DNA of 51,977 nt from an uncultured Clostridia bacterium (GTDB lineage Bacteria > Bacillota > Clostridia > Christensenellales > UBA1242): assembly GCA_947366545.1 (NCBI GenBank), contig CANBAL010000007.1:1-51977 (forward strand), given 5' to 3'. Of this stretch, positions 1 to 51,977 are shown piece by piece. The first letter of the stretch is position 1; each line of letters begins with the position of its first letter. The notes below the pieces were generated by a model. That model saw only the letters and a program-made list of their open reading frames with translations. It did not search any database and had not been told where the DNA came from. The position numbers and the translations under genes were made by a program.

Positions 1-950
1 GTGCTAGGACATGGAATAAAGCCGCCAATACCACCCTTTACGCTCACTGGCAGGAAAAGACATGGACGGATGACTACTACACATCAAGTTATGGAGGAGG
101 AGATGGAACGCAGTCAAATCCATATATCATCTCCATTGCCGCACATCTCGCCCGCCTTGCCTATGCAACAAATAATAACATTCAAACAACAAGCGGTAGA
201 TATGATAAAAATGCCTACTATAAACAAACAGCAGATATAGATATTTCTGCACACCTATGGCAACCTATAGGAACTACAAGTAATTATTTTCAAGGTGGAT
301 ATGATGGCGGGTTATATAAAATTAAACAGATAAGAGTTTCATGTGATATGTATGCAGGACTTTTTGGTTCTGCTTATGGAACGATTGAAAATATTTATTT
401 ATATATGGGTACAATTCATGCAGACGAATTATATGCAGGAGGAATTTCCGCATCGTTTTCAGGAAGAAGTATAAAAAATTGTATAGTAGAATCTGTAGAC
501 ATAGTGGCATCAAGTTCTGCTGGTGGAATAGTCGGAATAATATCTGGCTTAATGACGACTCCTATAGTAGAAAATTGCGAAGTAAACAACTGTCGAATTA
601 CAGCAAATAGTACTTCAGGAGGCATAGTAGGACATAATAGTGGACAAATAAACAATTGTTTTGCCAAGAGTTTAGTTATGAATGTTAATACAAGTAATAC
701 TGATAACACGGGTATAATAATAGGAAAAAATTCAAGAGTAGTTACAGCCTGCTACGGCAACGGTACAATCAATGGCACCGAAACTAAAGTTATGTACGGT
801 GACGCTTCTGCATGGACAAACTGGTCGCTTGTGCCAAATATAAATGGCGGACTGCCAGTACAAAAGGGACTTTATCATATCGGCGGCTTTACAGATTCGC
901 AAGAGGTTTACAATCACCTTACTGGACAAGGTTATACAGTTGTGAGTTAA
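1..950 (+). CDS. InlB-repeat/beta-helix surface protein, 5'-truncated by the window edge
   Basis: The reading frame is open from base 3 to the TAA at 948-950, so this is the C-terminal 315 codons of a larger gene. It begins inside the end of an InlB B-repeat (Listeria-Bacteroides repeat; motif NTTLYAHW). It then continues as a GLUG-like right-handed beta-helix region with recurring 'GGIVG' and 'IENC' turns. The last ~55 residues (AWTNWSL, GGLPVQKGLYHIGG, SQEVYNHL) nearly match the end of the 5940-8317 protein, so the two are paralogues. There is no C-terminal membrane anchor or LPXTG motif. The function is probably extracellular adhesion or matrix binding, inferred from the domain classes only. 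Confidence 0.85.
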   Translation, partial: ARTWNKAANTTLYAHWQEKTWTDDYYTSSYGGGDGTQSNPYIISIAAHLARLAYATNNNIQTTSGRYDKNAYYKQTADIDISAHLWQPIGTTSNYFQGGYDGGLYKIKQIRVSCDMYAGLFGSAYGTIENIYLYMGTIHADELYAGGISASFSGRSIKNCIVESVDIVASSSAGGIVGIISGLMTTPIVENCEVNNCRITANSTSGGIVGHNSGQINNCFAKSLVMNVNTSNTDNTGIIIGKNSRVVTACYGNGTINGTETKVMYGDASAWTNWSLVPNINGGLPVQKGLYHIGGFTDSQEVYNHLTGQGYTVVS

Positions 951-953
951 AAA

Positions 954-981
954 AAAGAAAGGTTAAACCTTTCTTTTTTTT
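954..981. terminator. Rho-independent terminator, probably bidirectional
   Basis: A 9-bp stem (954-962 with 968-976) with a 5-nt loop is followed by a T-run. It ends the surface-protein transcript. The A-run on the other side would serve the convergent regulator gene, which stops at 980. Confidence 0.8.
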
Positions 982-1189
982 AATAATCTTTTCTTCCAGA
1001 TATATAGTCAAGTGAGACATCAAAAAAGTCAGCAAGAAGTATAACCTTGTCAAGGCTGGGTTGACATTTATCTTGTTCCCAGAGACTAATAATAGATTTT
1101 CCTACATTAACCTTGCTTGCAAGCTCGACAAGTGTCAAGCCATGTTCTTTTCTTAAATCTTTTAATCTTTTTCCAAATGTTTCTATCAT
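980..1189 (-). CDS. Small Cro/CI-family (XRE) HTH regulator
   Basis: This 69-aa protein consists almost entirely of a lambda-repressor-like helix-turn-helix. It reads FGKRLKDLRKEHGLTLVELA, then VNVGKSIISLWEQ as recognition helix, then PSLDKVILLADFFDVSLDYI. The start at ATG 1189 gives the canonical domain boundary; the frame extends 24 residues upstream but those residues look non-coding. No Shine-Dalgarno is visible before the ATG. A 12-bp perfect palindrome lies 54 bp upstream and could be its operator. The gene is convergent with the truncated surface gene and divergent from pdaB. The target genes are unknown. Confidence 0.85.
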   Translation of the reverse strand: MIETFGKRLKDLRKEHGLTLVELASKVNVGKSIISLWEQDKCQPSLDKVILLADFFDVSLDYISGRKDY

Positions 1190-1242
1190 ATTATGTATTA
1201 TTCCACAAAATTGGACAAAATACTTGACTTTCCATAATTTTG

Positions 1243-1254
1243 GAATTATAATTC
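1243..1254. promoter_or_regulatory. 12-bp perfect palindrome, candidate XRE operator
   Basis: GAATTATAATTC equals its own reverse complement. It sits in the divergent region between the small HTH regulator and pdaB. Autoregulatory operator function is inferred from position only. Confidence 0.35.
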
Positions 1255-1281
1255 TTTTCAAGTATTATTCGTGAATTTGTT

Positions 1282-1309
1282 TTGAGAATGGGTAATATTT
1301 TGTCATAAT
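1282..1309 (+). promoter_or_regulatory. Candidate promoter upstream of pdaB
   Basis: TTGAGA (1282-1287), a 16-bp spacer and CATAAT (1304-1309) resemble a vegetative promoter. The leader would be about 120 nt and contains an inverted repeat (ATGTCA/TGACAT, near 1368-1384). In Bacillus pdaB uses a sporulation sigma factor, so a different promoter may be used here. Confidence 0.35.
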
Positions 1310-1438
1310 GTAGTAGCGGACTCAGTATATTAGTGATAGATTAATCGCCGACAATTACTAGCAAAAAATGTCAAAAAGTGACATGAAACGCCTAGGTAAT
1401 TTGAGGGGAATAATATATCATTAAAAGTGAGGTTTGCA

Positions 1439-2203
1439 ATGCCATTTTGCGTAATCAAATCAAGGACAATAAAAATTATTTTTGCTATGGCTATAGTTGT
1501 TGTGCTATTATGTGTTTCGATAAACGGCTCCAACAGTGCACAGGTATTTTTTGGATATAGTGCACGTAAGGTGCCGATATATAATGTTGCGACAGAGGAA
1601 AAGCAGGTTGCTATATCTTTTGACGCAGCGTGGGGAGCAGATAAGACTGAGGATATAGTGGAACTCCTTAAGGAGTATGAAGTCACTGCCACATTCTTTT
1701 TAGTAGGCTTTTGGGTAGATAAATATCCGGAGAAGGTGAAGGCGATTGATGACGCAGGAATGGAGATAGGCACACATTCAAATACGCATCCAGACATGGT
1801 AAAGTTGGATGCAGCTACTATGAAGAGTGAACTTACAACCTCAGTTGACAAGATTAAAGCAGTGACAAAGAAGGATGTAAAATTATTTAGGGCACCATTT
1901 GGCTCATATAATAACACACTTTTAGATACTGCAGAGGCTCTCAATTTAAAAACAATTCAATGGGATGTGGATTCTTTAGACTGGAAAGGTTTGTCAGCGG
2001 GTGAGATTACCAAAAGGGTAACAACCAAGGTAAAAAACGGGTCGATAATACTCATGCACAATAATTCAGACCATGTACTAGATGGTGCAAGGATGATACT
2101 TGATAGATTAAAGTTACAAGGCTATAAGGTAACATCTGTTGGAAAACTCATCTATGAAGACAACTATAGTATTGATAGGAATGGCGTACAAAGACCGAAT
2201 TAA
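1439..2203 (+). CDS. pdaB: PdaB-type sporulation polysaccharide deacetylase
   Basis: This 254-aa NodB-fold (carbohydrate esterase 4) protein has an N-terminal membrane anchor at about residues 11-27. Visible motifs are FDAAWG (61-66), the metal-binding HSNTH (113-117), RAPFGSYN (151-158) and LMHN (205-208). The FDAAWG form and the AxKVPIYNV lead-in are typical of PdaB/YbaN, which acts on peptidoglycan or cortex during sporulation. The start is ATG 1439 because GTGAGG (1427-1432) lies 6 nt before it; a GTG at 1427 in the same frame is less likely. The next gene follows after 21 nt with its own strong ribosome site. Catalytic activity is not proven here. Confidence 0.88.
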   Translation: MPFCVIKSRTIKIIFAMAIVVVLLCVSINGSNSAQVFFGYSARKVPIYNVATEEKQVAISFDAAWGADKTEDIVELLKEYEVTATFFLVGFWVDKYPEKVKAIDDAGMEIGTHSNTHPDMVKLDAATMKSELTTSVDKIKAVTKKDVKLFRAPFGSYNNTLLDTAEALNLKTIQWDVDSLDWKGLSAGEITKRVTTKVKNGSIILMHNNSDHVLDGARMILDRLKLQGYKVTSVGKLIYEDNYSIDRNGVQRPN

Positions 2204-2224
2204 AAATTTGGAGGAGAGAAAAAA

Positions 2225-2917
2225 ATGGATACAATTGAGGAAAGAATCACAAACCAAGGACAATTAAAAGGAAGAATCATCACAGAGCCAGTGCGTGCTT
2301 ATGAGATAGAGGGCGAAGGCTTTTATGAATTCACATTAGCCGTAAAACGCCTATCAGACACCTATGACAATATACCTGTGACGATATCTGAAAAATTAGT
2401 TCAAGCGGGAACGGTAGATATCGGCAAAGGTAAAGAGATTGCCGTGACTGGTGAATTTAGAAGTTACAATAAAGAGGTTGAAGGCAAAAGCAAACTCATG
2501 CTACATTTCTTTGTGCAAGATAAGCTAAGTGAGGAAGCAGACACAGAGCCATCAATAAATAATCTAAAAATCATAGGTTTTATTTGCAAAACACCAATTT
2601 ATAGGGAAACACCATTTAAAAGAGAGATATGTGATGTGCTTGTAGCAATAAACAGACCTATTCGTGGTGGAGCCGCAAGTAAAAGCGATTATATACCATG
2701 TATCGTTTGGGGCAGAAACGCAAGATTTATTCAAAATTTACCAGTAGGTAGTAAGATAGTGCTTGAAGGTAGAATACAATCCAGAGAGTACAATAAAAAT
2801 CTAGGTGATGGAAAGACCGAGGTAAGGACGGCGTATGAAGTATCTGCACAAAGGGTATGGGTACCAGAAAAGAATATTTTAAATAATGGCGAAGCAGAAA
2901 AGTTAGATATAATATAA
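2225..2917 (+). CDS. Tandem-OB single-stranded DNA-binding protein
   Basis: The 230-aa protein contains two SSB-like OB folds in a row. The first covers about residues 9-100 (GQLKGRIITEP..YEFTLAVKRLSD). The second covers about 112-215 (NNLKIIGFICKTP..CDVLVAINRP..YIPCIVWGRNARF..LEGRIQSREY). The second carries the usual SSB order of strand, VxVNR-like, IxWxxxA and GRxQxR(E/S)Y motifs. Bacterial SSB normally has one OB fold and an acidic DDxxPF tail; that tail is absent here (the end is KLDII). A GGAGGAGAG ribosome site precedes ATG 2225. It follows pdaB by 21 nt and is probably co-transcribed. Its role in replication or repair is inferred. Confidence 0.8.
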   Translation: MDTIEERITNQGQLKGRIITEPVRAYEIEGEGFYEFTLAVKRLSDTYDNIPVTISEKLVQAGTVDIGKGKEIAVTGEFRSYNKEVEGKSKLMLHFFVQDKLSEEADTEPSINNLKIIGFICKTPIYRETPFKREICDVLVAINRPIRGGAASKSDYIPCIVWGRNARFIQNLPVGSKIVLEGRIQSREYNKNLGDGKTEVRTAYEVSAQRVWVPEKNILNNGEAEKLDII

Positions 2918-2921
2918 AAAA

Positions 2922-2944
2922 GCGACTATTAAGTCGCGTTTTTT
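2922..2944. terminator. Bidirectional terminator between ssb-like and SPOR genes
   Basis: The stem GCGACT (2922-2927) / AGTCGC (2932-2937) has a 4-nt loop with an A-run before and a T-run after. The stop codon of the minus-strand gene (2929-2931) lies in the loop, so the two convergent genes share it. Confidence 0.8.
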
Positions 2945-3702
2945 ATTGCCACGTATAAATTATTGTAGTTCATTAAAAGTTCTATATACCTATACTTGAT
3001 AAGTGACGGATATGTTTGTGAAGAATTAAGCTTAACGCCAGAGCAAAGTTTTTCCAGTATTTCTTTTTCTTTAGCAAGGAAGTTTGATATGGTTTTCAAA
3101 CCCTTGTGGTCGGTGGCGGAGAAAAGTGTGTCAAAGTCGGCATATGCAGTAGACACCGTGGAATATACCGAATTAATTGCAAGCCTAGCCGATATTTCGT
3201 TGTAAACGAGTGTGTCAAGACTTATTGCTATATCGTATAGGGCGGTATAACTATCTTTAAAGGTAGATAATGATTTGGTTATAACCTTTTTGCTTTCGCT
3301 ATCAAAATTTCCATCAATTTTAAATTTGTTAAATTTTATTGTAATGATTTCGCTGTCAAGGTCGCTTGTTGCTTTCAGGTTGTTTTGTACAAGTATAGCA
3401 TCCGATTTATTTTCAAAGCCGCTTGAGAAAATATGGTAATAGTCCTCCACTTTCCAAATATATCCTCCTGCGCCGATTTTTTGATAGTCAGGCGCTAAGC
3501 TTTCCGCTGATTTTGACATTTGCGATTTGTTTAAAGAGATAAAATGCACATCAAATTCAGGAGAAGAAAGGCTGCTGTCAGGTTTTGAGGAGACGGGGGT
3601 GACAAGTATAACGGAAAGACCGCTTGCAACAAGAATGCCACTTATGAAAAAAATGGCAAGAAGGAAGGTTATTTTTTGAAACTTTTTATTATTTTTTGGC
3701 AT
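2929..3702 (-). CDS. Membrane-anchored SPOR-like domain protein
   Basis: The 257-aa protein has a short basic N-terminus, one transmembrane segment (about residues 9-32) and then an extracytoplasmic part. Residues ~45-115 (FDVHFISLNK..SAESLAPDYQKIGAGGYIWKVEDYYHIFSSGFENKSDAILVQNNL, quoted in part) resemble a SPOR domain. SPOR domains bind denuded glycan strands at division or sporulation septa. The rest is predicted mostly helical and unrecognised. The start at 3702 is chosen because the basic-plus-TM N-terminus begins there; an in-frame start at 3762 adds 20 unlikely residues. The SPOR call is by eye and moderately sure. Confidence 0.6.
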   Translation of the reverse strand: MPKNNKKFQKITFLLAIFFISGILVASGLSVILVTPVSSKPDSSLSSPEFDVHFISLNKSQMSKSAESLAPDYQKIGAGGYIWKVEDYYHIFSSGFENKSDAILVQNNLKATSDLDSEIITIKFNKFKIDGNFDSESKKVITKSLSTFKDSYTALYDIAISLDTLVYNEISARLAINSVYSTVSTAYADFDTLFSATDHKGLKTISNFLAKEKEILEKLCSGVKLNSSQTYPSLIKYRYIELLMNYNNLYVAIKNAT

Positions 3703-3790
3703 AAACTCTTGATTCCTTAAAAAAAATGATTTATTAGTAAAGTGTATGACAAATAAAGGCATTCTATGAGCAAAATCATGATAAACTTGC

Positions 3791-3819
3791 TTTACAAAGA
3801 GGGTGACAAGTCGTATAAT
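3791..3819 (+). promoter_or_regulatory. Vegetative promoter of groES-groEL
   Basis: TTTACA (3791-3796), a 17-bp spacer and TATAAT (3814-3819) are followed by AAGGAGG (3832-3838) and ATG at 3843. The leader is about 17 nt. No CIRCE inverted repeat (TTAGCACTC/GAGTGCTAA) is present in the 140 bp upstream. Confidence 0.75.
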
Positions 3820-3842
3820 AACGATATAAATAAGGAGGAAAT

Positions 3843-4127
3843 ATGAAGATTAAACCGTTATTTGATAGAGTTCTGCTCGAGATAGAGGAGAGCGAAAAAG
3901 AGACTAAGGGAGGAATACTTCTTCCTACAGCGGCACAAGAGAAATCGCAGGTGGCCAAGGTAGTTGCAGTGGGAAAAGGCGGCGAACTCGACGGCAAAAA
4001 GATAGAGATGCAGGTTGAGAAAGGTGATAGAGTATTGTATTCAAAATATTCTGGCACCGAGGTGACAGTGGAAGATAAAAAGTATGTGATAGTAAGGCAG
4101 GCAGATATACTTGCCGTGCTTGATTAA
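3843..4127 (+). CDS. groES: Co-chaperonin GroES
   Basis: The 94-aa protein has the full GroES layout. It starts KPLFDRVLLE, carries the mobile loop KETKGGILLPTAAQEK (residues ~19-34, with the hydrophobic IL contact for GroEL), and ends VEDKKYVIVRQADILAV. It forms the heptameric lid of the GroEL folding chamber in the cytoplasm. AAGGAGG precedes ATG 3843. groEL follows after 9 nt with its own AGGAGG, so the two are a classical operon. The promoter lacks a CIRCE operator, so HrcA control is not evident. Confidence 0.97.
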   Translation: MKIKPLFDRVLLEIEESEKETKGGILLPTAAQEKSQVAKVVAVGKGGELDGKKIEMQVEKGDRVLYSKYSGTEVTVEDKKYVIVRQADILAVLD

Positions 4128-5750
<1,623 letters not shown>

Positions 5751-5753
5751 AGG

Positions 5754-5774
5754 GTGACTTAGTCACCTTTTTTC
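5754..5774 (+). terminator. groESL terminator
   Basis: GGTGAC (5754-5759) pairs with GTCACC (5763-5768) over a 3-nt loop, followed by six T. It begins 3 nt after the groEL stop codon. Confidence 0.85.
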
Positions 5775-5815
5775 TTTCCCCAGTATAGCATAAAAAGGGT
5801 GCCTAAGGCACTGTC

Positions 5816-5868
5816 ATTTTGATCAACCTCATCCTTGTCATTTCGACCGCAGCGGAGAAATCTATCTC
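5816..5868. repeat. REP-like intergenic element fragment
   Basis: The stretch contains TCATTTCGACCGCAGCGG and then AGAAATCT. This has the form of the short imperfect-palindromic REP sequences scattered between genes in many bacteria (TTTC/GAAA and CCG/CGG arms). A partly similar half-copy (GTCATTTTGATC) precedes it. Only one clear copy is seen in this window. Confidence 0.45.
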
Positions 5869-5880
5869 CACTTAAAAAAA

Positions 5881-5903
5881 TGCGTGATAAATCACGCATT
5901 TTA
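5881..5903. terminator. Hairpin with flanking A- and T-runs
   Basis: TGCGTGAT (5881-5888) and ATCACGCA (5891-5898) form an 8-bp perfect inverted repeat flanked by a run of A and by TTTTATTTTG. It looks like a bidirectional terminator and insulates the following surface gene from groESL read-through. Confidence 0.6.
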
Positions 5904-5905
5904 TT

Positions 5906-5933
5906 TTGTTTTTGTTAAAAAAATGTATATAAT
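5906..5933 (+). promoter_or_regulatory. Promoter of the phase-variable surface gene (leaderless type)
   Basis: TTGTTT (5906-5911), a 16-bp spacer and TATAAT (5928-5933) are followed by only 6 nt before ATG 5940. Transcription would start at or beside the start codon. No Shine-Dalgarno fits in the gap. Confidence 0.7.
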
Positions 5934-5939
5934 AAAAAT

Positions 5940-8317
5940 ATGAAAAATCTAGGAAAGTTAACTTTATTAGTTTTATGTTTCTGTACTATTTTTACAGGGG
6001 CTCTTCTTTTAACTTCTAATTTTGCGGGGGGGGGATTTTAGACACTGAAATTTCCCAAGATGTAGATGATAATCATGGGCATGAGCATGCTGATGCTGCC
6101 ACTTGTCCAAACTGTCGAGGCACTACCTTTGCTGGAACTAGGTGTGTGCAATGTGGATATAACACTGCATATACGGGTAGGCAATTTACAATATATTTCA
6201 ATAAGGCAGACGGAAATTCAGGAACAGATGTTACGAAAGTGACATATTGGTCGTCGTATCCAAGCATATCAATTCCATGGAAAACGGGATATACGTTTGG
6301 TGGATATTATGATGAGTCTGGCAATCGTTATTACAATTCTAGCGGTCAATCAGTAGCGGGAACATGCACCCTCAGTAGTGATATTGTCCTTTATGCACGC
6401 TGGAATGGTAATCAATATGCCGTTTATTTCAATAAAGCAGACGGCACGGGCGGTACCGATAGTACAACGGCAACTTACGGTAGTGCCATGCCAAGCATAA
6501 GTTTGCCATCAAAAAGTAACTATGTTTTTAATGGATATTATGATGATAGTGGAGTGCAATATTATACTTCCACGGGTGCTAGTGCAAGAAATTATGATAA
6601 AACAGATTATACCATCCTTTACGCACGCTGGGCAGATGTTGTTAGTCCAACAATCAGCCGTGCGACATGGGTACAAAATGGTTCCACAGGGTATTATGCC
6701 TATGCTTATGCCAGTGATAATATCGGGGTGACAAAGGTGCAGTTCCCAACATGGACAAATGCAAATGGACAGGATGATTTAATTTGGCATGATGGCAGCA
6801 GCGGTTCATGGACGGTAAATGGCTCATCGTATAATTGGAGATGTTTAATTAATCGTTCCAATCATAACAACGAATATGGTGCATATACAACGCATGTATA
6901 TGCCTATGACGCAGCAAACAACTCAGTCGCTATTGCTATGAGTACAGTGACATTTTGTTTAATTACTTTTAATGGGAATAAAGGTAGCGGATCCACAACG
7001 CCTACTGTGCCAACCACAAGCGTTGTGGCGACAAATGGCACAAGCATGCCTGCGGCCTCAAAGCCATCTCGTTCAGGATATACCTTCCAAGGCTATTATG
7101 ATACTTCTGCGACAACCGGTGGCACTCAGTATTATACTAATACGGGCGCTAGTGCAAGGGCTTGGGATAAGACGGCAAACACAACACTTTATGCCCGTTG
7201 GAGTGCAAATAAATACACGGTGACATTTAATGTGAACGCAACAAGTGGAGTTACATCGGTAGGTACAACAAGCACCACCGCCACTTTTGACGCCGCCATG
7301 CCAAGCATAACAGTGCCAAAAAGGACAGACTACTTTTTCTATGGTTACATATATCAAAGCACAGGGAATGATTACTACACCACAACAGGAACAAGCCGTC
7401 GTAAATGGGATATAGCAAGTAACGCCACTCTTTATGCTAATTGGGAAGAAAAATTATGGATAGAGGATGAAAGTTATTATTCATCATCGCTTACAGGACA
7501 AGGCACATTAAATAACCCATATCTAATTACTTCAGAAAAAGATTTTGCTTACCTTGCATATACTTCCAAAGGCGAAACTTATAGCGGAAAATATTTTAAA
7601 CAGACAGCAAATCTTAATCTTAATGCTCACCCATGGATAGGCATTGGCGTGTTAGAAACCCCATTTGCAGGAATTTATGATGGCGGCTTATATCAAATAA
7701 CTGGACTTCGTATGCGCGCTGGTTTAAGTGAAAGTAATTTTGGCTTGTTTGCCTATGCCACAGGTACAGTGCGTAATGTAGAACTGAAAGATATAAATAT
7801 TCGTACCTCAGGCAGCAACATAGGGGGACTGATAGGTAATGCAACTAATGCTACTATTGAAAATTGCGTTATGAGTTCGCTGTCAATATATGGATTTCAA
7901 AATGTAGGTACATTTGTGGGTTATATGAATGGTGGCACTATCAAAAATTGTTCCTCCAAATCTTGTAGAATTTCAGGTACCAGTTATTTAGGGGGTATTG
8001 CGGGTTGTGCGACAAGCAATGTATCCGTAAATGATGTGAGCATCATAGACTTTTATGGTGGTGATTTTAGTGATATTTTCTTTGGTAGCAAGACAAGTAC
8101 CGTTAAATTAAGTGGGTGCTATGGCAATGGAGAGGCAGATGGAAACACCCAGTACCTTATGTACGGTGGTGCAACTGCATGGACAAACTGGTCGCTTGTG
8201 TCAGATGTAAACGGTGGACTACCCGTGCAAAAAGGTCTGTATCATATTGGTGGCTTTACCGGTTCACAAGAGGTATACAATTACCTTACAACACATGGCT
8301 ATACAGTACAAAATTAA
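5940..8317 (+). CDS. InlB-repeat surface protein, frame-split at a G9 tract (phase-OFF as sequenced)
   Basis: ATG 5940 opens a signal peptide (MKNLGKLTLLVLCFC..TGALLLTSNFA) whose frame stops at TAG 6039. The mature protein lies in another frame, open from 6020 to the TAA ending at 8317. The frames overlap only at 6020-6038, and nine G (6026-6034) fill that overlap. Ten or seven G would give one 792- or 791-residue protein. The mature part opens with a CPNC..CVQC knuckle. Four InlB B-repeats follow (about 6185-6405, 6416-6630, 6960-7200, 7211-7447). A GBS Bsp-like module (about 6632-6955) sits between repeats 2 and 3. The end is a GLUG-like beta-helix and a C-terminal block shared with the 1-950 protein. 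The uninterrupted downstream frame could also start at GTG 6146 but would then lack a signal peptide. Confidence 0.85.
6026..6034 (+). promoter_or_regulatory. Poly-G (G9) slippage tract, candidate phase-variation switch
   Basis: Nine consecutive G lie directly after the signal-peptide Ala codon. Slipped-strand gain of one G, or loss of two, joins the signal peptide frame to the mature frame. It is the longest G-run noticed in this AT-rich window. A sequencing or assembly indel is the main alternative. Confidence 0.75.
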
Positions 8318-8338
8318 AAAGTGGCTAAGCCACTTTTT
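8316..8338. terminator. Bidirectional terminator
   Basis: GTGGC (8321-8325) / GCCAC (8329-8333) is extended by flanking A and T runs. It separates the surface gene from the convergent SDR gene, whose stop codon (8325-8327) lies in the loop. Confidence 0.8.
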
Positions 8339-9095
8339 TATTGAACATTTTATTGCATATTTTAAGGTATACACTTTTAGGAAAGATATTTTTTAAAGCA
8401 TAAAGCACTTTAAATTTAAAAGTCATAATGTATTGTGGTTTTAAGTGTTTTTTGTCTATCCACTTTACAAGTATTTTTACTGCATGGTCGATTGGCATAC
8501 GCTTTTCCTCTTTGTCATCAATGTGCTTGGTTGAGAGGGCGATTGCGTCTCCATATCTTTCATTTGTTTCAAAACTTTTTACACGATTTTTGGAAAAGTT
8601 TGTTTTGATATCGCTAGGGCAGAGGGCGCTCACTTGTATTCCGCTTGCTTTAAGTTCCATATAGAGGGCATCATTTATGGCGGATAATGCACTTTTGCTT
8701 GCACAGTAGTAGCCGCGGTAAGGGGTAGGGAAAAGTGCAAGCACTGAACTTATGTTGATTACCTTTCCGCCTTTTTTCATATAAGGCAAGATAAGTTGTA
8801 ACATATTTACTGCACCAATTACATTCACATCAAAAATCGACTTAACATTTTCGATAGGTACAAGTTCAATGGCACCAGACACTCCAAAACCCGCACAGTT
8901 GATAAGTATATCAATGTGGTCGACCTTTGTCATCATGTCAGCAATCACTTTTTCTAATGCTACTCTATCTGCCACATCACATTCATAGCCTTCCCCAGTC
9001 TTTGAAATATCAAACACTGTATGCCCCAATTTTTCATAATGCTCTTTAAGTGCCTTTCCAATACCGCTGGACGCACCCGTGATAATAATGTTCAT
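8325..9095 (-). CDS. Short-chain dehydrogenase/reductase (SDR)
   Basis: The 256-aa protein has the classical SDR pattern. NIIITGASSGIGKAL is the N-terminal TGxxxGxG cofactor site, followed by CDVAD, the NCAG motif (LINCAGFG), catalytic Ser (INISSV), and YxxxK in YYCASKSA. It is an NAD(P)-dependent oxidoreductase of unknown substrate. ATG 9095 is preferred over ATG 9104 because AAAGGA then sits 8 nt upstream. It is transcribed alone from its own promoter at 9126-9154. Confidence 0.88.
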   Translation of the reverse strand: MNIIITGASSGIGKALKEHYEKLGHTVFDISKTGEGYECDVADRVALEKVIADMMTKVDHIDILINCAGFGVSGAIELVPIENVKSIFDVNVIGAVNMLQLILPYMKKGGKVINISSVLALFPTPYRGYYCASKSALSAINDALYMELKASGIQVSALCPSDIKTNFSKNRVKSFETNERYGDAIALSTKHIDDKEEKRMPIDHAVKILVKWIDKKHLKPQYIMTFKFKVLYALKNIFPKSVYLKICNKMFNKKVA

Positions 9096-9125
9096 AATCT
9101 TCATCCTTTTTAAAGATAATATACT

Positions 9126-9154
9126 ATTCTAGCCAAATTTCCAAATGATTTCAA
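9126..9154 (-). promoter_or_regulatory. Promoter of the SDR gene
   Basis: On the minus strand, TTGAAA (9154-9149), 17 bp and TAGAAT (9131-9126). The leader is about 25 nt and carries AAAGGA. Confidence 0.6.
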
Positions 9155-9172
9155 GGAATAGAATATATCGGT

Positions 9173-9201
9173 TTGACAAAGAATATTGTTAAGAGTATAA
9201 T
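9173..9201 (+). promoter_or_regulatory. Consensus leaderless promoter
   Basis: TTGACA (9173-9178), 17 bp and TATAAT (9196-9201) form a perfect sigma-A consensus. ATG 9208 follows after 6 nt, so the mRNA should begin at the start codon. There is no ribosome site. Confidence 0.85.
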
Positions 9202-9207
9202 AAAAAT

Positions 9208-9705
9208 ATGAATAATACAAAAAAAGGCTTGCTGATAGCCGTTATCGTTTTAAATTTTTTAAATGCAGCACTTGATATTTATTTAATCGTGCGTGCCTTT
9301 TTAGCGGGGGTATACTCTCAGGGCACAATCGCAAATTTAGTTTTTGACTTTCTCGAAGTTGTAGGCTTATTTATAAGTGCGGGTCTGCTCATATATGCAA
9401 TCGCCGATAATGGTAGATTTTTCAGAGAGCGTAATACTTATTATATGTCCGCGGTGATAATAAATTTTTGCACCAGTACTTTCACGGTATCTTCAATTTT
9501 ACTGCTTATCACGCTTTTCATAAGCGATATTGTGTGGGTTAAACCGATAGATGATGTGTATTTTGGCGAAGAAGAGAAAAAGCCTGAAACAGAGGATATG
9601 AAGAAAGGCGAGAAGGAGAGAAAGATAAAGGAGCTTCGTGAACTACGCGACAAAGGTGTTATAACTGAAGAGGAGTTTAGAGAATCCCTCATGAAATTAT
9701 TATAA
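9208..9705 (+). CDS. Membrane protein with C-terminal SHOCT domain
   Basis: The 165-aa protein has about three hydrophobic segments (near residues 8-30, 42-65 and 85-110). A charged linker (EEEKKPETEDMKKGEKERK) and a C-terminal SHOCT motif follow (KIKELRELRDKGVITEEEF, about 140-160). SHOCT is a short amphipathic module found at the ends of many membrane or secreted proteins and thought to mediate oligomerisation. The gene is leaderless, driven by a perfect consensus promoter. Its 3' end lies 3 nt from the RNA-like element at 9709-9855 on the other strand. The specific function is unknown. Confidence 0.75.
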   Translation: MNNTKKGLLIAVIVLNFLNAALDIYLIVRAFLAGVYSQGTIANLVFDFLEVVGLFISAGLLIYAIADNGRFFRERNTYYMSAVIINFCTSTFTVSSILLLITLFISDIVWVKPIDDVYFGEEEKKPETEDMKKGEKERKIKELRELRDKGVITEEEFRESLMKLL

Positions 9706-9708
9706 AAA

Positions 9709-9855
9709 CTGGGGAGACACCATCTCGTCAGTCGCTCACAAATCTATGATTTGGCTCGCTGCCTCGATGGTTTCCCGTCCCAGTCTCCTTCCGTAATGGG
9801 TCCTTCTGAATTTCAAGAGCGGGCATAGCCCTGTTACTTTGAAATTCGCCAGTCC
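9709..9855 (-). ncRNA. Copy A of a three-copy structured RNA family
   Basis: Read on the minus strand it begins GGACTGGCG and ends GGTGTCTCCCCAG. A 5' hairpin pairs GAATTTC with GAAATTC around an inner GGGC/GCCC. The core AAGGACCCATTACGG is followed by GGGACGGGAAACC. The 3' domain nests GGAGAC/GTCTCC, then ACCATC/GATGGT, then a CAAATC/GATTTG hairpin. The order and core match copies B (15155) and C (37965), while stem sequences differ. The 147-nt element fills the gap between the SHOCT gene and tadA, with a T5 run at its 3' end. I do not recognise it as RNase P, tmRNA, SRP, 6S or T-box. Confidence 0.65.
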
Positions 9856-9864
9856 AAATTTTAA

Positions 9865-10320
9865 TTATTGTACAGCCCCAGGCTGTTTTCTTTTACTTTT
9901 AAAGAAGTTTTGTAATAGGGCTTTGCCTTCTTCACAATTTTCTTGTTCTAGCAGTACTTTGTGGTTTAAACGGTTGCTTTTCAAAATACTTTCGCAAAGG
10001 TGGTCGTTTGCGGTAGTGTCCGTGGCGCCATATATTACTTTTTTTATTCTTGCATTTGCAATCGCTCCCGCACACATCGGACAAGGCTCAAGGGTGACAT
10101 AGATTTCTGCGTTATCAAGTCTCCAAGAATGGAGTTTTTTGCAAGCCTTTTCAATAGCGATAATCTCGGCATGCTTGGTTGCATTTTGTAAACCTTCTCT
10201 TTGGTTGTGTCCTCTTGCAATGATTTTTCCCTCCAAAACGATAACCGCGCCAATAGGCACCTCTTGTTTTTGTAGCGCTTTTTCTGCTTCTTTCAACGCT
10301 GCTCTCATAAATTTCGACAT
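9865..10320 (-). CDS. tadA: tRNA-specific adenosine deaminase TadA
   Basis: The 151-aa protein has the cytidine-deaminase-fold zinc site: H50-A-E52 (ATKHAEIIAIEKA) and PCPMCAG with C80 and C83. E52 is the proton shuttle. It converts A34 to inosine in tRNA-Arg(ACG), allowing decoding of CGN codons. VPIGAVIV and GRGHN-type N-terminal motifs (here ARGHNQRE) are as in the family. GAGG lies 8 nt before ATG 10320. The C-terminal tail KSKRKQPGAVQ is short and basic. Copy A of the RNA family follows immediately on the same strand. Confidence 0.95.
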   Translation of the reverse strand: MSKFMRAALKEAEKALQKQEVPIGAVIVLEGKIIARGHNQREGLQNATKHAEIIAIEKACKKLHSWRLDNAEIYVTLEPCPMCAGAIANARIKKVIYGATDTTANDHLCESILKSNRLNHKVLLEQENCEEGKALLQNFFKSKRKQPGAVQ

Positions 10321-10388
10321 TTATCGCACCTCACTTGCTTATTTTTTATAATGATAATGTTTTCGCCATACATTTGTAAAGAGATTTC

Positions 10389-10417
10389 TTGTATTTTGTA
10401 AGAAAATGTTATATAAT
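10389..10417 (+). promoter_or_regulatory. Promoter of the CPBP/rlmH operon (near-leaderless)
   Basis: TTGTAT (10389-10394), 17 bp and TATAAT (10412-10417). ATG 10427 follows 9 nt later, leaving a leader of at most about 3 nt. Confidence 0.65.
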
Positions 10418-10426
10418 TAATTTATT

Positions 10427-11389
10427 ATGGATAAAAAAGTAACATTTCGACGCAATTATTATACCAGTGATGATAGTGGCAAGACATATCTTATTGCCTT
10501 GCTTTTTCCATTAGTGGTGGCATTGATATGGTCGTTCATATGCGTGGGGATAGGCTCTAGTCTTGGCATAGAGGATGTAAGTAAAGAGCTTTGGTATATC
10601 ATACCAAGTCTAGTGCTAACACAACTTTCCCTGCTCGGAGTATTTTTAGTTTATAATAAAAGTGCTAAGGTGGCTTGCAGCGCAGCAAATGTAAAATTTA
10701 GGATAGGCTGGAAAAACACCTTGGTTTGCATTGCTATTGGTGCGATATGCTTGTTTGGATTTATCTGTTTAGCTTCATGCTTTGATGAACTTTTAAGGAC
10801 AATAGGCTATGGGGTCAAGGAGGACCTTGGTATACCACTTGATAATTTTGGTTGGTTTATTCTCACTGCAATAATAGGCGGTGTATTGCCTGCAATTTGT
10901 GAAGAGTTAATTTTTAGGGGAATAATCCTTAATGGCCTTCGTAAAAATATGAAGGATGGGCTTGCCATAGTGCTTTCCGCTGCTATGTTCGCCATCATGC
11001 ATGGAAGTTTGCAACAACTTATTTATCCATTCTGTATGGGGCTGGTCTTTGGCTTTATTGCGGTAAGGACAGGCTCGACATTAAGCAGTATGATAATCCA
11101 TGTAGTAAGCAACACGCTTTCAGTATTTATGGCATATCTTCAAATCAAATATAATTTCAGTCTTGCATTTGTCAATGAGTGGTGGTATTATCTAATAGCA
11201 ATTCTTGGTGTGGCACTCGTAGGACTTGCAATATTCTTAATTGATAAGTTCCATTTCAAAGGGAAAAATCAAGGAGAATGTGAGAAATTTGAAAATTCAA
11301 AACTTTCGATATTCCTCTATGTGTCGATATTTGTCGGTCTAGTAATACTAATTTTTAATATCGTGTGGAATTTTCAGCATCCAATATAA
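10427..11389 (+). CDS. CPBP-family intramembrane metalloprotease (first of two)
   Basis: The 320-aa polytopic protein has about eight hydrophobic segments. The CPBP/Abi (CAAX protease-like) motifs are all present: EELIFRG (ICEELIFRGIIL, about 162-173), FAIMHGS with the motif-2 His, and IIHVVSN with the motif-3 His and Asn. The family includes Rce1-like proteases and bacterial proteins for bacteriocin immunity or regulated membrane proteolysis. It starts with no ribosome site and a promoter 9 nt upstream. A second CPBP gene begins 24 nt downstream. The substrate is unknown. Confidence 0.85.
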   Translation: MDKKVTFRRNYYTSDDSGKTYLIALLFPLVVALIWSFICVGIGSSLGIEDVSKELWYIIPSLVLTQLSLLGVFLVYNKSAKVACSAANVKFRIGWKNTLVCIAIGAICLFGFICLASCFDELLRTIGYGVKEDLGIPLDNFGWFILTAIIGGVLPAICEELIFRGIILNGLRKNMKDGLAIVLSAAMFAIMHGSLQQLIYPFCMGLVFGFIAVRTGSTLSSMIIHVVSNTLSVFMAYLQIKYNFSLAFVNEWWYYLIAILGVALVGLAIFLIDKFHFKGKNQGECEKFENSKLSIFLYVSIFVGLVILIFNIVWNFQHPI

Positions 11390-11413
11390 GTAACATAATA
11401 CAAAGGGAAATAT

Positions 11414-12553
11414 ATGAACATAAAACAAAAAACTTCGCAAAATTCAATTTTAACCTATTTTCTCATAATAGTTGGTTTCGTGGGGATCAGGGCATTGTCC
11501 GCATTAGGTCTTTTGTCATTCTTAGGTGAATATGTTTCATATGTTTTCACAATAGTGGTGCAGATAGGATTGCTTTTCTGCTTGTCGGTGTTCATGTTTA
11601 GCGGCTTGCAAAAGCAAAAAATAAAGACCACTTTTAAGTTTTACGGCTATAAAAAGATATCGCCCAAAGCTTTGGTCATTACAATAGCACTTGGCGTTAT
11701 TGTATTCTTCTTAAATATCTTTGTGGCAGGTTTCTTTGATACAATCTTGGAGGCACTAGGGTATAACTTCCGCCAAAGTGAGCCTTTAACTTCTTATCCA
11801 GTTTATCTGCTGTTTGTAAATATAATTTTCACGGCGGTGCTGCCAGCAATATGTGAAGAGACTGCACATAGGGGCTTGCTGCTAAAAGGACAAAGCGGAC
11901 TTGGTCAAAAGCAGGCATTAATTATTTCTTCTTTATTATTTGGACTATTGCACCTTAATATAGAGCAGTTTTTCTATGCAACTATCATCGGCTTCTTTTT
12001 AGGCTATATTTCAATCATATGTGATAGTATATATCCCGCAATGATAATACATTTTATGAATAATGCGCTAAGCGTTTATTCTGGCTTTGCATCCTTTCAT
12101 AAACTCACTTTTGCGAAGATATTGTCGCTTCCATACACCTTCATTCAAAACAACTTCTTCCTCGGTTTCCTCTTTATAATTTTGTTAGTAATTCTTCTAA
12201 TAATGTCGGGCTATTATCTCATGAAAAAACTGTTCATGGAGACGGCGGGCAAGAATATGGCAAATGTGCAAATGGAACTTTATAAAGAGCTTGCGAAAAA
12301 TGATTATATAAATGATATTGAGCAGTCGAAGGCCGAACTAGAAGGAAAGAAGAATGTAGAAACCAAGGTGAATTTGCAGGAGATATTCATTGATAAAAAT
12401 ATTAAACTTGGACTCATGACCGATCTTGATAGACAACTTTTATCTAATAAAACACAAAATAAACCTTCAAAGATTGCGATAGCGATAATGGTGGCAAGTT
12501 TCATTCTTACGGTAGGAATAACAATATTCACCTTTGTTTGGGGCGTGATATGA
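11414..12553 (+). CDS. CPBP-family intramembrane metalloprotease (second of two)
   Basis: The 379-aa polytopic paralogue of the preceding gene carries EETAHRG (ICEETAHRGLLL), FGLLHLN and IIHFMNNALS as the three CPBP metal or catalytic motifs. In place of the commoner EExxFR the motif reads EETAHRG, keeping both Glu and the Arg. An ~80-residue soluble stretch (about 285-350, rich in K/E, including ELAKNDYINDIEQSKAELEG) precedes a final TM helix. This layout is not part of the core domain. GGGAAATAT precedes ATG 11414. The stop overlaps the rlmH start (ATGA at 12550-12553), so translation is probably coupled. Confidence 0.85.
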   Translation: MNIKQKTSQNSILTYFLIIVGFVGIRALSALGLLSFLGEYVSYVFTIVVQIGLLFCLSVFMFSGLQKQKIKTTFKFYGYKKISPKALVITIALGVIVFFLNIFVAGFFDTILEALGYNFRQSEPLTSYPVYLLFVNIIFTAVLPAICEETAHRGLLLKGQSGLGQKQALIISSLLFGLLHLNIEQFFYATIIGFFLGYISIICDSIYPAMIIHFMNNALSVYSGFASFHKLTFAKILSLPYTFIQNNFFLGFLFIILLVILLIMSGYYLMKKLFMETAGKNMANVQMELYKELAKNDYINDIEQSKAELEGKKNVETKVNLQEIFIDKNIKLGLMTDLDRQLLSNKTQNKPSKIAIAIMVASFILTVGITIFTFVWGVI

Positions 12554-13008
12554 TAAGTGTAAAGATAGTATGCGTTGGCAACTTAAAGGAAAAGTTTTGG
12601 ATAGATGCCTGCGAAGAATATAAAAAAAGATTATCCCGTTTCTGTAAACTTACAATGGTGGAGATAGAGGAACAAAATAAATATAACGAGGTGCCGCTTA
12701 TTCTTAAAAGGGAGGGGGAACTTGTTGCAAAAAATCTCACCAAAAACACCGCGGTACTTGCGATAGAAGGTAAGCAGCATTCCAGCGAGGAGTTTGCTGC
12801 CTTCCTCTCAAAACAGGGTATGGAAAGCGGAGAAATCACCTTTGTCATAGGCGGCTCTTATGGCATAGATGATGAAATAAAAAAATCAGCCCGCCATAAA
12901 ATATCTTTTGGCAGGGCTACATATCCTCATAACCTAGCGAGGGTAATGCTGCTTGAGCAAATTTATCGCGGATTTATGATAAATGAGGGAAGCAGTTATC
13001 ATAAGTAA
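12550..13008 (+). CDS. rlmH: 23S rRNA (pseudouridine-1915 N3)-methyltransferase RlmH
   Basis: The 152-aa SPOUT-fold methyltransferase shows the family signatures: IVCVGNLKEKFW at the N-terminus, LAIEGKQHSSEEFA, FVIGGSYGIDDEI (SAM-binding knot) and the C-terminal YPHNLARVMLLEQIYRGFMI then YHK. It methylates m3-psi1915 in helix 69 of 23S rRNA on the assembled 70S ribosome. The C-terminal SYHK motif is intact. It starts at ATG 12550, overlapping the upstream stop by 4 nt. Its pairing with CPBP proteases looks like operon economy rather than function. Confidence 0.96.
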   Translation: MISVKIVCVGNLKEKFWIDACEEYKKRLSRFCKLTMVEIEEQNKYNEVPLILKREGELVAKNLTKNTAVLAIEGKQHSSEEFAAFLSKQGMESGEITFVIGGSYGIDDEIKKSARHKISFGRATYPHNLARVMLLEQIYRGFMINEGSSYHK

Positions 13009-13080
13009 TCAAATCAGAAGGGAAAAGATAACTGCAATCGAGATAGATAAAATTATATAAAAAGACCATTCTTTACTCAT
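13009..13080 (-). CDS. 23-aa single-TM small protein
   Basis: A minus-strand ATG at 13080 is preceded by AGGAG with 6-nt spacing and reaches TGA at 13009-13011. The peptide starts MSKEWSFY and continues as an uninterrupted hydrophobic helix (IILSISIAVIFSLL). It would be a membrane micropeptide. It lies 51 nt downstream of the DUF378 gene on the same strand and ends 1 nt from the rlmH stop. The strong ribosome site and clean charged-start-plus-helix layout support coding. Function is unknown. Confidence 0.55.
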   Translation of the reverse strand: MSKEWSFYIILSISIAVIFSLLI

Positions 13081-13131
13081 TTTTTACTCCTGTAGTCACA
13101 AAAAAGGAAAGGATGCATATAAATTAGTAAA

Positions 13132-13497
13132 CTACTCATCATCTTTAAGATGCTCATTAAGCAATCCTTCTTCGCCTTTGTAGTGGTTTTCTTCTGGCAT
13201 AAATTCACTAGAGGCTTCAACTTGGGAGTGAGCGGGTTCTTGCTTTTTCATTTTGGCGATGTTTTTAGCGACATCTTCCTTGTTTCGTCTAGAGAAGATG
13301 TTGACTTTGCCCTTGCCTTTAATGACTTTGAATACAAAAAGAAGACAACCAACGCCGATAAGGATGTATATAATCCTAGAAAGGATGCTGCCTTGAAAGC
13401 CGAAGATGCCGGCGACAAAATCGTATTGAAGAAGACCAATCATCAGCCAGTTTATGCAGCCAATCACCATTAAAAGGAAACCGATAATAGTAAGCAT
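13132..13497 (-). CDS. DUF378-family membrane protein with charged tail
   Basis: The 121-aa protein has two TM helices matching DUF378 (YuzA-like): IGFLLMVIGCINWLMIGLL and GFQGSILSRIIYILIGVGCL. A hydrophilic, mostly charged tail of about 60 residues follows (FSRRNKEDVAKNIAKMKK..LKDDE). The canonical DUF378 protein is about 60-80 aa, so the tail is an extension. The start at 13497 is chosen because GGAGG lies 5 nt before it; the frame opens 12 nt earlier. It is probably co-transcribed with the 23-aa peptide downstream. Function is unknown. Confidence 0.75.
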   Translation of the reverse strand: MLTIIGFLLMVIGCINWLMIGLLQYDFVAGIFGFQGSILSRIIYILIGVGCLLFVFKVIKGKGKVNIFSRRNKEDVAKNIAKMKKQEPAHSQVEASSEFMPEENHYKGEEGLLNEHLKDDE

Positions 13498-13598
13498 AAA
13501 AACCTCCATTTCGCATAGTTTAAATATATTGTTTGCAAAAAATGAAGAAGTATGAGTAAAACAAATAAAAAATATCTAGGAAAAAAGTGGAAAATTAT

Positions 13599-13627
13599 TT
13601 GACATTTTGCGTTAGCAAAGGTATAAT
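13599..13627 (+). promoter_or_regulatory. greA promoter (consensus)
   Basis: TTGACA (13599-13604), 17 bp and TATAAT (13622-13627) form a perfect consensus, about 25 nt before the AAAAGGAG ribosome site of greA. Confidence 0.9.
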
Positions 13628-13660
13628 ACAACCTAGTTTCAAATCAAAAGGAGACAAAAC

Positions 13661-14131
13661 ATGGAAAAGCATTACTTAACAGTTGAAGGAAAGAAGAATC
13701 TCGAGGAAAAACTTGCATATTTCAAATCAGTACGCAGGGTAGAGGTAGCGAAGAAGATAGGGATGGCAAGGGAATTTGGTGATTTGTCTGAGAACTCTGA
13801 GTATGATGCTGCCAAAGAGGAGCAGGCACAGGTAGAGGCAGAGATCAGTGAAATGGAAGATATCCTTTTGTCATGTGAAATAATAAATAAGAAAAAACTT
13901 GATAGTGATACAATCAGTATTGGCAGTCAGGTTACCCTTTATGATGAAGAATTTGATGAAGAAGTGACATATAAAATTCTTGGCTCTACAGAAAGTGACC
14001 CAGCAAAGGGTATAATTTCCAACCTTTCACCAGTAGGGTCAGCGTTACTCGGCCATAAGAAGGGGGACATTGTAACAGTAAGTATGCCTACAGGGGATAT
14101 GAGGTATAAAATCTTAGATATTAGCTTATAA
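13661..14131 (+). CDS. greA: Transcription elongation factor GreA
   Basis: The 156-aa protein has the GreA two-domain form. The N-terminal antiparallel coiled coil reads YLTVEGKKNLEEKLAYFK, then IGMAREFGDLSENSEYDAAK, where the acidic loop D-L-S-E-N-S-E-Y carries the catalytic Asp/Glu. The C-terminal FKBP-like domain includes ISNLSPVGSALLGHKKGD. It enters the RNA polymerase secondary channel and stimulates transcript cleavage to rescue backtracked complexes. Start ATG 13661 follows AAAAGGAG. It is monocistronic from a perfect consensus promoter. Confidence 0.97.
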   Translation: MEKHYLTVEGKKNLEEKLAYFKSVRRVEVAKKIGMAREFGDLSENSEYDAAKEEQAQVEAEISEMEDILLSCEIINKKKLDSDTISIGSQVTLYDEEFDEEVTYKILGSTESDPAKGIISNLSPVGSALLGHKKGDIVTVSMPTGDMRYKILDISL

Positions 14132-14135
14132 TTAG

Positions 14136-14164
14136 TTGTTTTTTTTAGTATCATAATGTATAAT
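14136..14164 (+). promoter_or_regulatory. Leaderless-type promoter
   Basis: TTGTTT (14136-14141), 17 bp and TATAAT (14159-14164). Start codons ATG 14169, 14175 and 14178 follow after 4, 10 and 13 nt, so the transcript has almost no leader. Confidence 0.7.
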
Positions 14165-14168
14165 AAAA

Positions 14169-15101
14169 ATGCGTATGATGTTTAAAAATTCTTTAAGACT
14201 ATTGTCATCCAACTTTGATAAAGTGTGGAAATTGCTTGTATATAAACTTATATCACTCGGGGTAGTGATAGCTTTGCTCGCGCCATTTTGGAATGAGTAT
14301 TTGTCTTTTGCCACCACGGCGTATAATGAGTTTGAACTCGGCTCATTTTTCGCAACAGGCACATTTTATGGGATTAATGTGGCTACTGCGCTCACATCAT
14401 TATGTCGTGCGGTGCTCATGTTTTTCTCACTTATGTTTACAAGTAATGTTTGGCTTGGAATATATTTTGTAGTGATAGTATTTTTCATTCGCCCAATTTT
14501 AGGTAATATTGGTAAGTATGTAATGAGTGAAATGCTTTATTACTATATGGCAACAAGTTCAAAACATAGTTTCACTGGCGCACTGCTGCGTACATTAAAT
14601 AAGTCACTTCTTTATGCACTTCTAAGGACGCTATATAATGTGTTCTTTGACGGTCTTGTGCTTATAAGTTTGTTTGGTCTTACAAGGATTACAAATCCAA
14701 ATTACGCCTATGCAATGCCAATACTCATAGTTATCGTGCCAAGCATACTCCTTGCTTTCCGCGAGGTATTCAATGCGGGTTGGGCGCCAGCAATGGTGGT
14801 GTTTGATAATAACGCAGTCAAAGCCTATCCAAAGGGGATGAAGGCAAGTTTAAGGCGTGGTGCAAGGGTTTATTCCACAGCATTTGTAATTTATATTCTT
14901 GCATTTGTATTAAGTATGGTATTAGGATTGTATGCTTTGATAATAATATTACCAGTAGTGTTCCCACTTATAGATGTTTTTGGAATGGTAATGTTTTTCT
15001 CAAGTCAGGGTATGAGATTCTATGTAGATGCTGATACAATATTGACACCAAAAAAACTTGAAGAAGTTGATAAAATTGACGACGCAAAATATCTATTATA
15101 A
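14169..15101 (+). CDS. Unknown multi-pass membrane protein
   Basis: The 310-aa protein has about six hydrophobic segments (near residues 25-43, 72-95, 97-118, 152-180, 188-208 and 235-290). It has polar loops but no motif I recognise. It starts MRMMFKNS; any of the three closely spaced ATGs could be used. The conserved-looking segment FREVFNAGWAPAMVVFDNNAVKAYPKGMKASLR (quoted in parts) could be a cytoplasmic loop with basic residues. No signal peptide or nucleotide site is seen. It is transcribed alone by a leaderless promoter. Copy B of the RNA family lies downstream on the same strand. Confidence 0.7.
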   Translation: MRMMFKNSLRLLSSNFDKVWKLLVYKLISLGVVIALLAPFWNEYLSFATTAYNEFELGSFFATGTFYGINVATALTSLCRAVLMFFSLMFTSNVWLGIYFVVIVFFIRPILGNIGKYVMSEMLYYYMATSSKHSFTGALLRTLNKSLLYALLRTLYNVFFDGLVLISLFGLTRITNPNYAYAMPILIVIVPSILLAFREVFNAGWAPAMVVFDNNAVKAYPKGMKASLRRGARVYSTAFVIYILAFVLSMVLGLYALIIILPVVFPLIDVFGMVMFFSSQGMRFYVDADTILTPKKLEEVDKIDDAKYLL

Positions 15102-15115
15102 TATGATAATTAACT

Positions 15116-15144
15116 TTGGTAGAAATATCAAAGAGCATTATATA
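15116..15144 (+). promoter_or_regulatory. Candidate promoter for RNA copy B
   Basis: TTGGTA (15116-15121), 17 bp and TATATA (15139-15144). The expected start point is within a few bases of the 5' GGACTGG at 15155, which supports that base as the RNA start. Confidence 0.4.
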
Positions 15145-15154
15145 TAAATTTTTT

Positions 15155-15351
15155 GGACTGGCGAATTTCAAAGTAACAGGACTATTATACACCCCAAAAA
15201 CAGCAAGTGTTTTCAGGGAACCCCGTAGTCCGCTCTTGAAATTCAAAAGGACCCTTTACGGAGGGAGATTGGGACGGGGAACCGTCGAGATAGCGAGTTA
15301 GGCTTGCTTTTGCAAACCGTGTCCGCGTCTATCGAGATGGTGCCTCCCCAG
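15155..15351 (+). ncRNA. Copy B of a three-copy structured RNA family (rnj leader position)
   Basis: The 197-nt element shares ends and core with copies A and C. GAATTTCAA/TTGAAATTC forms the 5' stem with an inner GGACTA/TAGTCC. The core is AAGGACCCTTTACGG and GGGACGGGGAACC. The 3' domain has GGGAG/CTCCC, ACCGTC/GATGGT (a G-U where copy A has A-U), GATAG/CTATC and a GCTTGC/GCAAAC hairpin. GTGTCCGCGT recurs in copy C. It ends 16 nt before the TTG start of rnj. It could therefore be the structured 5' leader of the RNase J mRNA as well as a free RNA. Confidence 0.65.
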
Positions 15352-15367
15352 AAAAAAGGAGTGAAAA

Positions 15368-17023
15368 TTGAACAATAAAGTAAAAATCACCTTTTTGGGC
15401 GGTGTAGGTGAGATAGGTAAAAATATGACCGCCATAGAGTATGAAAATGAGATTATCGTTGTGGACGCAGGTCTTACCTTCCCAGACGATGAACTCCCAG
15501 GGATAGATATAGTTATTCCAGATATTTCATATCTTCTTGCTAATAAGGATAAGGTGAAGGCGATACTGCTCACACACGGACATGAGGATCATATAGGTGC
15601 TCTTCCTTTTGTGCTTGAACAGTTGAATGTGCCAGTATATGGCTCGCGCCTTACACTTGCACTTGTTGAGAATAAACTGAAGGAGCATCCAAAGGTAAAA
15701 TTCAAAGGCATTTCAGTTAAGCCAAGAAATGTCCTTAAGCTTGGCAATTTCACTATTGAGTTTATCAAAGTCAGCCACTCTATTGCCGGCTCGCTTGCGC
15801 TTTGCATAACCACACCTGCAGGAAATATCGTTCATACTGGTGACTTTAAAGTGGACTATGAGCCTATAGACGGTGAGATGATAGATCTTCCTAGACTTGG
15901 TGAAATCGGTAAACGCGGGGTAAACCTATTATTATGTGAAAGTACCAATGTCTGCCGTAAAGGTTTTACTATGAGTGAAAAATCGGTAGGCCGCGCACTT
16001 GAAGAGATAATCAAATCGCACGCACAAAACAGGATTATTGTTGCAACCTTTGCTTCAAACATTCACAGACTTCAACAGATTATGGACCTTGCCGAAAAAT
16101 ATAAAAGGAAGGTTGCTTTCACTGGCCGCAGTATGATTAATGTCAGTGAGGTCGCATATAAACTCGGTGAACTCAAATATAATCGCGATAATATCATTGA
16201 TATAGAAAAGGTTGATAAATGTGACGATAAGGAAATTCTCATAATTACAACAGGCAGCCAAGGCGAGCCAATGAGTGCACTCACTCGTATGGCAGCCGGC
16301 GAATTTAAGCAAATTAAACTCCGCGAGAACGACCTTATCATACTTTCCGCATCACCAATCCCAGGCAATGAAAAGAATGTCTATAATGTCATCAATGCTC
16401 TCTATAAACTTGGTGCAGATGTCATTTATGACGAACTTGCTGATGTCCATGTATCAGGTCACGCTTGTCAAGAGGAATTGAAACTTATGCATAGCCTAGT
16501 AAAACCAAAGCATTTTATCCCTGTTCACGGCGAATATAGACACCTCAAAGTGCATAAAGAACTTGCTATGACACTCGGCATGGAGGAGCGCAATATTGTG
16601 ATACCAAGCCTAGGAATGCAGGTGGAACTCTCGCCAAATTCAATTAAGCAAGCGGGCTTTGTCACCGCAGGACAAAAACTTATTGACGGAATCGGTATCG
16701 GTGATATGGATAGTAATGTTCTTCGTGAAAGGAAACAACTTGCCGAAGAGGGCATTTGCGTTGTCTGTGTAGATATAAATAATGTTTCTGGCACTGTATC
16801 TGGCGACCCATTTATAATCACAAGGGGTGTGGTTTATGCTGATGAGCAGGAGTCCTTTGTACAAGACGCTAAGGCAGCAATCATCGCTTCACTTAAGGAG
16901 CAAGACCTTCGTGGTATGGAGCCTGCGGTAATTAAACAGTCAATAAGACGTAATATATCCAACTTTATTTATAGACGCACTAAGCGTAGACCTATGATAA
17001 TCACAATAGTTACACTCGATTAG
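15368..17023 (+). CDS. rnj: Ribonuclease J
   Basis: The 551-aa metallo-beta-lactamase/beta-CASP nuclease has FLGGVGEIGKNM at the N-terminus, the zinc motif HGHEDHIG (70-77) and HSIAGSLAL. Further downstream come HTGDFKVD, the beta-CASP motifs (TFASNIHRLQQ, TTGSQGEPMSAL), HVSGHACQEEL and PVHGEYRHLK. It has 5'-3' exonuclease and endonuclease activity and takes part in mRNA decay and rRNA maturation. The start is TTG 15368, with GGAG 6 nt upstream; an overlapping GTG is out of frame. It heads a run with trmR-like, PAP2, tsaE and tsaB genes. The RNA element 16 nt upstream is the notable regulatory context. Confidence 0.95.
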   Translation: MNNKVKITFLGGVGEIGKNMTAIEYENEIIVVDAGLTFPDDELPGIDIVIPDISYLLANKDKVKAILLTHGHEDHIGALPFVLEQLNVPVYGSRLTLALVENKLKEHPKVKFKGISVKPRNVLKLGNFTIEFIKVSHSIAGSLALCITTPAGNIVHTGDFKVDYEPIDGEMIDLPRLGEIGKRGVNLLLCESTNVCRKGFTMSEKSVGRALEEIIKSHAQNRIIVATFASNIHRLQQIMDLAEKYKRKVAFTGRSMINVSEVAYKLGELKYNRDNIIDIEKVDKCDDKEILIITTGSQGEPMSALTRMAAGEFKQIKLRENDLIILSASPIPGNEKNVYNVINALYKLGADVIYDELADVHVSGHACQEELKLMHSLVKPKHFIPVHGEYRHLKVHKELAMTLGMEERNIVIPSLGMQVELSPNSIKQAGFVTAGQKLIDGIGIGDMDSNVLRERKQLAEEGICVVCVDINNVSGTVSGDPFIITRGVVYADEQESFVQDAKAAIIASLKEQDLRGMEPAVIKQSIRRNISNFIYRRTKRRPMIITIVTLD

Positions 17024-17034
17024 AGGTTGGGAAG

Positions 17035-17628
17035 ATGTTAGAAAAACTCAAGGCTTACGCATTAAAAAATGGCGTGCCAATAGTGCGTGAAGAGAGCGGG
17101 AAATTGCTATATAAGGAGTGCGAAAAGCGTCAGCCGAAAAGAATACTTGAAATCGGCACCGCAATAGGTTACTCCGGCATTTTAATGCTCTCTGCCGCAA
17201 AGGAAGCCCACCTTACGACTATTGAGAAGGATGATAACATGATAAACCTTGCTCGTCAAAATTTTGACGCGGCAGGACTTACAAATCGTGTAACTTTGTA
17301 CCATGAAGACGCTATTGTCACACTTGAACAACTTTCTATAACTGGCGAGAAATTTGATTTTATTTTTCTTGACGGGGCCAAAGGGCAGTATATAAAGTAC
17401 CTTCCATACCTAAAACAGATGTTAAATAAAGGCGGACTTTTGTTTGCGGATGATATATATTTCCACGGCCTAGTAAAACAAGAGGGGATTATTCCGCATA
17501 AAAACAGGTCGCTCGTTAACAATCTTCGCAAATTTATTTCCGCCCTTGAAAGTGATAAAGATTTGGAAACGGAATTTCTTGACCTTGAAGACGGAATATC
17601 AATTAGTAGATTTAAAGCAACAAAATAA
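17035..17628 (+). CDS. TrmR/YrrM-like SAM-dependent O-methyltransferase
   Basis: The 197-aa class I methyltransferase carries ILEIGTAIGYSGILML (SAM-binding motif I, about 38-53), TTIEKDDNMINLARQNF and FDFIFLDGAKGQYIKYLP with the metal-binding Asp. LLFADDIYFHG and a closing NSR/KNRSLVNNLRKF segment follow. The catechol-O-MT-like pattern with DGxKxQY is typical of TrmR, which methylates 5-hydroxyuridine at the wobble position of tRNA. GAGGTTGGGAAG precedes ATG 17035. It follows rnj by 11 nt, so the two are co-transcribed. The substrate assignment is by family resemblance. Confidence 0.8.
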   Translation: MLEKLKAYALKNGVPIVREESGKLLYKECEKRQPKRILEIGTAIGYSGILMLSAAKEAHLTTIEKDDNMINLARQNFDAAGLTNRVTLYHEDAIVTLEQLSITGEKFDFIFLDGAKGQYIKYLPYLKQMLNKGGLLFADDIYFHGLVKQEGIIPHKNRSLVNNLRKFISALESDKDLETEFLDLEDGISISRFKATK

Positions 17629-17634
17629 AATTTG

Positions 17635-17663
17635 TTGTTTTTTTTTGATATATTTGATACAAT
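17635..17663 (+). promoter_or_regulatory. Leaderless-type promoter of the PAP2-tsaE-tsaB genes
   Basis: TTGTTT (17635-17640), 17 bp and TACAAT (17658-17663), with ATG 17671 after 7 nt. No ribosome site intervenes. Confidence 0.65.
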
Positions 17664-17670
17664 ATTAATT

Positions 17671-18249
17671 ATGAAATTTGAAGCAGATATAATTGAGTTT
17701 TTGCAAGCAGGTTCAAATGACTTTTGGTTATACTTTTTTAAGATAGTCACGCTTTTTGGCAGTTGGCTAGGTTTTGCTTTGGCGCTCCTTATTGTCTATT
17801 TTAAAAAGAAAAGTTTTAGTTATGCTTTTTTTCTTACCTTTGGCTGCGGTGTAGGGTTAAATTTCATATTGAAAAATATAATCATGCGCCCTCGTCCCTT
17901 TGTCACATGGGAAGGGATTATGAACTTAGGTGGGGTGGCTGGCTATAGTATGCCAAGCGGACACTCATGCTCAGCCATGATAATCGCAGTATTTATAAGT
18001 TACCTTGCCATTAAATATGCTAAAAATAGGTGGACAAAGGTATGTGTGCCAATAATAATGACGCTATATTTTGCCCTTATTGCCTTGTCAAGAATATTCT
18101 TGGGTGCTCACTATCTTACCGATGTAATTGCCGGCGGATGTGAGGGACTAATAGTTGCAATAATAGGAATATTGTTATATAATCTAGTGATGAAAAAGAG
18201 GAAGATAAATGGAAAAGCCAATAAAATTGAAAGTGACAACAATAAATGA
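17671..18249 (+). CDS. PAP2-family membrane phosphatase
   Basis: The 192-aa protein has about five TM helices and the three PAP2 motifs: KNIIMRPRP (KxxxxxxRP), YSMPSGHS (PSGH) and SRIFLGAHYLTDV (SRxxxxxHxxxD). It probably dephosphorylates a lipid pyrophosphate such as undecaprenyl pyrophosphate, or a phosphatidic acid-type lipid, on the outer membrane leaflet. ATG 17671 is chosen over an in-frame TTG at 17632, because the latter lies inside the promoter. Its 3' end overlaps tsaE by 41 nt. Confidence 0.9.
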   Translation: MKFEADIIEFLQAGSNDFWLYFFKIVTLFGSWLGFALALLIVYFKKKSFSYAFFLTFGCGVGLNFILKNIIMRPRPFVTWEGIMNLGGVAGYSMPSGHSCSAMIIAVFISYLAIKYAKNRWTKVCVPIIMTLYFALIALSRIFLGAHYLTDVIAGGCEGLIVAIIGILLYNLVMKKRKINGKANKIESDNNK

Positions 18250-18655
18250 GAGTGAAACGATAGCCCTTGCGGAAAAACTTGTTAAGGTGTTCCCAAAGGG
18301 TACAATCATCACTCTCACGGGTGATCTCGGTGCAGGTAAAACGCACTTTGTGAAGGGGCTTGCCCTAGGCCTTGGTGCAAAGGACCTTGTCACCAGTCCA
18401 ACCTTTACAATAATGAATATCTATGAAAGTGGCCGTATGCCGATATATCATTTTGATATGTATAGGCTTTCCTCTCGTGAAGAGGCAGAAGAACTCGGTT
18501 TTCAGGAGTATTTCGACCCCAGCACTCTTGATGGTCTCAGCGTAGTTGAGTGGCCAGAGAATGTTGAGGGATTGATTACAGTGCCACATATTGAAGTCAA
18601 GATAGTGAAAGGCGAAAAAGGTGAAAGACAAATCTTTGTAGGGAGAGAAGGATGA
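18209..18655 (+). CDS. tsaE: tRNA t6A biosynthesis ATPase TsaE
   Basis: The 148-aa P-loop protein has ITLTGDLGAGKTHFVKGLA (Walker A) followed by SPTFTIMNIYE (switch) and YHFDMYRLSSREEAEELGFQEYF, the TsaE hallmark. It powers turnover of the TsaBDE complex that makes N6-threonylcarbamoyl-A37 in ANN-decoding tRNAs. GAGGAAGATAA precedes ATG 18209, inside the end of the PAP2 gene. Its stop overlaps the tsaB start by 4 nt (ATGA), so TsaE and TsaB are translationally coupled. Confidence 0.95.
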   Translation: MEKPIKLKVTTINESETIALAEKLVKVFPKGTIITLTGDLGAGKTHFVKGLALGLGAKDLVTSPTFTIMNIYESGRMPIYHFDMYRLSSREEAEELGFQEYFDPSTLDGLSVVEWPENVEGLITVPHIEVKIVKGEKGERQIFVGREG

Positions 18656-19284
18656 TAGCGATATCGACAGCATTTAGTACAGCACAAGTGGCAATTCAAA
18701 GGGGAGACAAAACTCTTTTTAGGGAACTTGATGCAAATTGCAAACATAGTGAAAATCTTTTAAGGGTGATTGATGAAATGTTAGATAAACTTAACCTCAG
18801 CATTAAGGATGAGGATGAGTTTGCGGTGGTAGTTGGTACAGGCTCATTTACTGGGCTTAGAATAGGTATTGCCACCGTCAAAGGCCTTTGTGCTGGACTT
18901 GGCAAAGGCAGAGTAATCCCGCTCTCTTCATTAGACCTTATTGCATATTCTTTTGTTAAGCGTAATAAAGTAGAAAAAGACTTTGTGGTCGTTATGGATG
19001 CCCTAAGTGGACTGCGATTTGTGTGTAAATATGATAGATTAGGGAATATTATATCTCAGCCCGCCCTTGTAAAAGCGGAAGAGGTGGAGGCAATGCCGCA
19101 GCAAAAGGTGACGGCAGAGGAGCACCTTCCATATACAAAAACACAACTTACCTGTGAAGATCTTTTAGAATTTGCGGTTAAAAATAGAGAGAAAAGTATT
19201 GACTACCATGAAGTAACGCCACTTTATCTTCGTAAAAGTCAAGCCGAGGTGGGACTAGAAGAAAAAATGTTAAAAAAATCCTGA
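18652..19284 (+). CDS. tsaB: tRNA t6A biosynthesis protein TsaB
   Basis: The 210-aa ASKHA-fold protein begins MIAISTAFSTAQVAI and has KHSENLLRVIDEML and the diagnostic VVGTGSFTGLRIGIATVKGLC. It then reads IPLSSLDLIAYSF and VVMDALSGLRFV. It is the non-catalytic partner of TsaD in t6A37 synthesis. The C-terminal half is shortened and variable, as in many Bacillota. tsaD and a rimI gene, often adjacent, are not in the window. No terminator is obvious; a new promoter follows at 19302. Confidence 0.93.
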   Translation: MIAISTAFSTAQVAIQRGDKTLFRELDANCKHSENLLRVIDEMLDKLNLSIKDEDEFAVVVGTGSFTGLRIGIATVKGLCAGLGKGRVIPLSSLDLIAYSFVKRNKVEKDFVVVMDALSGLRFVCKYDRLGNIISQPALVKAEEVEAMPQQKVTAEEHLPYTKTQLTCEDLLEFAVKNREKSIDYHEVTPLYLRKSQAEVGLEEKMLKKS

Positions 19285-19301
19285 AAATGTTAGAAAAATG
19301 A

Positions 19302-19330
19302 TAGACATTTTCATATAAGATAAGTATAAT
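19302..19330 (+). promoter_or_regulatory. Promoter of the zinc-ribbon/acidic protein gene
   Basis: TAGACA (19302-19307), 17 bp and TATAAT (19325-19330). The leader holds a short inverted repeat (ACTAG/CTAGT) and AAAAGGAG before ATG 19376. Confidence 0.65.
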
Positions 19331-19375
19331 TTGTTTTGAAATTACTAGCCAGTCTAGTAAACAAAAGGAGTAAAT

Positions 19376-19897
19376 ATGAAAAAACCAGTATATATAAGAT
19401 GCCCTAGATGCGAACTTAATTATATACAGAAAAAGGACAAAATGTGCAGCGTATGCAAAGCAGAACTTGCCGCAAAAGACGATTATATTGACGATATGGA
19501 CTTGGAACTTTGCCCAATATGTAAAACCAATTATATTCAGTCCAATGAGATTATGTGTGCCAACTGTCTTAAAGAACATCAAACTGAAGACGGGGAACTT
19601 AGTGATGATTGGCAAGATTATTTAACCCGCGAAGATGATGAAGATATCATGACAGAGGAAGAAGAAACTGGCGGAATGGCCACGGTTACTGACCTTAATG
19701 ATTCTTCCCTTCTTGATGATGACGACCTCACCGCAGATATAGACTTTGGTGATGACGAAGGTGATGAAGACTTTGATGACGAAGAGTTTGACGAAGAATT
19801 TGGCGACGATTATGACGATGATGACGAAGATGAAGATGATGAAGACGAAGATGACGACGATGACGATGACGACGACTATGATGACGATGATGAATAA
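19376..19897 (+). CDS. Double zinc-ribbon protein with poly-acidic tail
   Basis: The 173-aa protein has two tandem, clearly duplicated treble-Cys units. The first has Cys at 9, 12, 24 and 27; the second at 46, 49, 61 and 64. Both share the frame CPxCxxNYIQ..MCxxC, implying two bound Zn ions. From about residue 113 to the end nearly every residue is Asp or Glu. Such tails occur in RNA polymerase delta subunits and nucleic-acid mimics, but the N-terminal domain here is different. A cytoplasmic regulatory or protein-binding role is possible. I do not recognise a named family. It is monocistronic, with its own promoter and terminator. Confidence 0.85.
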   Translation: MKKPVYIRCPRCELNYIQKKDKMCSVCKAELAAKDDYIDDMDLELCPICKTNYIQSNEIMCANCLKEHQTEDGELSDDWQDYLTREDDEDIMTEEEETGGMATVTDLNDSSLLDDDDLTADIDFGDDEGDEDFDDEEFDEEFGDDYDDDDEDEDDEDEDDDDDDDDDYDDDDE

Positions 19898-19918
19898 TCT
19901 TTTATAAAAACACAAAAA

Positions 19919-19946
19919 AATAAGACCGTTTCGGTCTTATTTTTTA
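19919..19946. terminator. Bidirectional terminator
   Basis: ATAAGACCG (19920-19928) / CGGTCTTAT (19932-19940) with a TTT loop is flanked by an A-run and a T-run. It serves the zinc-ribbon gene and the convergent 1112-aa gene. Confidence 0.9.
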
Positions 19947-22900
19947 TTTGTCTTCATCCTGCTTTTCTTTTTGTGCAAGTTTTGATTTTTTGCCTGCTTG
20001 CACTCTTTCAAGTTCGCGAAGTTCTCTTTCTTCCTCGTCTGCAAGTCTCTTTTCAATAGAAATCAAGTAGTCTGCTGATAGGGTAGTGTCAAGTTGTTCT
20101 TTAAGGATGTTTTCCTTTTCATTAAGTCTTGCCATTTTTCCAGCATAAGCCTTAAATTCTTTTTCGGCTTCTTTTGTCACGCCTTTGCCAGATTGTCTTG
20201 ATGCCTTGATTGCCTCTTTGTGACTTAGTTCAAGTGCCTCACGCTCTTCATTAAGAGCCTTGATTGCTTCACGGATTTCTTTTGCTTCGTTGTCTCTTTC
20301 ATTTTGTGCCTTGATAAGAATTGCATCGTGGTTTACATTTATCTTTCGGTCATATTCCTCACCGGTAACTTTTTCACGCTTGTTAAATTTAAGTTTACTA
20401 AATGCAACAGCAACTAGCGCACCAATAAGTGCAATGGCGGTGAATATTGAAGGAATGATAACCCAAAGCTGTGTGTTGTCGGTAGGGGTGGTAGGATTTT
20501 CTGGCTGTTCTGGTTCTTCTGGGGTTTGATTTTGATAGGTTGAAGTGAACACAGTTTTACCAAATTCTTCTTTATTATCTTTTGCACTTGTAAAGTCAAG
20601 TTCAGTAGATGGGGTAAGTTTAACATTTGCAAGATATCCCGCACCAGTAGTTTCATAGCAGTCGCTGTTAAGTGCAAATACAAGGTTGGTGGTCACTGCA
20701 CTTGAAGAGCCTTTTATATATATAGTATAGTGAGTAAACTTTCCATTAGATTTTAATTGTGAAATTTCTGAGAAATCTTTAAGTCCAACGCTTACGCCAT
20801 ATTCACATTTGTGATTTTTGTTATTTTCTTTAATTGCGTCCTCGTCTGCAGTGAAATTGGTTTGAAGGTCAAAGGAAAGTTCGTAATAGCCGTTTTCAGC
20901 AAGTGAGTAAGCAAATTTACTTGTAAGGGTAGGCTTGCTTTCTACGAAGGAGATAAGCGCCAAGATGTTGCCTTCTTCTGTTGTAATATCAAATTGATTT
21001 TTCTGTCCGTTTACAATTCCGCCTTCGGCTGAAAGTCCTTCGCCAGTGCTACCTTTGTCAAAGGTTAAGGCTTCCGATAAAGTAAGTCCTTCACCAATCT
21101 TGCCGTTAGGGTCAAGTGAAAAGACATCAGTAAGGTCAACCTTGTAAGGTGCCACTTCTGGTAAGGTAACATCGCTCTTTATATTAAAGTTATCAAGGTA
21201 AACATAACCCTGCATTTCTTCGCCAGTTTTGTCCTGTCCAAAGTGTACAATCATTTTCACATCAAGAGGCACTAATTCGTTTGTCTTAACGTACACCTTC
21301 ATCTTGGTCCAGTCATAGGATGCAATGCCTTTTTGATAGAAAATCTGCATGCCGTTTGTATCAACAATTTCCAAAGTAATCTCGGCAGCCTTGTCTGTTT
21401 GAGTTATAGTTCTGTAATCAAAACTTAATTCGTGCCAAGCACCGGCAGAAAGCGTTTTAGAAGGTGTTTCAAGTGACTGATAAGTAGGTGACCAGTTGTG
21501 CATCATATACACATTGTTCACGGAACTGCTGCCTTCTGGATGTTTAGGGAAGGAGCCCTTCCAGTCGTAAGAAGAGTACATTTCGTTAAAGTGTGCCTCG
21601 TCTTTAAGGTAAAGCACCCCGCTGTCAGTGTTCTTGCCCGCATTTGCGACATAATTTTGTGCTTTAAGAGGGTAAGTAAGTTTAGCGGTCTCATTTTCAG
21701 TAAAGTCGAAATAACTGTTTGTAAAGTCAGGGCTTTCAGTAGCCACTTTCATAGTAAGCGCGTCATTGTCGGTAGGGAAGGAGGCACTATCAATTTGTGA
21801 AAGTGTGATGTTGTCAATAAATACGCATCCTTCAGCAGGGTTTTCTTCACTGCCAAGTGCGATTTCAAGATAAATCTTGGTGTCATATTCGTTGTGGCAT
21901 TTTACATACATATCAACTGTAGCGTAACTATTGTGGAATAAGTCCTCACTGGTAGTGCTTGATATTGTTTTGGTTTTTGAAGCAAGGGTAGGGTAGAAGG
22001 ACTTAATATTGTACCAGTCATAAATTTGTTCGGTTTCTTTAATTGATAGGGTAAGGTCACCACGCAGTTCGCTTGCTTTCACACGAAGTGAAAATTTGTA
22101 AATGCCGTGTGCTTTAAGGGTGATGTCTTTTGATTTTACAGAAACATGGCTTTCACCGTCTGTGAAAAGTACAAGTGCGTTGGCGTTTTCGCCCGCTTCG
22201 CCTTTTGTTTTGTCAAAGCTAAGGTCACTGCCGACATAGTCATATCCCGTAGGATTCTCAGGGCTCATGGTTTGCTCTCTAAAATATTCAGGTTGAGCGT
22301 TTCGTACTACAGGCATAATCCAAGCATGTGATTTGCTGGTGATAGTGGACTGCCACGCATCGCCAAGTATAGAGAAATTGTCATCATCGTTTTCTTCAAA
22401 GTTGAAGTTGTAACCAGTCATATCAAGGCGATACTCTTTGTCGCTTTCCTCGTCTTGCAGTTTGTCTATAAGGAATTTAGGTGTAGTTGTATGCACATCA
22501 GTGCTATCCACAAAATTATAGTCGTTGTCCATTGCTGCGTTAAAGAATGTGTTTTCACTAAATTGTTCAAGGCAAATCTTGTCAAAGAAGACTACACCTG
22601 TGGAACGATTTTCTCTTCCTCCAAGATAAAGTTCAAGATTGACAGTTTGAGCCTCGCTGCCTGTGGCAATATAGAAATAGTATGTTGCCCAAGAGGTATT
22701 GTTAAGTCCTTCATAGCCAAGGGTGATTGCCTTTCCTTCTGCATCTTTAAGCCCTTCAACATAAACCGAGGCTTTCACATCATATTCGCCTTGACTTTTG
22801 CCGTCATCACTTGAAAGGGTGTCTACGCGCAAACGGTAATAGGAGTTTGCATTAAGGGTGATGTCGTTAGAGGTTTTGTAAGCAAGCTTTCTTGATACAT

Positions 22901-23282
22901 TGTCTCCAGCAAGAGTTTTTCTAGAGTTCAGCATCAATATTCTGTCGTCATCATCAGTTTTGTGTGGATTGTTTGCGATGTAGTAGTTTGAGTTATACCT
23001 GTCAAAATTATCACCGGTATTGATAATAAGTGCAAGTGCGTTACTATCTTTATATTCTGCCATTTCCTCCCAACCAGGAATGCTTTGAGAGTACTCGCCA
23101 GAAACGCCGTCATTAAAAGAAGAGCCATAGATTGAAACAGGAGTGATATGGTCTTGCTTATAATTTGCACCAGCGCCGTCAGTCACCATAGTGGCCGCGC
23201 CACCCATAAAGCCCGCACCAATAAAAGCGAAAGGTAGTGCGAGTGCGAAACAGATTTTCTTCAAATTTTTCTTTTTAATCAT
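19944..23282 (-). CDS. Large single-pass surface protein with jelly-roll repeats and cytosolic coiled coil
   Basis: The 1112-aa protein has a signal sequence (about residues 1-32) and a ~900-residue outer part. One TM helix lies at about 939-961, followed by a ~150-residue charged cytoplasmic coiled coil (about 990-1105, rich in E/K/A). The outer part repeats a carbohydrate-binding-like jelly-roll: the closing strand recurs as VVFFDKICLEQF, CVFIDNITLSQI, YVYLDNFNIKS and GYLANVKLTP, so about four modules. Each is preceded by 'YYRLRVDTLS/YKFSLRVKAS/WHELSFDYRT/YYELSFDLQT'-type strands. A PEEPEQPENPTTPT linker precedes the TM helix. AAGGTGATAT precedes the ATG. The architecture suggests glycan binding outside with an assembly module inside; no enzyme motif is seen. 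Confidence 0.85.
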   Translation of the reverse strand: MIKKKNLKKICFALALPFAFIGAGFMGGAATMVTDGAGANYKQDHITPVSIYGSSFNDGVSGEYSQSIPGWEEMAEYKDSNALALIINTGDNFDRYNSNYYIANNPHKTDDDDRILMLNSRKTLAGDNVSRKLAYKTSNDITLNANSYYRLRVDTLSSDDGKSQGEYDVKASVYVEGLKDAEGKAITLGYEGLNNTSWATYYFYIATGSEAQTVNLELYLGGRENRSTGVVFFDKICLEQFSENTFFNAAMDNDYNFVDSTDVHTTTPKFLIDKLQDEESDKEYRLDMTGYNFNFEENDDDNFSILGDAWQSTITSKSHAWIMPVVRNAQPEYFREQTMSPENPTGYDYVGSDLSFDKTKGEAGENANALVLFTDGESHVSVKSKDITLKAHGIYKFSLRVKASELRGDLTLSIKETEQIYDWYNIKSFYPTLASKTKTISSTTSEDLFHNSYATVDMYVKCHNEYDTKIYLEIALGSEENPAEGCVFIDNITLSQIDSASFPTDNDALTMKVATESPDFTNSYFDFTENETAKLTYPLKAQNYVANAGKNTDSGVLYLKDEAHFNEMYSSYDWKGSFPKHPEGSSSVNNVYMMHNWSPTYQSLETPSKTLSAGAWHELSFDYRTITQTDKAAEITLEIVDTNGMQIFYQKGIASYDWTKMKVYVKTNELVPLDVKMIVHFGQDKTGEEMQGYVYLDNFNIKSDVTLPEVAPYKVDLTDVFSLDPNGKIGEGLTLSEALTFDKGSTGEGLSAEGGIVNGQKNQFDITTEEGNILALISFVESKPTLTSKFAYSLAENGYYELSFDLQTNFTADEDAIKENNKNHKCEYGVSVGLKDFSEISQLKSNGKFTHYTIYIKGSSSAVTTNLVFALNSDCYETTGAGYLANVKLTPSTELDFTSAKDNKEEFGKTVFTSTYQNQTPEEPEQPENPTTPTDNTQLWVIIPSIFTAIALIGALVAVAFSKLKFNKREKVTGEEYDRKINVNHDAILIKAQNERDNEAKEIREAIKALNEEREALELSHKEAIKASRQSGKGVTKEAEKEFKAYAGKMARLNEKENILKEQLDTTLSADYLISIEKRLADEEERELRELERVQAGKKSKLAQKEKQDEDK

Positions 23283-23399
23283 ATATCACCTTAAATAAAT
23301 TTTGTTAATACTTACAAAGTATAGCATGTACGCGGCAAGAAGGCAAGTAAAATTTCCACCCTTCAAATATTTTTTATATAATTATTTATAATAATAACT

Positions 23400-23882
23400 A
23401 TGAAGTCGGTCAAAAAGGGGAGGATAGCGGCGGAAAAAGGGATTGTTAAAAATGGCAAGCCTAAACTTTTTCTAGCCAAAAGTAAGCATAGATATTTTTG
23501 CCCAAAAAAGAGAAAAGCAAACAAAAAAGTGCGGAAAGGATTGCTATTAATTTTAAGTGGTGGTGTGATAGGCCTTCTCAATGGCTTTTTTGGTGGCGGC
23601 GGCGGAATGGTATGCGTGCCAATACTTGAAAAGGTGTTAAAACTCAGTAATAAAGAGGCTCATGCCACTGCAATAGCAGTTATCTTTCCATTAAGTCTAA
23701 TTTCCGCCTTCATATATGTGATAAATGGTTATATAAGTTCTCTGCCATTAATAAGTGTCGGTGGCGGTGTAGTACTTGGTGGAATACTCGGCTCTTATGC
23801 GCTCAAAGTTATGCCACCAAAAGCAATACGGGTTATATTTGCCTTAATCATGTTTGTAGGGGGAATAAAGTTAATCTTATGA
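23400..23882 (+). CDS. Half-size TauE/SafE family permease, subunit 1
   Basis: The 160-aa protein has a ~45-residue basic cytosolic N-terminus with a CPKKRK patch. One TauE/SafE (DUF81) half-repeat of about four TM helices follows: GGVIGLLNGFFGGGGGMVCVPIL is the glycine-rich signature (quoted from residues ~55-77), then LSNKEAHATAIAVIFPLS. Full-length members are ~250 aa with two such halves. The gene overlaps the next half-size gene by 4 nt (ATGA at 23879), so the two probably form a heterodimer. TATAAT at 23387-23392 ends 7 nt before ATG, suggesting a leaderless start, though no good -35 is seen. Family members export sulfite or organosulfur anions. Confidence 0.8.
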   Translation: MKSVKKGRIAAEKGIVKNGKPKLFLAKSKHRYFCPKKRKANKKVRKGLLLILSGGVIGLLNGFFGGGGGMVCVPILEKVLKLSNKEAHATAIAVIFPLSLISAFIYVINGYISSLPLISVGGGVVLGGILGSYALKVMPPKAIRVIFALIMFVGGIKLIL

Positions 23883-24241
23883 CGATTTTTTTATATATTT
23901 TGTTTGGATTTTTAGGCGGTATATTTGGCGGACTTGGTATGGGCGGCGGCACCCTTCTCATTCCGCTTCTTACAATATTTTTAGGGCTTGATCAAAAACT
24001 AAGTCAGGGCATAAATTTGCTTTCTTTTTTGATTATGGCACTTATCGCCCTTGTTATTCACTATAAAAATGGTTATATCAAGACTAAGAGGCTCGGCTAT
24101 ATAATTCTAAGTGGTCTTGCGTTCTCTGCAGTAGGGGCGGTCCTTGCGGGATTTTTGCCTTCCAAGGTGCTGCGAATGGCATTTGGAGTGTTTTTATGTC
24201 TACTTTCAGTGATAGAATTTATTAAAGTATTCAAAAAATAG
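23879..24241 (+). CDS. Half-size TauE/SafE family permease, subunit 2
   Basis: The 120-aa protein consists of one TauE/SafE half: FGFLGGIFGGLGMGGGTLLIPLL (glycine-rich signature, about 8-30), LSQGINLLSFLIMALIALVIHY and a closing hydrophobic pair of helices. It overlaps the preceding gene by 4 nt and completes the two-half transporter. No frameshift is needed to explain the split: both genes have full signatures and the overlap is the standard ATGA coupling. Confidence 0.82.
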   Translation: MTIFLYILFGFLGGIFGGLGMGGGTLLIPLLTIFLGLDQKLSQGINLLSFLIMALIALVIHYKNGYIKTKRLGYIILSGLAFSAVGAVLAGFLPSKVLRMAFGVFLCLLSVIEFIKVFKK

Positions 24242-24270
24242 TTTACTTTGGTTGAAAACTATGTTAAAAT
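24242..24270 (+). promoter_or_regulatory. Candidate promoter of the ferredoxin-ppx genes
   Basis: TTTACT (24242-24247), 17 bp and TAAAAT (24265-24270), then GGAGG and ATG 24293. Confidence 0.5.
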
Positions 24271-24292
24271 TACTCCATAAACGGAGGATTAG

Positions 24293-24469
24293 ATGGTAGA
24301 TAAGAAAAAATGTATAGGGTGTGGGACCTGCGTAGCAATATGCCCAGTCGGAGCAATTTCATTTGATAAGACAGGGAAGGCAGAAATAGACCCTAAGAAG
24401 TGTATACACTGTGGTGCCTGTGAGGCAAGTTGTCCAGTGGCAGCGATTGATTTAAATAAGAGAGGTTAG
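24293..24469 (+). CDS. 2[4Fe-4S] ferredoxin
   Basis: The 58-aa protein has the clostridial ferredoxin pattern: CIGCGTCVAICPVGAI and CIHCGACEASCPVAAI. Each has CxxCxxC..CP, giving eight cysteines for two [4Fe-4S] clusters. It is a small cytosolic low-potential electron carrier typical of anaerobes. CGGAGGATTAG supplies the ribosome site before ATG 24293. The ppx/gppA gene starts 2 nt after its stop, so they are co-transcribed. Confidence 0.95.
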   Translation: MVDKKKCIGCGTCVAICPVGAISFDKTGKAEIDPKKCIHCGACEASCPVAAIDLNKRG

Positions 24470-24471
24470 TC

Positions 24472-25968
24472 ATGTCAAATTTAGCGGTTATAGAATTAAA
24501 TGATAAAGAGTTAAAACTACTGATATATAAGACTAGCAATGGCCGATATTCGCTGGCACATAGTGCAAGCCAGCCATTAAAACTAGGGCAGGAGATTATG
24601 GAGGAGGAACTTCTCAGACCAAAAACCAAAAATGACCTGCTTGAAATACTTAAGATATACAGAAAACTCATTGAAACATATAAAGCCAGCAAGATAATCG
24701 CCTTTGCTACAAACATACTTTTGAAGGCAAGAAATTATCATGGATTTATTGAGGAGATATATAATAACACAGGAATAAGTTTTTCAGTATTTGATGAGGA
24801 AGATATCATCAAAAATGTTTATGGCTCAACGATAAACTCAATAGATTACTCAAAGGGCTATCTTATAAATATAGGCTCATATTCCACTCATTTTATAAAG
24901 TACAATAGAAGGACTATTCTTGCAAGTAAGGTAATTGAATTTGGTGCAATGAATATCATGACAGACGCATCAGGCAAAGCAAGAAGTTTTGACGAAATGG
25001 AAAAACTTATTGAGGATGAGGTGCGTGCATTAGATTTCCTTCCTTCTGCGGAGGAGGAGAGCATGTTTGTCGGCACTGGCAATTCCTTCCTTTCCTTTGG
25101 TCATATAGCAAAGAAGATATCAAGATATCCACTTGACCTTGATAATAATTATGTTGTTTCACAAGATGTAATGGAACAAACCGTGAATTTTATTAAGGGT
25201 ATCGACCTTGATAGACTCAAAAAAATCAAAGGAATTGCGGAGTCTGAGGCAGAATGTATAGGCGGCGGACTTGCAATAATTCGTGGGTTTTATAAGGCAC
25301 TTGGTGCAAAAGAGATTACGGTGTCTACGGCAAATGTCATAGACGGCTTAGTGCATGCGCAAGTGGCACTTCCATCACAGGAAAAATTTAATGACCTGCT
25401 TGCAAATTCAGTTGATTCATACTGCGAATTTATGCCAGAAGACCATGCAATAAACATCCATGTTTATACCATGGCGGTAATACTATTCAAACAACTTAAA
25501 GTAATGCATAAACTCCCTAGATATTACATAAAACCGCTTAGAATTGCGGCACAACTTTATGATAGCGGAAGGGTGATAAATTATAATGACTATGCAAAAC
25601 ATGGTTTCCAAACAATCCTGAATTCAGGGCTTGTTGGCGTCAGCCATAGGGAACTTCTGCTTGCAGCATTCATCTGCCTCTGCCAAGACCTTGACAATTT
25701 CTCCCTTGCAGAATGGATGAAATATAAAGATATTGTCACAGAGGAAGATCTTGACGCGGTAAGAAAACTTGGCGTAATCGTTAAACTTGCCGTGGCACTC
25801 AATGCGTCAAAGAAACCACTTATCACAGATATTATATGTGATATTCTCGGCGACTCTATCATCATGAAGACGGTGGTAGAGGGGGATGTAACCTTTGAAA
25901 TCATGGAAGGCATGAAGGTTGCCGATGATTATCGAAAGGTGTTTAAAAAGAGCCTGCAGATAATTTAA
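24472..25968 (+). CDS. Ppx/GppA-family phosphatase with C-terminal helical (HD-like) domain
   Basis: The 498-aa protein has the N-terminal ASKHA-type Ppx/GppA domain: NLAVIELNDKELKLLIYK, IIAFATNILLKARN, then SVFDEEDIIKNVYGSTI and LINIGSYSTHFIKY. From about 310 onward it is helical like the C-terminal part of Ppx (HAINIHVYTMAVILFKQL, LRIAAQLYDSGRVINYNDYAKHGFQTI). Ppx/GppA enzymes hydrolyse polyphosphate or pppGpp. The usual nucleotide-binding signature (D-x-G-x-x-S) is weakened (GSYSTHFIK; IELNDKELK in place of IDxGSNS). Activity may therefore differ. It lies between ferredoxin and an HtrA-like protease. Confidence 0.75.
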   Translation: MSNLAVIELNDKELKLLIYKTSNGRYSLAHSASQPLKLGQEIMEEELLRPKTKNDLLEILKIYRKLIETYKASKIIAFATNILLKARNYHGFIEEIYNNTGISFSVFDEEDIIKNVYGSTINSIDYSKGYLINIGSYSTHFIKYNRRTILASKVIEFGAMNIMTDASGKARSFDEMEKLIEDEVRALDFLPSAEEESMFVGTGNSFLSFGHIAKKISRYPLDLDNNYVVSQDVMEQTVNFIKGIDLDRLKKIKGIAESEAECIGGGLAIIRGFYKALGAKEITVSTANVIDGLVHAQVALPSQEKFNDLLANSVDSYCEFMPEDHAINIHVYTMAVILFKQLKVMHKLPRYYIKPLRIAAQLYDSGRVINYNDYAKHGFQTILNSGLVGVSHRELLLAAFICLCQDLDNFSLAEWMKYKDIVTEEDLDAVRKLGVIVKLAVALNASKKPLITDIICDILGDSIIMKTVVEGDVTFEIMEGMKVADDYRKVFKKSLQII

Positions 25969-25988
25969 ACGAAGGAAAAGGTGAAAGC

Positions 25989-27338
25989 GTGAAAAAGAGT
26001 TATCTAGCGATAATAATGTCCCTTGTATTTGTACTATGTGTATCACTTGGTGCATATATCTTTTTTGCGAAAGATGACGGCTATAAACCAGATATAGAAG
26101 GCTATTGCGCGAACGAAAAGGTTAGTGAGAATATGTCTCGCACCGACATGGCAAAGATATATAAGGACTCTTGCATTGCGGTAATTGTTGAGTCTAAGGC
26201 TCCAAATCGCAGTTATACAAATATATCTACTGGCAGCGGCGTATGCGTGGCCAGTGAAGGATATCAAACTGAATATAAATATAGTGCAAAGCAAAGTTAT
26301 TTTGCCACAAATTATCATGTAATCAGTTATGCATGTGACCCTATGTATTCTTCTTACAGCACAAGTATAAGTATTGAACTTGATGGCAGTACGGCGCGCT
26401 ACCCAGCAAGCCTAGTTTGGTATGATAAAAACATGGATGTTGCAATTCTTGCAAGTGAATTTGAAGGTGCTGACGCAGAAAAAATAACCATGGGTTATAT
26501 AAAAATGCGTGATAGAATTGTCGATTGCAAAGCGGAAGATAAACTTTTGTATGAAGAGATTTTTGTACTTGGTACCCCACTTGATTTGCAGTATAAAAAC
26601 ACGCTCACCCTTGGCATAACCTCCAATCCAAATCTTGAAATGGTAGAGGCGAGCGGTACCGAGGTGTATACCTATTTCTTGAACGGTGTGTTCAAGTATA
26701 CCACCGATAAAAGCGCGGTATCTGGCAGTTATCAAACTCTTCAAGCCTATGATAATATCTATGAAAATGTTGTGATGATGAATTGTGATATCACCCATGG
26801 TAACTCTGGTGGTGGCGTGTTTGATAGTTATGGCAATTTGATAGGCCTTGCTACTCTCGGTCTTGATGTTGAACTGACGGGTAGTGCAAGTATAAATTTC
26901 CTTGTTCCTATCTATCCAGTAATGCAGGTACTCGACCGCGTTATACTTCAAAATGAGGGTATGAATGGTGAAAGCATCTATTCACTCGCTAGCCTCGGAA
27001 TAAAGGTGGTGGATAGTGAGGAGGCTGAAAGGGTAGGCGATGTGGTGCTTGCCGTAAATGGTGCTTTAAGTTATTATTTTGACGGAGAATTTTATAAAAA
27101 AGCGGACTATTCTTCCACTTTCAGTTTTAGTGAAGAGGGTGCTTGTGTACTAAAAAGCGGACAAGGGGTACCGCATGGATTTATAATTAAATCTGTCGAT
27201 AAAAATGATGGAAATCAGATTACAATCAAAGATAGAAATGATTTAATATATTTCCTACTTGGTTGCAAAAGTGGTGAAAGAATAAACTTTAATGGTAAAC
27301 TTGGTTTAATAAGCCGAACTTATACAGTATCGCTGTAA
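25989..27338 (+). CDS. Membrane-anchored trypsin-like serine protease (HtrA/DegP-like)
   Basis: The 449-aa protein starts with GTG 25989 (GAAGGAAAAGG upstream) and has a signal anchor at about residues 7-27. The trypsin fold shows His110 (TNYHVIS), Asp150 (NMDVAIL) and Ser272 (GNSGGGVF), a complete catalytic triad. FVLGTPLDL and the N-x-x-HGNSGG pocket are as in S1C proteases. The region after ~330 (SLASLGIKVVDSEEAERVGDVVLAVNG and later GFIIKSVDKNDGNQI) resembles a PDZ-like module but is divergent. It acts outside the membrane, probably in protein quality control. It is closely spaced with ppx upstream and an MreB-like gene 9 nt downstream. Confidence 0.85.
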   Translation: MKKSYLAIIMSLVFVLCVSLGAYIFFAKDDGYKPDIEGYCANEKVSENMSRTDMAKIYKDSCIAVIVESKAPNRSYTNISTGSGVCVASEGYQTEYKYSAKQSYFATNYHVISYACDPMYSSYSTSISIELDGSTARYPASLVWYDKNMDVAILASEFEGADAEKITMGYIKMRDRIVDCKAEDKLLYEEIFVLGTPLDLQYKNTLTLGITSNPNLEMVEASGTEVYTYFLNGVFKYTTDKSAVSGSYQTLQAYDNIYENVVMMNCDITHGNSGGGVFDSYGNLIGLATLGLDVELTGSASINFLVPIYPVMQVLDRVILQNEGMNGESIYSLASLGIKVVDSEEAERVGDVVLAVNGALSYYFDGEFYKKADYSSTFSFSEEGACVLKSGQGVPHGFIIKSVDKNDGNQITIKDRNDLIYFLLGCKSGERINFNGKLGLISRTYTVSL

Positions 27339-27347
27339 GGAGGGGAA

Positions 27348-28352
27348 ATGATAAAATATAAATATGCCATAGAGATAGGGGGCGCAAACACAAAAATCTA
27401 TGTTAAGGACAGCGGACTTGCCCTTTGTGAGCCAACACTAGTTGCGGCAAAACCAACGCCAGAGGGCTATAAGGTGCTTGCACTTGGTAAAGAGGCAAAA
27501 AGCCTCATGGGCAAAACCGATGATTCTGTTGAAGTGTTCAGTCCAGTCGTAAATGGTGTAATAGAAAATTATGAATATTGCCAAAAATTACTTGAATACT
27601 TTTTCAAGAAGGTCGAATATAAAAAGAAACGCGAAAATGTCATGGTGCTTGTAAATTGTGCGCTGTCAAATGAGGACAAGAATTTGTACCAAAAACTTTT
27701 ACATAGCGTAGGGTTTAAAGAGGTTGCCCTTGTTCCAGCCGTAATGTGCGCCTGCCTAGGTGTAGGTAAGAATATCAGTTCTACTAGGACTACCTTGGTG
27801 GTAAGCATGGGCGGGGCCAATACCGATATTGCCGTTATCAATATGAATAGCCTTATAAAAGGTGCTACACTTGGAATAGGTGGCAGGGCGATAGACAGTG
27901 CGATTGCACATGAAATAGCCTATAAAAAGGGAATAGTGATAGGTTTAGGCACCGCAGAAAGCCTTAAAAGTGCGGTAGGCAGTCTGTTTACAAACGATAC
28001 GCTTAATATGGAAGTTACAGGCGTAGATGTTGAAACTAAGATACCTACGGGTTATATAATCACCGCAAAGGACTTGTATCCTATCATTGAGCCGTATTTT
28101 AATGAGATAATCAAAGCGGTAGAGGTAACAATCACCTCATTGCCACCTGAGATATCAACAGATATAATCAATAATGGAGTAATGTTTGTTGGTGGACTTG
28201 CCCGAATGGCAGGCTTTGATGAATACTTAAAACGCAATTTCCGTTTCCCAGCCGTTGTTGTAAGGCATGATGGTGAATATGTCACCATAAAAGGTGCTGG
28301 AAAACTCCTTGAAGATGAGGTTTTACTCAATAAGATAGTAGAAAACTTTTAA
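27348..28352 (+). CDS. Divergent MreB-family actin-like protein
   Basis: The 334-aa protein matches the MreB length and layout: KYAIEIGGANTKIYVKDSGL (phosphate-1 loop, residues ~5-24), PVVNGVIENYEYCQKLLEYFFKK and VPAVMCACLGVGKNI. It then has LVVSMGGANTDIAVI (phosphate-2), GIGGRAIDSAIAHEIAYKKG and GVMFVGGLARMAGFDEYL (adenosine motif). Canonical MreB has D-L-G-T-A-N-T; here E-I-G-G-A-N-T, and phosphate-2 DxGGGTT-type is MGGANTD. It is a cytoplasmic filament candidate for cell-wall patterning. AAGGAGGGG precedes ATG. mreC and mreD do not follow; minD-minE lie downstream after a terminator. Confidence 0.8.
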   Translation: MIKYKYAIEIGGANTKIYVKDSGLALCEPTLVAAKPTPEGYKVLALGKEAKSLMGKTDDSVEVFSPVVNGVIENYEYCQKLLEYFFKKVEYKKKRENVMVLVNCALSNEDKNLYQKLLHSVGFKEVALVPAVMCACLGVGKNISSTRTTLVVSMGGANTDIAVINMNSLIKGATLGIGGRAIDSAIAHEIAYKKGIVIGLGTAESLKSAVGSLFTNDTLNMEVTGVDVETKIPTGYIITAKDLYPIIEPYFNEIIKAVEVTITSLPPEISTDIINNGVMFVGGLARMAGFDEYLKRNFRFPAVVVRHDGEYVTIKGAGKLLEDEVLLNKIVENF

Positions 28353-28355
28353 AAA

Positions 28356-28376
28356 GTGGCTTGGCCGCTTTTTTTA
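28356..28376 (+). terminator. Rho-independent terminator after the MreB-like gene
   Basis: GTGGC (28356-28360) / GCCGC (28364-28368, with one G-U) plus flanking A-T pairs is followed by a T7 run. Confidence 0.85.
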
Positions 28377-28469
28377 TTTGTGACGAAGTTAGACAAAACC
28401 CGTCTATATTGTTAAATTATCGCCTTTACTATGTTTTACATATAAATTAAACTAGCCATAGGAGCAAAA

Positions 28470-29261
28470 ATGGCAAGGAAGATAGTATTGACAAGTGGTA
28501 AAGGCGGTGTCGGTAAAACCACAGTCACCGCAAATTTAGGTGCAAATCTCGCCAAACTAGGGTTTAGGGTGGTGCTTATTGATGTTGATATAGGCCTTAA
28601 CAATCTTGATGTTGTAATGGGGGTAGAAAATCAAGTCGTATTTGATATCACCGATGTAATCATGGGCAGATGTCGTGCAGTACAAGCCTTGGTACAAGAT
28701 AGGAAGATATCTTCTCTCTATGTTATGCCCTCATCACATTCCTACAATCGCACAAAGATACTTGGCGAGCATATTAAAAATGTGGTCGATATTCTTGATA
28801 AAAGTTTTGATTATATTCTGATTGATTGTCCCGCAGGTGTCGAGGCTGGGTTTCATAGGGCGGTATTTTCGGCAAATGAGGCGATAGTGGTTGTCACCCC
28901 GCATTTGTCAAGTATACGCGATGCCGATAAGGTGCTAGGTCTGCTTGGTGATTATGATATACAAAGTCGTGGTCTTGTGATAAATAGAATGCGAGGCGAC
29001 CTGCTACTAAGCGGCGAACTTATGAATATTGAAAGTATAGTCCGCTCATTGCATGTTCCGCTGCTTGGCGTAATACCAGAAGATGACGCCATATCCAGTT
29101 CGTGTTCGGTAGGCGGTTATATGAACTCTGTGGAAAGTGCAAGAGCGTTTACCCTCCTTAGTGAGAACATTCATAATGGCTCAAAGAAGATATTTGATTG
29201 TACCTATAAATATCGTGGTCTTATAGGCTATTTAAAAAGAAATATAAAAAAGCGGGTGTAG
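28470..29261 (+). CDS. minD: Septum-site determining ATPase MinD
   Basis: The 263-aa deviant Walker A ATPase has KGGVGKTTVTANLG (10-23), LIDVDIGLNNLDVVMG, YILIDCPAG, VTPHLSSIRDADKV and NRMRGD. The C-terminal amphipathic membrane-targeting helix (GLIGYLKRNIKKRV) is intact, as needed for ATP-dependent membrane binding. It positions the division septum with MinC/MinE. AGGAG precedes ATG 28470. minE follows 1 nt after its stop; no minC is seen in the window. Confidence 0.95.
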   Translation: MARKIVLTSGKGGVGKTTVTANLGANLAKLGFRVVLIDVDIGLNNLDVVMGVENQVVFDITDVIMGRCRAVQALVQDRKISSLYVMPSSHSYNRTKILGEHIKNVVDILDKSFDYILIDCPAGVEAGFHRAVFSANEAIVVVTPHLSSIRDADKVLGLLGDYDIQSRGLVINRMRGDLLLSGELMNIESIVRSLHVPLLGVIPEDDAISSSCSVGGYMNSVESARAFTLLSENIHNGSKKIFDCTYKYRGLIGYLKRNIKKRV

Positions 29262-29262
29262 T

Positions 29263-29499
29263 ATGAAATATGAGATAATGGAACAAAGATTAAACTCGGT
29301 ACTCGAGCGTGATAAATGCAGCGACCCACAGCGAATATGTGAAGTGCTTAAAGGGGAACTTAGCCCAATAATATCGAATTATATTGACCCACTAGATATT
29401 ATGGTCAGGTTCAGAAAGACAGGGGAGAAACTCACTTTTGATATTGAGGTTGAGACAAATCGCCTAAAACCCTTCGGCTATCTTCCCAAAATATTTTAA
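29263..29499 (+). CDS. minE: Cell division topological specificity factor MinE
   Basis: The 78-aa protein follows minD directly. Its C-terminal half (IISNYIDPLDIMVRF, then TFDIEVET) matches the beta-rich topological domain of MinE. The N-terminal half is the MinD-binding/dimerisation segment and is diverged. Length is close to the ~85-90 aa family norm. With MinD it would generate Min oscillation or patterning at the poles. MinE together with MinD but without MinC nearby is worth noting. The call rests on position plus moderate similarity. Confidence 0.75.
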   Translation: MKYEIMEQRLNSVLERDKCSDPQRICEVLKGELSPIISNYIDPLDIMVRFRKTGEKLTFDIEVETNRLKPFGYLPKIF

Positions 29500-29521
29500 C
29501 CCCTTATTTTTGCAACAAAAA

Positions 29522-29552
29522 AACCTGCATAACAGCAGGTTATTTTTATTAT
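29522..29552. terminator. Bidirectional terminator between minE and degV
   Basis: AACCTGC (29522-29528) / GCAGGTT (29535-29541) with a 6-nt loop, A-run upstream and ATTTTTATT downstream. Confidence 0.85.
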
Positions 29553-29564
29553 TAAAAGTAACAC

Positions 29565-30398
29565 TTACTCAAAATATACAAATCCATAACATTTAGGGCC
29601 GACATGAGAGCCGACAACATAACCTATTTCACAATAGATTACCTCATCCCCATCAATTACATCATTGCTTTTTTCAACCAGCCTAAGCATAGCCTCTTCA
29701 TAATCAGAGTGTGCGGTATAAATAGGCAGGCTTCTGTCGCGAGTTTTTAGTTTGTCTTTTAGGTATTGTTCAGCCTTAACCACACCCATAACTTTCGCAA
29801 CATTCACAACCTTGCCGTCTACAATGCCGACAATAGGTTTAACTTTAAGCATGCTGCCAACAATGGCACCAGTGGAGGAAAGTCTTCCGCTTGCTTTAAG
29901 ATATTTAAGGTCGTCAACGACTGCAAAAAGACGCACCTTATCTCTTAATCTATAAAACTCTTTAATAAGTTCTTCTGGCGTTACATTAGGGTGGGCGTCA
30001 ATATACCTGCAAAGTTGGCAGATAAGGGCACCTTGTGCCACAGTGGTACAAGCACATTCTTCTATAAAGACATTTTTCATACCAAGATTTTCTGCCGCCA
30101 TTTGTGCTTGCAATTTTGTAGGACTCATCTCCATAGAAATCACAAGTGTCATAACAAAAAGGTTGGGCTTGTTTGCAACATCTTTGTAAATTTGCTCAAA
30201 TTTGTATGCGTTTGGCATAGCAGTTTTGGGAATAATTTTGCTTTCATTCACCTTTTGATAAAACTCGCGGGTAGGCATACCTTCAAGGTATCTTTCTTCG
30301 CCAAAATTCACCTCAATAGGCACTATTTCAATGTCGTATTTTTCTAAAAACTCCTTAGGCACATCCACAGACGCATCAGCAACAAACTTGTATTTCAT
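29565..30398 (-). CDS. DegV-family fatty-acid-binding protein
   Basis: The 277-aa protein begins KYKFVADASVDVPKEFLEKY, contains PKTAMPNAYKFEQIY (the TSQPS-type lipid-headgroup loop, here KTAMPN), and VFIEECACTTVAQGAL. Its core is LKYLKASGRLSSTGAIVGSMLKVKPIVGIVDGKV, a near-diagnostic DegV/FakB motif (quoted from residues ~165-198). Such proteins bind a fatty acid and present it to the FakA kinase; no fakA is in the window. AAGGAG precedes the ATG. It is transcribed alone and faces minE across a shared terminator. Confidence 0.93.
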   Translation of the reverse strand: MKYKFVADASVDVPKEFLEKYDIEIVPIEVNFGEERYLEGMPTREFYQKVNESKIIPKTAMPNAYKFEQIYKDVANKPNLFVMTLVISMEMSPTKLQAQMAAENLGMKNVFIEECACTTVAQGALICQLCRYIDAHPNVTPEELIKEFYRLRDKVRLFAVVDDLKYLKASGRLSSTGAIVGSMLKVKPIVGIVDGKVVNVAKVMGVVKAEQYLKDKLKTRDRSLPIYTAHSDYEEAMLRLVEKSNDVIDGDEVIYCEIGYVVGSHVGPKCYGFVYFE

Positions 30399-30454
30399 AA
30401 TAAACTCCTTAATTTCATTATCGCTGTTTAGAATAAAAAAGTCAAATAAATGAC

Positions 30455-30481
30455 AAAAAAATATAGGCTAATGTGCCTATA
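30455..30481 (-). terminator. Terminator of the glycosyltransferase gene
   Basis: On the minus strand TATAGGC (30481-30475) pairs with GCCTATA (30468-30462), followed by seven T. Confidence 0.8.
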
Positions 30482-30483
30482 AT

Positions 30484-31728
30484 TTAAGTGTGTTTTGTTT
30501 TTAGAGCCTTACGATTTAACTTTAAAGTTGTTTGGCGTAAAGTTTGGGTATGAAATTCTGCTATAACCTCTTTGTAACTAGTCAACACATTTTTAGAGAT
30601 TTCCTCCCAAGTTATATAGATGTCCTCTTTACATTTTTGCTTAACTTTTTGATAATTGTCATTATTATTAAAAATATTTATAATTTTTTCAGCATATAGT
30701 TGAACATTATTTTCACCGATATAACCATTGACTTTATCGGTTATAACGGAAGATGCAATGCTATTTTCAATGAAGACGGTTGGCACATTATAAGCCGCGG
30801 CTTCAATTCTCACTATTCCATCTGTATCATAGAAAGAAGGAAAAATTTGAAGGTCTGCGGACATAATATATTTACTCTTTTCTATGTTATCATAAACGGG
30901 GCCTACAAAAATAATAACGTCATCAAGTTTTAAATTTTTAACTTTTCTCATAAAATAACTAATGTGAGCCCCGCCTCCCACAAATAGCATCTTAAACTTA
31001 AATTCTTTTTCTTTTAAGTGTTTACAAACTTCAATTACAAAATCTAAGTTTTTAAGTTTATGCATCCTGCCAATATAAAACAACACTTTTTCGTCTTCTT
31101 GGATATTGTGTCTCATTTTAATTTCTTTAATATATTCACTTTGTTCTTGTACAGAGGTGTTGTTAATTAAATTAGTTCCATTAGGTATGAGTCTAATTTT
31201 ACCTTTGTAACCATATGTACGGCTTAATTCCTCGCAAGCAGGGTTCATAGTCCAAACTTCTGTACATTCATTAAAAACTCTCACTATGTTTTTTAATAGT
31301 TGTTTGGAGATAAATTTGCTTTTAGTTGCTAATAAAAAATCTTTATAATATTGACTGTGCATTGTTGCAATTACAGGGATGTTATGTTTTTTAGCATATT
31401 TCACCCCAAGTTTACCAATAGAGAAAGGTGAGTGAATATGCACAAGGTCAAGATGTTCATTTTTTAATTGTTTTAAAAACTTTGCATCTGAGTTTGGCAA
31501 TGGTAAATCGTAGTCAAGGAAAACAACAGGGAATTTTGAATTACATCTTACCACCTTGTAAGGTAGGGTAGAATCATCAAAGTCTGTTCTTCCTGAAGGA
31601 ACAAAAACCACCACATCACAAAACTTACTTAATCTTCTTGCGTAATTATCAACAACCATAACAACGCCGTCTACCATAGGAAAGAAGGTGTCGTTAAAAA
31701 GTCCAATTTTCAATCTTTTTTCTTCCAA
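30484..31728 (-). CDS. GT4-family glycosyltransferase (glycolipid synthase-like)
   Basis: The ~414-aa GT-B enzyme starts LKIGLFNDTFFPMVDGVV. The N-domain has DLVHIHSPFSIG and HSQYYKDFL, and the C-domain has VLFYIGRMHKLKNLDFVIEVC, LFVGGG and DGIVRIEAAAYNVPTVF, the GT4 E-x7-E region. Overall it resembles 1,2-diacylglycerol 3-glucosyltransferases that build membrane glycolipids from UDP-sugar. GGAGG sits 5 nt before TTG 31728, the preferred start; ATG 31740 in the same frame is the alternative. It stands alone on the minus strand with its own terminator. The acceptor is inferred. Confidence 0.88.
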   Translation of the reverse strand: MEEKRLKIGLFNDTFFPMVDGVVMVVDNYARRLSKFCDVVVFVPSGRTDFDDSTLPYKVVRCNSKFPVVFLDYDLPLPNSDAKFLKQLKNEHLDLVHIHSPFSIGKLGVKYAKKHNIPVIATMHSQYYKDFLLATKSKFISKQLLKNIVRVFNECTEVWTMNPACEELSRTYGYKGKIRLIPNGTNLINNTSVQEQSEYIKEIKMRHNIQEDEKVLFYIGRMHKLKNLDFVIEVCKHLKEKEFKFKMLFVGGGAHISYFMRKVKNLKLDDVIIFVGPVYDNIEKSKYIMSADLQIFPSFYDTDGIVRIEAAAYNVPTVFIENSIASSVITDKVNGYIGENNVQLYAEKIINIFNNNDNYQKVKQKCKEDIYITWEEISKNVLTSYKEVIAEFHTQTLRQTTLKLNRKALKTKHT

Positions 31729-31831
31729 AATAACCTCCATAAACAAGAGTACTTTGTCTCTTGTAAAAGCATTCTAACATACCGTACCAAGATAAGTCAA
31801 ATGTTATTTAAAAGAAGAAAAAACAATATTT

Positions 31832-32068
31832 TTAGAAATTTTTATATAGAAAAATGGCTAATCTTACGATTTCTCGGGACTTAGAGGCTTCATAATAGTC
31901 AATTTTATCAATAATGTCATTAAATAATAAAATTTGATTATTATTCAAAGTGCTTTTAAAATTTTTAGACAAGACAATAATTTCATTTAAAAGAGGAAAA
32001 CTTTCAAAATCAGTCTCTTTAATTTCTAAAATTTTATTGTAAATCAAATCTTCAATAAATAGTTCCAT
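31832..32068 (-). CDS. Unknown 78-aa protein divergent from an XRE regulator
   Basis: The small, mostly helical protein (MELFIEDLIYNKILEIKETD at the start) is rich in Leu, Ile, Asn and Asp, with no TM segment and no motif I recognise. AGGAG precedes the ATG. It is divergent from the HTH gene at 32150, and an AGGGTAA/TTACCCT palindrome sits between them. It is therefore probably controlled by that regulator. Layout and size are like phage or mobile-element accessory genes. Codon use is notably AT-rich. Confidence 0.7.
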   Translation of the reverse strand: MELFIEDLIYNKILEIKETDFESFPLLNEIIVLSKNFKSTLNNNQILLFNDIIDKIDYYEASKSREIVRLAIFLYKNF

Positions 32069-32090
32069 ACTTACACGCTCCTAAAAATAA

Positions 32091-32128
32091 AGGGTAATAT
32101 TTACCCTAATACAATAATTTTAGGGTAA
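32091..32128. promoter_or_regulatory. Operator-like palindrome plus half-site
   Basis: AGGGTAA (32091-32097) and TTACCCT (32101-32107) form a 7-bp inverted repeat around TAT. A third AGGGTAA lies at 32122-32128. The sites fill the divergent promoter region and fit repressor binding by the adjacent HTH protein. Confidence 0.6.
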
Positions 32129-32149
32129 ATGTGGCACAATGTCAAGTAT

Positions 32150-32368
32150 ATGAAAAAAGAAAATAAAAAATATTGTGAAAGATTAATTGAATTAAGGAAG
32201 GAGAGGGGATATACTCAGAAGTATGTTGCCGAGTATTTGCAAATTGACCGCTCCAATTATAGTAAGTATGAACTTGGTAAATTAGCGTTAAGCATAGAAA
32301 TACTTGTTGAACTTTCCAAACTATATAGCGTTTCAACAGATTATATTTTAGGATTAACAGACTATTAA
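32150..32368 (+). CDS. Cro/CI-family (XRE) HTH regulator
   Basis: The 72-aa protein is a single HTH domain: RLIELRKERGYTQKYVAEYL, QIDRSNYSKYELGKLALSIE, then LVELSKLYSVSTDYILGLTD. This is the phage-repressor-like XRE fold. ATG 32150 is preferred because the domain begins there; the frame runs 7 codons further up into the operator. No Shine-Dalgarno is present, consistent with a leaderless start. The operator repeats just upstream suggest autoregulation and control of the divergent 78-aa gene. Confidence 0.85.
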   Translation: MKKENKKYCERLIELRKERGYTQKYVAEYLQIDRSNYSKYELGKLALSIEILVELSKLYSVSTDYILGLTDY

Positions 32369-32371
32369 AAA

Positions 32372-32396
32372 AGCCTACAAATTCGGTAGGCTTTTA
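32372..32396. terminator. Bidirectional terminator (XRE gene / tRNA-Leu)
   Basis: AGCCTAC (32372-32378) / GTAGGCT (32386-32392) with A- and T-runs on both sides. It would terminate the HTH gene on plus and the tRNA on minus. Confidence 0.8.
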
Positions 32397-32400
32397 TCTT

Positions 32401-32486
32401 TGGTGCCGAAGGAGGGGGTCGAACCCTCATGAAGTTGCCCTCAACGGATTTTGAGTCCGTCGCGTCTGCCATTCCGCCACTTCGGC
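32401..32486 (-). tRNA. tRNA-Leu (anticodon CAA)
   Basis: The 86-nt class II tRNA has acceptor stem GCCGAAG/CTTCGGC, D-arm GTGGCGGAATGGCAGAC, anticodon stem ACGGA/TCCGT with loop CTCAAAA (CAA), and a long variable arm. The T-arm is GAGGGTTCGACCCCCTC and CCA is encoded. It reads UUG codons. It stands alone, inside a region with phage-type genes, and tRNA-Leu genes are frequent integration sites. No duplicated 3' end (att copy) was found in the window. Confidence 0.96.
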
Positions 32487-32702
32487 ATAGGGTATAATTA
32501 AGATTTCCAAGACAATAATAGCATACCTTTGGTGAAAAAGCAAGAAAATTTAAGAGGAAAAAATTAATAAAAATAAAGTCATAAAAACTCATTTAGAGGC
32601 AATTTATGACGATAAATGGCGAAGAAATGCCGTCATTTTTGCGTCAAAAACACGATATTTGTAAAAATATTTTAAAAAAGTAAAAATATTTGGCACTAAT
32701 TG

Positions 32703-32731
32703 TTGACTAATCAGCCCTGATAATTTAAAAT
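32703..32731 (+). promoter_or_regulatory. Promoter of the sigma-like gene
   Basis: TTGACT (32703-32708), 17 bp and TAAAAT (32726-32731), followed by AGGGAGG (32743-32749) and ATG 32757. The ~215 bp between the tRNA and this promoter holds nothing I can assign. Confidence 0.65.
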
Positions 32732-32756
32732 TTAAATGTGAAAGGGAGGACTTTTG

Positions 32757-33257
32757 ATGAAAAATAATATAATAGCCAAAACATTACTTACTACTTATAA
32801 ATATTTGGAGACATTCGCGTCATCAGTGGATAAACAGATAAATAAGCGTGCAGAATTGTCGTATTTTGTATCCACGAATTGTGAAAATTCGGTAATGGAT
32901 GTGACAGATAAGATAATTGAATTAAGCGAAAGAAAGGTAAATTATATTAATTTTAAAGTACTAATAGAGAATTATATATTGACCTTAACAGAATCTCAGG
33001 CCGAGATAGTTATTGAGAGGTATATAGAGGGGCAGGAGAGCCAAGAGATAGCCGAAAATTTAGATATACCCATTCGTACATATTATAGAAAGCTTGAAAA
33101 TGCAGAGGAGAAACTACTGCCATATTTTATGAAACATGGTTATAGTGAAGAAAGACTTGTTAAAATTATAGAGAAAGACCCGCTATATTACACTGCCTAT
33201 CAAGGTATAAACAATAGCGGAATGGTAGACGAAAGACGCCTTCAAAGTGTGTTATGA
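32757..33257 (+). CDS. Sigma-region-4-like phage-type regulator
   Basis: The 166-aa protein has a helical N-terminal half and a C-terminal sigma-70 region 4-like HTH: LTESQAEIVIERYIEGQESQ, then EIAENLDIPIRTYYRKLENAEEKL. The layout (~150-170 aa, region-4-like HTH late in the chain) is that of small phage RinA/ArpU-type late regulators often placed just before terminase genes. ATG 32757 is chosen by the AGGGAGG 7 nt upstream. Its last codons overlap the convergent SH3-type gene by 6 nt. The terminase gene begins about 850 bp downstream. Confidence 0.75.
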   Translation: MKNNIIAKTLLTTYKYLETFASSVDKQINKRAELSYFVSTNCENSVMDVTDKIIELSERKVNYINFKVLIENYILTLTESQAEIVIERYIEGQESQEIAENLDIPIRTYYRKLENAEEKLLPYFMKHGYSEERLVKIIEKDPLYYTAYQGINNSGMVDERRLQSVL

Positions 33258-34016
33258 TAGGTCTTTTTCGTCAAATTCAAAATAGTCGCCGTGTCTTCTG
33301 CGGGGGCGTTTATTTTTAACTTTGTGCACGGAAGAAGAGAAAGAAGGTTTAATAAGAAGATAGATAAGAAGGGCACAAGGAAGTGAGACGCCAAGAATGA
33401 TAAAGGTTTTGGCGGTGGCAGAAAGTCCGCTTGAGGCAGGGGAAGAATTTATAAAAAGGTCTTTGGAAATTAAGGAAAAGTTTTCATTGTTTACAGTAAG
33501 AGGCACAGTAATGTCACAAAAAACAGAATAGACATAACCCGCTTGACCAGAGGCAGTTTTGCAGTAATACCATTTTGTGCTTTTGTTTGGGATGTTGCCG
33601 CCATCTATCTCACCATAATAGCGGATGTCCCTGCTTTCGTAAGGCAACTCTGCAATTTCTCTGCTTTCAAGATTAGGGGATTCGTTAAGAGATAGCCCTT
33701 TTAGTGCAAATACATTAATATTGCTTTGAAAATAGGGATTAAGGGGTTTTCCATCCATAGGTGAAACCTCTTTTATTTTGACATAGCCCTCAAGGTCGAG
33801 ATAGCGTGCCTTGTAGAATGTTTTTTCCCTATCGTAAAGTTCCACGAAATAGGATTGAGGGATTTTGAAAAGTGCAGCCCCATCCTCGGCCTGTGAATAG
33901 AAATAGACATTTGGATTGACAACTTTTGCGAAATAAGTTTCCTCCACAGCCTCAGTGGAAGATAGGGGAAATGGAGAAAAAAGTAATATCAATAAAAATA
34001 CTATTAAAGTTTTCAT
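33252..34016 (-). CDS. Membrane protein with two SH3-like domains
   Basis: The 254-aa protein has a signal peptide (about 1-21), then two bacterial SH3-like segments. The first is about 31-88 (KVVNPNVYFYSQAEDGAALF..ARYLDLEGYVKI); the second is about 98-168 (NINVFALKGLSLNESPNLES..WYYCKTASGQAGYVYSVF). After a Ser-rich linker a TM helix lies at ~204-226, followed by a very basic cytosolic tail (KNKRPRRRHGDYFEFDEKD). SH3b domains bind peptidoglycan. The gene is inserted in reverse orientation between the sigma-like and terminase genes. Its stop codon lies in the last codons of the sigma-like gene. Confidence 0.8.
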   Translation of the reverse strand: MKTLIVFLLILLFSPFPLSSTEAVEETYFAKVVNPNVYFYSQAEDGAALFKIPQSYFVELYDREKTFYKARYLDLEGYVKIKEVSPMDGKPLNPYFQSNINVFALKGLSLNESPNLESREIAELPYESRDIRYYGEIDGGNIPNKSTKWYYCKTASGQAGYVYSVFCDITVPLTVNNENFSLISKDLFINSSPASSGLSATAKTFIILGVSLPCALLIYLLIKPSFSSSVHKVKNKRPRRRHGDYFEFDEKDLS

Positions 34017-34058
34017 GAAAACATTTTAAAACAAAAATTTTTAATAAAGATAACAATA

Positions 34059-34081
34059 AAATGTCTTATCTTGGACATTTT
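34059..34081. promoter_or_regulatory. 8-bp inverted repeat upstream of terL
   Basis: AAAATGTC (34059-34066) and GACATTTT (34074-34081) are perfect complements separated by 7 nt, in the divergent region between the SH3 gene and terL. It may be an operator or a small hairpin. Function is inferred from position. Confidence 0.35.
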
Positions 34082-34106
34082 AGGTTTTATTTGACGGAGT
34101 AAGAAA

Positions 34107-35540
34107 ATGGAGAAGGGACTTGAGAAATTATTGTTAATAAATAAAGAGATTGAAAGGCGTAAAACCGAAGATAATCTTTTAAAATACAATACCGGTGAAA
34201 GAGTGCATAAAAAACAAATTGCCTTCCATAAATGCCAAAAGCGTAATCGCTGGGTTTTTGGTGGCAATCGTAGTGGTAAAACCGAGTGTGGTGCGGTGGA
34301 GACGGTGTGGCTTGCACGTGGGATACACCCGTATCGGGAGAATAAAAAAGATGTTTCCTGTTGGGTTGTCAGTGTAAGTAGACAGGTGCAAAGAGAGGTT
34401 GCACAGGCGAAGATACTCTACTATTTACGGAGTGACCAAATAGTGGAGATAGTCATGTCCAGCGGTAGAGCAGATAGTGCAAACCATGGAATTATTGATT
34501 TTATTGTTGTAAAGAATGCACTTGGCGGCACCAGTAAAATTGCCTTTAAAAGTTGTGACCAAGGCAGGGAGAAATTTCAAGGCAGTTCCCTAGATTTTGT
34601 CTGGTTCGATGAGGAGCCACCATATGATATATATGAGGAGTGCCGTATGCGTGTACTTGACCGCTGTGGGCATATTTTTGGCACCATGACCCCGCTTAAA
34701 GGCCTAACATGGGTCTATAATAAAATATACCTCAATGAAAATAATGATAGTGAGGTTTGGTATGAGCAAATGGAGTGGTCAGATAATCCTTATTTAAATG
34801 AGGACGAAGTCAAACTCATGTGTGAAAGTATGAGCGAGGAGGAACTTGAAAGTCGCAGATACGGTAAGTTCATTCAGTATGGGGGTATGGTGTACCCAGA
34901 GTTTGATGAAAATGTCAATGTAATTGATCCTTTCGAAGTGCCACTTGACTGGCAATGTAAGATATCTATTGACCCAGGTCTTAACAATTACACCTCAGTG
35001 CACTGGTACGCAGTCGATTATGATGGAAATATCTATGTGGTAGCCGAGCATTATGAGCGTGGGAAATTTGTTGACTATCACGCACAAAGAATAAAAGAGA
35101 TTAGTGAAAGACTCAACTGGCATACAAGTTACCACGGCATGTATGAGGCGCTTATCGACTCTGCGGCAAATCAAAGGACGCTTGCCAGCAGTAAAAGTGT
35201 GGCGCAACTTTTTTATGAGAATGGGATTATTGTCAACACTAATGTCAATAAGGATGTTTTTGTTGGAATAAATAGGGTAAAAAGTTATCTGCGCAATGCC
35301 GAGGGCAAGAGTAGACTTTTTATATTCAGAAATTGTACCAATATGATAAGGGAAATCAAAGGCTACTTTTGGGGTAATGAAGATAGCCCCGTAAAAAAGG
35401 ATGACCATGCAATGGATGAACTACGGTATTTTATTATGAGTAGACCTGAAAATAAAAAGAAGGAGGTTGCCACCGAGGTACAAAAGCATAAGGAGAGGTT
35501 ACTAAGAAAGGTAAAAAATGATAGAAAAATCAGTTATTAA
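34107..35540 (+). CDS. Phage terminase large subunit (TerL), apparently complete
   Basis: The 477-aa protein has both TerL domains. The ATPase has Walker A GGNRSGKT (52-59), Walker B LDFVWFDEE (162-170) with the catalytic acidic pair, and the coupling motif GTMTP (192-196). The RNase H-like nuclease has D289 (ISIDPGL), D351 (ALIDSAAN) and D437 (HAMDELRYF). This enzyme packages phage DNA into proheads and cuts concatemers. GGAG precedes ATG 34107. No small terminase, portal, protease or capsid gene is nearby: next comes a surface protein. No inactivating change is seen, which is odd for a decaying prophage remnant. Confidence 0.93.
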   Translation: MEKGLEKLLLINKEIERRKTEDNLLKYNTGERVHKKQIAFHKCQKRNRWVFGGNRSGKTECGAVETVWLARGIHPYRENKKDVSCWVVSVSRQVQREVAQAKILYYLRSDQIVEIVMSSGRADSANHGIIDFIVVKNALGGTSKIAFKSCDQGREKFQGSSLDFVWFDEEPPYDIYEECRMRVLDRCGHIFGTMTPLKGLTWVYNKIYLNENNDSEVWYEQMEWSDNPYLNEDEVKLMCESMSEEELESRRYGKFIQYGGMVYPEFDENVNVIDPFEVPLDWQCKISIDPGLNNYTSVHWYAVDYDGNIYVVAEHYERGKFVDYHAQRIKEISERLNWHTSYHGMYEALIDSAANQRTLASSKSVAQLFYENGIIVNTNVNKDVFVGINRVKSYLRNAEGKSRLFIFRNCTNMIREIKGYFWGNEDSPVKKDDHAMDELRYFIMSRPENKKKEVATEVQKHKERLLRKVKNDRKISY

Positions 35541-35570
35541 ATATTAAATTGCGATAAAAAGTAAAATAAT

Positions 35571-35614
35571 TTACAATTTATTTGGAAAAATAAATTTAAT
35601 ATGGTAAATTGTAA
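35571..35614. promoter_or_regulatory. 10-bp inverted repeat spanning the surface-gene promoter region
   Basis: TTACAATTTA (35571-35580) and TAAATTGTAA (35605-35614) are perfect complements 24 nt apart. They bracket the likely promoter of the gene at 35630, whose ribosome site is AGGTG. This could be a dimeric repressor site. Confidence 0.4.
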
Positions 35615-35629
35615 CTAATAGGTGTAAAG

Positions 35630-37891
35630 ATGAAGAAATTAAGTTTTATCATGTTTGCTATAGTTTTTTCACTTGGGGGACTGTTTGTCGCTCCCTCTTT
35701 TACCAGTGCGGTTGATGAGCCTCCGATAGTAGTTTCCACCGCATCAGATTTTGTAAGTAAGGTTAAAGGCTCTGCGAATATAAAACTCGGCGGGAACCTA
35801 GACTTTCGTGGCGGCACTATAAATGCAGAGGAGTTTTCAGGAAAACTCGACGGCAATGGCTATACAATTTCCAATTTTGTTATAAAGTCAGATAATCACA
35901 ATTATGGACTTATAAGTCACCTAAATGGCGGCGAAATATCAAATTTAAAACTTGATGGCAGCGTGGAATATGACTTTTCAAGTTCTTCACAAACGCCAGT
36001 GAATGTCGGCCTCGTGGCAGGTCTTGTTTCCAATGGCGGAATAATAAAAAATTGTGAAATTACAAATTTAAAAATAAATACGGTAGGTAAAGAGAATTTA
36101 AGTTTTACCACCCAGTTCACCTATGGCGGAATTGCAGGTGCTGTGATAAATGAAAAGAGTGCTGTCACAAATTGTGTAAATCATTCAAGTGTAGATTTGT
36201 CAACCTCGCTTTCCGCAACCAATCTTATGCGTGTTGGCGGAATAGTAGGGCGGTTGCATGATGGCAGCGTAAGTTTTTGTAATGCCCGCGGTAATATCAC
36301 CTATGCGGCAGTAGAGATTGATTCCAGCATCACCTTTTATAATGGCGGAATTATCGGCGATGTAGAGGGCAGTTCAACCAAGGCATATAACCTCACTTTT
36401 GAAGGCGAAATTTCAAGAAACAGCGAAACAGATTATTCAACCTCATCTTCTCGCTCAGGGGGAATAGTAGGAAGGATATCTTCACTTGCCGACTTAGAGC
36501 AGATAGATTTGTCAAACTGCTACTGGACAAATGAGGATTTAGAGCGTGCTTTTGATGAAGATAATGGCTATACTTTCGACCCTCAATATGTAAGATATCA
36601 AAAAGATATTCAGCGTGTATTTTACACCAACTCTGAAAACTGGCATAAAAGATATGGCGAGTGGGACTTTGGCAAAACTTGGATAATGAGCAGCGTCCTT
36701 CACCTTCAATGTTTCCAATCTTTCAATTATTCTTTCAATGATTATGTTGATCCAGACGGAATAATAGATGAAGAGAGGAGTAGCATTCCAAATATTTGCA
36801 AATATGGCGAAAAGGTGGAGATAAGGCTTCAAATTAAGGATGAGTATAAAGGTTATTATACTTTAAAACAGGTGCTTCTCAATTCTGCTCCTATGAATGA
36901 TTACACCGTAGTAGACGATAGTGCCAATGGTAGATACACAATCACTTTTGATTCCAATGATAGAACAGATGGCAGTTATTCTTTCAAAATGGACGCCATT
37001 TCCTATAAATGCTTTGTTGTAAGTTCAGATGCTAACAAGGGGCTTGTCAAGAGGGTAAGTGATAGACAGGCATCATCCTCCCTAGAATTAAATCTGACTT
37101 ATGCCCGTAATGACACTCAGCGTCAGTCGATATTGTCTCAAACCGACTCACATTCTATCTACACACCATCTGGCTGGAAACTCTATCACTGGACGGGCAA
37201 CACTACACCAACCATAGACGGCGCTTCATGGCAAGAGGTACAAACCTTTGCTGACGCTGGCAAAACTCAACTTGATATTATGTTTGGCCGTAGCGAATAT
37301 TTCAATAGGCCCTTCAAACTCGTTGCATATTATACGGATGAGGAAGCCTTTATTGTAAATGTGAGGGGGGATGACAATATCACCTCTATCAAATTCCTTG
37401 GCATTGATATGACAGAGGAGGGCATAAAAACCTCATCATCTGAAACGCGAGCAGAACTTGTTGTAGCGGTGAAAGAGGGGTATGAACTTGACATAGATAG
37501 ATTAAATAGCGTGGTATCTTCCTTGTATGGTGGCGGCAGCGTAGGCACTCTCATACCATCCACTCCACAAGTGAACGAAAATGGTGAAACTACATATTTC
37601 ATCTATCTCAATATGAAAAATATCAATAAAAACGGCACAGGCCTTAATGTTGCACTCAATCTTTACACCAAGGTAAAGACGGAGGAGAAAAATGATGACC
37701 TGTTGTGGCTGTGGATAACCCTTCCAATCGTTGTAGTACTTATAGTTGTGGGAATTGTACTCTTCTTCCTACTTAGGAGGCGTAGAATTTTAAATGCTCG
37801 CCTTAAAAACGATAACACGACGCTTGTTAAGAATAATAAGAAGGAAAAGCCAAAAGAGAAACAAGCCGATTATAAAGATTTCTATTATTAA
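35630..37891 (+). CDS. Membrane-anchored beta-helix surface protein
   Basis: The 753-aa protein has a signal peptide (1-27). A GLUG-like right-handed beta-helix region follows (about 35-300; recurrent NYGLISHLNGGEISNLKLDG, GGIVGRLHDGSVSFCNARG, GGIIGDVEGSS). A non-repeat ectodomain extends to ~685, then a TM helix (about 692-715) and a basic cytosolic tail (LLRRRRILNARLKND..KEKQADYKDFYY). It shares the GLUG-like class with the proteins at 1 and 5940 but lacks InlB repeats and is anchored by TM rather than released. Adhesion or matrix interaction is inferred. An inverted repeat overlaps its promoter region. Confidence 0.85.
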   Translation: MKKLSFIMFAIVFSLGGLFVAPSFTSAVDEPPIVVSTASDFVSKVKGSANIKLGGNLDFRGGTINAEEFSGKLDGNGYTISNFVIKSDNHNYGLISHLNGGEISNLKLDGSVEYDFSSSSQTPVNVGLVAGLVSNGGIIKNCEITNLKINTVGKENLSFTTQFTYGGIAGAVINEKSAVTNCVNHSSVDLSTSLSATNLMRVGGIVGRLHDGSVSFCNARGNITYAAVEIDSSITFYNGGIIGDVEGSSTKAYNLTFEGEISRNSETDYSTSSSRSGGIVGRISSLADLEQIDLSNCYWTNEDLERAFDEDNGYTFDPQYVRYQKDIQRVFYTNSENWHKRYGEWDFGKTWIMSSVLHLQCFQSFNYSFNDYVDPDGIIDEERSSIPNICKYGEKVEIRLQIKDEYKGYYTLKQVLLNSAPMNDYTVVDDSANGRYTITFDSNDRTDGSYSFKMDAISYKCFVVSSDANKGLVKRVSDRQASSSLELNLTYARNDTQRQSILSQTDSHSIYTPSGWKLYHWTGNTTPTIDGASWQEVQTFADAGKTQLDIMFGRSEYFNRPFKLVAYYTDEEAFIVNVRGDDNITSIKFLGIDMTEEGIKTSSSETRAELVVAVKEGYELDIDRLNSVVSSLYGGGSVGTLIPSTPQVNENGETTYFIYLNMKNINKNGTGLNVALNLYTKVKTEEKNDDLLWLWITLPIVVVLIVVGIVLFFLLRRRRILNARLKNDNTTLVKNNKKEKPKEKQADYKDFYY

Positions 37892-37896
37892 AAAAA

Positions 37897-37922
37897 AGCA
37901 CTAGATAATCTAGTGCTTTTAT
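37897..37922 (+). terminator. Terminator of the surface gene
   Basis: AGCACTAGA (37897-37905) / TCTAGTGCT (37909-37917) with a TAA loop and a T-rich tail. Confidence 0.88.
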
Positions 37923-37964
37923 TATTTATTTGAGGGTTAATCTTTTTAGAAATTTATTTAAATC

Positions 37965-38171
37965 GGACTGGCGGACTTTCCGTGAGGAAAGCGGAGAAGC
38001 AAAATGTATCATTTTGCCCGCGTAGTCCAAAGGACACTTTATTAGGAAGAGGACTAGGTGGAGAAACCACGCGGGCAGTGGTTAGCACATTTTTAATGTG
38101 CGTGTCCGCGTAAAAAAATACATTTTATGTTGAAACAACTTAAAATGTATTTTTCCGACTGGTGTCTGTCC
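37965..38171 (+). ncRNA. Copy C of a three-copy structured RNA family
   Basis: The 207-nt element begins GGACTGGCGGACT and ends GGTGTCTGTCC. Its 5' stem is GGACT/AGTCC where A and B have GAATTTCAA/TTGAAATTC: same place, new sequence, still paired. It adds CTTTCC/GGAAAG and GCAAAATG/CATTTTGC hairpins inside. The core reads AAGGACACTTTATTAGG and GAGAAACCA. The 3' domain has ACGCGG/CCGCGT around GCACATT/AATGTGC, plus an extra 12-bp hairpin (AAATACATTTTA with its complement). A weak promoter (TTGAGG 37930-37935, 17 bp, TTTATT) ends just upstream. It lies after a terminator, so it is not the tail of the surface mRNA. Confidence 0.65.
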
Positions 38172-39166
38172 TAAATTTTTTCCGCTACGGAATTGTCAAC
38201 ACAGTTTTCAAAAACAGGATTGTAAGTTTTGCCAGAGCACTGGTTAATAATCTTCACAAGAGTGTCAAAGGAAGATTTTTCCATTTTAGGTGTAGGGCTC
38301 CAAGCCTTGAGGTCACTGTACTGGCTCACTGCAATTTCAAGTTCACCTTGGCTCATCGCAGGGAAAGAGTTTTTAAGGGCAGCCGCTCCAAAGCTCGCGT
38401 CTTTGGTAGTAAGATAGGTGTAGCCTTTCATCACTGCTCTAAGGAATTTTTCCGCCTGCACAGGGTGCGACTTCAAATAACTTTCCTTTGCAACAAAGCA
38501 GGTGTATGGAACAAGACCAGAAAACTCGCCGACAGAGGAGACAATGTAGCCCGCACCTTGATTTTGCAGAGTGGTGGCAGTAGGCTCAAATAGGGTGCAG
38601 AATTCATTGTCAGTGGTACGGAATTCGGTTGCAATATTTGCAAATTGCACATCTTTTCGTAGGTTCACCTCATCTTCGCCGGTACCGATTTTAAGTCCCG
38701 CATTTTCGATGACATATTGCAGTGTCATAGCAGGAAGTCCGCCGTCACGCCCACCAATGATAGTCTTGTTTTTAAGCATATCAAGGGTGAAGTTGTCGAT
38801 AGGCGTTTTGCTCACAATGTAAGAGCCGTCTTTTTGGGTGAGCTGTCCAAAAACCAAAGGTTTGTCTTTAGTCTCGTTTGCATAAACAACGGTTTCAGGG
38901 CCAACCAAAGCAACTTCACAGTTACCGCTTAGAAGGACGCTCATAGAGGTGTGAGAGCCGTCGTTACTTTCGAGAGTAACCTTCAAGCCTTCCTCCTCAA
39001 AATAGCCGAGGTTAATTGCGGCATATAGAGGGGCGTAGAAGATGCTGTGGGTCACTTCGTTAATTTTGATTTCGTTTTCATCTTTTCCGCATGCAACAAA
39101 AAGGCAACTTGCGAGGCCAATCAGAAAGCAGAGGCAGAAAAGAGATATACTTTTTAAGTATCGCAT
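38171..39166 (-). CDS. NMT1/SsuA-like substrate-binding lipoprotein
   Basis: The 331-aa protein has a lipoprotein signal with lipobox LFVAC (Cys26) and the NMT1/THI5-like fold: INEVTHSIFYAPLYAAINLGYFEEEGLKV, VLLSGNCEVALVGPET and GGRDGGLPAMTLQYVI (quoted in parts). Homologues bind thiamine precursors, sulfonates or nitrate for ABC import. AAGGAGG precedes ATG 39166. Neither the permease nor the ATPase gene is adjacent, so it is an orphan in this window. Its stop codon abuts RNA copy C. Confidence 0.85.
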   Translation of the reverse strand: MRYLKSISLFCLCFLIGLASCLFVACGKDENEIKINEVTHSIFYAPLYAAINLGYFEEEGLKVTLESNDGSHTSMSVLLSGNCEVALVGPETVVYANETKDKPLVFGQLTQKDGSYIVSKTPIDNFTLDMLKNKTIIGGRDGGLPAMTLQYVIENAGLKIGTGEDEVNLRKDVQFANIATEFRTTDNEFCTLFEPTATTLQNQGAGYIVSSVGEFSGLVPYTCFVAKESYLKSHPVQAEKFLRAVMKGYTYLTTKDASFGAAALKNSFPAMSQGELEIAVSQYSDLKAWSPTPKMEKSSFDTLVKIINQCSGKTYNPVFENCVDNSVAEKI

Positions 39167-39233
39167 AATTCCTCCTTACAAACTCCATAATATGGAATTT
39201 TTGCGGGCAAGGTTACAAAATCGGCGAATTTAT

Positions 39234-39262
39234 TTGATTTTTATAAAGCAATTATATATACT
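39234..39262 (+). promoter_or_regulatory. valS promoter
   Basis: TTGATT (39234-39239), 17 bp and TATACT (39257-39262), then CGGAG before ATG 39285. No T-box leader precedes this tRNA synthetase gene: the leader is under 20 nt. Confidence 0.65.
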
Positions 39263-39284
39263 TTATCTATTAAACGGAGCAGAT

Positions 39285-41873
39285 ATGGAAAAGACTTACA
39301 ATCCACAAGAATTTGAGAAGAGAATATATCAGACATGGCTAGACCATAAGTATTTTTCGCCCACCCCAGATGAGCGTGAAAGTTATTGTATAGTGATGCC
39401 CCCACCAAATGTAACGGGTAAGGCACATGTTGGGCATGCACTTAATAATACGATACAAGATATTCTTATAAGGACGAAGAGGATGCAGGGGTATAACGCC
39501 CTTTGGGTACCAGGCACCGACCATGCCGCACTTGCTACTGAGGAGATGATAGTAAAGCACCTTGCCAAACAAAATCTCACAAAGGAAGGTGTCGGGCGAG
39601 AGAAATTTCTTGAAATCGGCGAAAAGTGGTATAAGGATTATGGCAATACAATCATCGACCAGTTCAAATCAATCGGTCTTTCTTGTGATTGGAATAGGCT
39701 TGCGTTCACCATGAATGAAAACCTTTCCCGTGCTGTACGCCATGTTTTTGTTGATTATTTCAATCGTGGACTAATTTATAAGGGGAAAAGGGTGGTAAAT
39801 TACTGCCCACATTGCCATACAAGTATAAGCGATAATGAAAATGTACATGTCGACCAAGTGACAAATCTTTGGCATATTCGCTATCCTTTTGCAGATGGCA
39901 GCGGGTATGTTACGGTTGCAACAACAAGGCCAGAAACAATATTTGGTGACACCGCTGTGGCAGTAAACCCAAATGATAAACGCTATAAAGATAAGATAGG
40001 TAAAGACTTAATTTTGCCTCTTGTTGGCAAAAAGATAAAACTCATCGGTGATGAGTATTGTGAAATGGGCTTTGGTACTGGTGCGGTAAAAATAACACCA
40101 GCACATGACCCTAATGACTATGAGGTTGGTCTTCGTCATAACCTCGATATTGTCACCTGTATAGACGATGACGGACTTCTCACTGAAATTGCTGGCAAAT
40201 TTAAGGGTATTGATAGAATAAAAGCCCGCCCAGATATTGAGAAGGCACTCAGAGAGGGTGGCTATCTTGTAAAAGTAGAGAAGTATAAAAACCAAGTCGG
40301 CACCTGTGATAGATGCGGGTCATTTACCGAGCCTAAAATATCAACTCAGTGGTTTGTAAAAATGGACGACCTTGTAAAACCTGCGATAGAGGCGGTAAAG
40401 AAGGGCGAGATTAAGTTTGTTCCAAAACGCTTTGAAAAGACCTATCTTAATTGGCTGGAAAATAGCCAAGATTGGTGTATATCAAGACAGATTTGGCTTG
40501 GCCATAGACTGCCTGTCTACACCTGTCAGGCCTGCGAACATGTATTTGCAAGTGAAGACACACCAGACCAGTGTCCAAGATGTCATAATAGACGCTTCAC
40601 ACAAGAAACCGATGTGCTTGACACATGGTTCTCTTCTGCACTCTGGCCATTCTCAGTCCTTGGCTATCCAGATAAGACAAAGGACCTTGAATATTATTAT
40701 CCAACTTCAACACTTGTCACCGCACAAGATATTATTACTTTCTGGGTTTCCAAAATGGTATTTTCAGGACTTGAATTTATGAAGAAGGTGCCATTCAAAG
40801 CCGTAGTTATAAATGGTATTGTAAGGGATGCAAAGGGCGTTAAAATGTCAAAGCACCTCGGCAATGGCGTTGACCCTATTGATATGGTAGAAAAGTATGG
40901 TGCAGATAGCCTTCGTCTTTCTCTTATCAGCGGTATGAGTATGGGTACCGATATTAAATATAGTGAAGATAAGGCAAAAGAGGCAAAAATATTTATAAAT
41001 AAACTATATAATGCTGGTAAATTTGTACTCCAAAATGTTGAGGGAATAAATGTTAAACCGCTTGCCCAGTTGAAACTAGGCCAGCGTGATAAATGGATAC
41101 TCTCAAACCTTGATAAACTTATAAAATCGGTTACAAAAAACACCGATAAATACGCACTTGGCGTTACCGTATCAAATCTTATAGAGTTCACCACAGGTAA
41201 GTTCTGTGATTGGTACTTAGAGGGTGCAAAAAATGACCTTTATGGAAATAATGAGGAAAGAAAGAGTGTCACCCAAAATGTTTTACTTTATGTTTACACC
41301 GCACTTTTAAAACTTTTCCACCCATTCATACCATTTGTCACAGAGTACATTTATCAAGAACTTCCTGTTCATGACGAAACAATCACACTTTCTGCCTATC
41401 CAAAGAAGGTGGAGGTGCGCGGTCTTAAAAACGACTATGATAAGGTGATAAATCTTGTTAAACAGATAAGGACGGTGCGTTCACAATTTAAGATGCCAGA
41501 TAATATGCGTACCAAATTATACTTAGAAATTTTGTCTAACGAAAAACTCGTAAAAGAGAGTTTGAATGATATCGTTAAACTCGGCTATGCCACTGAAATT
41601 ATAAGTGGCACGCCAGAGGAAAACTCGGTAAAAGTGATAAGCGAAATTGCAAATGTATTTATTCCAATTTCACGGGATACTGAGAAGGAAAAGGCGCGTC
41701 TTGAAAAAGAGATTGAAAGTGTTAAATTTGAAATTGCCCGTTCAGAAAAGATGCTTTCAAACGCAGGCTTTGTAAATAAGGCTCCAGCCTCCCTTATTGA
41801 GAATGAAAAAAATAAACTTGTCAAAAATCAAGAATTATTAAATAAATTACAACAGGAGTTTAAAAATCTATGA
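39285..41873 (+). CDS. valS: Valyl-tRNA synthetase
   Basis: The 862-aa class Ia synthetase has the HIGH-type motif as GKAHVGHAL (residues ~45-53, in PPPNVTGKAHVGHALNNT), the editing (CP1) domain with ATTRPETIFGDTAVAVNP, and KMSKH (KGVKMSKHLGNG). It has DTWFSSALWPFS and a C-terminal coiled coil (EKARLEKEIESVKFEIARSEKM), typical of ValRS. It charges tRNA-Val and edits Thr. ATG 39285 is chosen by CGGAG 5 nt upstream and family length; the longer open frame to 39042 runs through the lipoprotein gene promoter. Its stop overlaps the next start (ATGA). Confidence 0.97.
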   Translation: MEKTYNPQEFEKRIYQTWLDHKYFSPTPDERESYCIVMPPPNVTGKAHVGHALNNTIQDILIRTKRMQGYNALWVPGTDHAALATEEMIVKHLAKQNLTKEGVGREKFLEIGEKWYKDYGNTIIDQFKSIGLSCDWNRLAFTMNENLSRAVRHVFVDYFNRGLIYKGKRVVNYCPHCHTSISDNENVHVDQVTNLWHIRYPFADGSGYVTVATTRPETIFGDTAVAVNPNDKRYKDKIGKDLILPLVGKKIKLIGDEYCEMGFGTGAVKITPAHDPNDYEVGLRHNLDIVTCIDDDGLLTEIAGKFKGIDRIKARPDIEKALREGGYLVKVEKYKNQVGTCDRCGSFTEPKISTQWFVKMDDLVKPAIEAVKKGEIKFVPKRFEKTYLNWLENSQDWCISRQIWLGHRLPVYTCQACEHVFASEDTPDQCPRCHNRRFTQETDVLDTWFSSALWPFSVLGYPDKTKDLEYYYPTSTLVTAQDIITFWVSKMVFSGLEFMKKVPFKAVVINGIVRDAKGVKMSKHLGNGVDPIDMVEKYGADSLRLSLISGMSMGTDIKYSEDKAKEAKIFINKLYNAGKFVLQNVEGINVKPLAQLKLGQRDKWILSNLDKLIKSVTKNTDKYALGVTVSNLIEFTTGKFCDWYLEGAKNDLYGNNEERKSVTQNVLLYVYTALLKLFHPFIPFVTEYIYQELPVHDETITLSAYPKKVEVRGLKNDYDKVINLVKQIRTVRSQFKMPDNMRTKLYLEILSNEKLVKESLNDIVKLGYATEIISGTPEENSVKVISEIANVFIPISRDTEKEKARLEKEIESVKFEIARSEKMLSNAGFVNKAPASLIENEKNKLVKNQELLNKLQQEFKNL

Positions 41874-42589
41874 GAAAAATGACAAAGTTTAAAGATTTGC
41901 CTAAAAATCAAAGAGTATTTCGTATAGTCAACCTATGCGTTATGGGGCTAGTCGCCCTTGCCTCAATCGCTCTAATGATTTATTACGGGGTGGCGGGTGA
42001 CCCAAATAAAAGACTTGCCGCTTCTGGCATAACTCTTGCTGTGGCACTCGTACCATTCCTGCTTGAAATGATTTTCAGATTTAGGTTTAATCCAATCATA
42101 TTCCTTGCCTATCAAATTTACTTTGCGGTGGCAGCGCTTTTTGGCTCCGCACTCAATGGTTATAAACTCATATGGTGGTTTGATACACCTGTGCATATTC
42201 TCATGGGTTACCTTGTATGTATGTGTGGAATATTTATAATTGCCCGCATTCAAAAATATAAGACGATAAATCCATGGCTTGTTATTGTGTTCTGCTTGTT
42301 TTTCTCACTCAGCGTAGAACTTGTGTGGGAACTTGGCGAGTTTATAAGTGATAGACTTTTTGGTACAACCATGCAAAACGGCCCAGAACTTTGGGATACA
42401 ATCAAAGATATGTTTTGTAACTTTGGGGGAGCAATGCTGTTCTTTATTCATTATACTCTTGGTAAATTTACGAAACTCAATCTTGGCATTCCAGCAATAG
42501 AGAAAACTCTTTCCACCCGTGCATACGAACTAGAGCAGCCAACCGAAACCCCACAAAACGAAAGTAGCGAAGAAAATATACAAGAATAA
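41870..42589 (+). CDS. DUF2238 (YjdF)-like membrane protein
   Basis: The 239-aa protein has about six TM helices with motifs WWFDTPVHILMGYL, FSLSVELVWELGEF, and GPELWDTIKDMFCNFGGAML. These resemble DUF2238/YjdF proteins (conserved D..H, E..E and D..D in TM helices). The C-terminal ~35 residues are polar (ETPQNESSEENIQE). It overlaps valS by 4 nt and so is co-translated, though no functional link is apparent. Function is unknown. Confidence 0.7.
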   Translation: MRKMTKFKDLPKNQRVFRIVNLCVMGLVALASIALMIYYGVAGDPNKRLAASGITLAVALVPFLLEMIFRFRFNPIIFLAYQIYFAVAALFGSALNGYKLIWWFDTPVHILMGYLVCMCGIFIIARIQKYKTINPWLVIVFCLFFSLSVELVWELGEFISDRLFGTTMQNGPELWDTIKDMFCNFGGAMLFFIHYTLGKFTKLNLGIPAIEKTLSTRAYELEQPTETPQNESSEENIQE

Positions 42590-42590
42590 A

Positions 42591-42617
42591 AAAGAAGGCT
42601 TTTGCCTTCTTTTTTTG
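42591..42617. terminator. Terminator after valS operon
   Basis: AAAGAAGGC (42591-42599) / GCCTTCTTT (42604-42612) with a TTTT loop and T-run; probably also used by the convergent ABC gene. Confidence 0.85.
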
Positions 42618-42637
42618 TGTCTTAACCTATGAGCAGC

Positions 42638-44746
42638 CTATTCATGTCTCAGTGATTCCACTGGGTCAAGTTTAGCCGCTTTTGCTGCTGGCAGCAGTCC
42701 TGCAAGTACACTAATCACCATACTGATACCCATAGCGATAAGGAAGTAATACCATTTGAAGGTGAGTGGTGCAAATCCAAGCACGGAGTTCAAAACGAGG
42801 GTAAGTATTCCGCCAACTATAAGCGATAAAATTATTCCCACAATACCGCTTAAAACACCAATCAAAAGACTTTCGGTTGAGAAGATGTTTTTAATATCGC
42901 GCCTTCTTGCACCAATGCTTTTCAGCACACCAATTTCGCGGGTACGCTCAGTCACGCTCATGTAAAGTACAACTAAAATCATGATAGCGGCAACGATAAG
43001 TGATATTCCGGCAATAATTGTCAGTGCGGTGGAGAAGGTTGAAAGCATACCATTAAACATGCTTACCATTTGCTGTTCTACTGAGCCTGAATAGTTGTCT
43101 AGGCTGTCGATATAGTTTGTGATAAACTTCGTTGTTTCTTCCGCATCTGTTTTAATGTAAATGGAGTAAGGATAGAAGTCGATAGGAGTTTCCGCTCCCT
43201 GATTTGCGTAATCAATAAGTGCAGTGAGGTAGTCATAACTTACATAGATAACAGGGAAGTTTTCAAACATATTTGAAACATCAATGATACCAGAAATTGT
43301 AGGGTGGCTGTCAAGTGTATCAGATACTATTGTTTCGGTATTGATATGCATTGAAGGAATATTGATTGCCACTTGCACCTTGCCTACCACATCTTCATAG
43401 TCATTCATACCAAGCAGTTTCATTACCGCTTTTGAAAACATAATTTCATTCATTCCGCTCATCTGCCCAGCAATCATGTTGCTCTCGTCGTAATAAGGAG
43501 GGGTAGTGTAAACATAGAAAATGTTTTGAGGGGAGGAAGTTTGTTCACCATTTGGGTCATACTTGCCTTCTTCATTTACTTTAAAAGTGAATTGTGCCGA
43601 GCCATATGTCATTTTGTTAAAGCCGTATGATACATTGTCTTCTCCCACACGGAAGGTATAGCCATGACTTTCAAGTTCTTGGTTTATGTCAGCAATCAGT
43701 TTGTCTATTTCCTCGGGGTCTTTAAAACCAAGTGGATTTAAAGGGTTAGAGGTGTGTACATTACCACTGCTGTCCTTTTCCGCCCGCTTTGTGATTGAAA
43801 CATAAAGGGGATTAGTATACTGGTCAGCAAGTGAAGATATGTAATCGGTAAGTCCACTTCCAAACGCAAGCATAAGTATAAGGCTGACAAGACTTATTGA
43901 AACACCAAATGCAATAAGAAAGTTCTTCATCTTGCTTGCCCACATGTTGTGGAAAGAAAGTTTTATTGCCGACAGGAAGGAAAGGTGGGATTTTTTCTTG
44001 TTTTTAATTGTTTCGCCCGCCTTGTTATTTTCAAGAAGATTGCCTTCCTTTTTTATGTAGTCTTTGTTTTCTTCGTCACGAATAATTTTGCCGTCACTCA
44101 GTTCTACAATACGGGAGGATATGCTTGCCACTTTTTCAGAGTGCGTCACCATAATCACAAGTTTGCCGTCATCTGCAATTTCTTTAAGAATGTCAAGAAT
44201 TTGTAGGGTGGTTGTGCTGTCAAGTGCACCAGTAGGCTCATCAGCAAGTATAATTTCAGGGTCGTTTATAAGCGCTCTGGCAATAGCAACCCTTTGCTTT
44301 TGCCCGCCGCTAAGTTGAGTAGGCTTTTTCTTAATTTGTTTTTCAAGCCCAAGTCTTTTAAGGATTTCTGTTGCTTTTTTCACCTTTTCACTTTCTTTTA
44401 TATTAGAAAGGGTGAGTGCAATCGTCACATTATCTAGTATAGTGAGATGAGGTATAAGGTTAAAGGACTGAAAAACAAAACCAATTTTCTTTTTACGATA
44501 CTCGTCAAGTTCGCGGTTAGAAAGGTTTTTGATGTTTTCTCCACCAACATTTATTTCACCGCTGTAATCGCTGTCAAGCCCGCCAATCACATTCATAAGT
44601 GTACTTTTACCACTGCCGCTTTCACCCACGATTGAAACAAGCTCACCTTCTTTAAAGGAGAGATTTATGTTGTCGAGTGCCAAAAATTCCGTCTTGTTGC
44701 CAAGATGGTAATATTTTTTCAGATTTTTAATTTCAAGTTTAGCCAT
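42638..44746 (-). CDS. MacB-like ABC exporter: fused ATPase and FtsX permease
   Basis: The 702-aa protein has an N-terminal LolD/MacB-type ATPase (1-~230): Walker A GESGSGKST (41-49), Q-loop FVFQSFNLIPH, signature LSGGQKQR, Walker B IILADEPTGALDS and H-loop VTHS. Then come a linker, TM1 (~275-297), a ~270-residue extracytoplasmic domain and three C-terminal TM helices with the FtsX motif (VTERTREIGVLKSIGARRRDI). Fusion of ATPase and FtsX in one chain is the MacB order. It probably acts in mechanotransmission or export of peptides or drugs. AGGAGG precedes the ATG and a good promoter lies at 44795-44823. No MacA-like partner is adjacent. Confidence 0.92.
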   Translation of the reverse strand: MAKLEIKNLKKYYHLGNKTEFLALDNINLSFKEGELVSIVGESGSGKSTLMNVIGGLDSDYSGEINVGGENIKNLSNRELDEYRKKKIGFVFQSFNLIPHLTILDNVTIALTLSNIKESEKVKKATEILKRLGLEKQIKKKPTQLSGGQKQRVAIARALINDPEIILADEPTGALDSTTTLQILDILKEIADDGKLVIMVTHSEKVASISSRIVELSDGKIIRDEENKDYIKKEGNLLENNKAGETIKNKKKSHLSFLSAIKLSFHNMWASKMKNFLIAFGVSISLVSLILMLAFGSGLTDYISSLADQYTNPLYVSITKRAEKDSSGNVHTSNPLNPLGFKDPEEIDKLIADINQELESHGYTFRVGEDNVSYGFNKMTYGSAQFTFKVNEEGKYDPNGEQTSSPQNIFYVYTTPPYYDESNMIAGQMSGMNEIMFSKAVMKLLGMNDYEDVVGKVQVAINIPSMHINTETIVSDTLDSHPTISGIIDVSNMFENFPVIYVSYDYLTALIDYANQGAETPIDFYPYSIYIKTDAEETTKFITNYIDSLDNYSGSVEQQMVSMFNGMLSTFSTALTIIAGISLIVAAIMILVVLYMSVTERTREIGVLKSIGARRRDIKNIFSTESLLIGVLSGIVGIILSLIVGGILTLVLNSVLGFAPLTFKWYYFLIAMGISMVISVLAGLLPAAKAAKLDPVESLRHE

Positions 44747-44794
44747 ATTTGCCTCCTAAAAAGAGTAAAAAGGGTCTTTTTACAAGATAAGAAT

Positions 44795-44823
44795 AGTATA
44801 ATATAATGACGAAAAATAGTCAA
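44795..44823 (-). promoter_or_regulatory. Promoter of the MacB-like gene
   Basis: On the minus strand, TTGACT (44823-44818), 17 bp and TATACT (44800-44795). Confidence 0.75.
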
Positions 44824-44880
44824 TATTTTTTAATTTATAAAAGTATATAGTAGAAATTTTATAAATTTGTGAATAAATAT

Positions 44881-44909
44881 TTGCAAGCGAGGGCTTTTTA
44901 TGTTATAGT
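44881..44909 (+). promoter_or_regulatory. Promoter of the solenoid/exporter genes
   Basis: TTGCAA (44881-44886), 17 bp and TATAGT (44904-44909), about 30 nt before the GAGGGGAG ribosome site. Confidence 0.65.
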
Positions 44910-44943
44910 AAGATATATCGCCGAAAGGAAAAGAGGGGAGAAT

Positions 44944-45873
44944 ATGAAATTATTTAAGAAAAAAGAGAAAGTAATCGATCCAATCATCCATGATGAGGAG
45001 GCAAACTTCAGTCTGTCAAGTGGTGTGCATATATTAAATAAATGTACCAATGTATCGCTTGGCGGAAATGTTATTGTGCTTGAAAGTTTTAATTGCTCTT
45101 TCAAGGAGATTAATGGTAAAGCCAAAATTCAAATGATGGAAGACGCAACTATTGAAACCGTATCAGGTAAAGCAAAGATAGGGCTTTTCAAAAGTGGCAC
45201 AATCACTGAAGTTACTGGCAAAGCGTCAATTACAACAATCAATTCATGTAAGATTGATTATGTACGCGGCAAAGCCAGCATAGGCACTATGAATGGTGGA
45301 TTTATTCGTTTTGTTGATGATAAGGCTGAACTTGCGACTATGACACAGGGGCAGGTTATGTTTGTTCGTGGAAAGGCAAGAATTGTGACAATGATTACAG
45401 GTGCAATCATAGGCATTATGAATAATGCACAACTTGTTTCCATGCTTGACGGGAATATAACCTATCTTCTCAATGATAGTAGGGTTGGCACAATGAATAA
45501 TGGTCATATCTCACTTTTTGCAGATAGCAGTGAGGTGTCCACCTTCAATAAAGGCACTATTGATGAAATGATAGGCAAGGCAATAATCTCTGCAAATATG
45601 GACGGACAGATTGGCTATCAAGACAAACGAACTATAATTCTTTACTCACCAAAGGAAAGTGAGAAGAGGATGAGTGAATTCCAAAAGGAAAAGTTGGCAT
45701 CTCAAAAGGAACCAGTAGAAGAAATAGAGAGCAAAAAGACGGTGAAGAAGGAGGTCGAGGTTACTACTGAAGTTACCGAGACTACCGTAACCCAAAAGCC
45801 AAAAAGAAAACCACGCAGCAAACAGATGAAGATGGAGGAACTTTCACTCGAAGCAAATAAAAAAACAGAATAG
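44944..45873 (+). CDS. Cytosolic beta-solenoid protein with perfect 17-residue repeats
   Basis: The 309-aa protein lacks a signal peptide or TM helix. After a basic start (MKLFKKKEK), residues ~57-226 are ten consecutive 17-residue units without a single insertion or deletion. Examples are NGKAKIQMMEDATIETV, SGKAKIGLFKSGTITEV and RGKASIGTMNGGFIRFV; an eleventh, weaker unit precedes them. The pattern xGKAxIxxMxxGxIxxV fits a beta-helix coil, as in bactofilin-like scaffolds, though those have other repeat sequences. The last ~80 residues are a charged, probably disordered Lys/Glu/Thr-rich tail. ATG 44944 follows GAGGGGAG. It is co-transcribed with an ArsP_2 exporter. The family is not recognised. 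Confidence 0.85.
   Translation: MKLFKKKEKVIDPIIHDEEANFSLSSGVHILNKCTNVSLGGNVIVLESFNCSFKEINGKAKIQMMEDATIETVSGKAKIGLFKSGTITEVTGKASITTINSCKIDYVRGKASIGTMNGGFIRFVDDKAELATMTQGQVMFVRGKARIVTMITGAIIGIMNNAQLVSMLDGNITYLLNDSRVGTMNNGHISLFADSSEVSTFNKGTIDEMIGKAIISANMDGQIGYQDKRTIILYSPKESEKRMSEFQKEKLASQKEPVEEIESKKTVKKEVEVTTEVTETTVTQKPKRKPRSKQMKMEELSLEANKKTE
45112..45621 (+). repeat. Ten in-phase 51-bp coding repeats (17 aa each)
   Basis: The units are conserved at protein level (GKA, I/V, T/M, G, I, V positions) but diverged in DNA, so they are old repeats held by structure rather than recent duplications. No unit is gapped. Confidence 0.85.
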
Positions 45874-45880
45874 AGGTTAA

Positions 45881-46768
45881 ATGGAAATCTTTTTAGATGC
45901 GCTCAAGGATGCCGCAATAGATACCGCACTGACCCTACCGATTTTATACCTTGCGTATCTGCTTGTAGGTTATTTCTCGCATAATAACAATGAAAAATAT
46001 TCTAAGATTTTGCACCACACAAAAAAGGCTGGCCCTTTAGTTGGTGCTTTTTTAGGTTGTGTGCCACAGTGCGGTTTTTCCTCTGTTATGAGTAATTTGT
46101 ATAATGATAAGGTTGTCACTTTAGGCACTCTTATGGCAGTGTTTATTGCCACCAGTGATGAGGCAATTCCGCTTATGGTTTCAAAGCCAGAGTTTATTCC
46201 AAAACTCCTTATTTTGCTTGGCTTTAAGGTTCTGCTTGCTGTGATAATAGGGTATAGCATTGACTTGGTTGTACATTTAATCACAATTCGCAGACCCCAA
46301 ACTTTAAATGACTACGAGGAGCCTCATCATCACGAGCATGGACATTGCTGTGCCAAAAATATATTTTTGGATGCACTCAAACATACTGTGATAATCGCCT
46401 TGTATGTTTTTATTGCTACACTTGTGATAAATCTAATCTTTGGCTATGCTGGCACCGATTTCTTCAGGACAATTCTCACTGATAATGTTTATATACAAAT
46501 TCTTATCGCTTCTCTTATCGGGCTTATTCCAAATTGCAGCGCCTCTGTATTTTTGGTTGAATTATATATGTCTGGCATAATTGCTGGCACACCTGTGCTT
46601 AGTTTTGCTGCTCTTTGCGCTGGATTATGTGCAGGTGCAGGGGTAGGACTTATTGTGCTTTACACAACGGGTAAGAAAAATGTCCTTCGCAATCTTGGAA
46701 TTACAGGGTTATTATATATATTTGCTGTATGCTGCGGCTTGATAGTAAGTTTATTTAATATTGTGTAA
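45881..46768 (+). CDS. ArsP_2-type putative heavy-metal/manganese exporter
   Basis: The 295-aa polytopic protein (about ten hydrophobic segments) has two related halves: GAFLGCVPQCGFSSVMSNLY and LIGLIPNCSASVFLVELY. Each carries the P-(Q/N)-C-(G/S) motif of the ArsP_2 (putative 10TM heavy-metal exporter) family. A His-rich loop between the halves (EEPHHHEHGHCC) could bind metal. It would export metal ions such as Mn(II). AGAGGTTAA precedes ATG 45881, 7 nt after the solenoid gene. The substrate is inferred. Confidence 0.8.
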   Translation: MEIFLDALKDAAIDTALTLPILYLAYLLVGYFSHNNNEKYSKILHHTKKAGPLVGAFLGCVPQCGFSSVMSNLYNDKVVTLGTLMAVFIATSDEAIPLMVSKPEFIPKLLILLGFKVLLAVIIGYSIDLVVHLITIRRPQTLNDYEEPHHHEHGHCCAKNIFLDALKHTVIIALYVFIATLVINLIFGYAGTDFFRTILTDNVYIQILIASLIGLIPNCSASVFLVELYMSGIIAGTPVLSFAALCAGLCAGAGVGLIVLYTTGKKNVLRNLGITGLLYIFAVCCGLIVSLFNIV

Positions 46769-46773
46769 AAAGA

Positions 46774-46802
46774 TTGACTATTGTACAAAATAATGATAAA
46801 AT
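46774..46802 (+). promoter_or_regulatory. Promoter of the Rho-like gene
   Basis: TTGACT (46774-46779), 17 bp and TAAAAT (46797-46802). The ~50-nt leader ends with AGGGGTG before ATG 46857. Confidence 0.7.
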
Positions 46803-46856
46803 AAAGAAAAACTAAACAAAATAGAAAAAAATGTTGAAAAACGATAGGGGTGAAAA

Positions 46857-48032
46857 ATGGATATAAGTTTACTTGCTACAAGGCAGATGGATAGAGACCA
46901 GCATAAACAGATGCTTGTGGAAAATCTTGGAATATTTGAACTTAGAGCCTTAGGCCGAGAGGTCGGCGTACCTTCTCCAACCACAAAGAAACGAAATGAA
47001 TTAATAGAACTTATACTTGATAGAATATATAACAATAATTCCACCTATGTTAGACAATCTAAGAAGGGAAGACCATATAAAAAACTTTCCAACCTTGATG
47101 ATATCATGGCAAAGATGACAGGCGGAGATGATACTGATAATATTATCACCCAAAGAAAACCACTTCGCTATGAAGATATCGTATCATTTTCACAAGATGT
47201 ACCCGTGTATACTGAGGTTGATAATGAAACCGAGGAGTTTAAAGGCGTAATCAGGAAAAATGATGTTGTTGCATACTTTCTTGATATTAAGACTGGCAGA
47301 AAGGTGTTCATTCCACAGAAAGAGAGTGTAATACATGGTTTGCAGACTGGCGATTTAGTTGAATGTGAGGCAGAAAAAGTCAATGCCAACAACGATTTTA
47401 TGCTTTCAGAATTATATAAAATCAATGGCGTAGACGCTTCAAAATATATTCCTAGATTTGAGGTTAAAGATATGGCTATAATCTCAAAAGATAGATTAAA
47501 GTTTGGCGAGCATCAACTTTATTGTGGCCGACGCAACTTGTTAAAATATGACACTAATCTCTTTGAAGATGATAGATTTACTGAGTTTGCTGCTTTTTGT
47601 AAAGAAAACGGTTATAAACTCATCACACTTGGTCTAAACACCTGCTTTGAAGACCAGATTATGTATTCATCAATAGATAATATGGTAAATATGACCACCG
47701 TGTATGGCACAGGCTATGATGTCGGCTTTGGAAAGGTGGTGGATACCATTTCGCTTGCCGAAAGACTTTTCACACAAGGAGAGAAGGTTGTACTTTTTGT
47801 CAGTGATATAGTTGGCCTATTAAACAGTCTTGATAAATGTTTTGTTGAGAATGTACTTCAAAGTGGCCATAAAGACCAAGGCGTAGTAATTGTTCAAAAA
47901 TTAGTTTGCCTTGGCAAAGCCCTTCAAAATGGTTCTAGCATTACAATAGTTATGACCTATGGCGAAAACAGTACAAATGACCTTTTCTTTAAAAACGAAC
48001 TTGAAAAAATATCTTCTAAATTTGAAAATTAA
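46857..48032 (+). CDS. Rho-like protein lacking the P-loop
   Basis: The 391-aa protein keeps the domain order of transcription terminator Rho. The N-terminal Rho-N/SAP-like helix bundle is at 24-53 (LGIFELRALGREVGVPSPTT, KKRNELIELIL). A Rho-type OB fold occupies about 105-190 (..FKGVIRKNDVVAYFL..FIPQKES..GDLVECEAEK). The region corresponding to the ATPase ends with VVDTISLAERLFTQGEKVVLFVSDIVGLLN, which lines up with Rho's LAxxRAKRLVExGKDVVILLDSITRLAR. The P-loop GxxGxGKT expected near residues 222-235 is absent (YCGRRNLLKYDTN). It may be an RNA-binding antagonist or cofactor rather than a helicase. It is monocistronic with a strong double terminator. Confidence 0.7.
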   Translation: MDISLLATRQMDRDQHKQMLVENLGIFELRALGREVGVPSPTTKKRNELIELILDRIYNNNSTYVRQSKKGRPYKKLSNLDDIMAKMTGGDDTDNIITQRKPLRYEDIVSFSQDVPVYTEVDNETEEFKGVIRKNDVVAYFLDIKTGRKVFIPQKESVIHGLQTGDLVECEAEKVNANNDFMLSELYKINGVDASKYIPRFEVKDMAIISKDRLKFGEHQLYCGRRNLLKYDTNLFEDDRFTEFAAFCKENGYKLITLGLNTCFEDQIMYSSIDNMVNMTTVYGTGYDVGFGKVVDTISLAERLFTQGEKVVLFVSDIVGLLNSLDKCFVENVLQSGHKDQGVVIVQKLVCLGKALQNGSSITIVMTYGENSTNDLFFKNELEKISSKFEN

Positions 48033-48069
48033 TGTATAAATAGTGTAAACTTGTAAATAATAAAAGAGT

Positions 48070-48120
48070 AAAGCCAAAGGGCTTTTACAAAAAACAAACC
48101 GTAAAAGCGGTTTGTTTTTT
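48070..48120 (+). terminator. Double hairpin terminator after the Rho-like gene
   Basis: A first hairpin pairs AAAGCC with GGCTTT (about 48070-48085). A second has AACAAACCG (48093-48101) / CGGTTTGTT (48108-48116) and ends in a T-run. Confidence 0.8.
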
Positions 48121-48220
48121 TGTTTTAAAAATAAAAACTCCTAAGGCATGAAATTATTAGGAAAAATAAAAATTCATGTGTTATACTAAATCATAAGAAG
48201 TTTAGTTATAGGATTTTAGT

Positions 48221-50578
48221 ATGATATTTAAGAAATTTTTTAATAAGGATATAGACAAAGTAGAAGTCTATTCCAAAGAATTTAATTTGTCTGCGCGGGT
48301 TATGGAACTGATATGTTCGCGCGGTTTGTCGACAAGGGAAGAAATTAGAGAGTTTTTAAATCCAAAGAAGATGAACGACCCTTTTTTACTGCGAGGTATG
48401 AAGGCTCTTGTTGAGAGAGTAACCTTGGCGAAAGAACTTGGGGATAGGGTGCTTATTTTTGGTGATTATGATGTGGATGGAATAAGTGCGACTGCCATAA
48501 TGATTAAAGCACTTGAAATTTTTGGCATTAAGGCAAATTATTATCTTCCAAATCGTTTTGTAGACGGCTATGGGCTTACGAATGCTGTTATTGATAAACT
48601 TGCAGATAAATACAATCCCAATCTTATAATCACAGTGGATTGCGGTATTTCATGTGCACAAGAGGTTGAGTATGCCAAAACTAAGGGAATAGATATAATC
48701 GTAACAGACCACCATGATATACCAGATGAGATTCCCGATACAATAGTTGTGAATGCGAAAATGGAAGGACAAGAGTATCCCGACCGCGAAATTTGCGGTA
48801 CAGGTGTGGCATATAAGGTGGCAGAGGCTCTTCTTGGAAGGGTAGAGGCCGAACAGTTTTTGCCAATAGCGGCGATAGCAACGATTGCAGATATCGTGCC
48901 ATTGCTTGGTGAAAATCGTACAATCGTGACCCGCGGTCTTAAACTCATGGATAAATTTCTTCCTCTTGGTTTAAGGATGCTTTTCAAGGAATACGAATTA
49001 AGCGTAATAAAGCCAAATTCCACAGAAATTTCCTTTAAAATCGCCCCAAAACTCAATGCTTCCGGTCGTATGGGGGATGCTGCCGACAGTCTTAGACTGT
49101 ATTTTGAGACTGATATAGTCAAGATTAAGAAATATATTGAAAAAATCAAGCAGCATAACACAAAAAGACAGGAGATATGCAATAAAATATATGCTGATTG
49201 TGAAAAAGCACTTGCAAAACAAGATATGCGTATGCAAAGGGTAATTGTCCTTGCTTCCAAATCATGGGATAAAGGTGTGCTTGGCATCGTATGTTCTAGA
49301 CTGGTTGATAAATATCATAAACCAGTATTCTTGCTTGCTCAAGACGGAGATATGCTTTCAGGTTCAGGCAGGAGTATTGATGATATAAATATTCACGAAC
49401 TTTTGTCTTCCACTAAGGATATTTTGGATACCTTTGGCGGTCATAGTATGGCGGCAGGACTAACATTGAAAAGGGCACATTATGAGCAGTTTGTACAGCG
49501 TATCAACGCCTTTGCTCTCCAAAATGTAAATGATGAAGTTTTCATACCAATTGAGTATTACGATCAGGAAATCACCACTGCCGAACTCACACCAGAGTTT
49601 GTGAAAGAATTGTCGGTTTTAGAGCCTTTTGGTTGTGAAAATCCAAATCCAAAATTCAAGTTGACAGTCACAGATATGGATGTCCAGCCAATGAAACGCT
49701 ATCCACAACACGCCACTATCAAACTTGATGATTTTGAAATGGTATATTTTAATTACACCGACAGTATTTTAAAGATGAACTTTGCACGGCAAAAGAGTTT
49801 TATTTTTGAGTTTAAGCCAAAGTCAGTCAAAGGCACGGTATCCAAATTTGATGGCGGAAGTTTTATAGCAGAGGATGCATATAAAAAGCTAAATCCTATT
49901 GAATTTGGGCAACTTAGTTATGAAAAAGAAAGTAATGCAAAATTTAATTTGTATCCAAAATCCGAACTTTTAAATTTCGTTAGTGCCACCTCTACTTCGG
50001 TATTTGGCACAGCGTTTGTCACATATTCTTGCCATGATTATGTTGAGTTTTCAAAGAATTATAACACCAAAAATATCTATCATTTCGGCATCTATGACGC
50101 AAGCGAAATAGGTTATAACAGCCTTCTTCTTTCTCCAAAGGGGCTGGACTGGGCAAAGAATTATTCTAAGATTGTCTTTCTCTCTCCGCTGCTCGATTCT
50201 GCCTTTGTTTCCGCGCTCAATAGGACAACCAATGCTGAAATTTACCTGCCTATTGAAAAGGATACAAATTACAAAAAATTTGCGGGACTTGATTTAAGTC
50301 GGGAAACCTTTGGTCGCATTTTCAACGCTCTGCGTGCTAAGGCAGGAAAACCTGTCTATAATATCTTTGATTTGTATGATAAAACAGCGGTGGCAGGGGT
50401 AAGTTTTGCGTCATTTTATGTGGCAGTAAAAACCTTTGCCGAACTTGAAATTATAAATATTGTGGAAGGCGAAGGCATTACGGTCTATGTCAATAAAACT
50501 GCCAAGAGGGAACTTACAGATTCAAAATTATATAATAAGTTGATGCTGCTTAAAAGTGCATTAAAGGAGGAAAGATGA
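48221..50578 (+). CDS. recJ: Single-stranded-DNA-specific exonuclease RecJ
   Basis: The 785-aa DHH-family nuclease has DYDVDG (82-87), VDCGIS, the DHH motif VTDHHDIPDE (162-171), and GTGVAYKVAEAL. The DHHA1 motif follows as SGRSIDDINIHELL..FGGHSMAAGL. It carries the extra ~200-residue C-terminal domain seen in Bacillota RecJ (E. coli RecJ is ~577 aa). It degrades ssDNA 5'-3' in recombination and mismatch repair. An extended -10 (TGTTATACT, 48179-48187) and AGGA upstream fit the start. Its stop overlaps the next gene's ATG by 4 nt. Confidence 0.96.
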   Translation: MIFKKFFNKDIDKVEVYSKEFNLSARVMELICSRGLSTREEIREFLNPKKMNDPFLLRGMKALVERVTLAKELGDRVLIFGDYDVDGISATAIMIKALEIFGIKANYYLPNRFVDGYGLTNAVIDKLADKYNPNLIITVDCGISCAQEVEYAKTKGIDIIVTDHHDIPDEIPDTIVVNAKMEGQEYPDREICGTGVAYKVAEALLGRVEAEQFLPIAAIATIADIVPLLGENRTIVTRGLKLMDKFLPLGLRMLFKEYELSVIKPNSTEISFKIAPKLNASGRMGDAADSLRLYFETDIVKIKKYIEKIKQHNTKRQEICNKIYADCEKALAKQDMRMQRVIVLASKSWDKGVLGIVCSRLVDKYHKPVFLLAQDGDMLSGSGRSIDDINIHELLSSTKDILDTFGGHSMAAGLTLKRAHYEQFVQRINAFALQNVNDEVFIPIEYYDQEITTAELTPEFVKELSVLEPFGCENPNPKFKLTVTDMDVQPMKRYPQHATIKLDDFEMVYFNYTDSILKMNFARQKSFIFEFKPKSVKGTVSKFDGGSFIAEDAYKKLNPIEFGQLSYEKESNAKFNLYPKSELLNFVSATSTSVFGTAFVTYSCHDYVEFSKNYNTKNIYHFGIYDASEIGYNSLLLSPKGLDWAKNYSKIVFLSPLLDSAFVSALNRTTNAEIYLPIEKDTNYKKFAGLDLSRETFGRIFNALRAKAGKPVYNIFDLYDKTAVAGVSFASFYVAVKTFAELEIINIVEGEGITVYVNKTAKRELTDSKLYNKLMLLKSALKEER

Positions 50579-51977
50579 AGGTCACACAGATAAAGGAAAA
50601 GGTGCTTTCAACATATAATCTTAGTGAGCAAGATAGACAGACCTTAGACTTAGTTCTTTCCGATGAGTTGAATTTAGATAGGTGCGAATATATTTTGCAA
50701 CGCATGATTGAGGTTAAACTTGATAAAAGTTCAATCTTAGCCTTTTTTGCATACCAACTTTATAAAGTCAATCCCGAAAAAGCAGAGCCAGCAATAAATA
50801 GACTGAATAAAGAGGAAAAGGAGATTGTTGAAAGTTTCAAATCAATAAAAGATATACAATCAATCACCAAAAGTGAGGAGGCGGAGGACATCAAAAAAAT
50901 GTTCCTTGCTCTCAGTAAAGATGTTAGGGTTGTCATGATGAAACTTGCAGGTTTTGCATATGATATCGGGCAGATTGAGACTTTGACTAATGAAAATCGT
51001 GAATTTGTAAAACTTGTTAAAGATATTCATATTCCTCTTTCAGAAAGGCTCGGGCTAGATAAACTCAAACTTTCCATGGATGATGATGTTGTAAGGCTTG
51101 AGCATCCTGAGGAATTTAAGCGTCTTTCCCAGCAAATTGAGTCCAAACGCGAAGAGAATGAAAAACAATTTAAAATTACCGAAGAAAAACTTAAAAAAAT
51201 CATGGCTGACCTTAAAATAGAGGGGGAGATTACTTATAGACAGAAACATATAAGCAGCATTTATAAAAAACTTAATACTGTCATGAATCTTGATAAAATT
51301 TATGATTTTCTTGCTATGCGAGTGATTGTAAATAAGGTGGAGGAGTGCTATTCAATTTTAGGCCGAATCCACCAGATATATAGACCAATGCCGGGCAGAG
51401 TGAAGGATTATATTGCCAATCCAAAACCAAATGGCTATCAGTCCTTGCACACCACAATCATCGTGGAAAATCAGCATCCGCTTGAAATACAGATAAGGAC
51501 TTTTGAAATGCATCGTGCCAGTGAGTTTGGCAGTTATGCACATTGGCTGTATAAGGAAAAAGCGACCAAAAAGGATAAACTAGATGTTCGCGTCACAAGT
51601 TTTAGGGAGGCGATTGAGAATGCGAAAGACCTGCCACCTGAGGAGTTTGTCGAAACCCTTAAAGCCGACCTTTATGGCGGCATAATTTTCTGTCAAACAC
51701 CAAAGGGAAGGGTGCTAGAATTTCCAGAGGGTGCGACTGCGATAGACTTTGCCTATGCGGTGCACTCGCATGTGGGAAACACTTGTGTAGGCGCAAAGAT
51801 AAACTCAAAAATTCAGCCAATAAGTACGGTGCTCAAAAATGGCGATATAGTTGAGATACTCACCAATCCAAATAGTAAAGGGCCATCTCGAGACTGGCTT
51901 AATTTAGTAAAAACCAGTGGTGCAAGAGGTGGAATAAAATCCTTTTTCAAGAATGAACTTAAGGAAGAGAATATCAA
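50575..51977 (+). CDS. RelA/SpoT-family (p)ppGpp synthetase, hydrolase half degenerate, 3'-truncated by window
   Basis: From ATG 50575 (AAAGGAGGAAAG upstream) the frame is open to the window end (467 codons). The synthetase domain is complete: RQKHISSIYKKL, IYDFLAMRVIV, GRVKDYIANPKPNGYQSLHT and EIQIRTFEMHRASEFGSYAHWLYK. A TGS domain follows (GGIIFCQTPKGRVLEFPEGA..IDFAYAVHSHVGN). The N-terminal HD hydrolase domain has lost its catalytic HDxxED and the later KLADRLHNM box reads KLAGFAYDIGQ. It therefore probably only makes (p)ppGpp. It is coupled to recJ by an ATGA overlap. Confidence 0.93.
   Translation, partial: MKVTQIKEKVLSTYNLSEQDRQTLDLVLSDELNLDRCEYILQRMIEVKLDKSSILAFFAYQLYKVNPEKAEPAINRLNKEEKEIVESFKSIKDIQSITKSEEAEDIKKMFLALSKDVRVVMMKLAGFAYDIGQIETLTNENREFVKLVKDIHIPLSERLGLDKLKLSMDDDVVRLEHPEEFKRLSQQIESKREENEKQFKITEEKLKKIMADLKIEGEITYRQKHISSIYKKLNTVMNLDKIYDFLAMRVIVNKVEECYSILGRIHQIYRPMPGRVKDYIANPKPNGYQSLHTTIIVENQHPLEIQIRTFEMHRASEFGSYAHWLYKEKATKKDKLDVRVTSFREAIENAKDLPPEEFVETLKADLYGGIIFCQTPKGRVLEFPEGATAIDFAYAVHSHVGNTCVGAKINSKIQPISTVLKNGDIVEILTNPNSKGPSRDWLNLVKTSGARGGIKSFFKNELKEENI

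What the first reader, a model, noticed from the sequence alone, without database searches (positions are those of the whole stretch)
5940..6041. Poly-G (G9) on/off switch at the signal peptide of a large surface protein
Seen directly: a clean signal peptide in one frame (ATG 5940 to TAG 6039) and an ~760-residue InlB-repeat protein in another, open from 6020. The two can be joined only inside 6020-6038, and that 19-nt overlap holds nine consecutive G. One added G (or two lost) gives one continuous 792- (or 791-) residue secreted protein with the expected start. Established: slipped-strand mispairing in poly-G tracts drives phase variation of surface antigens in Campylobacter, Neisseria and others, but it is little described in Clostridia. 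Inference: the sequenced copy is OFF, and the population is mixed.
Basis: partly seen in the sequence, partly recalled or inferred. Interest (0 to 1): 0.9.

Follow-up and report, generated by a model that had tools for sequence, protein, structure and literature searches.

The report
Poly-G switch on surface protein gene
A run of nine Gs sits where a bacterial surface protein's export signal meets its body and puts the two out of register; it is one of 29 such runs in this tiny bacterium's genome, which look like a set of random on/off gene switches.

Summary
G9 lies at 6026-6034, inside the only 19 nt where the signal-peptide frame (5940-6041) and a 760-codon InlB-repeat frame overlap; as assembled they are out of register. 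It is not chance and not alone. The 950,806-bp genome holds 29 G/C runs of 8 or more: 23 G9, five G8, one G10, but one G7; at most about 1.1 runs of 9 or more are expected. By my reading 16 lie in genes and 11 between near-consensus -35 and -10 boxes, with one probable and one tentative more. Five InlB paralogues carry the run at the same junction, one in frame; a sixth has an interrupted, in-frame run. Eight other species carry it at signal junctions; with this genome 6 of 22 callable genes are in frame. One species instead has G9 in promoter spacers. Orthologous promoter runs differ by a base. MutS and MutL are present. Best reading: slipped-strand phase variation, a known kind, in a clade where my searches found none described. 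No reads were available; a mixed population is untested.

The parts
5928..5933 (+). TATAAT -10-like box 6 nt before the ATG, no clear Shine-Dalgarno; possibly a leaderless transcript
   Evidence: Read. A -10-like box 4-10 nt before the ATG is seen upstream of the six family copies in this genome whose start is visible (by eye). The consensus scan did not report this site; its -35 is weak.
5940..6041 (+). Signal-peptide / N-terminal anchor frame, ending at TAG as assembled
6026..6034 (+). G9 tract, flanked C-G9-A, at the signal peptide/body junction: the proposed slippage site
6020..8317 (+). Body frame of the surface protein (open 6020-8314, stop 8315-8317), out of register with the signal peptide as assembled
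   Evidence: dN/dS against four paralogues 0.11-0.18
6716..6937 (+). GBS_Bsp-like repeat (PF08481)
   Evidence: residues 191-264 of the 6146-8317 ORF
6962..7195 (+). Best of three Flg_new / InlB-type Listeria-Bacteroides repeats (PF09479)
   Evidence: residues 273-350 of the 6146-8317 ORF
7811..7867 (+). GLUG motif (PF07581)
   Evidence: residues 556-574
8316..8338 (.). Stem-loop at the gene's 3' end, terminator-like
   Evidence: One search lists it on the minus strand
3..950 (+). C-terminal part of a paralogue, cut by the contig start, so its junction cannot be seen

Best explanation
The G9 run is a translational phase-variation switch. Replication slippage adds or removes Gs; because the run lies at the end of the signal peptide, a one-base change decides whether translation that starts at 5940 continues into the InlB-repeat body (exported or membrane-anchored protein) or stops a few codons later at 6039. 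The copy as assembled is out of frame. It is one element of a genome-wide set: such runs sit in 16 genes (frame switches) and in 11-13 promoters between -35 and -10, where length changes the spacer and so the strength of transcription. Shown: the runs, their positions, frames, spacers, non-random number, length differences between homologues, and conservation of out-of-frame bodies. Inferred: slippage as the cause, reversibility within a clone, the expression change, surface display, and the benefit (varying surface proteins, perhaps against host immunity or phage).
For: (a) Excess and shape: 23 exact G9 against one exact G7 in this genome; 375 against 110 over 61 genomes of the genus (summed); expected runs of 9 or more at most about 1.1. 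(b) Position: five InlB paralogues in this genome have the run at the same junction, with G8, G9 or G10, one of five in frame; a sixth (contig C1) has the same junction with an interrupted run, in frame. (c) Other species: 22 callable signal-junction genes in nine genomes, 6 in frame, near the one third expected of drift (one search gives 20; L272 and L284, missed by its filter, come). Set aside: L248, cut by a contig end, and three G000 runs (L048, L055, L063) with a signal-like frame but no long body, which I count as promoter runs; G001, G023 and G067 gave none; 24 of the 27 G002 runs were fetched. (d) Out-of-frame bodies are open for 891-2739 nt, some cut by the fetched stretch; dN/dS is 0.11-0.38 with third-position excess in 17 of 38 paralogue pairs, the rest having under 60 alignable codons (the identity filter lowers dN and dS is often above 1). 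(e) Promoters: 11 of 29 runs lie between hexamers with at most one mismatch in all to TTGACA/TATAAT, against 0.08% of 4,000 random placements (it printed ten and dropped an identical eleventh). The C-strand pattern is in 25 of 61 genus genomes (62 matches), its reversed control in 0 of 61. In G067, 12 of 17 G9 runs sit in such spacers, seven of the 12 with a signal-like ORF within 200 nt. (f) Homologous runs differ: promoter orthologues G035 C10 / G036 C9 (flanks 90%) and G065 C9 / G061 C10 / G030 C8 (90-92%). (g) The length profile resembles Campylobacter poly-G (53% of 9, 26% of 10; PMC6321876, passages).
Against: No reads, so no length variation within one population was seen; all differences are between paralogues or species, and 30 of the 76 homologous pairs listed have equal lengths (my count). 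MutS and MutL are present, which should slow slippage in mononucleotide runs. Nine of the 11 tract-bearing genes that are not InlB-type are in frame, several of them ordinary enzymes, which immune evasion alone does not predict. 13 of 61 genus genomes have no exact G9, so the system is not general in the genus. Poly-G length is hard to sequence: in B. breve the reference length was not that of the main population (PMC9187656, passages).
Confidence: 0.87

Rival explanations
1. Programmed slippage of RNA polymerase or ribosome at G9 makes a constant share of full-length protein from the out-of-frame gene; DNA length does not vary.
For: Rescue of frameshifted poly(A) genes by polymerase slippage is reported for Buchnera (PMC2831843, passages). 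Out-of-frame bodies are conserved.
Against: Does not explain runs in promoter spacers, which are not transcribed, nor length differences between homologues. The RNA around the tract is not unusually structured (z -1.17). May act in addition.
Confidence: 0.06
2. Consensus or assembly error: the true copy is in frame and invariant.
For: Poly-G is hard to sequence; the assembly has 17 contigs and its method is unknown to me.
Against: An error would not place long runs at the same functional sites in this genome and in other species' assemblies. It could still alter the count, so the OFF call for this copy is weak.
Confidence: 0.04
3. Mutational bias alone: a polymerase prone to expand G runs leaves neutral tracts.
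For: A C-run-A flank is shared by coding and promoter runs whatever the strand (21 of 28), which hints at a mutational context.
Against: By my reading 27 of the 29 runs lie in a gene or a promoter spacer, and the other two (C4:45726, C11:21077) possibly in a promoter. Runs recur at the same junction in paralogues and species and in promoter spacers instead in G067.
Confidence: 0.03

Closest known systems
Campylobacter poly-G phasome (PhasomeIt, PMC6321876; passages)
   Same: Poly-G is the main variable repeat; lengths peak at 9; many loci per genome; frame switches.
   Different: There 77% of tracts lie in ORFs; here 16 of 29 (55%), with 11-13 in promoter spacers. The clade is Clostridia and MutS and MutL are present; that Campylobacter lacks working MutSL is recalled.
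Bifidobacterium breve sortase-pilus G-tract switch (PMC9187656; passages)
   Same: Gram-positive gut commensal; an intragenic G-tract joins or splits two ORFs of a surface structure.
   Different: Another phylum (recalled); two pilus clusters studied in B. breve, not a genome-wide set; slippage was measured there and is only inferred here.
Neisseria fetA / porA promoter-spacer variation (PMC5320596; passages)
   Same: A poly-C (fetA) or mixed T/G (porA) run between -10 and -35 changes spacing and expression.
   Different: Three transcriptional loci in the gonococcal strain studied; here 11-13 in one genome, and 12 of 17 G9 runs in G067.
Clostridioides difficile invertible switches, cwpV, cmr and others (PMC6837544; passages)
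   Same: Phase variation of surface functions in Clostridia.
   Different: DNA inversion by a recombinase; [quoted passage not shown] difficile at its date (2019).

Membership tests
SSR-mediated (slipped-strand) phase-variable loci | Repeat tract longer than chance allows | tested here: met
SSR-mediated (slipped-strand) phase-variable loci | Tract placed so that length alters frame or promoter spacing | tested here: met
SSR-mediated (slipped-strand) phase-variable loci | Tract length differs between homologous copies | tested here: met
   Between paralogues and species only: 46 of 76 listed pairs, many not independent (my count)
SSR-mediated (slipped-strand) phase-variable loci | Length varies within a clonal population, reversibly and at high rate | not testable with these tools
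   No reads and no second genome of the species were available
SSR-mediated (slipped-strand) phase-variable loci | Expression follows tract length | not testable with these tools
   Needs RNA or protein data
Mismatch-repair-deficient hypermutable genomes | MutS/MutL missing | tested here: not met
   MutS over cut-off in 59 of 61, MutL in 60 of 61 genus genomes, both in G000
InlB-repeat / Listeria-Bacteroides repeat surface proteins | PF09479 repeats above the curated cut-off | tested here: met
   65.7 bits against 27, three stretches
InlB-repeat / Listeria-Bacteroides repeat surface proteins | Exported and displayed on the surface | tested here: inconclusive
   Signal-like N-terminus in frame with the body in one of five tract-bearing paralogues and in the fixed sixth; no anchor motif was tested

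The most novel reading that the evidence does not exclude
A genus of about 1-Mb, mismatch-repair-proficient Clostridia runs a two-layer phase-variation programme in which poly-G runs of nearly uniform length (G9) and shared C-G9-A context are installed and kept by a dedicated process, and the same kind of surface gene is switched at the signal peptide in some species and at the promoter spacer in another, with ordinary enzymes and an RNA-polymerase-alpha-CTD-like protein also under switch control.
Probability: 0.15. Interest if true: 0.88.

Novelty: new member of a known kind. Interest (0 to 1): 0.72.

Why it matters
Phase variation by slipped-strand runs is textbook for Campylobacter, Helicobacter and Neisseria; the clostridial switches I found in print are DNA inversions. 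A genus of uncultured, reduced-genome Clostridia with 20-30 poly-G runs of this kind in some species means that a single consensus sequence misstates what these cells can express, and that gene callers may split or discard such genes. It also gives a ready test set: orthologous promoters whose spacers differ by one base, and surface genes switched by two different routes.

Tried and rejected
Mismatch-repair loss as the cause: rejected, MutS and MutL present. RNA structure around the tract as a frameshift signal: nothing unusual. Internal restart of the body in the OFF state: no convincing Shine-Dalgarno before the first GTG at 6146 by eye. Single-locus chance run: rejected. A second strain of the same species: none to hand (genome search holds one genome per species). 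Naming the genus: GroEL hits give only uncultured MAG titles near the top (84% to CAOJXO010000005.1, an uncultured Firmicutes MAG; 70% to Candidatus Coproplasma excrementavium). Paper searches for poly-G phase variation in Clostridia or Christensenellales gave nothing on point in the listings; most subscription journals are not held. One-on-at-a-time expression: 1 of 5 InlB copies in G000 and 1 of 9 callable in G002 are in frame, but paralogues share frame register and the numbers fit drift, so it is not claimed.

Full report
Observation. ATG 5940 opens a frame with a hydrophobic N-terminus that ends at TAG 6039-6041; the other frame is open from 6020 to 8314; G9 lies at 6026-6034. The body has three Listeria-Bacteroides (InlB-type) repeats, a GBS_Bsp-like repeat and a GLUG motif. 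A TATAAT box ends 6 nt before the ATG and there is no clear Shine-Dalgarno, so the transcript may be leaderless; the six copies of the family in this genome whose start is visible have a -10-like box 4-10 nt before the ATG (by eye), although the consensus scan did not report the site in the window.

Chance. G000, the window's genome, is 950,806 bp in 17 contigs, 97% complete. Eight-G matches there number 54, which resolve into 29 runs: 23 G9, one G10, five G8. Whole-genome counts of exact runs: G9 23, G7 1. In 240,354 bp of it (window plus stretches chosen round the runs, L049 left out as overlapping), G/C runs number 103, 4, 0 for lengths 5, 6, 7 and then 5, 22, 1 for 8, 9, 10. Order-1 to order-3 models trained without the runs predict 0.3-1.1 runs of 9 or more per genome. 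Over 61 genomes of the genus there are 375 exact G9 against 110 exact G7 (summed); 48 of 61 have at least one exact G9, 13 have none.

What the 29 runs are in. Sixteen lie in coding frames, G on the sense strand: five InlB paralogues at the signal junction; a lipoprotein-like protein of DUF5722 with the run just after a cysteine; and proteins matching Peptidase_M16, Ser_hydrolase, Pep_deformylase, His_Phos_1, NUDIX, adh_short, PNPOx_N, PemK_toxin (a MazF-like domain in a 501-codon frame) and Beta-lactamase (PF00144, a superfamily that also holds other serine hydrolases); the sixteenth had no Pfam hit in its upstream piece and 'isochorismatase-like' is my recall. Ten of 16 are in frame and six not: one of five InlB copies, nine of the other 11 (Fisher p = 0.036). 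Eleven runs lie between hexamers within one mismatch in all of TTGACA and TATAAT, C on the coding strand of the promoter (ten printed, an identical eleventh dropped by the script); random placement gives 0.08% in 4,000 trials. One more has two mismatches (C4:45726; its gene was not identified) and one three (C11:21077, before a 754-residue protein with a sub-threshold InlB repeat); the last is tentative. The nine proteins scanned behind these promoters are mostly small or without a clear family; one has an RNA-polymerase-alpha C-terminal domain and one a SHOCT match just under cut-off; two more, one lipoprotein-like, had no hit.

Spacer lengths. Exact TTGACA/TATAAT pairs without a run in the held stretches have spacers of 16-18 in 12 of 14 cases (mode 17); those with a run have 14 (2), 15 (5), 16 (1) and 18 (1). 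L049, left out there, has 19, and C1:181491 has TATACT at 19. So in most the assembled length is off the usual optimum, as expected if length sets strength. That is inference.

Other species. The promoter pattern is in 25 of 61 genus genomes (62 matches) and its reversed control in none. Across the order it is in 9 of 297 genomes, control 0: 4 of 13 in the genus, 0 of 9 in other genera of the family, 5 of 275 elsewhere. The signal-junction run occurs in G002 (nine callable copies, one in frame; 24 of its 27 runs were fetched), G078, G061, G066, G070, G030, G035 and G036; with G000 that makes 22 callable genes, 6 in frame. Not counted: L248, cut by a contig end, and three G000 runs with a signal-like frame but no long body. 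G001, G023 and G067, as far as fetched, gave none. G035 and G036 carry homologues of one large protein (leucine-rich repeats in the G035 copy), in frame in G035 and out of frame in G036. In many other InlB-type loci of the genus no run is found at a visible start, so the junction run recurs but is not general. In G067, 12 of 17 exact-G9 runs lie between -35 and -10 with at most one mismatch and 15 of 17 with at most two; seven of the 12 read TTGACA-16-TAAAAT with G on the coding strand; seven of the 12 are followed within 200 nt by an ORF with a signal-like N-terminus, one by an ABC-ATPase-like ORF (my reading), four by none that the script found. Several lie near the InlB hits. So similar surface genes are switched by frame in some species and by promoter in another.

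Length differences. By my count 46 of the 76 homologous pairs listed differ in length and 30 do not; most are from one G023 family and not independent. The clearest are promoter orthologues: G035 C10 against G036 C9 (811 nt aligned, 90.0%), and G065 C9, G061 C10, G030 C8 (650-741 nt, 90-92%; the G030 copy reads C8T). In genes: the Ser_hydrolase of G000 and G002 (G9/G10, 78%), the isochorismatase-like gene of G000 and G023 (G8/G9, 77%), two G000 InlB copies (G10/G8), and the G023 family (G10-G12). These are evolutionary differences, not within-population ones.

Function kept in OFF copies. Bodies of out-of-frame copies are open for 891 to 2739 nt, some cut by the fetched stretch. In 17 of 38 paralogue pairs of G000 and G002 with enough alignable codons dN/dS is 0.11-0.38 with third-position excess. 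The 60%-identity filter lowers dN and dS is often above 1, so the ratios are rough; long OFF periods would still have broken the frames.

Mechanism. The simplest single cause that fits coding runs, promoter runs, length differences and kept bodies is slipped-strand mispairing at replication. Mismatch repair is present (MutS over cut-off 59 of 61, MutL 60 of 61, G000 both), so this is not a repair-deficient hypermutator. Transcriptional slippage could add some full-length product but cannot explain promoter runs.

Unexplained. 21 of 28 long runs in G000 are flanked C-run-A, read on the G strand, whether coding sense or promoter antisense, while G5 runs are C-A in 11 of 103. G002 (16 of 21), G035 (8 of 10) and G036 (10 of 13) agree, G001 (0 of 9) does not, and G023 (C-C, 12 of 13) is mostly one gene family. 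I have no tested reason.

Known kinds. The closest are the Campylobacter poly-G phasome (PMC6321876, passages), B. breve pilus G-tracts (PMC9187656, passages) and the Neisseria fetA/porA spacers (PMC5320596, passages). Clostridial phase variation that I saw in print is by inversion (PMC6837544, passages; the review PMC11868660, passages, cites C. difficile for invertible promoters). A poly-C slip in group A Streptococcus mga (PMC10330708, search listing) shows that Gram-positives are not exempt. Nothing on this clade appeared in the listings of nine paper searches.

Verdict. A real, functional-looking switch of a known kind, in a clade and on a scale I did not find described; within-population switching remains to be shown.

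Noticed in passing
G000 (28 runs), G002, G035, G036: Long G runs are flanked C-run-A on the G strand whether coding or promoter (21 of 28 in G000); shorter runs are not, and G001 is not. Unexplained.
   Followed up: partly
G023, L254 and L256-L265: Twelve related copies with G10-G12 near a start codon (DUF6273 in the one scanned), with TTATCCACA-like words around the run; all 14 runs of G023 are on the minus strand of 10 contigs.
   Followed up: partly
L063:4379-5142 (G000 contig C14): A protein with an RNA polymerase alpha C-terminal domain lies behind a C8 promoter-spacer run; a second near-identical promoter follows it.
   Followed up: no
L064:2925-5456 minus strand (G000 contig C1): An InlB paralogue with the same Gly-Gly-Gly junction but an interrupted run, in frame: a natural fixed version.
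   Followed up: yes
L050 (G000 C2:51367-57771): Three enzyme-like genes within 6.5 kb (Ser_hydrolase, peptide deformylase, histidine phosphatase) each carry an in-frame G9.
   Followed up: no
window 1-950; G000 C5:1-944; end of C4: Contigs break inside InlB paralogues, so some junctions are missing from the assembly.
   Followed up: no
G002: Its contig C5 has the same length (91,888) as CAOJXO010000005.1, so G002 is probably the MAG SRR15604611_bin.41.
   Followed up: no
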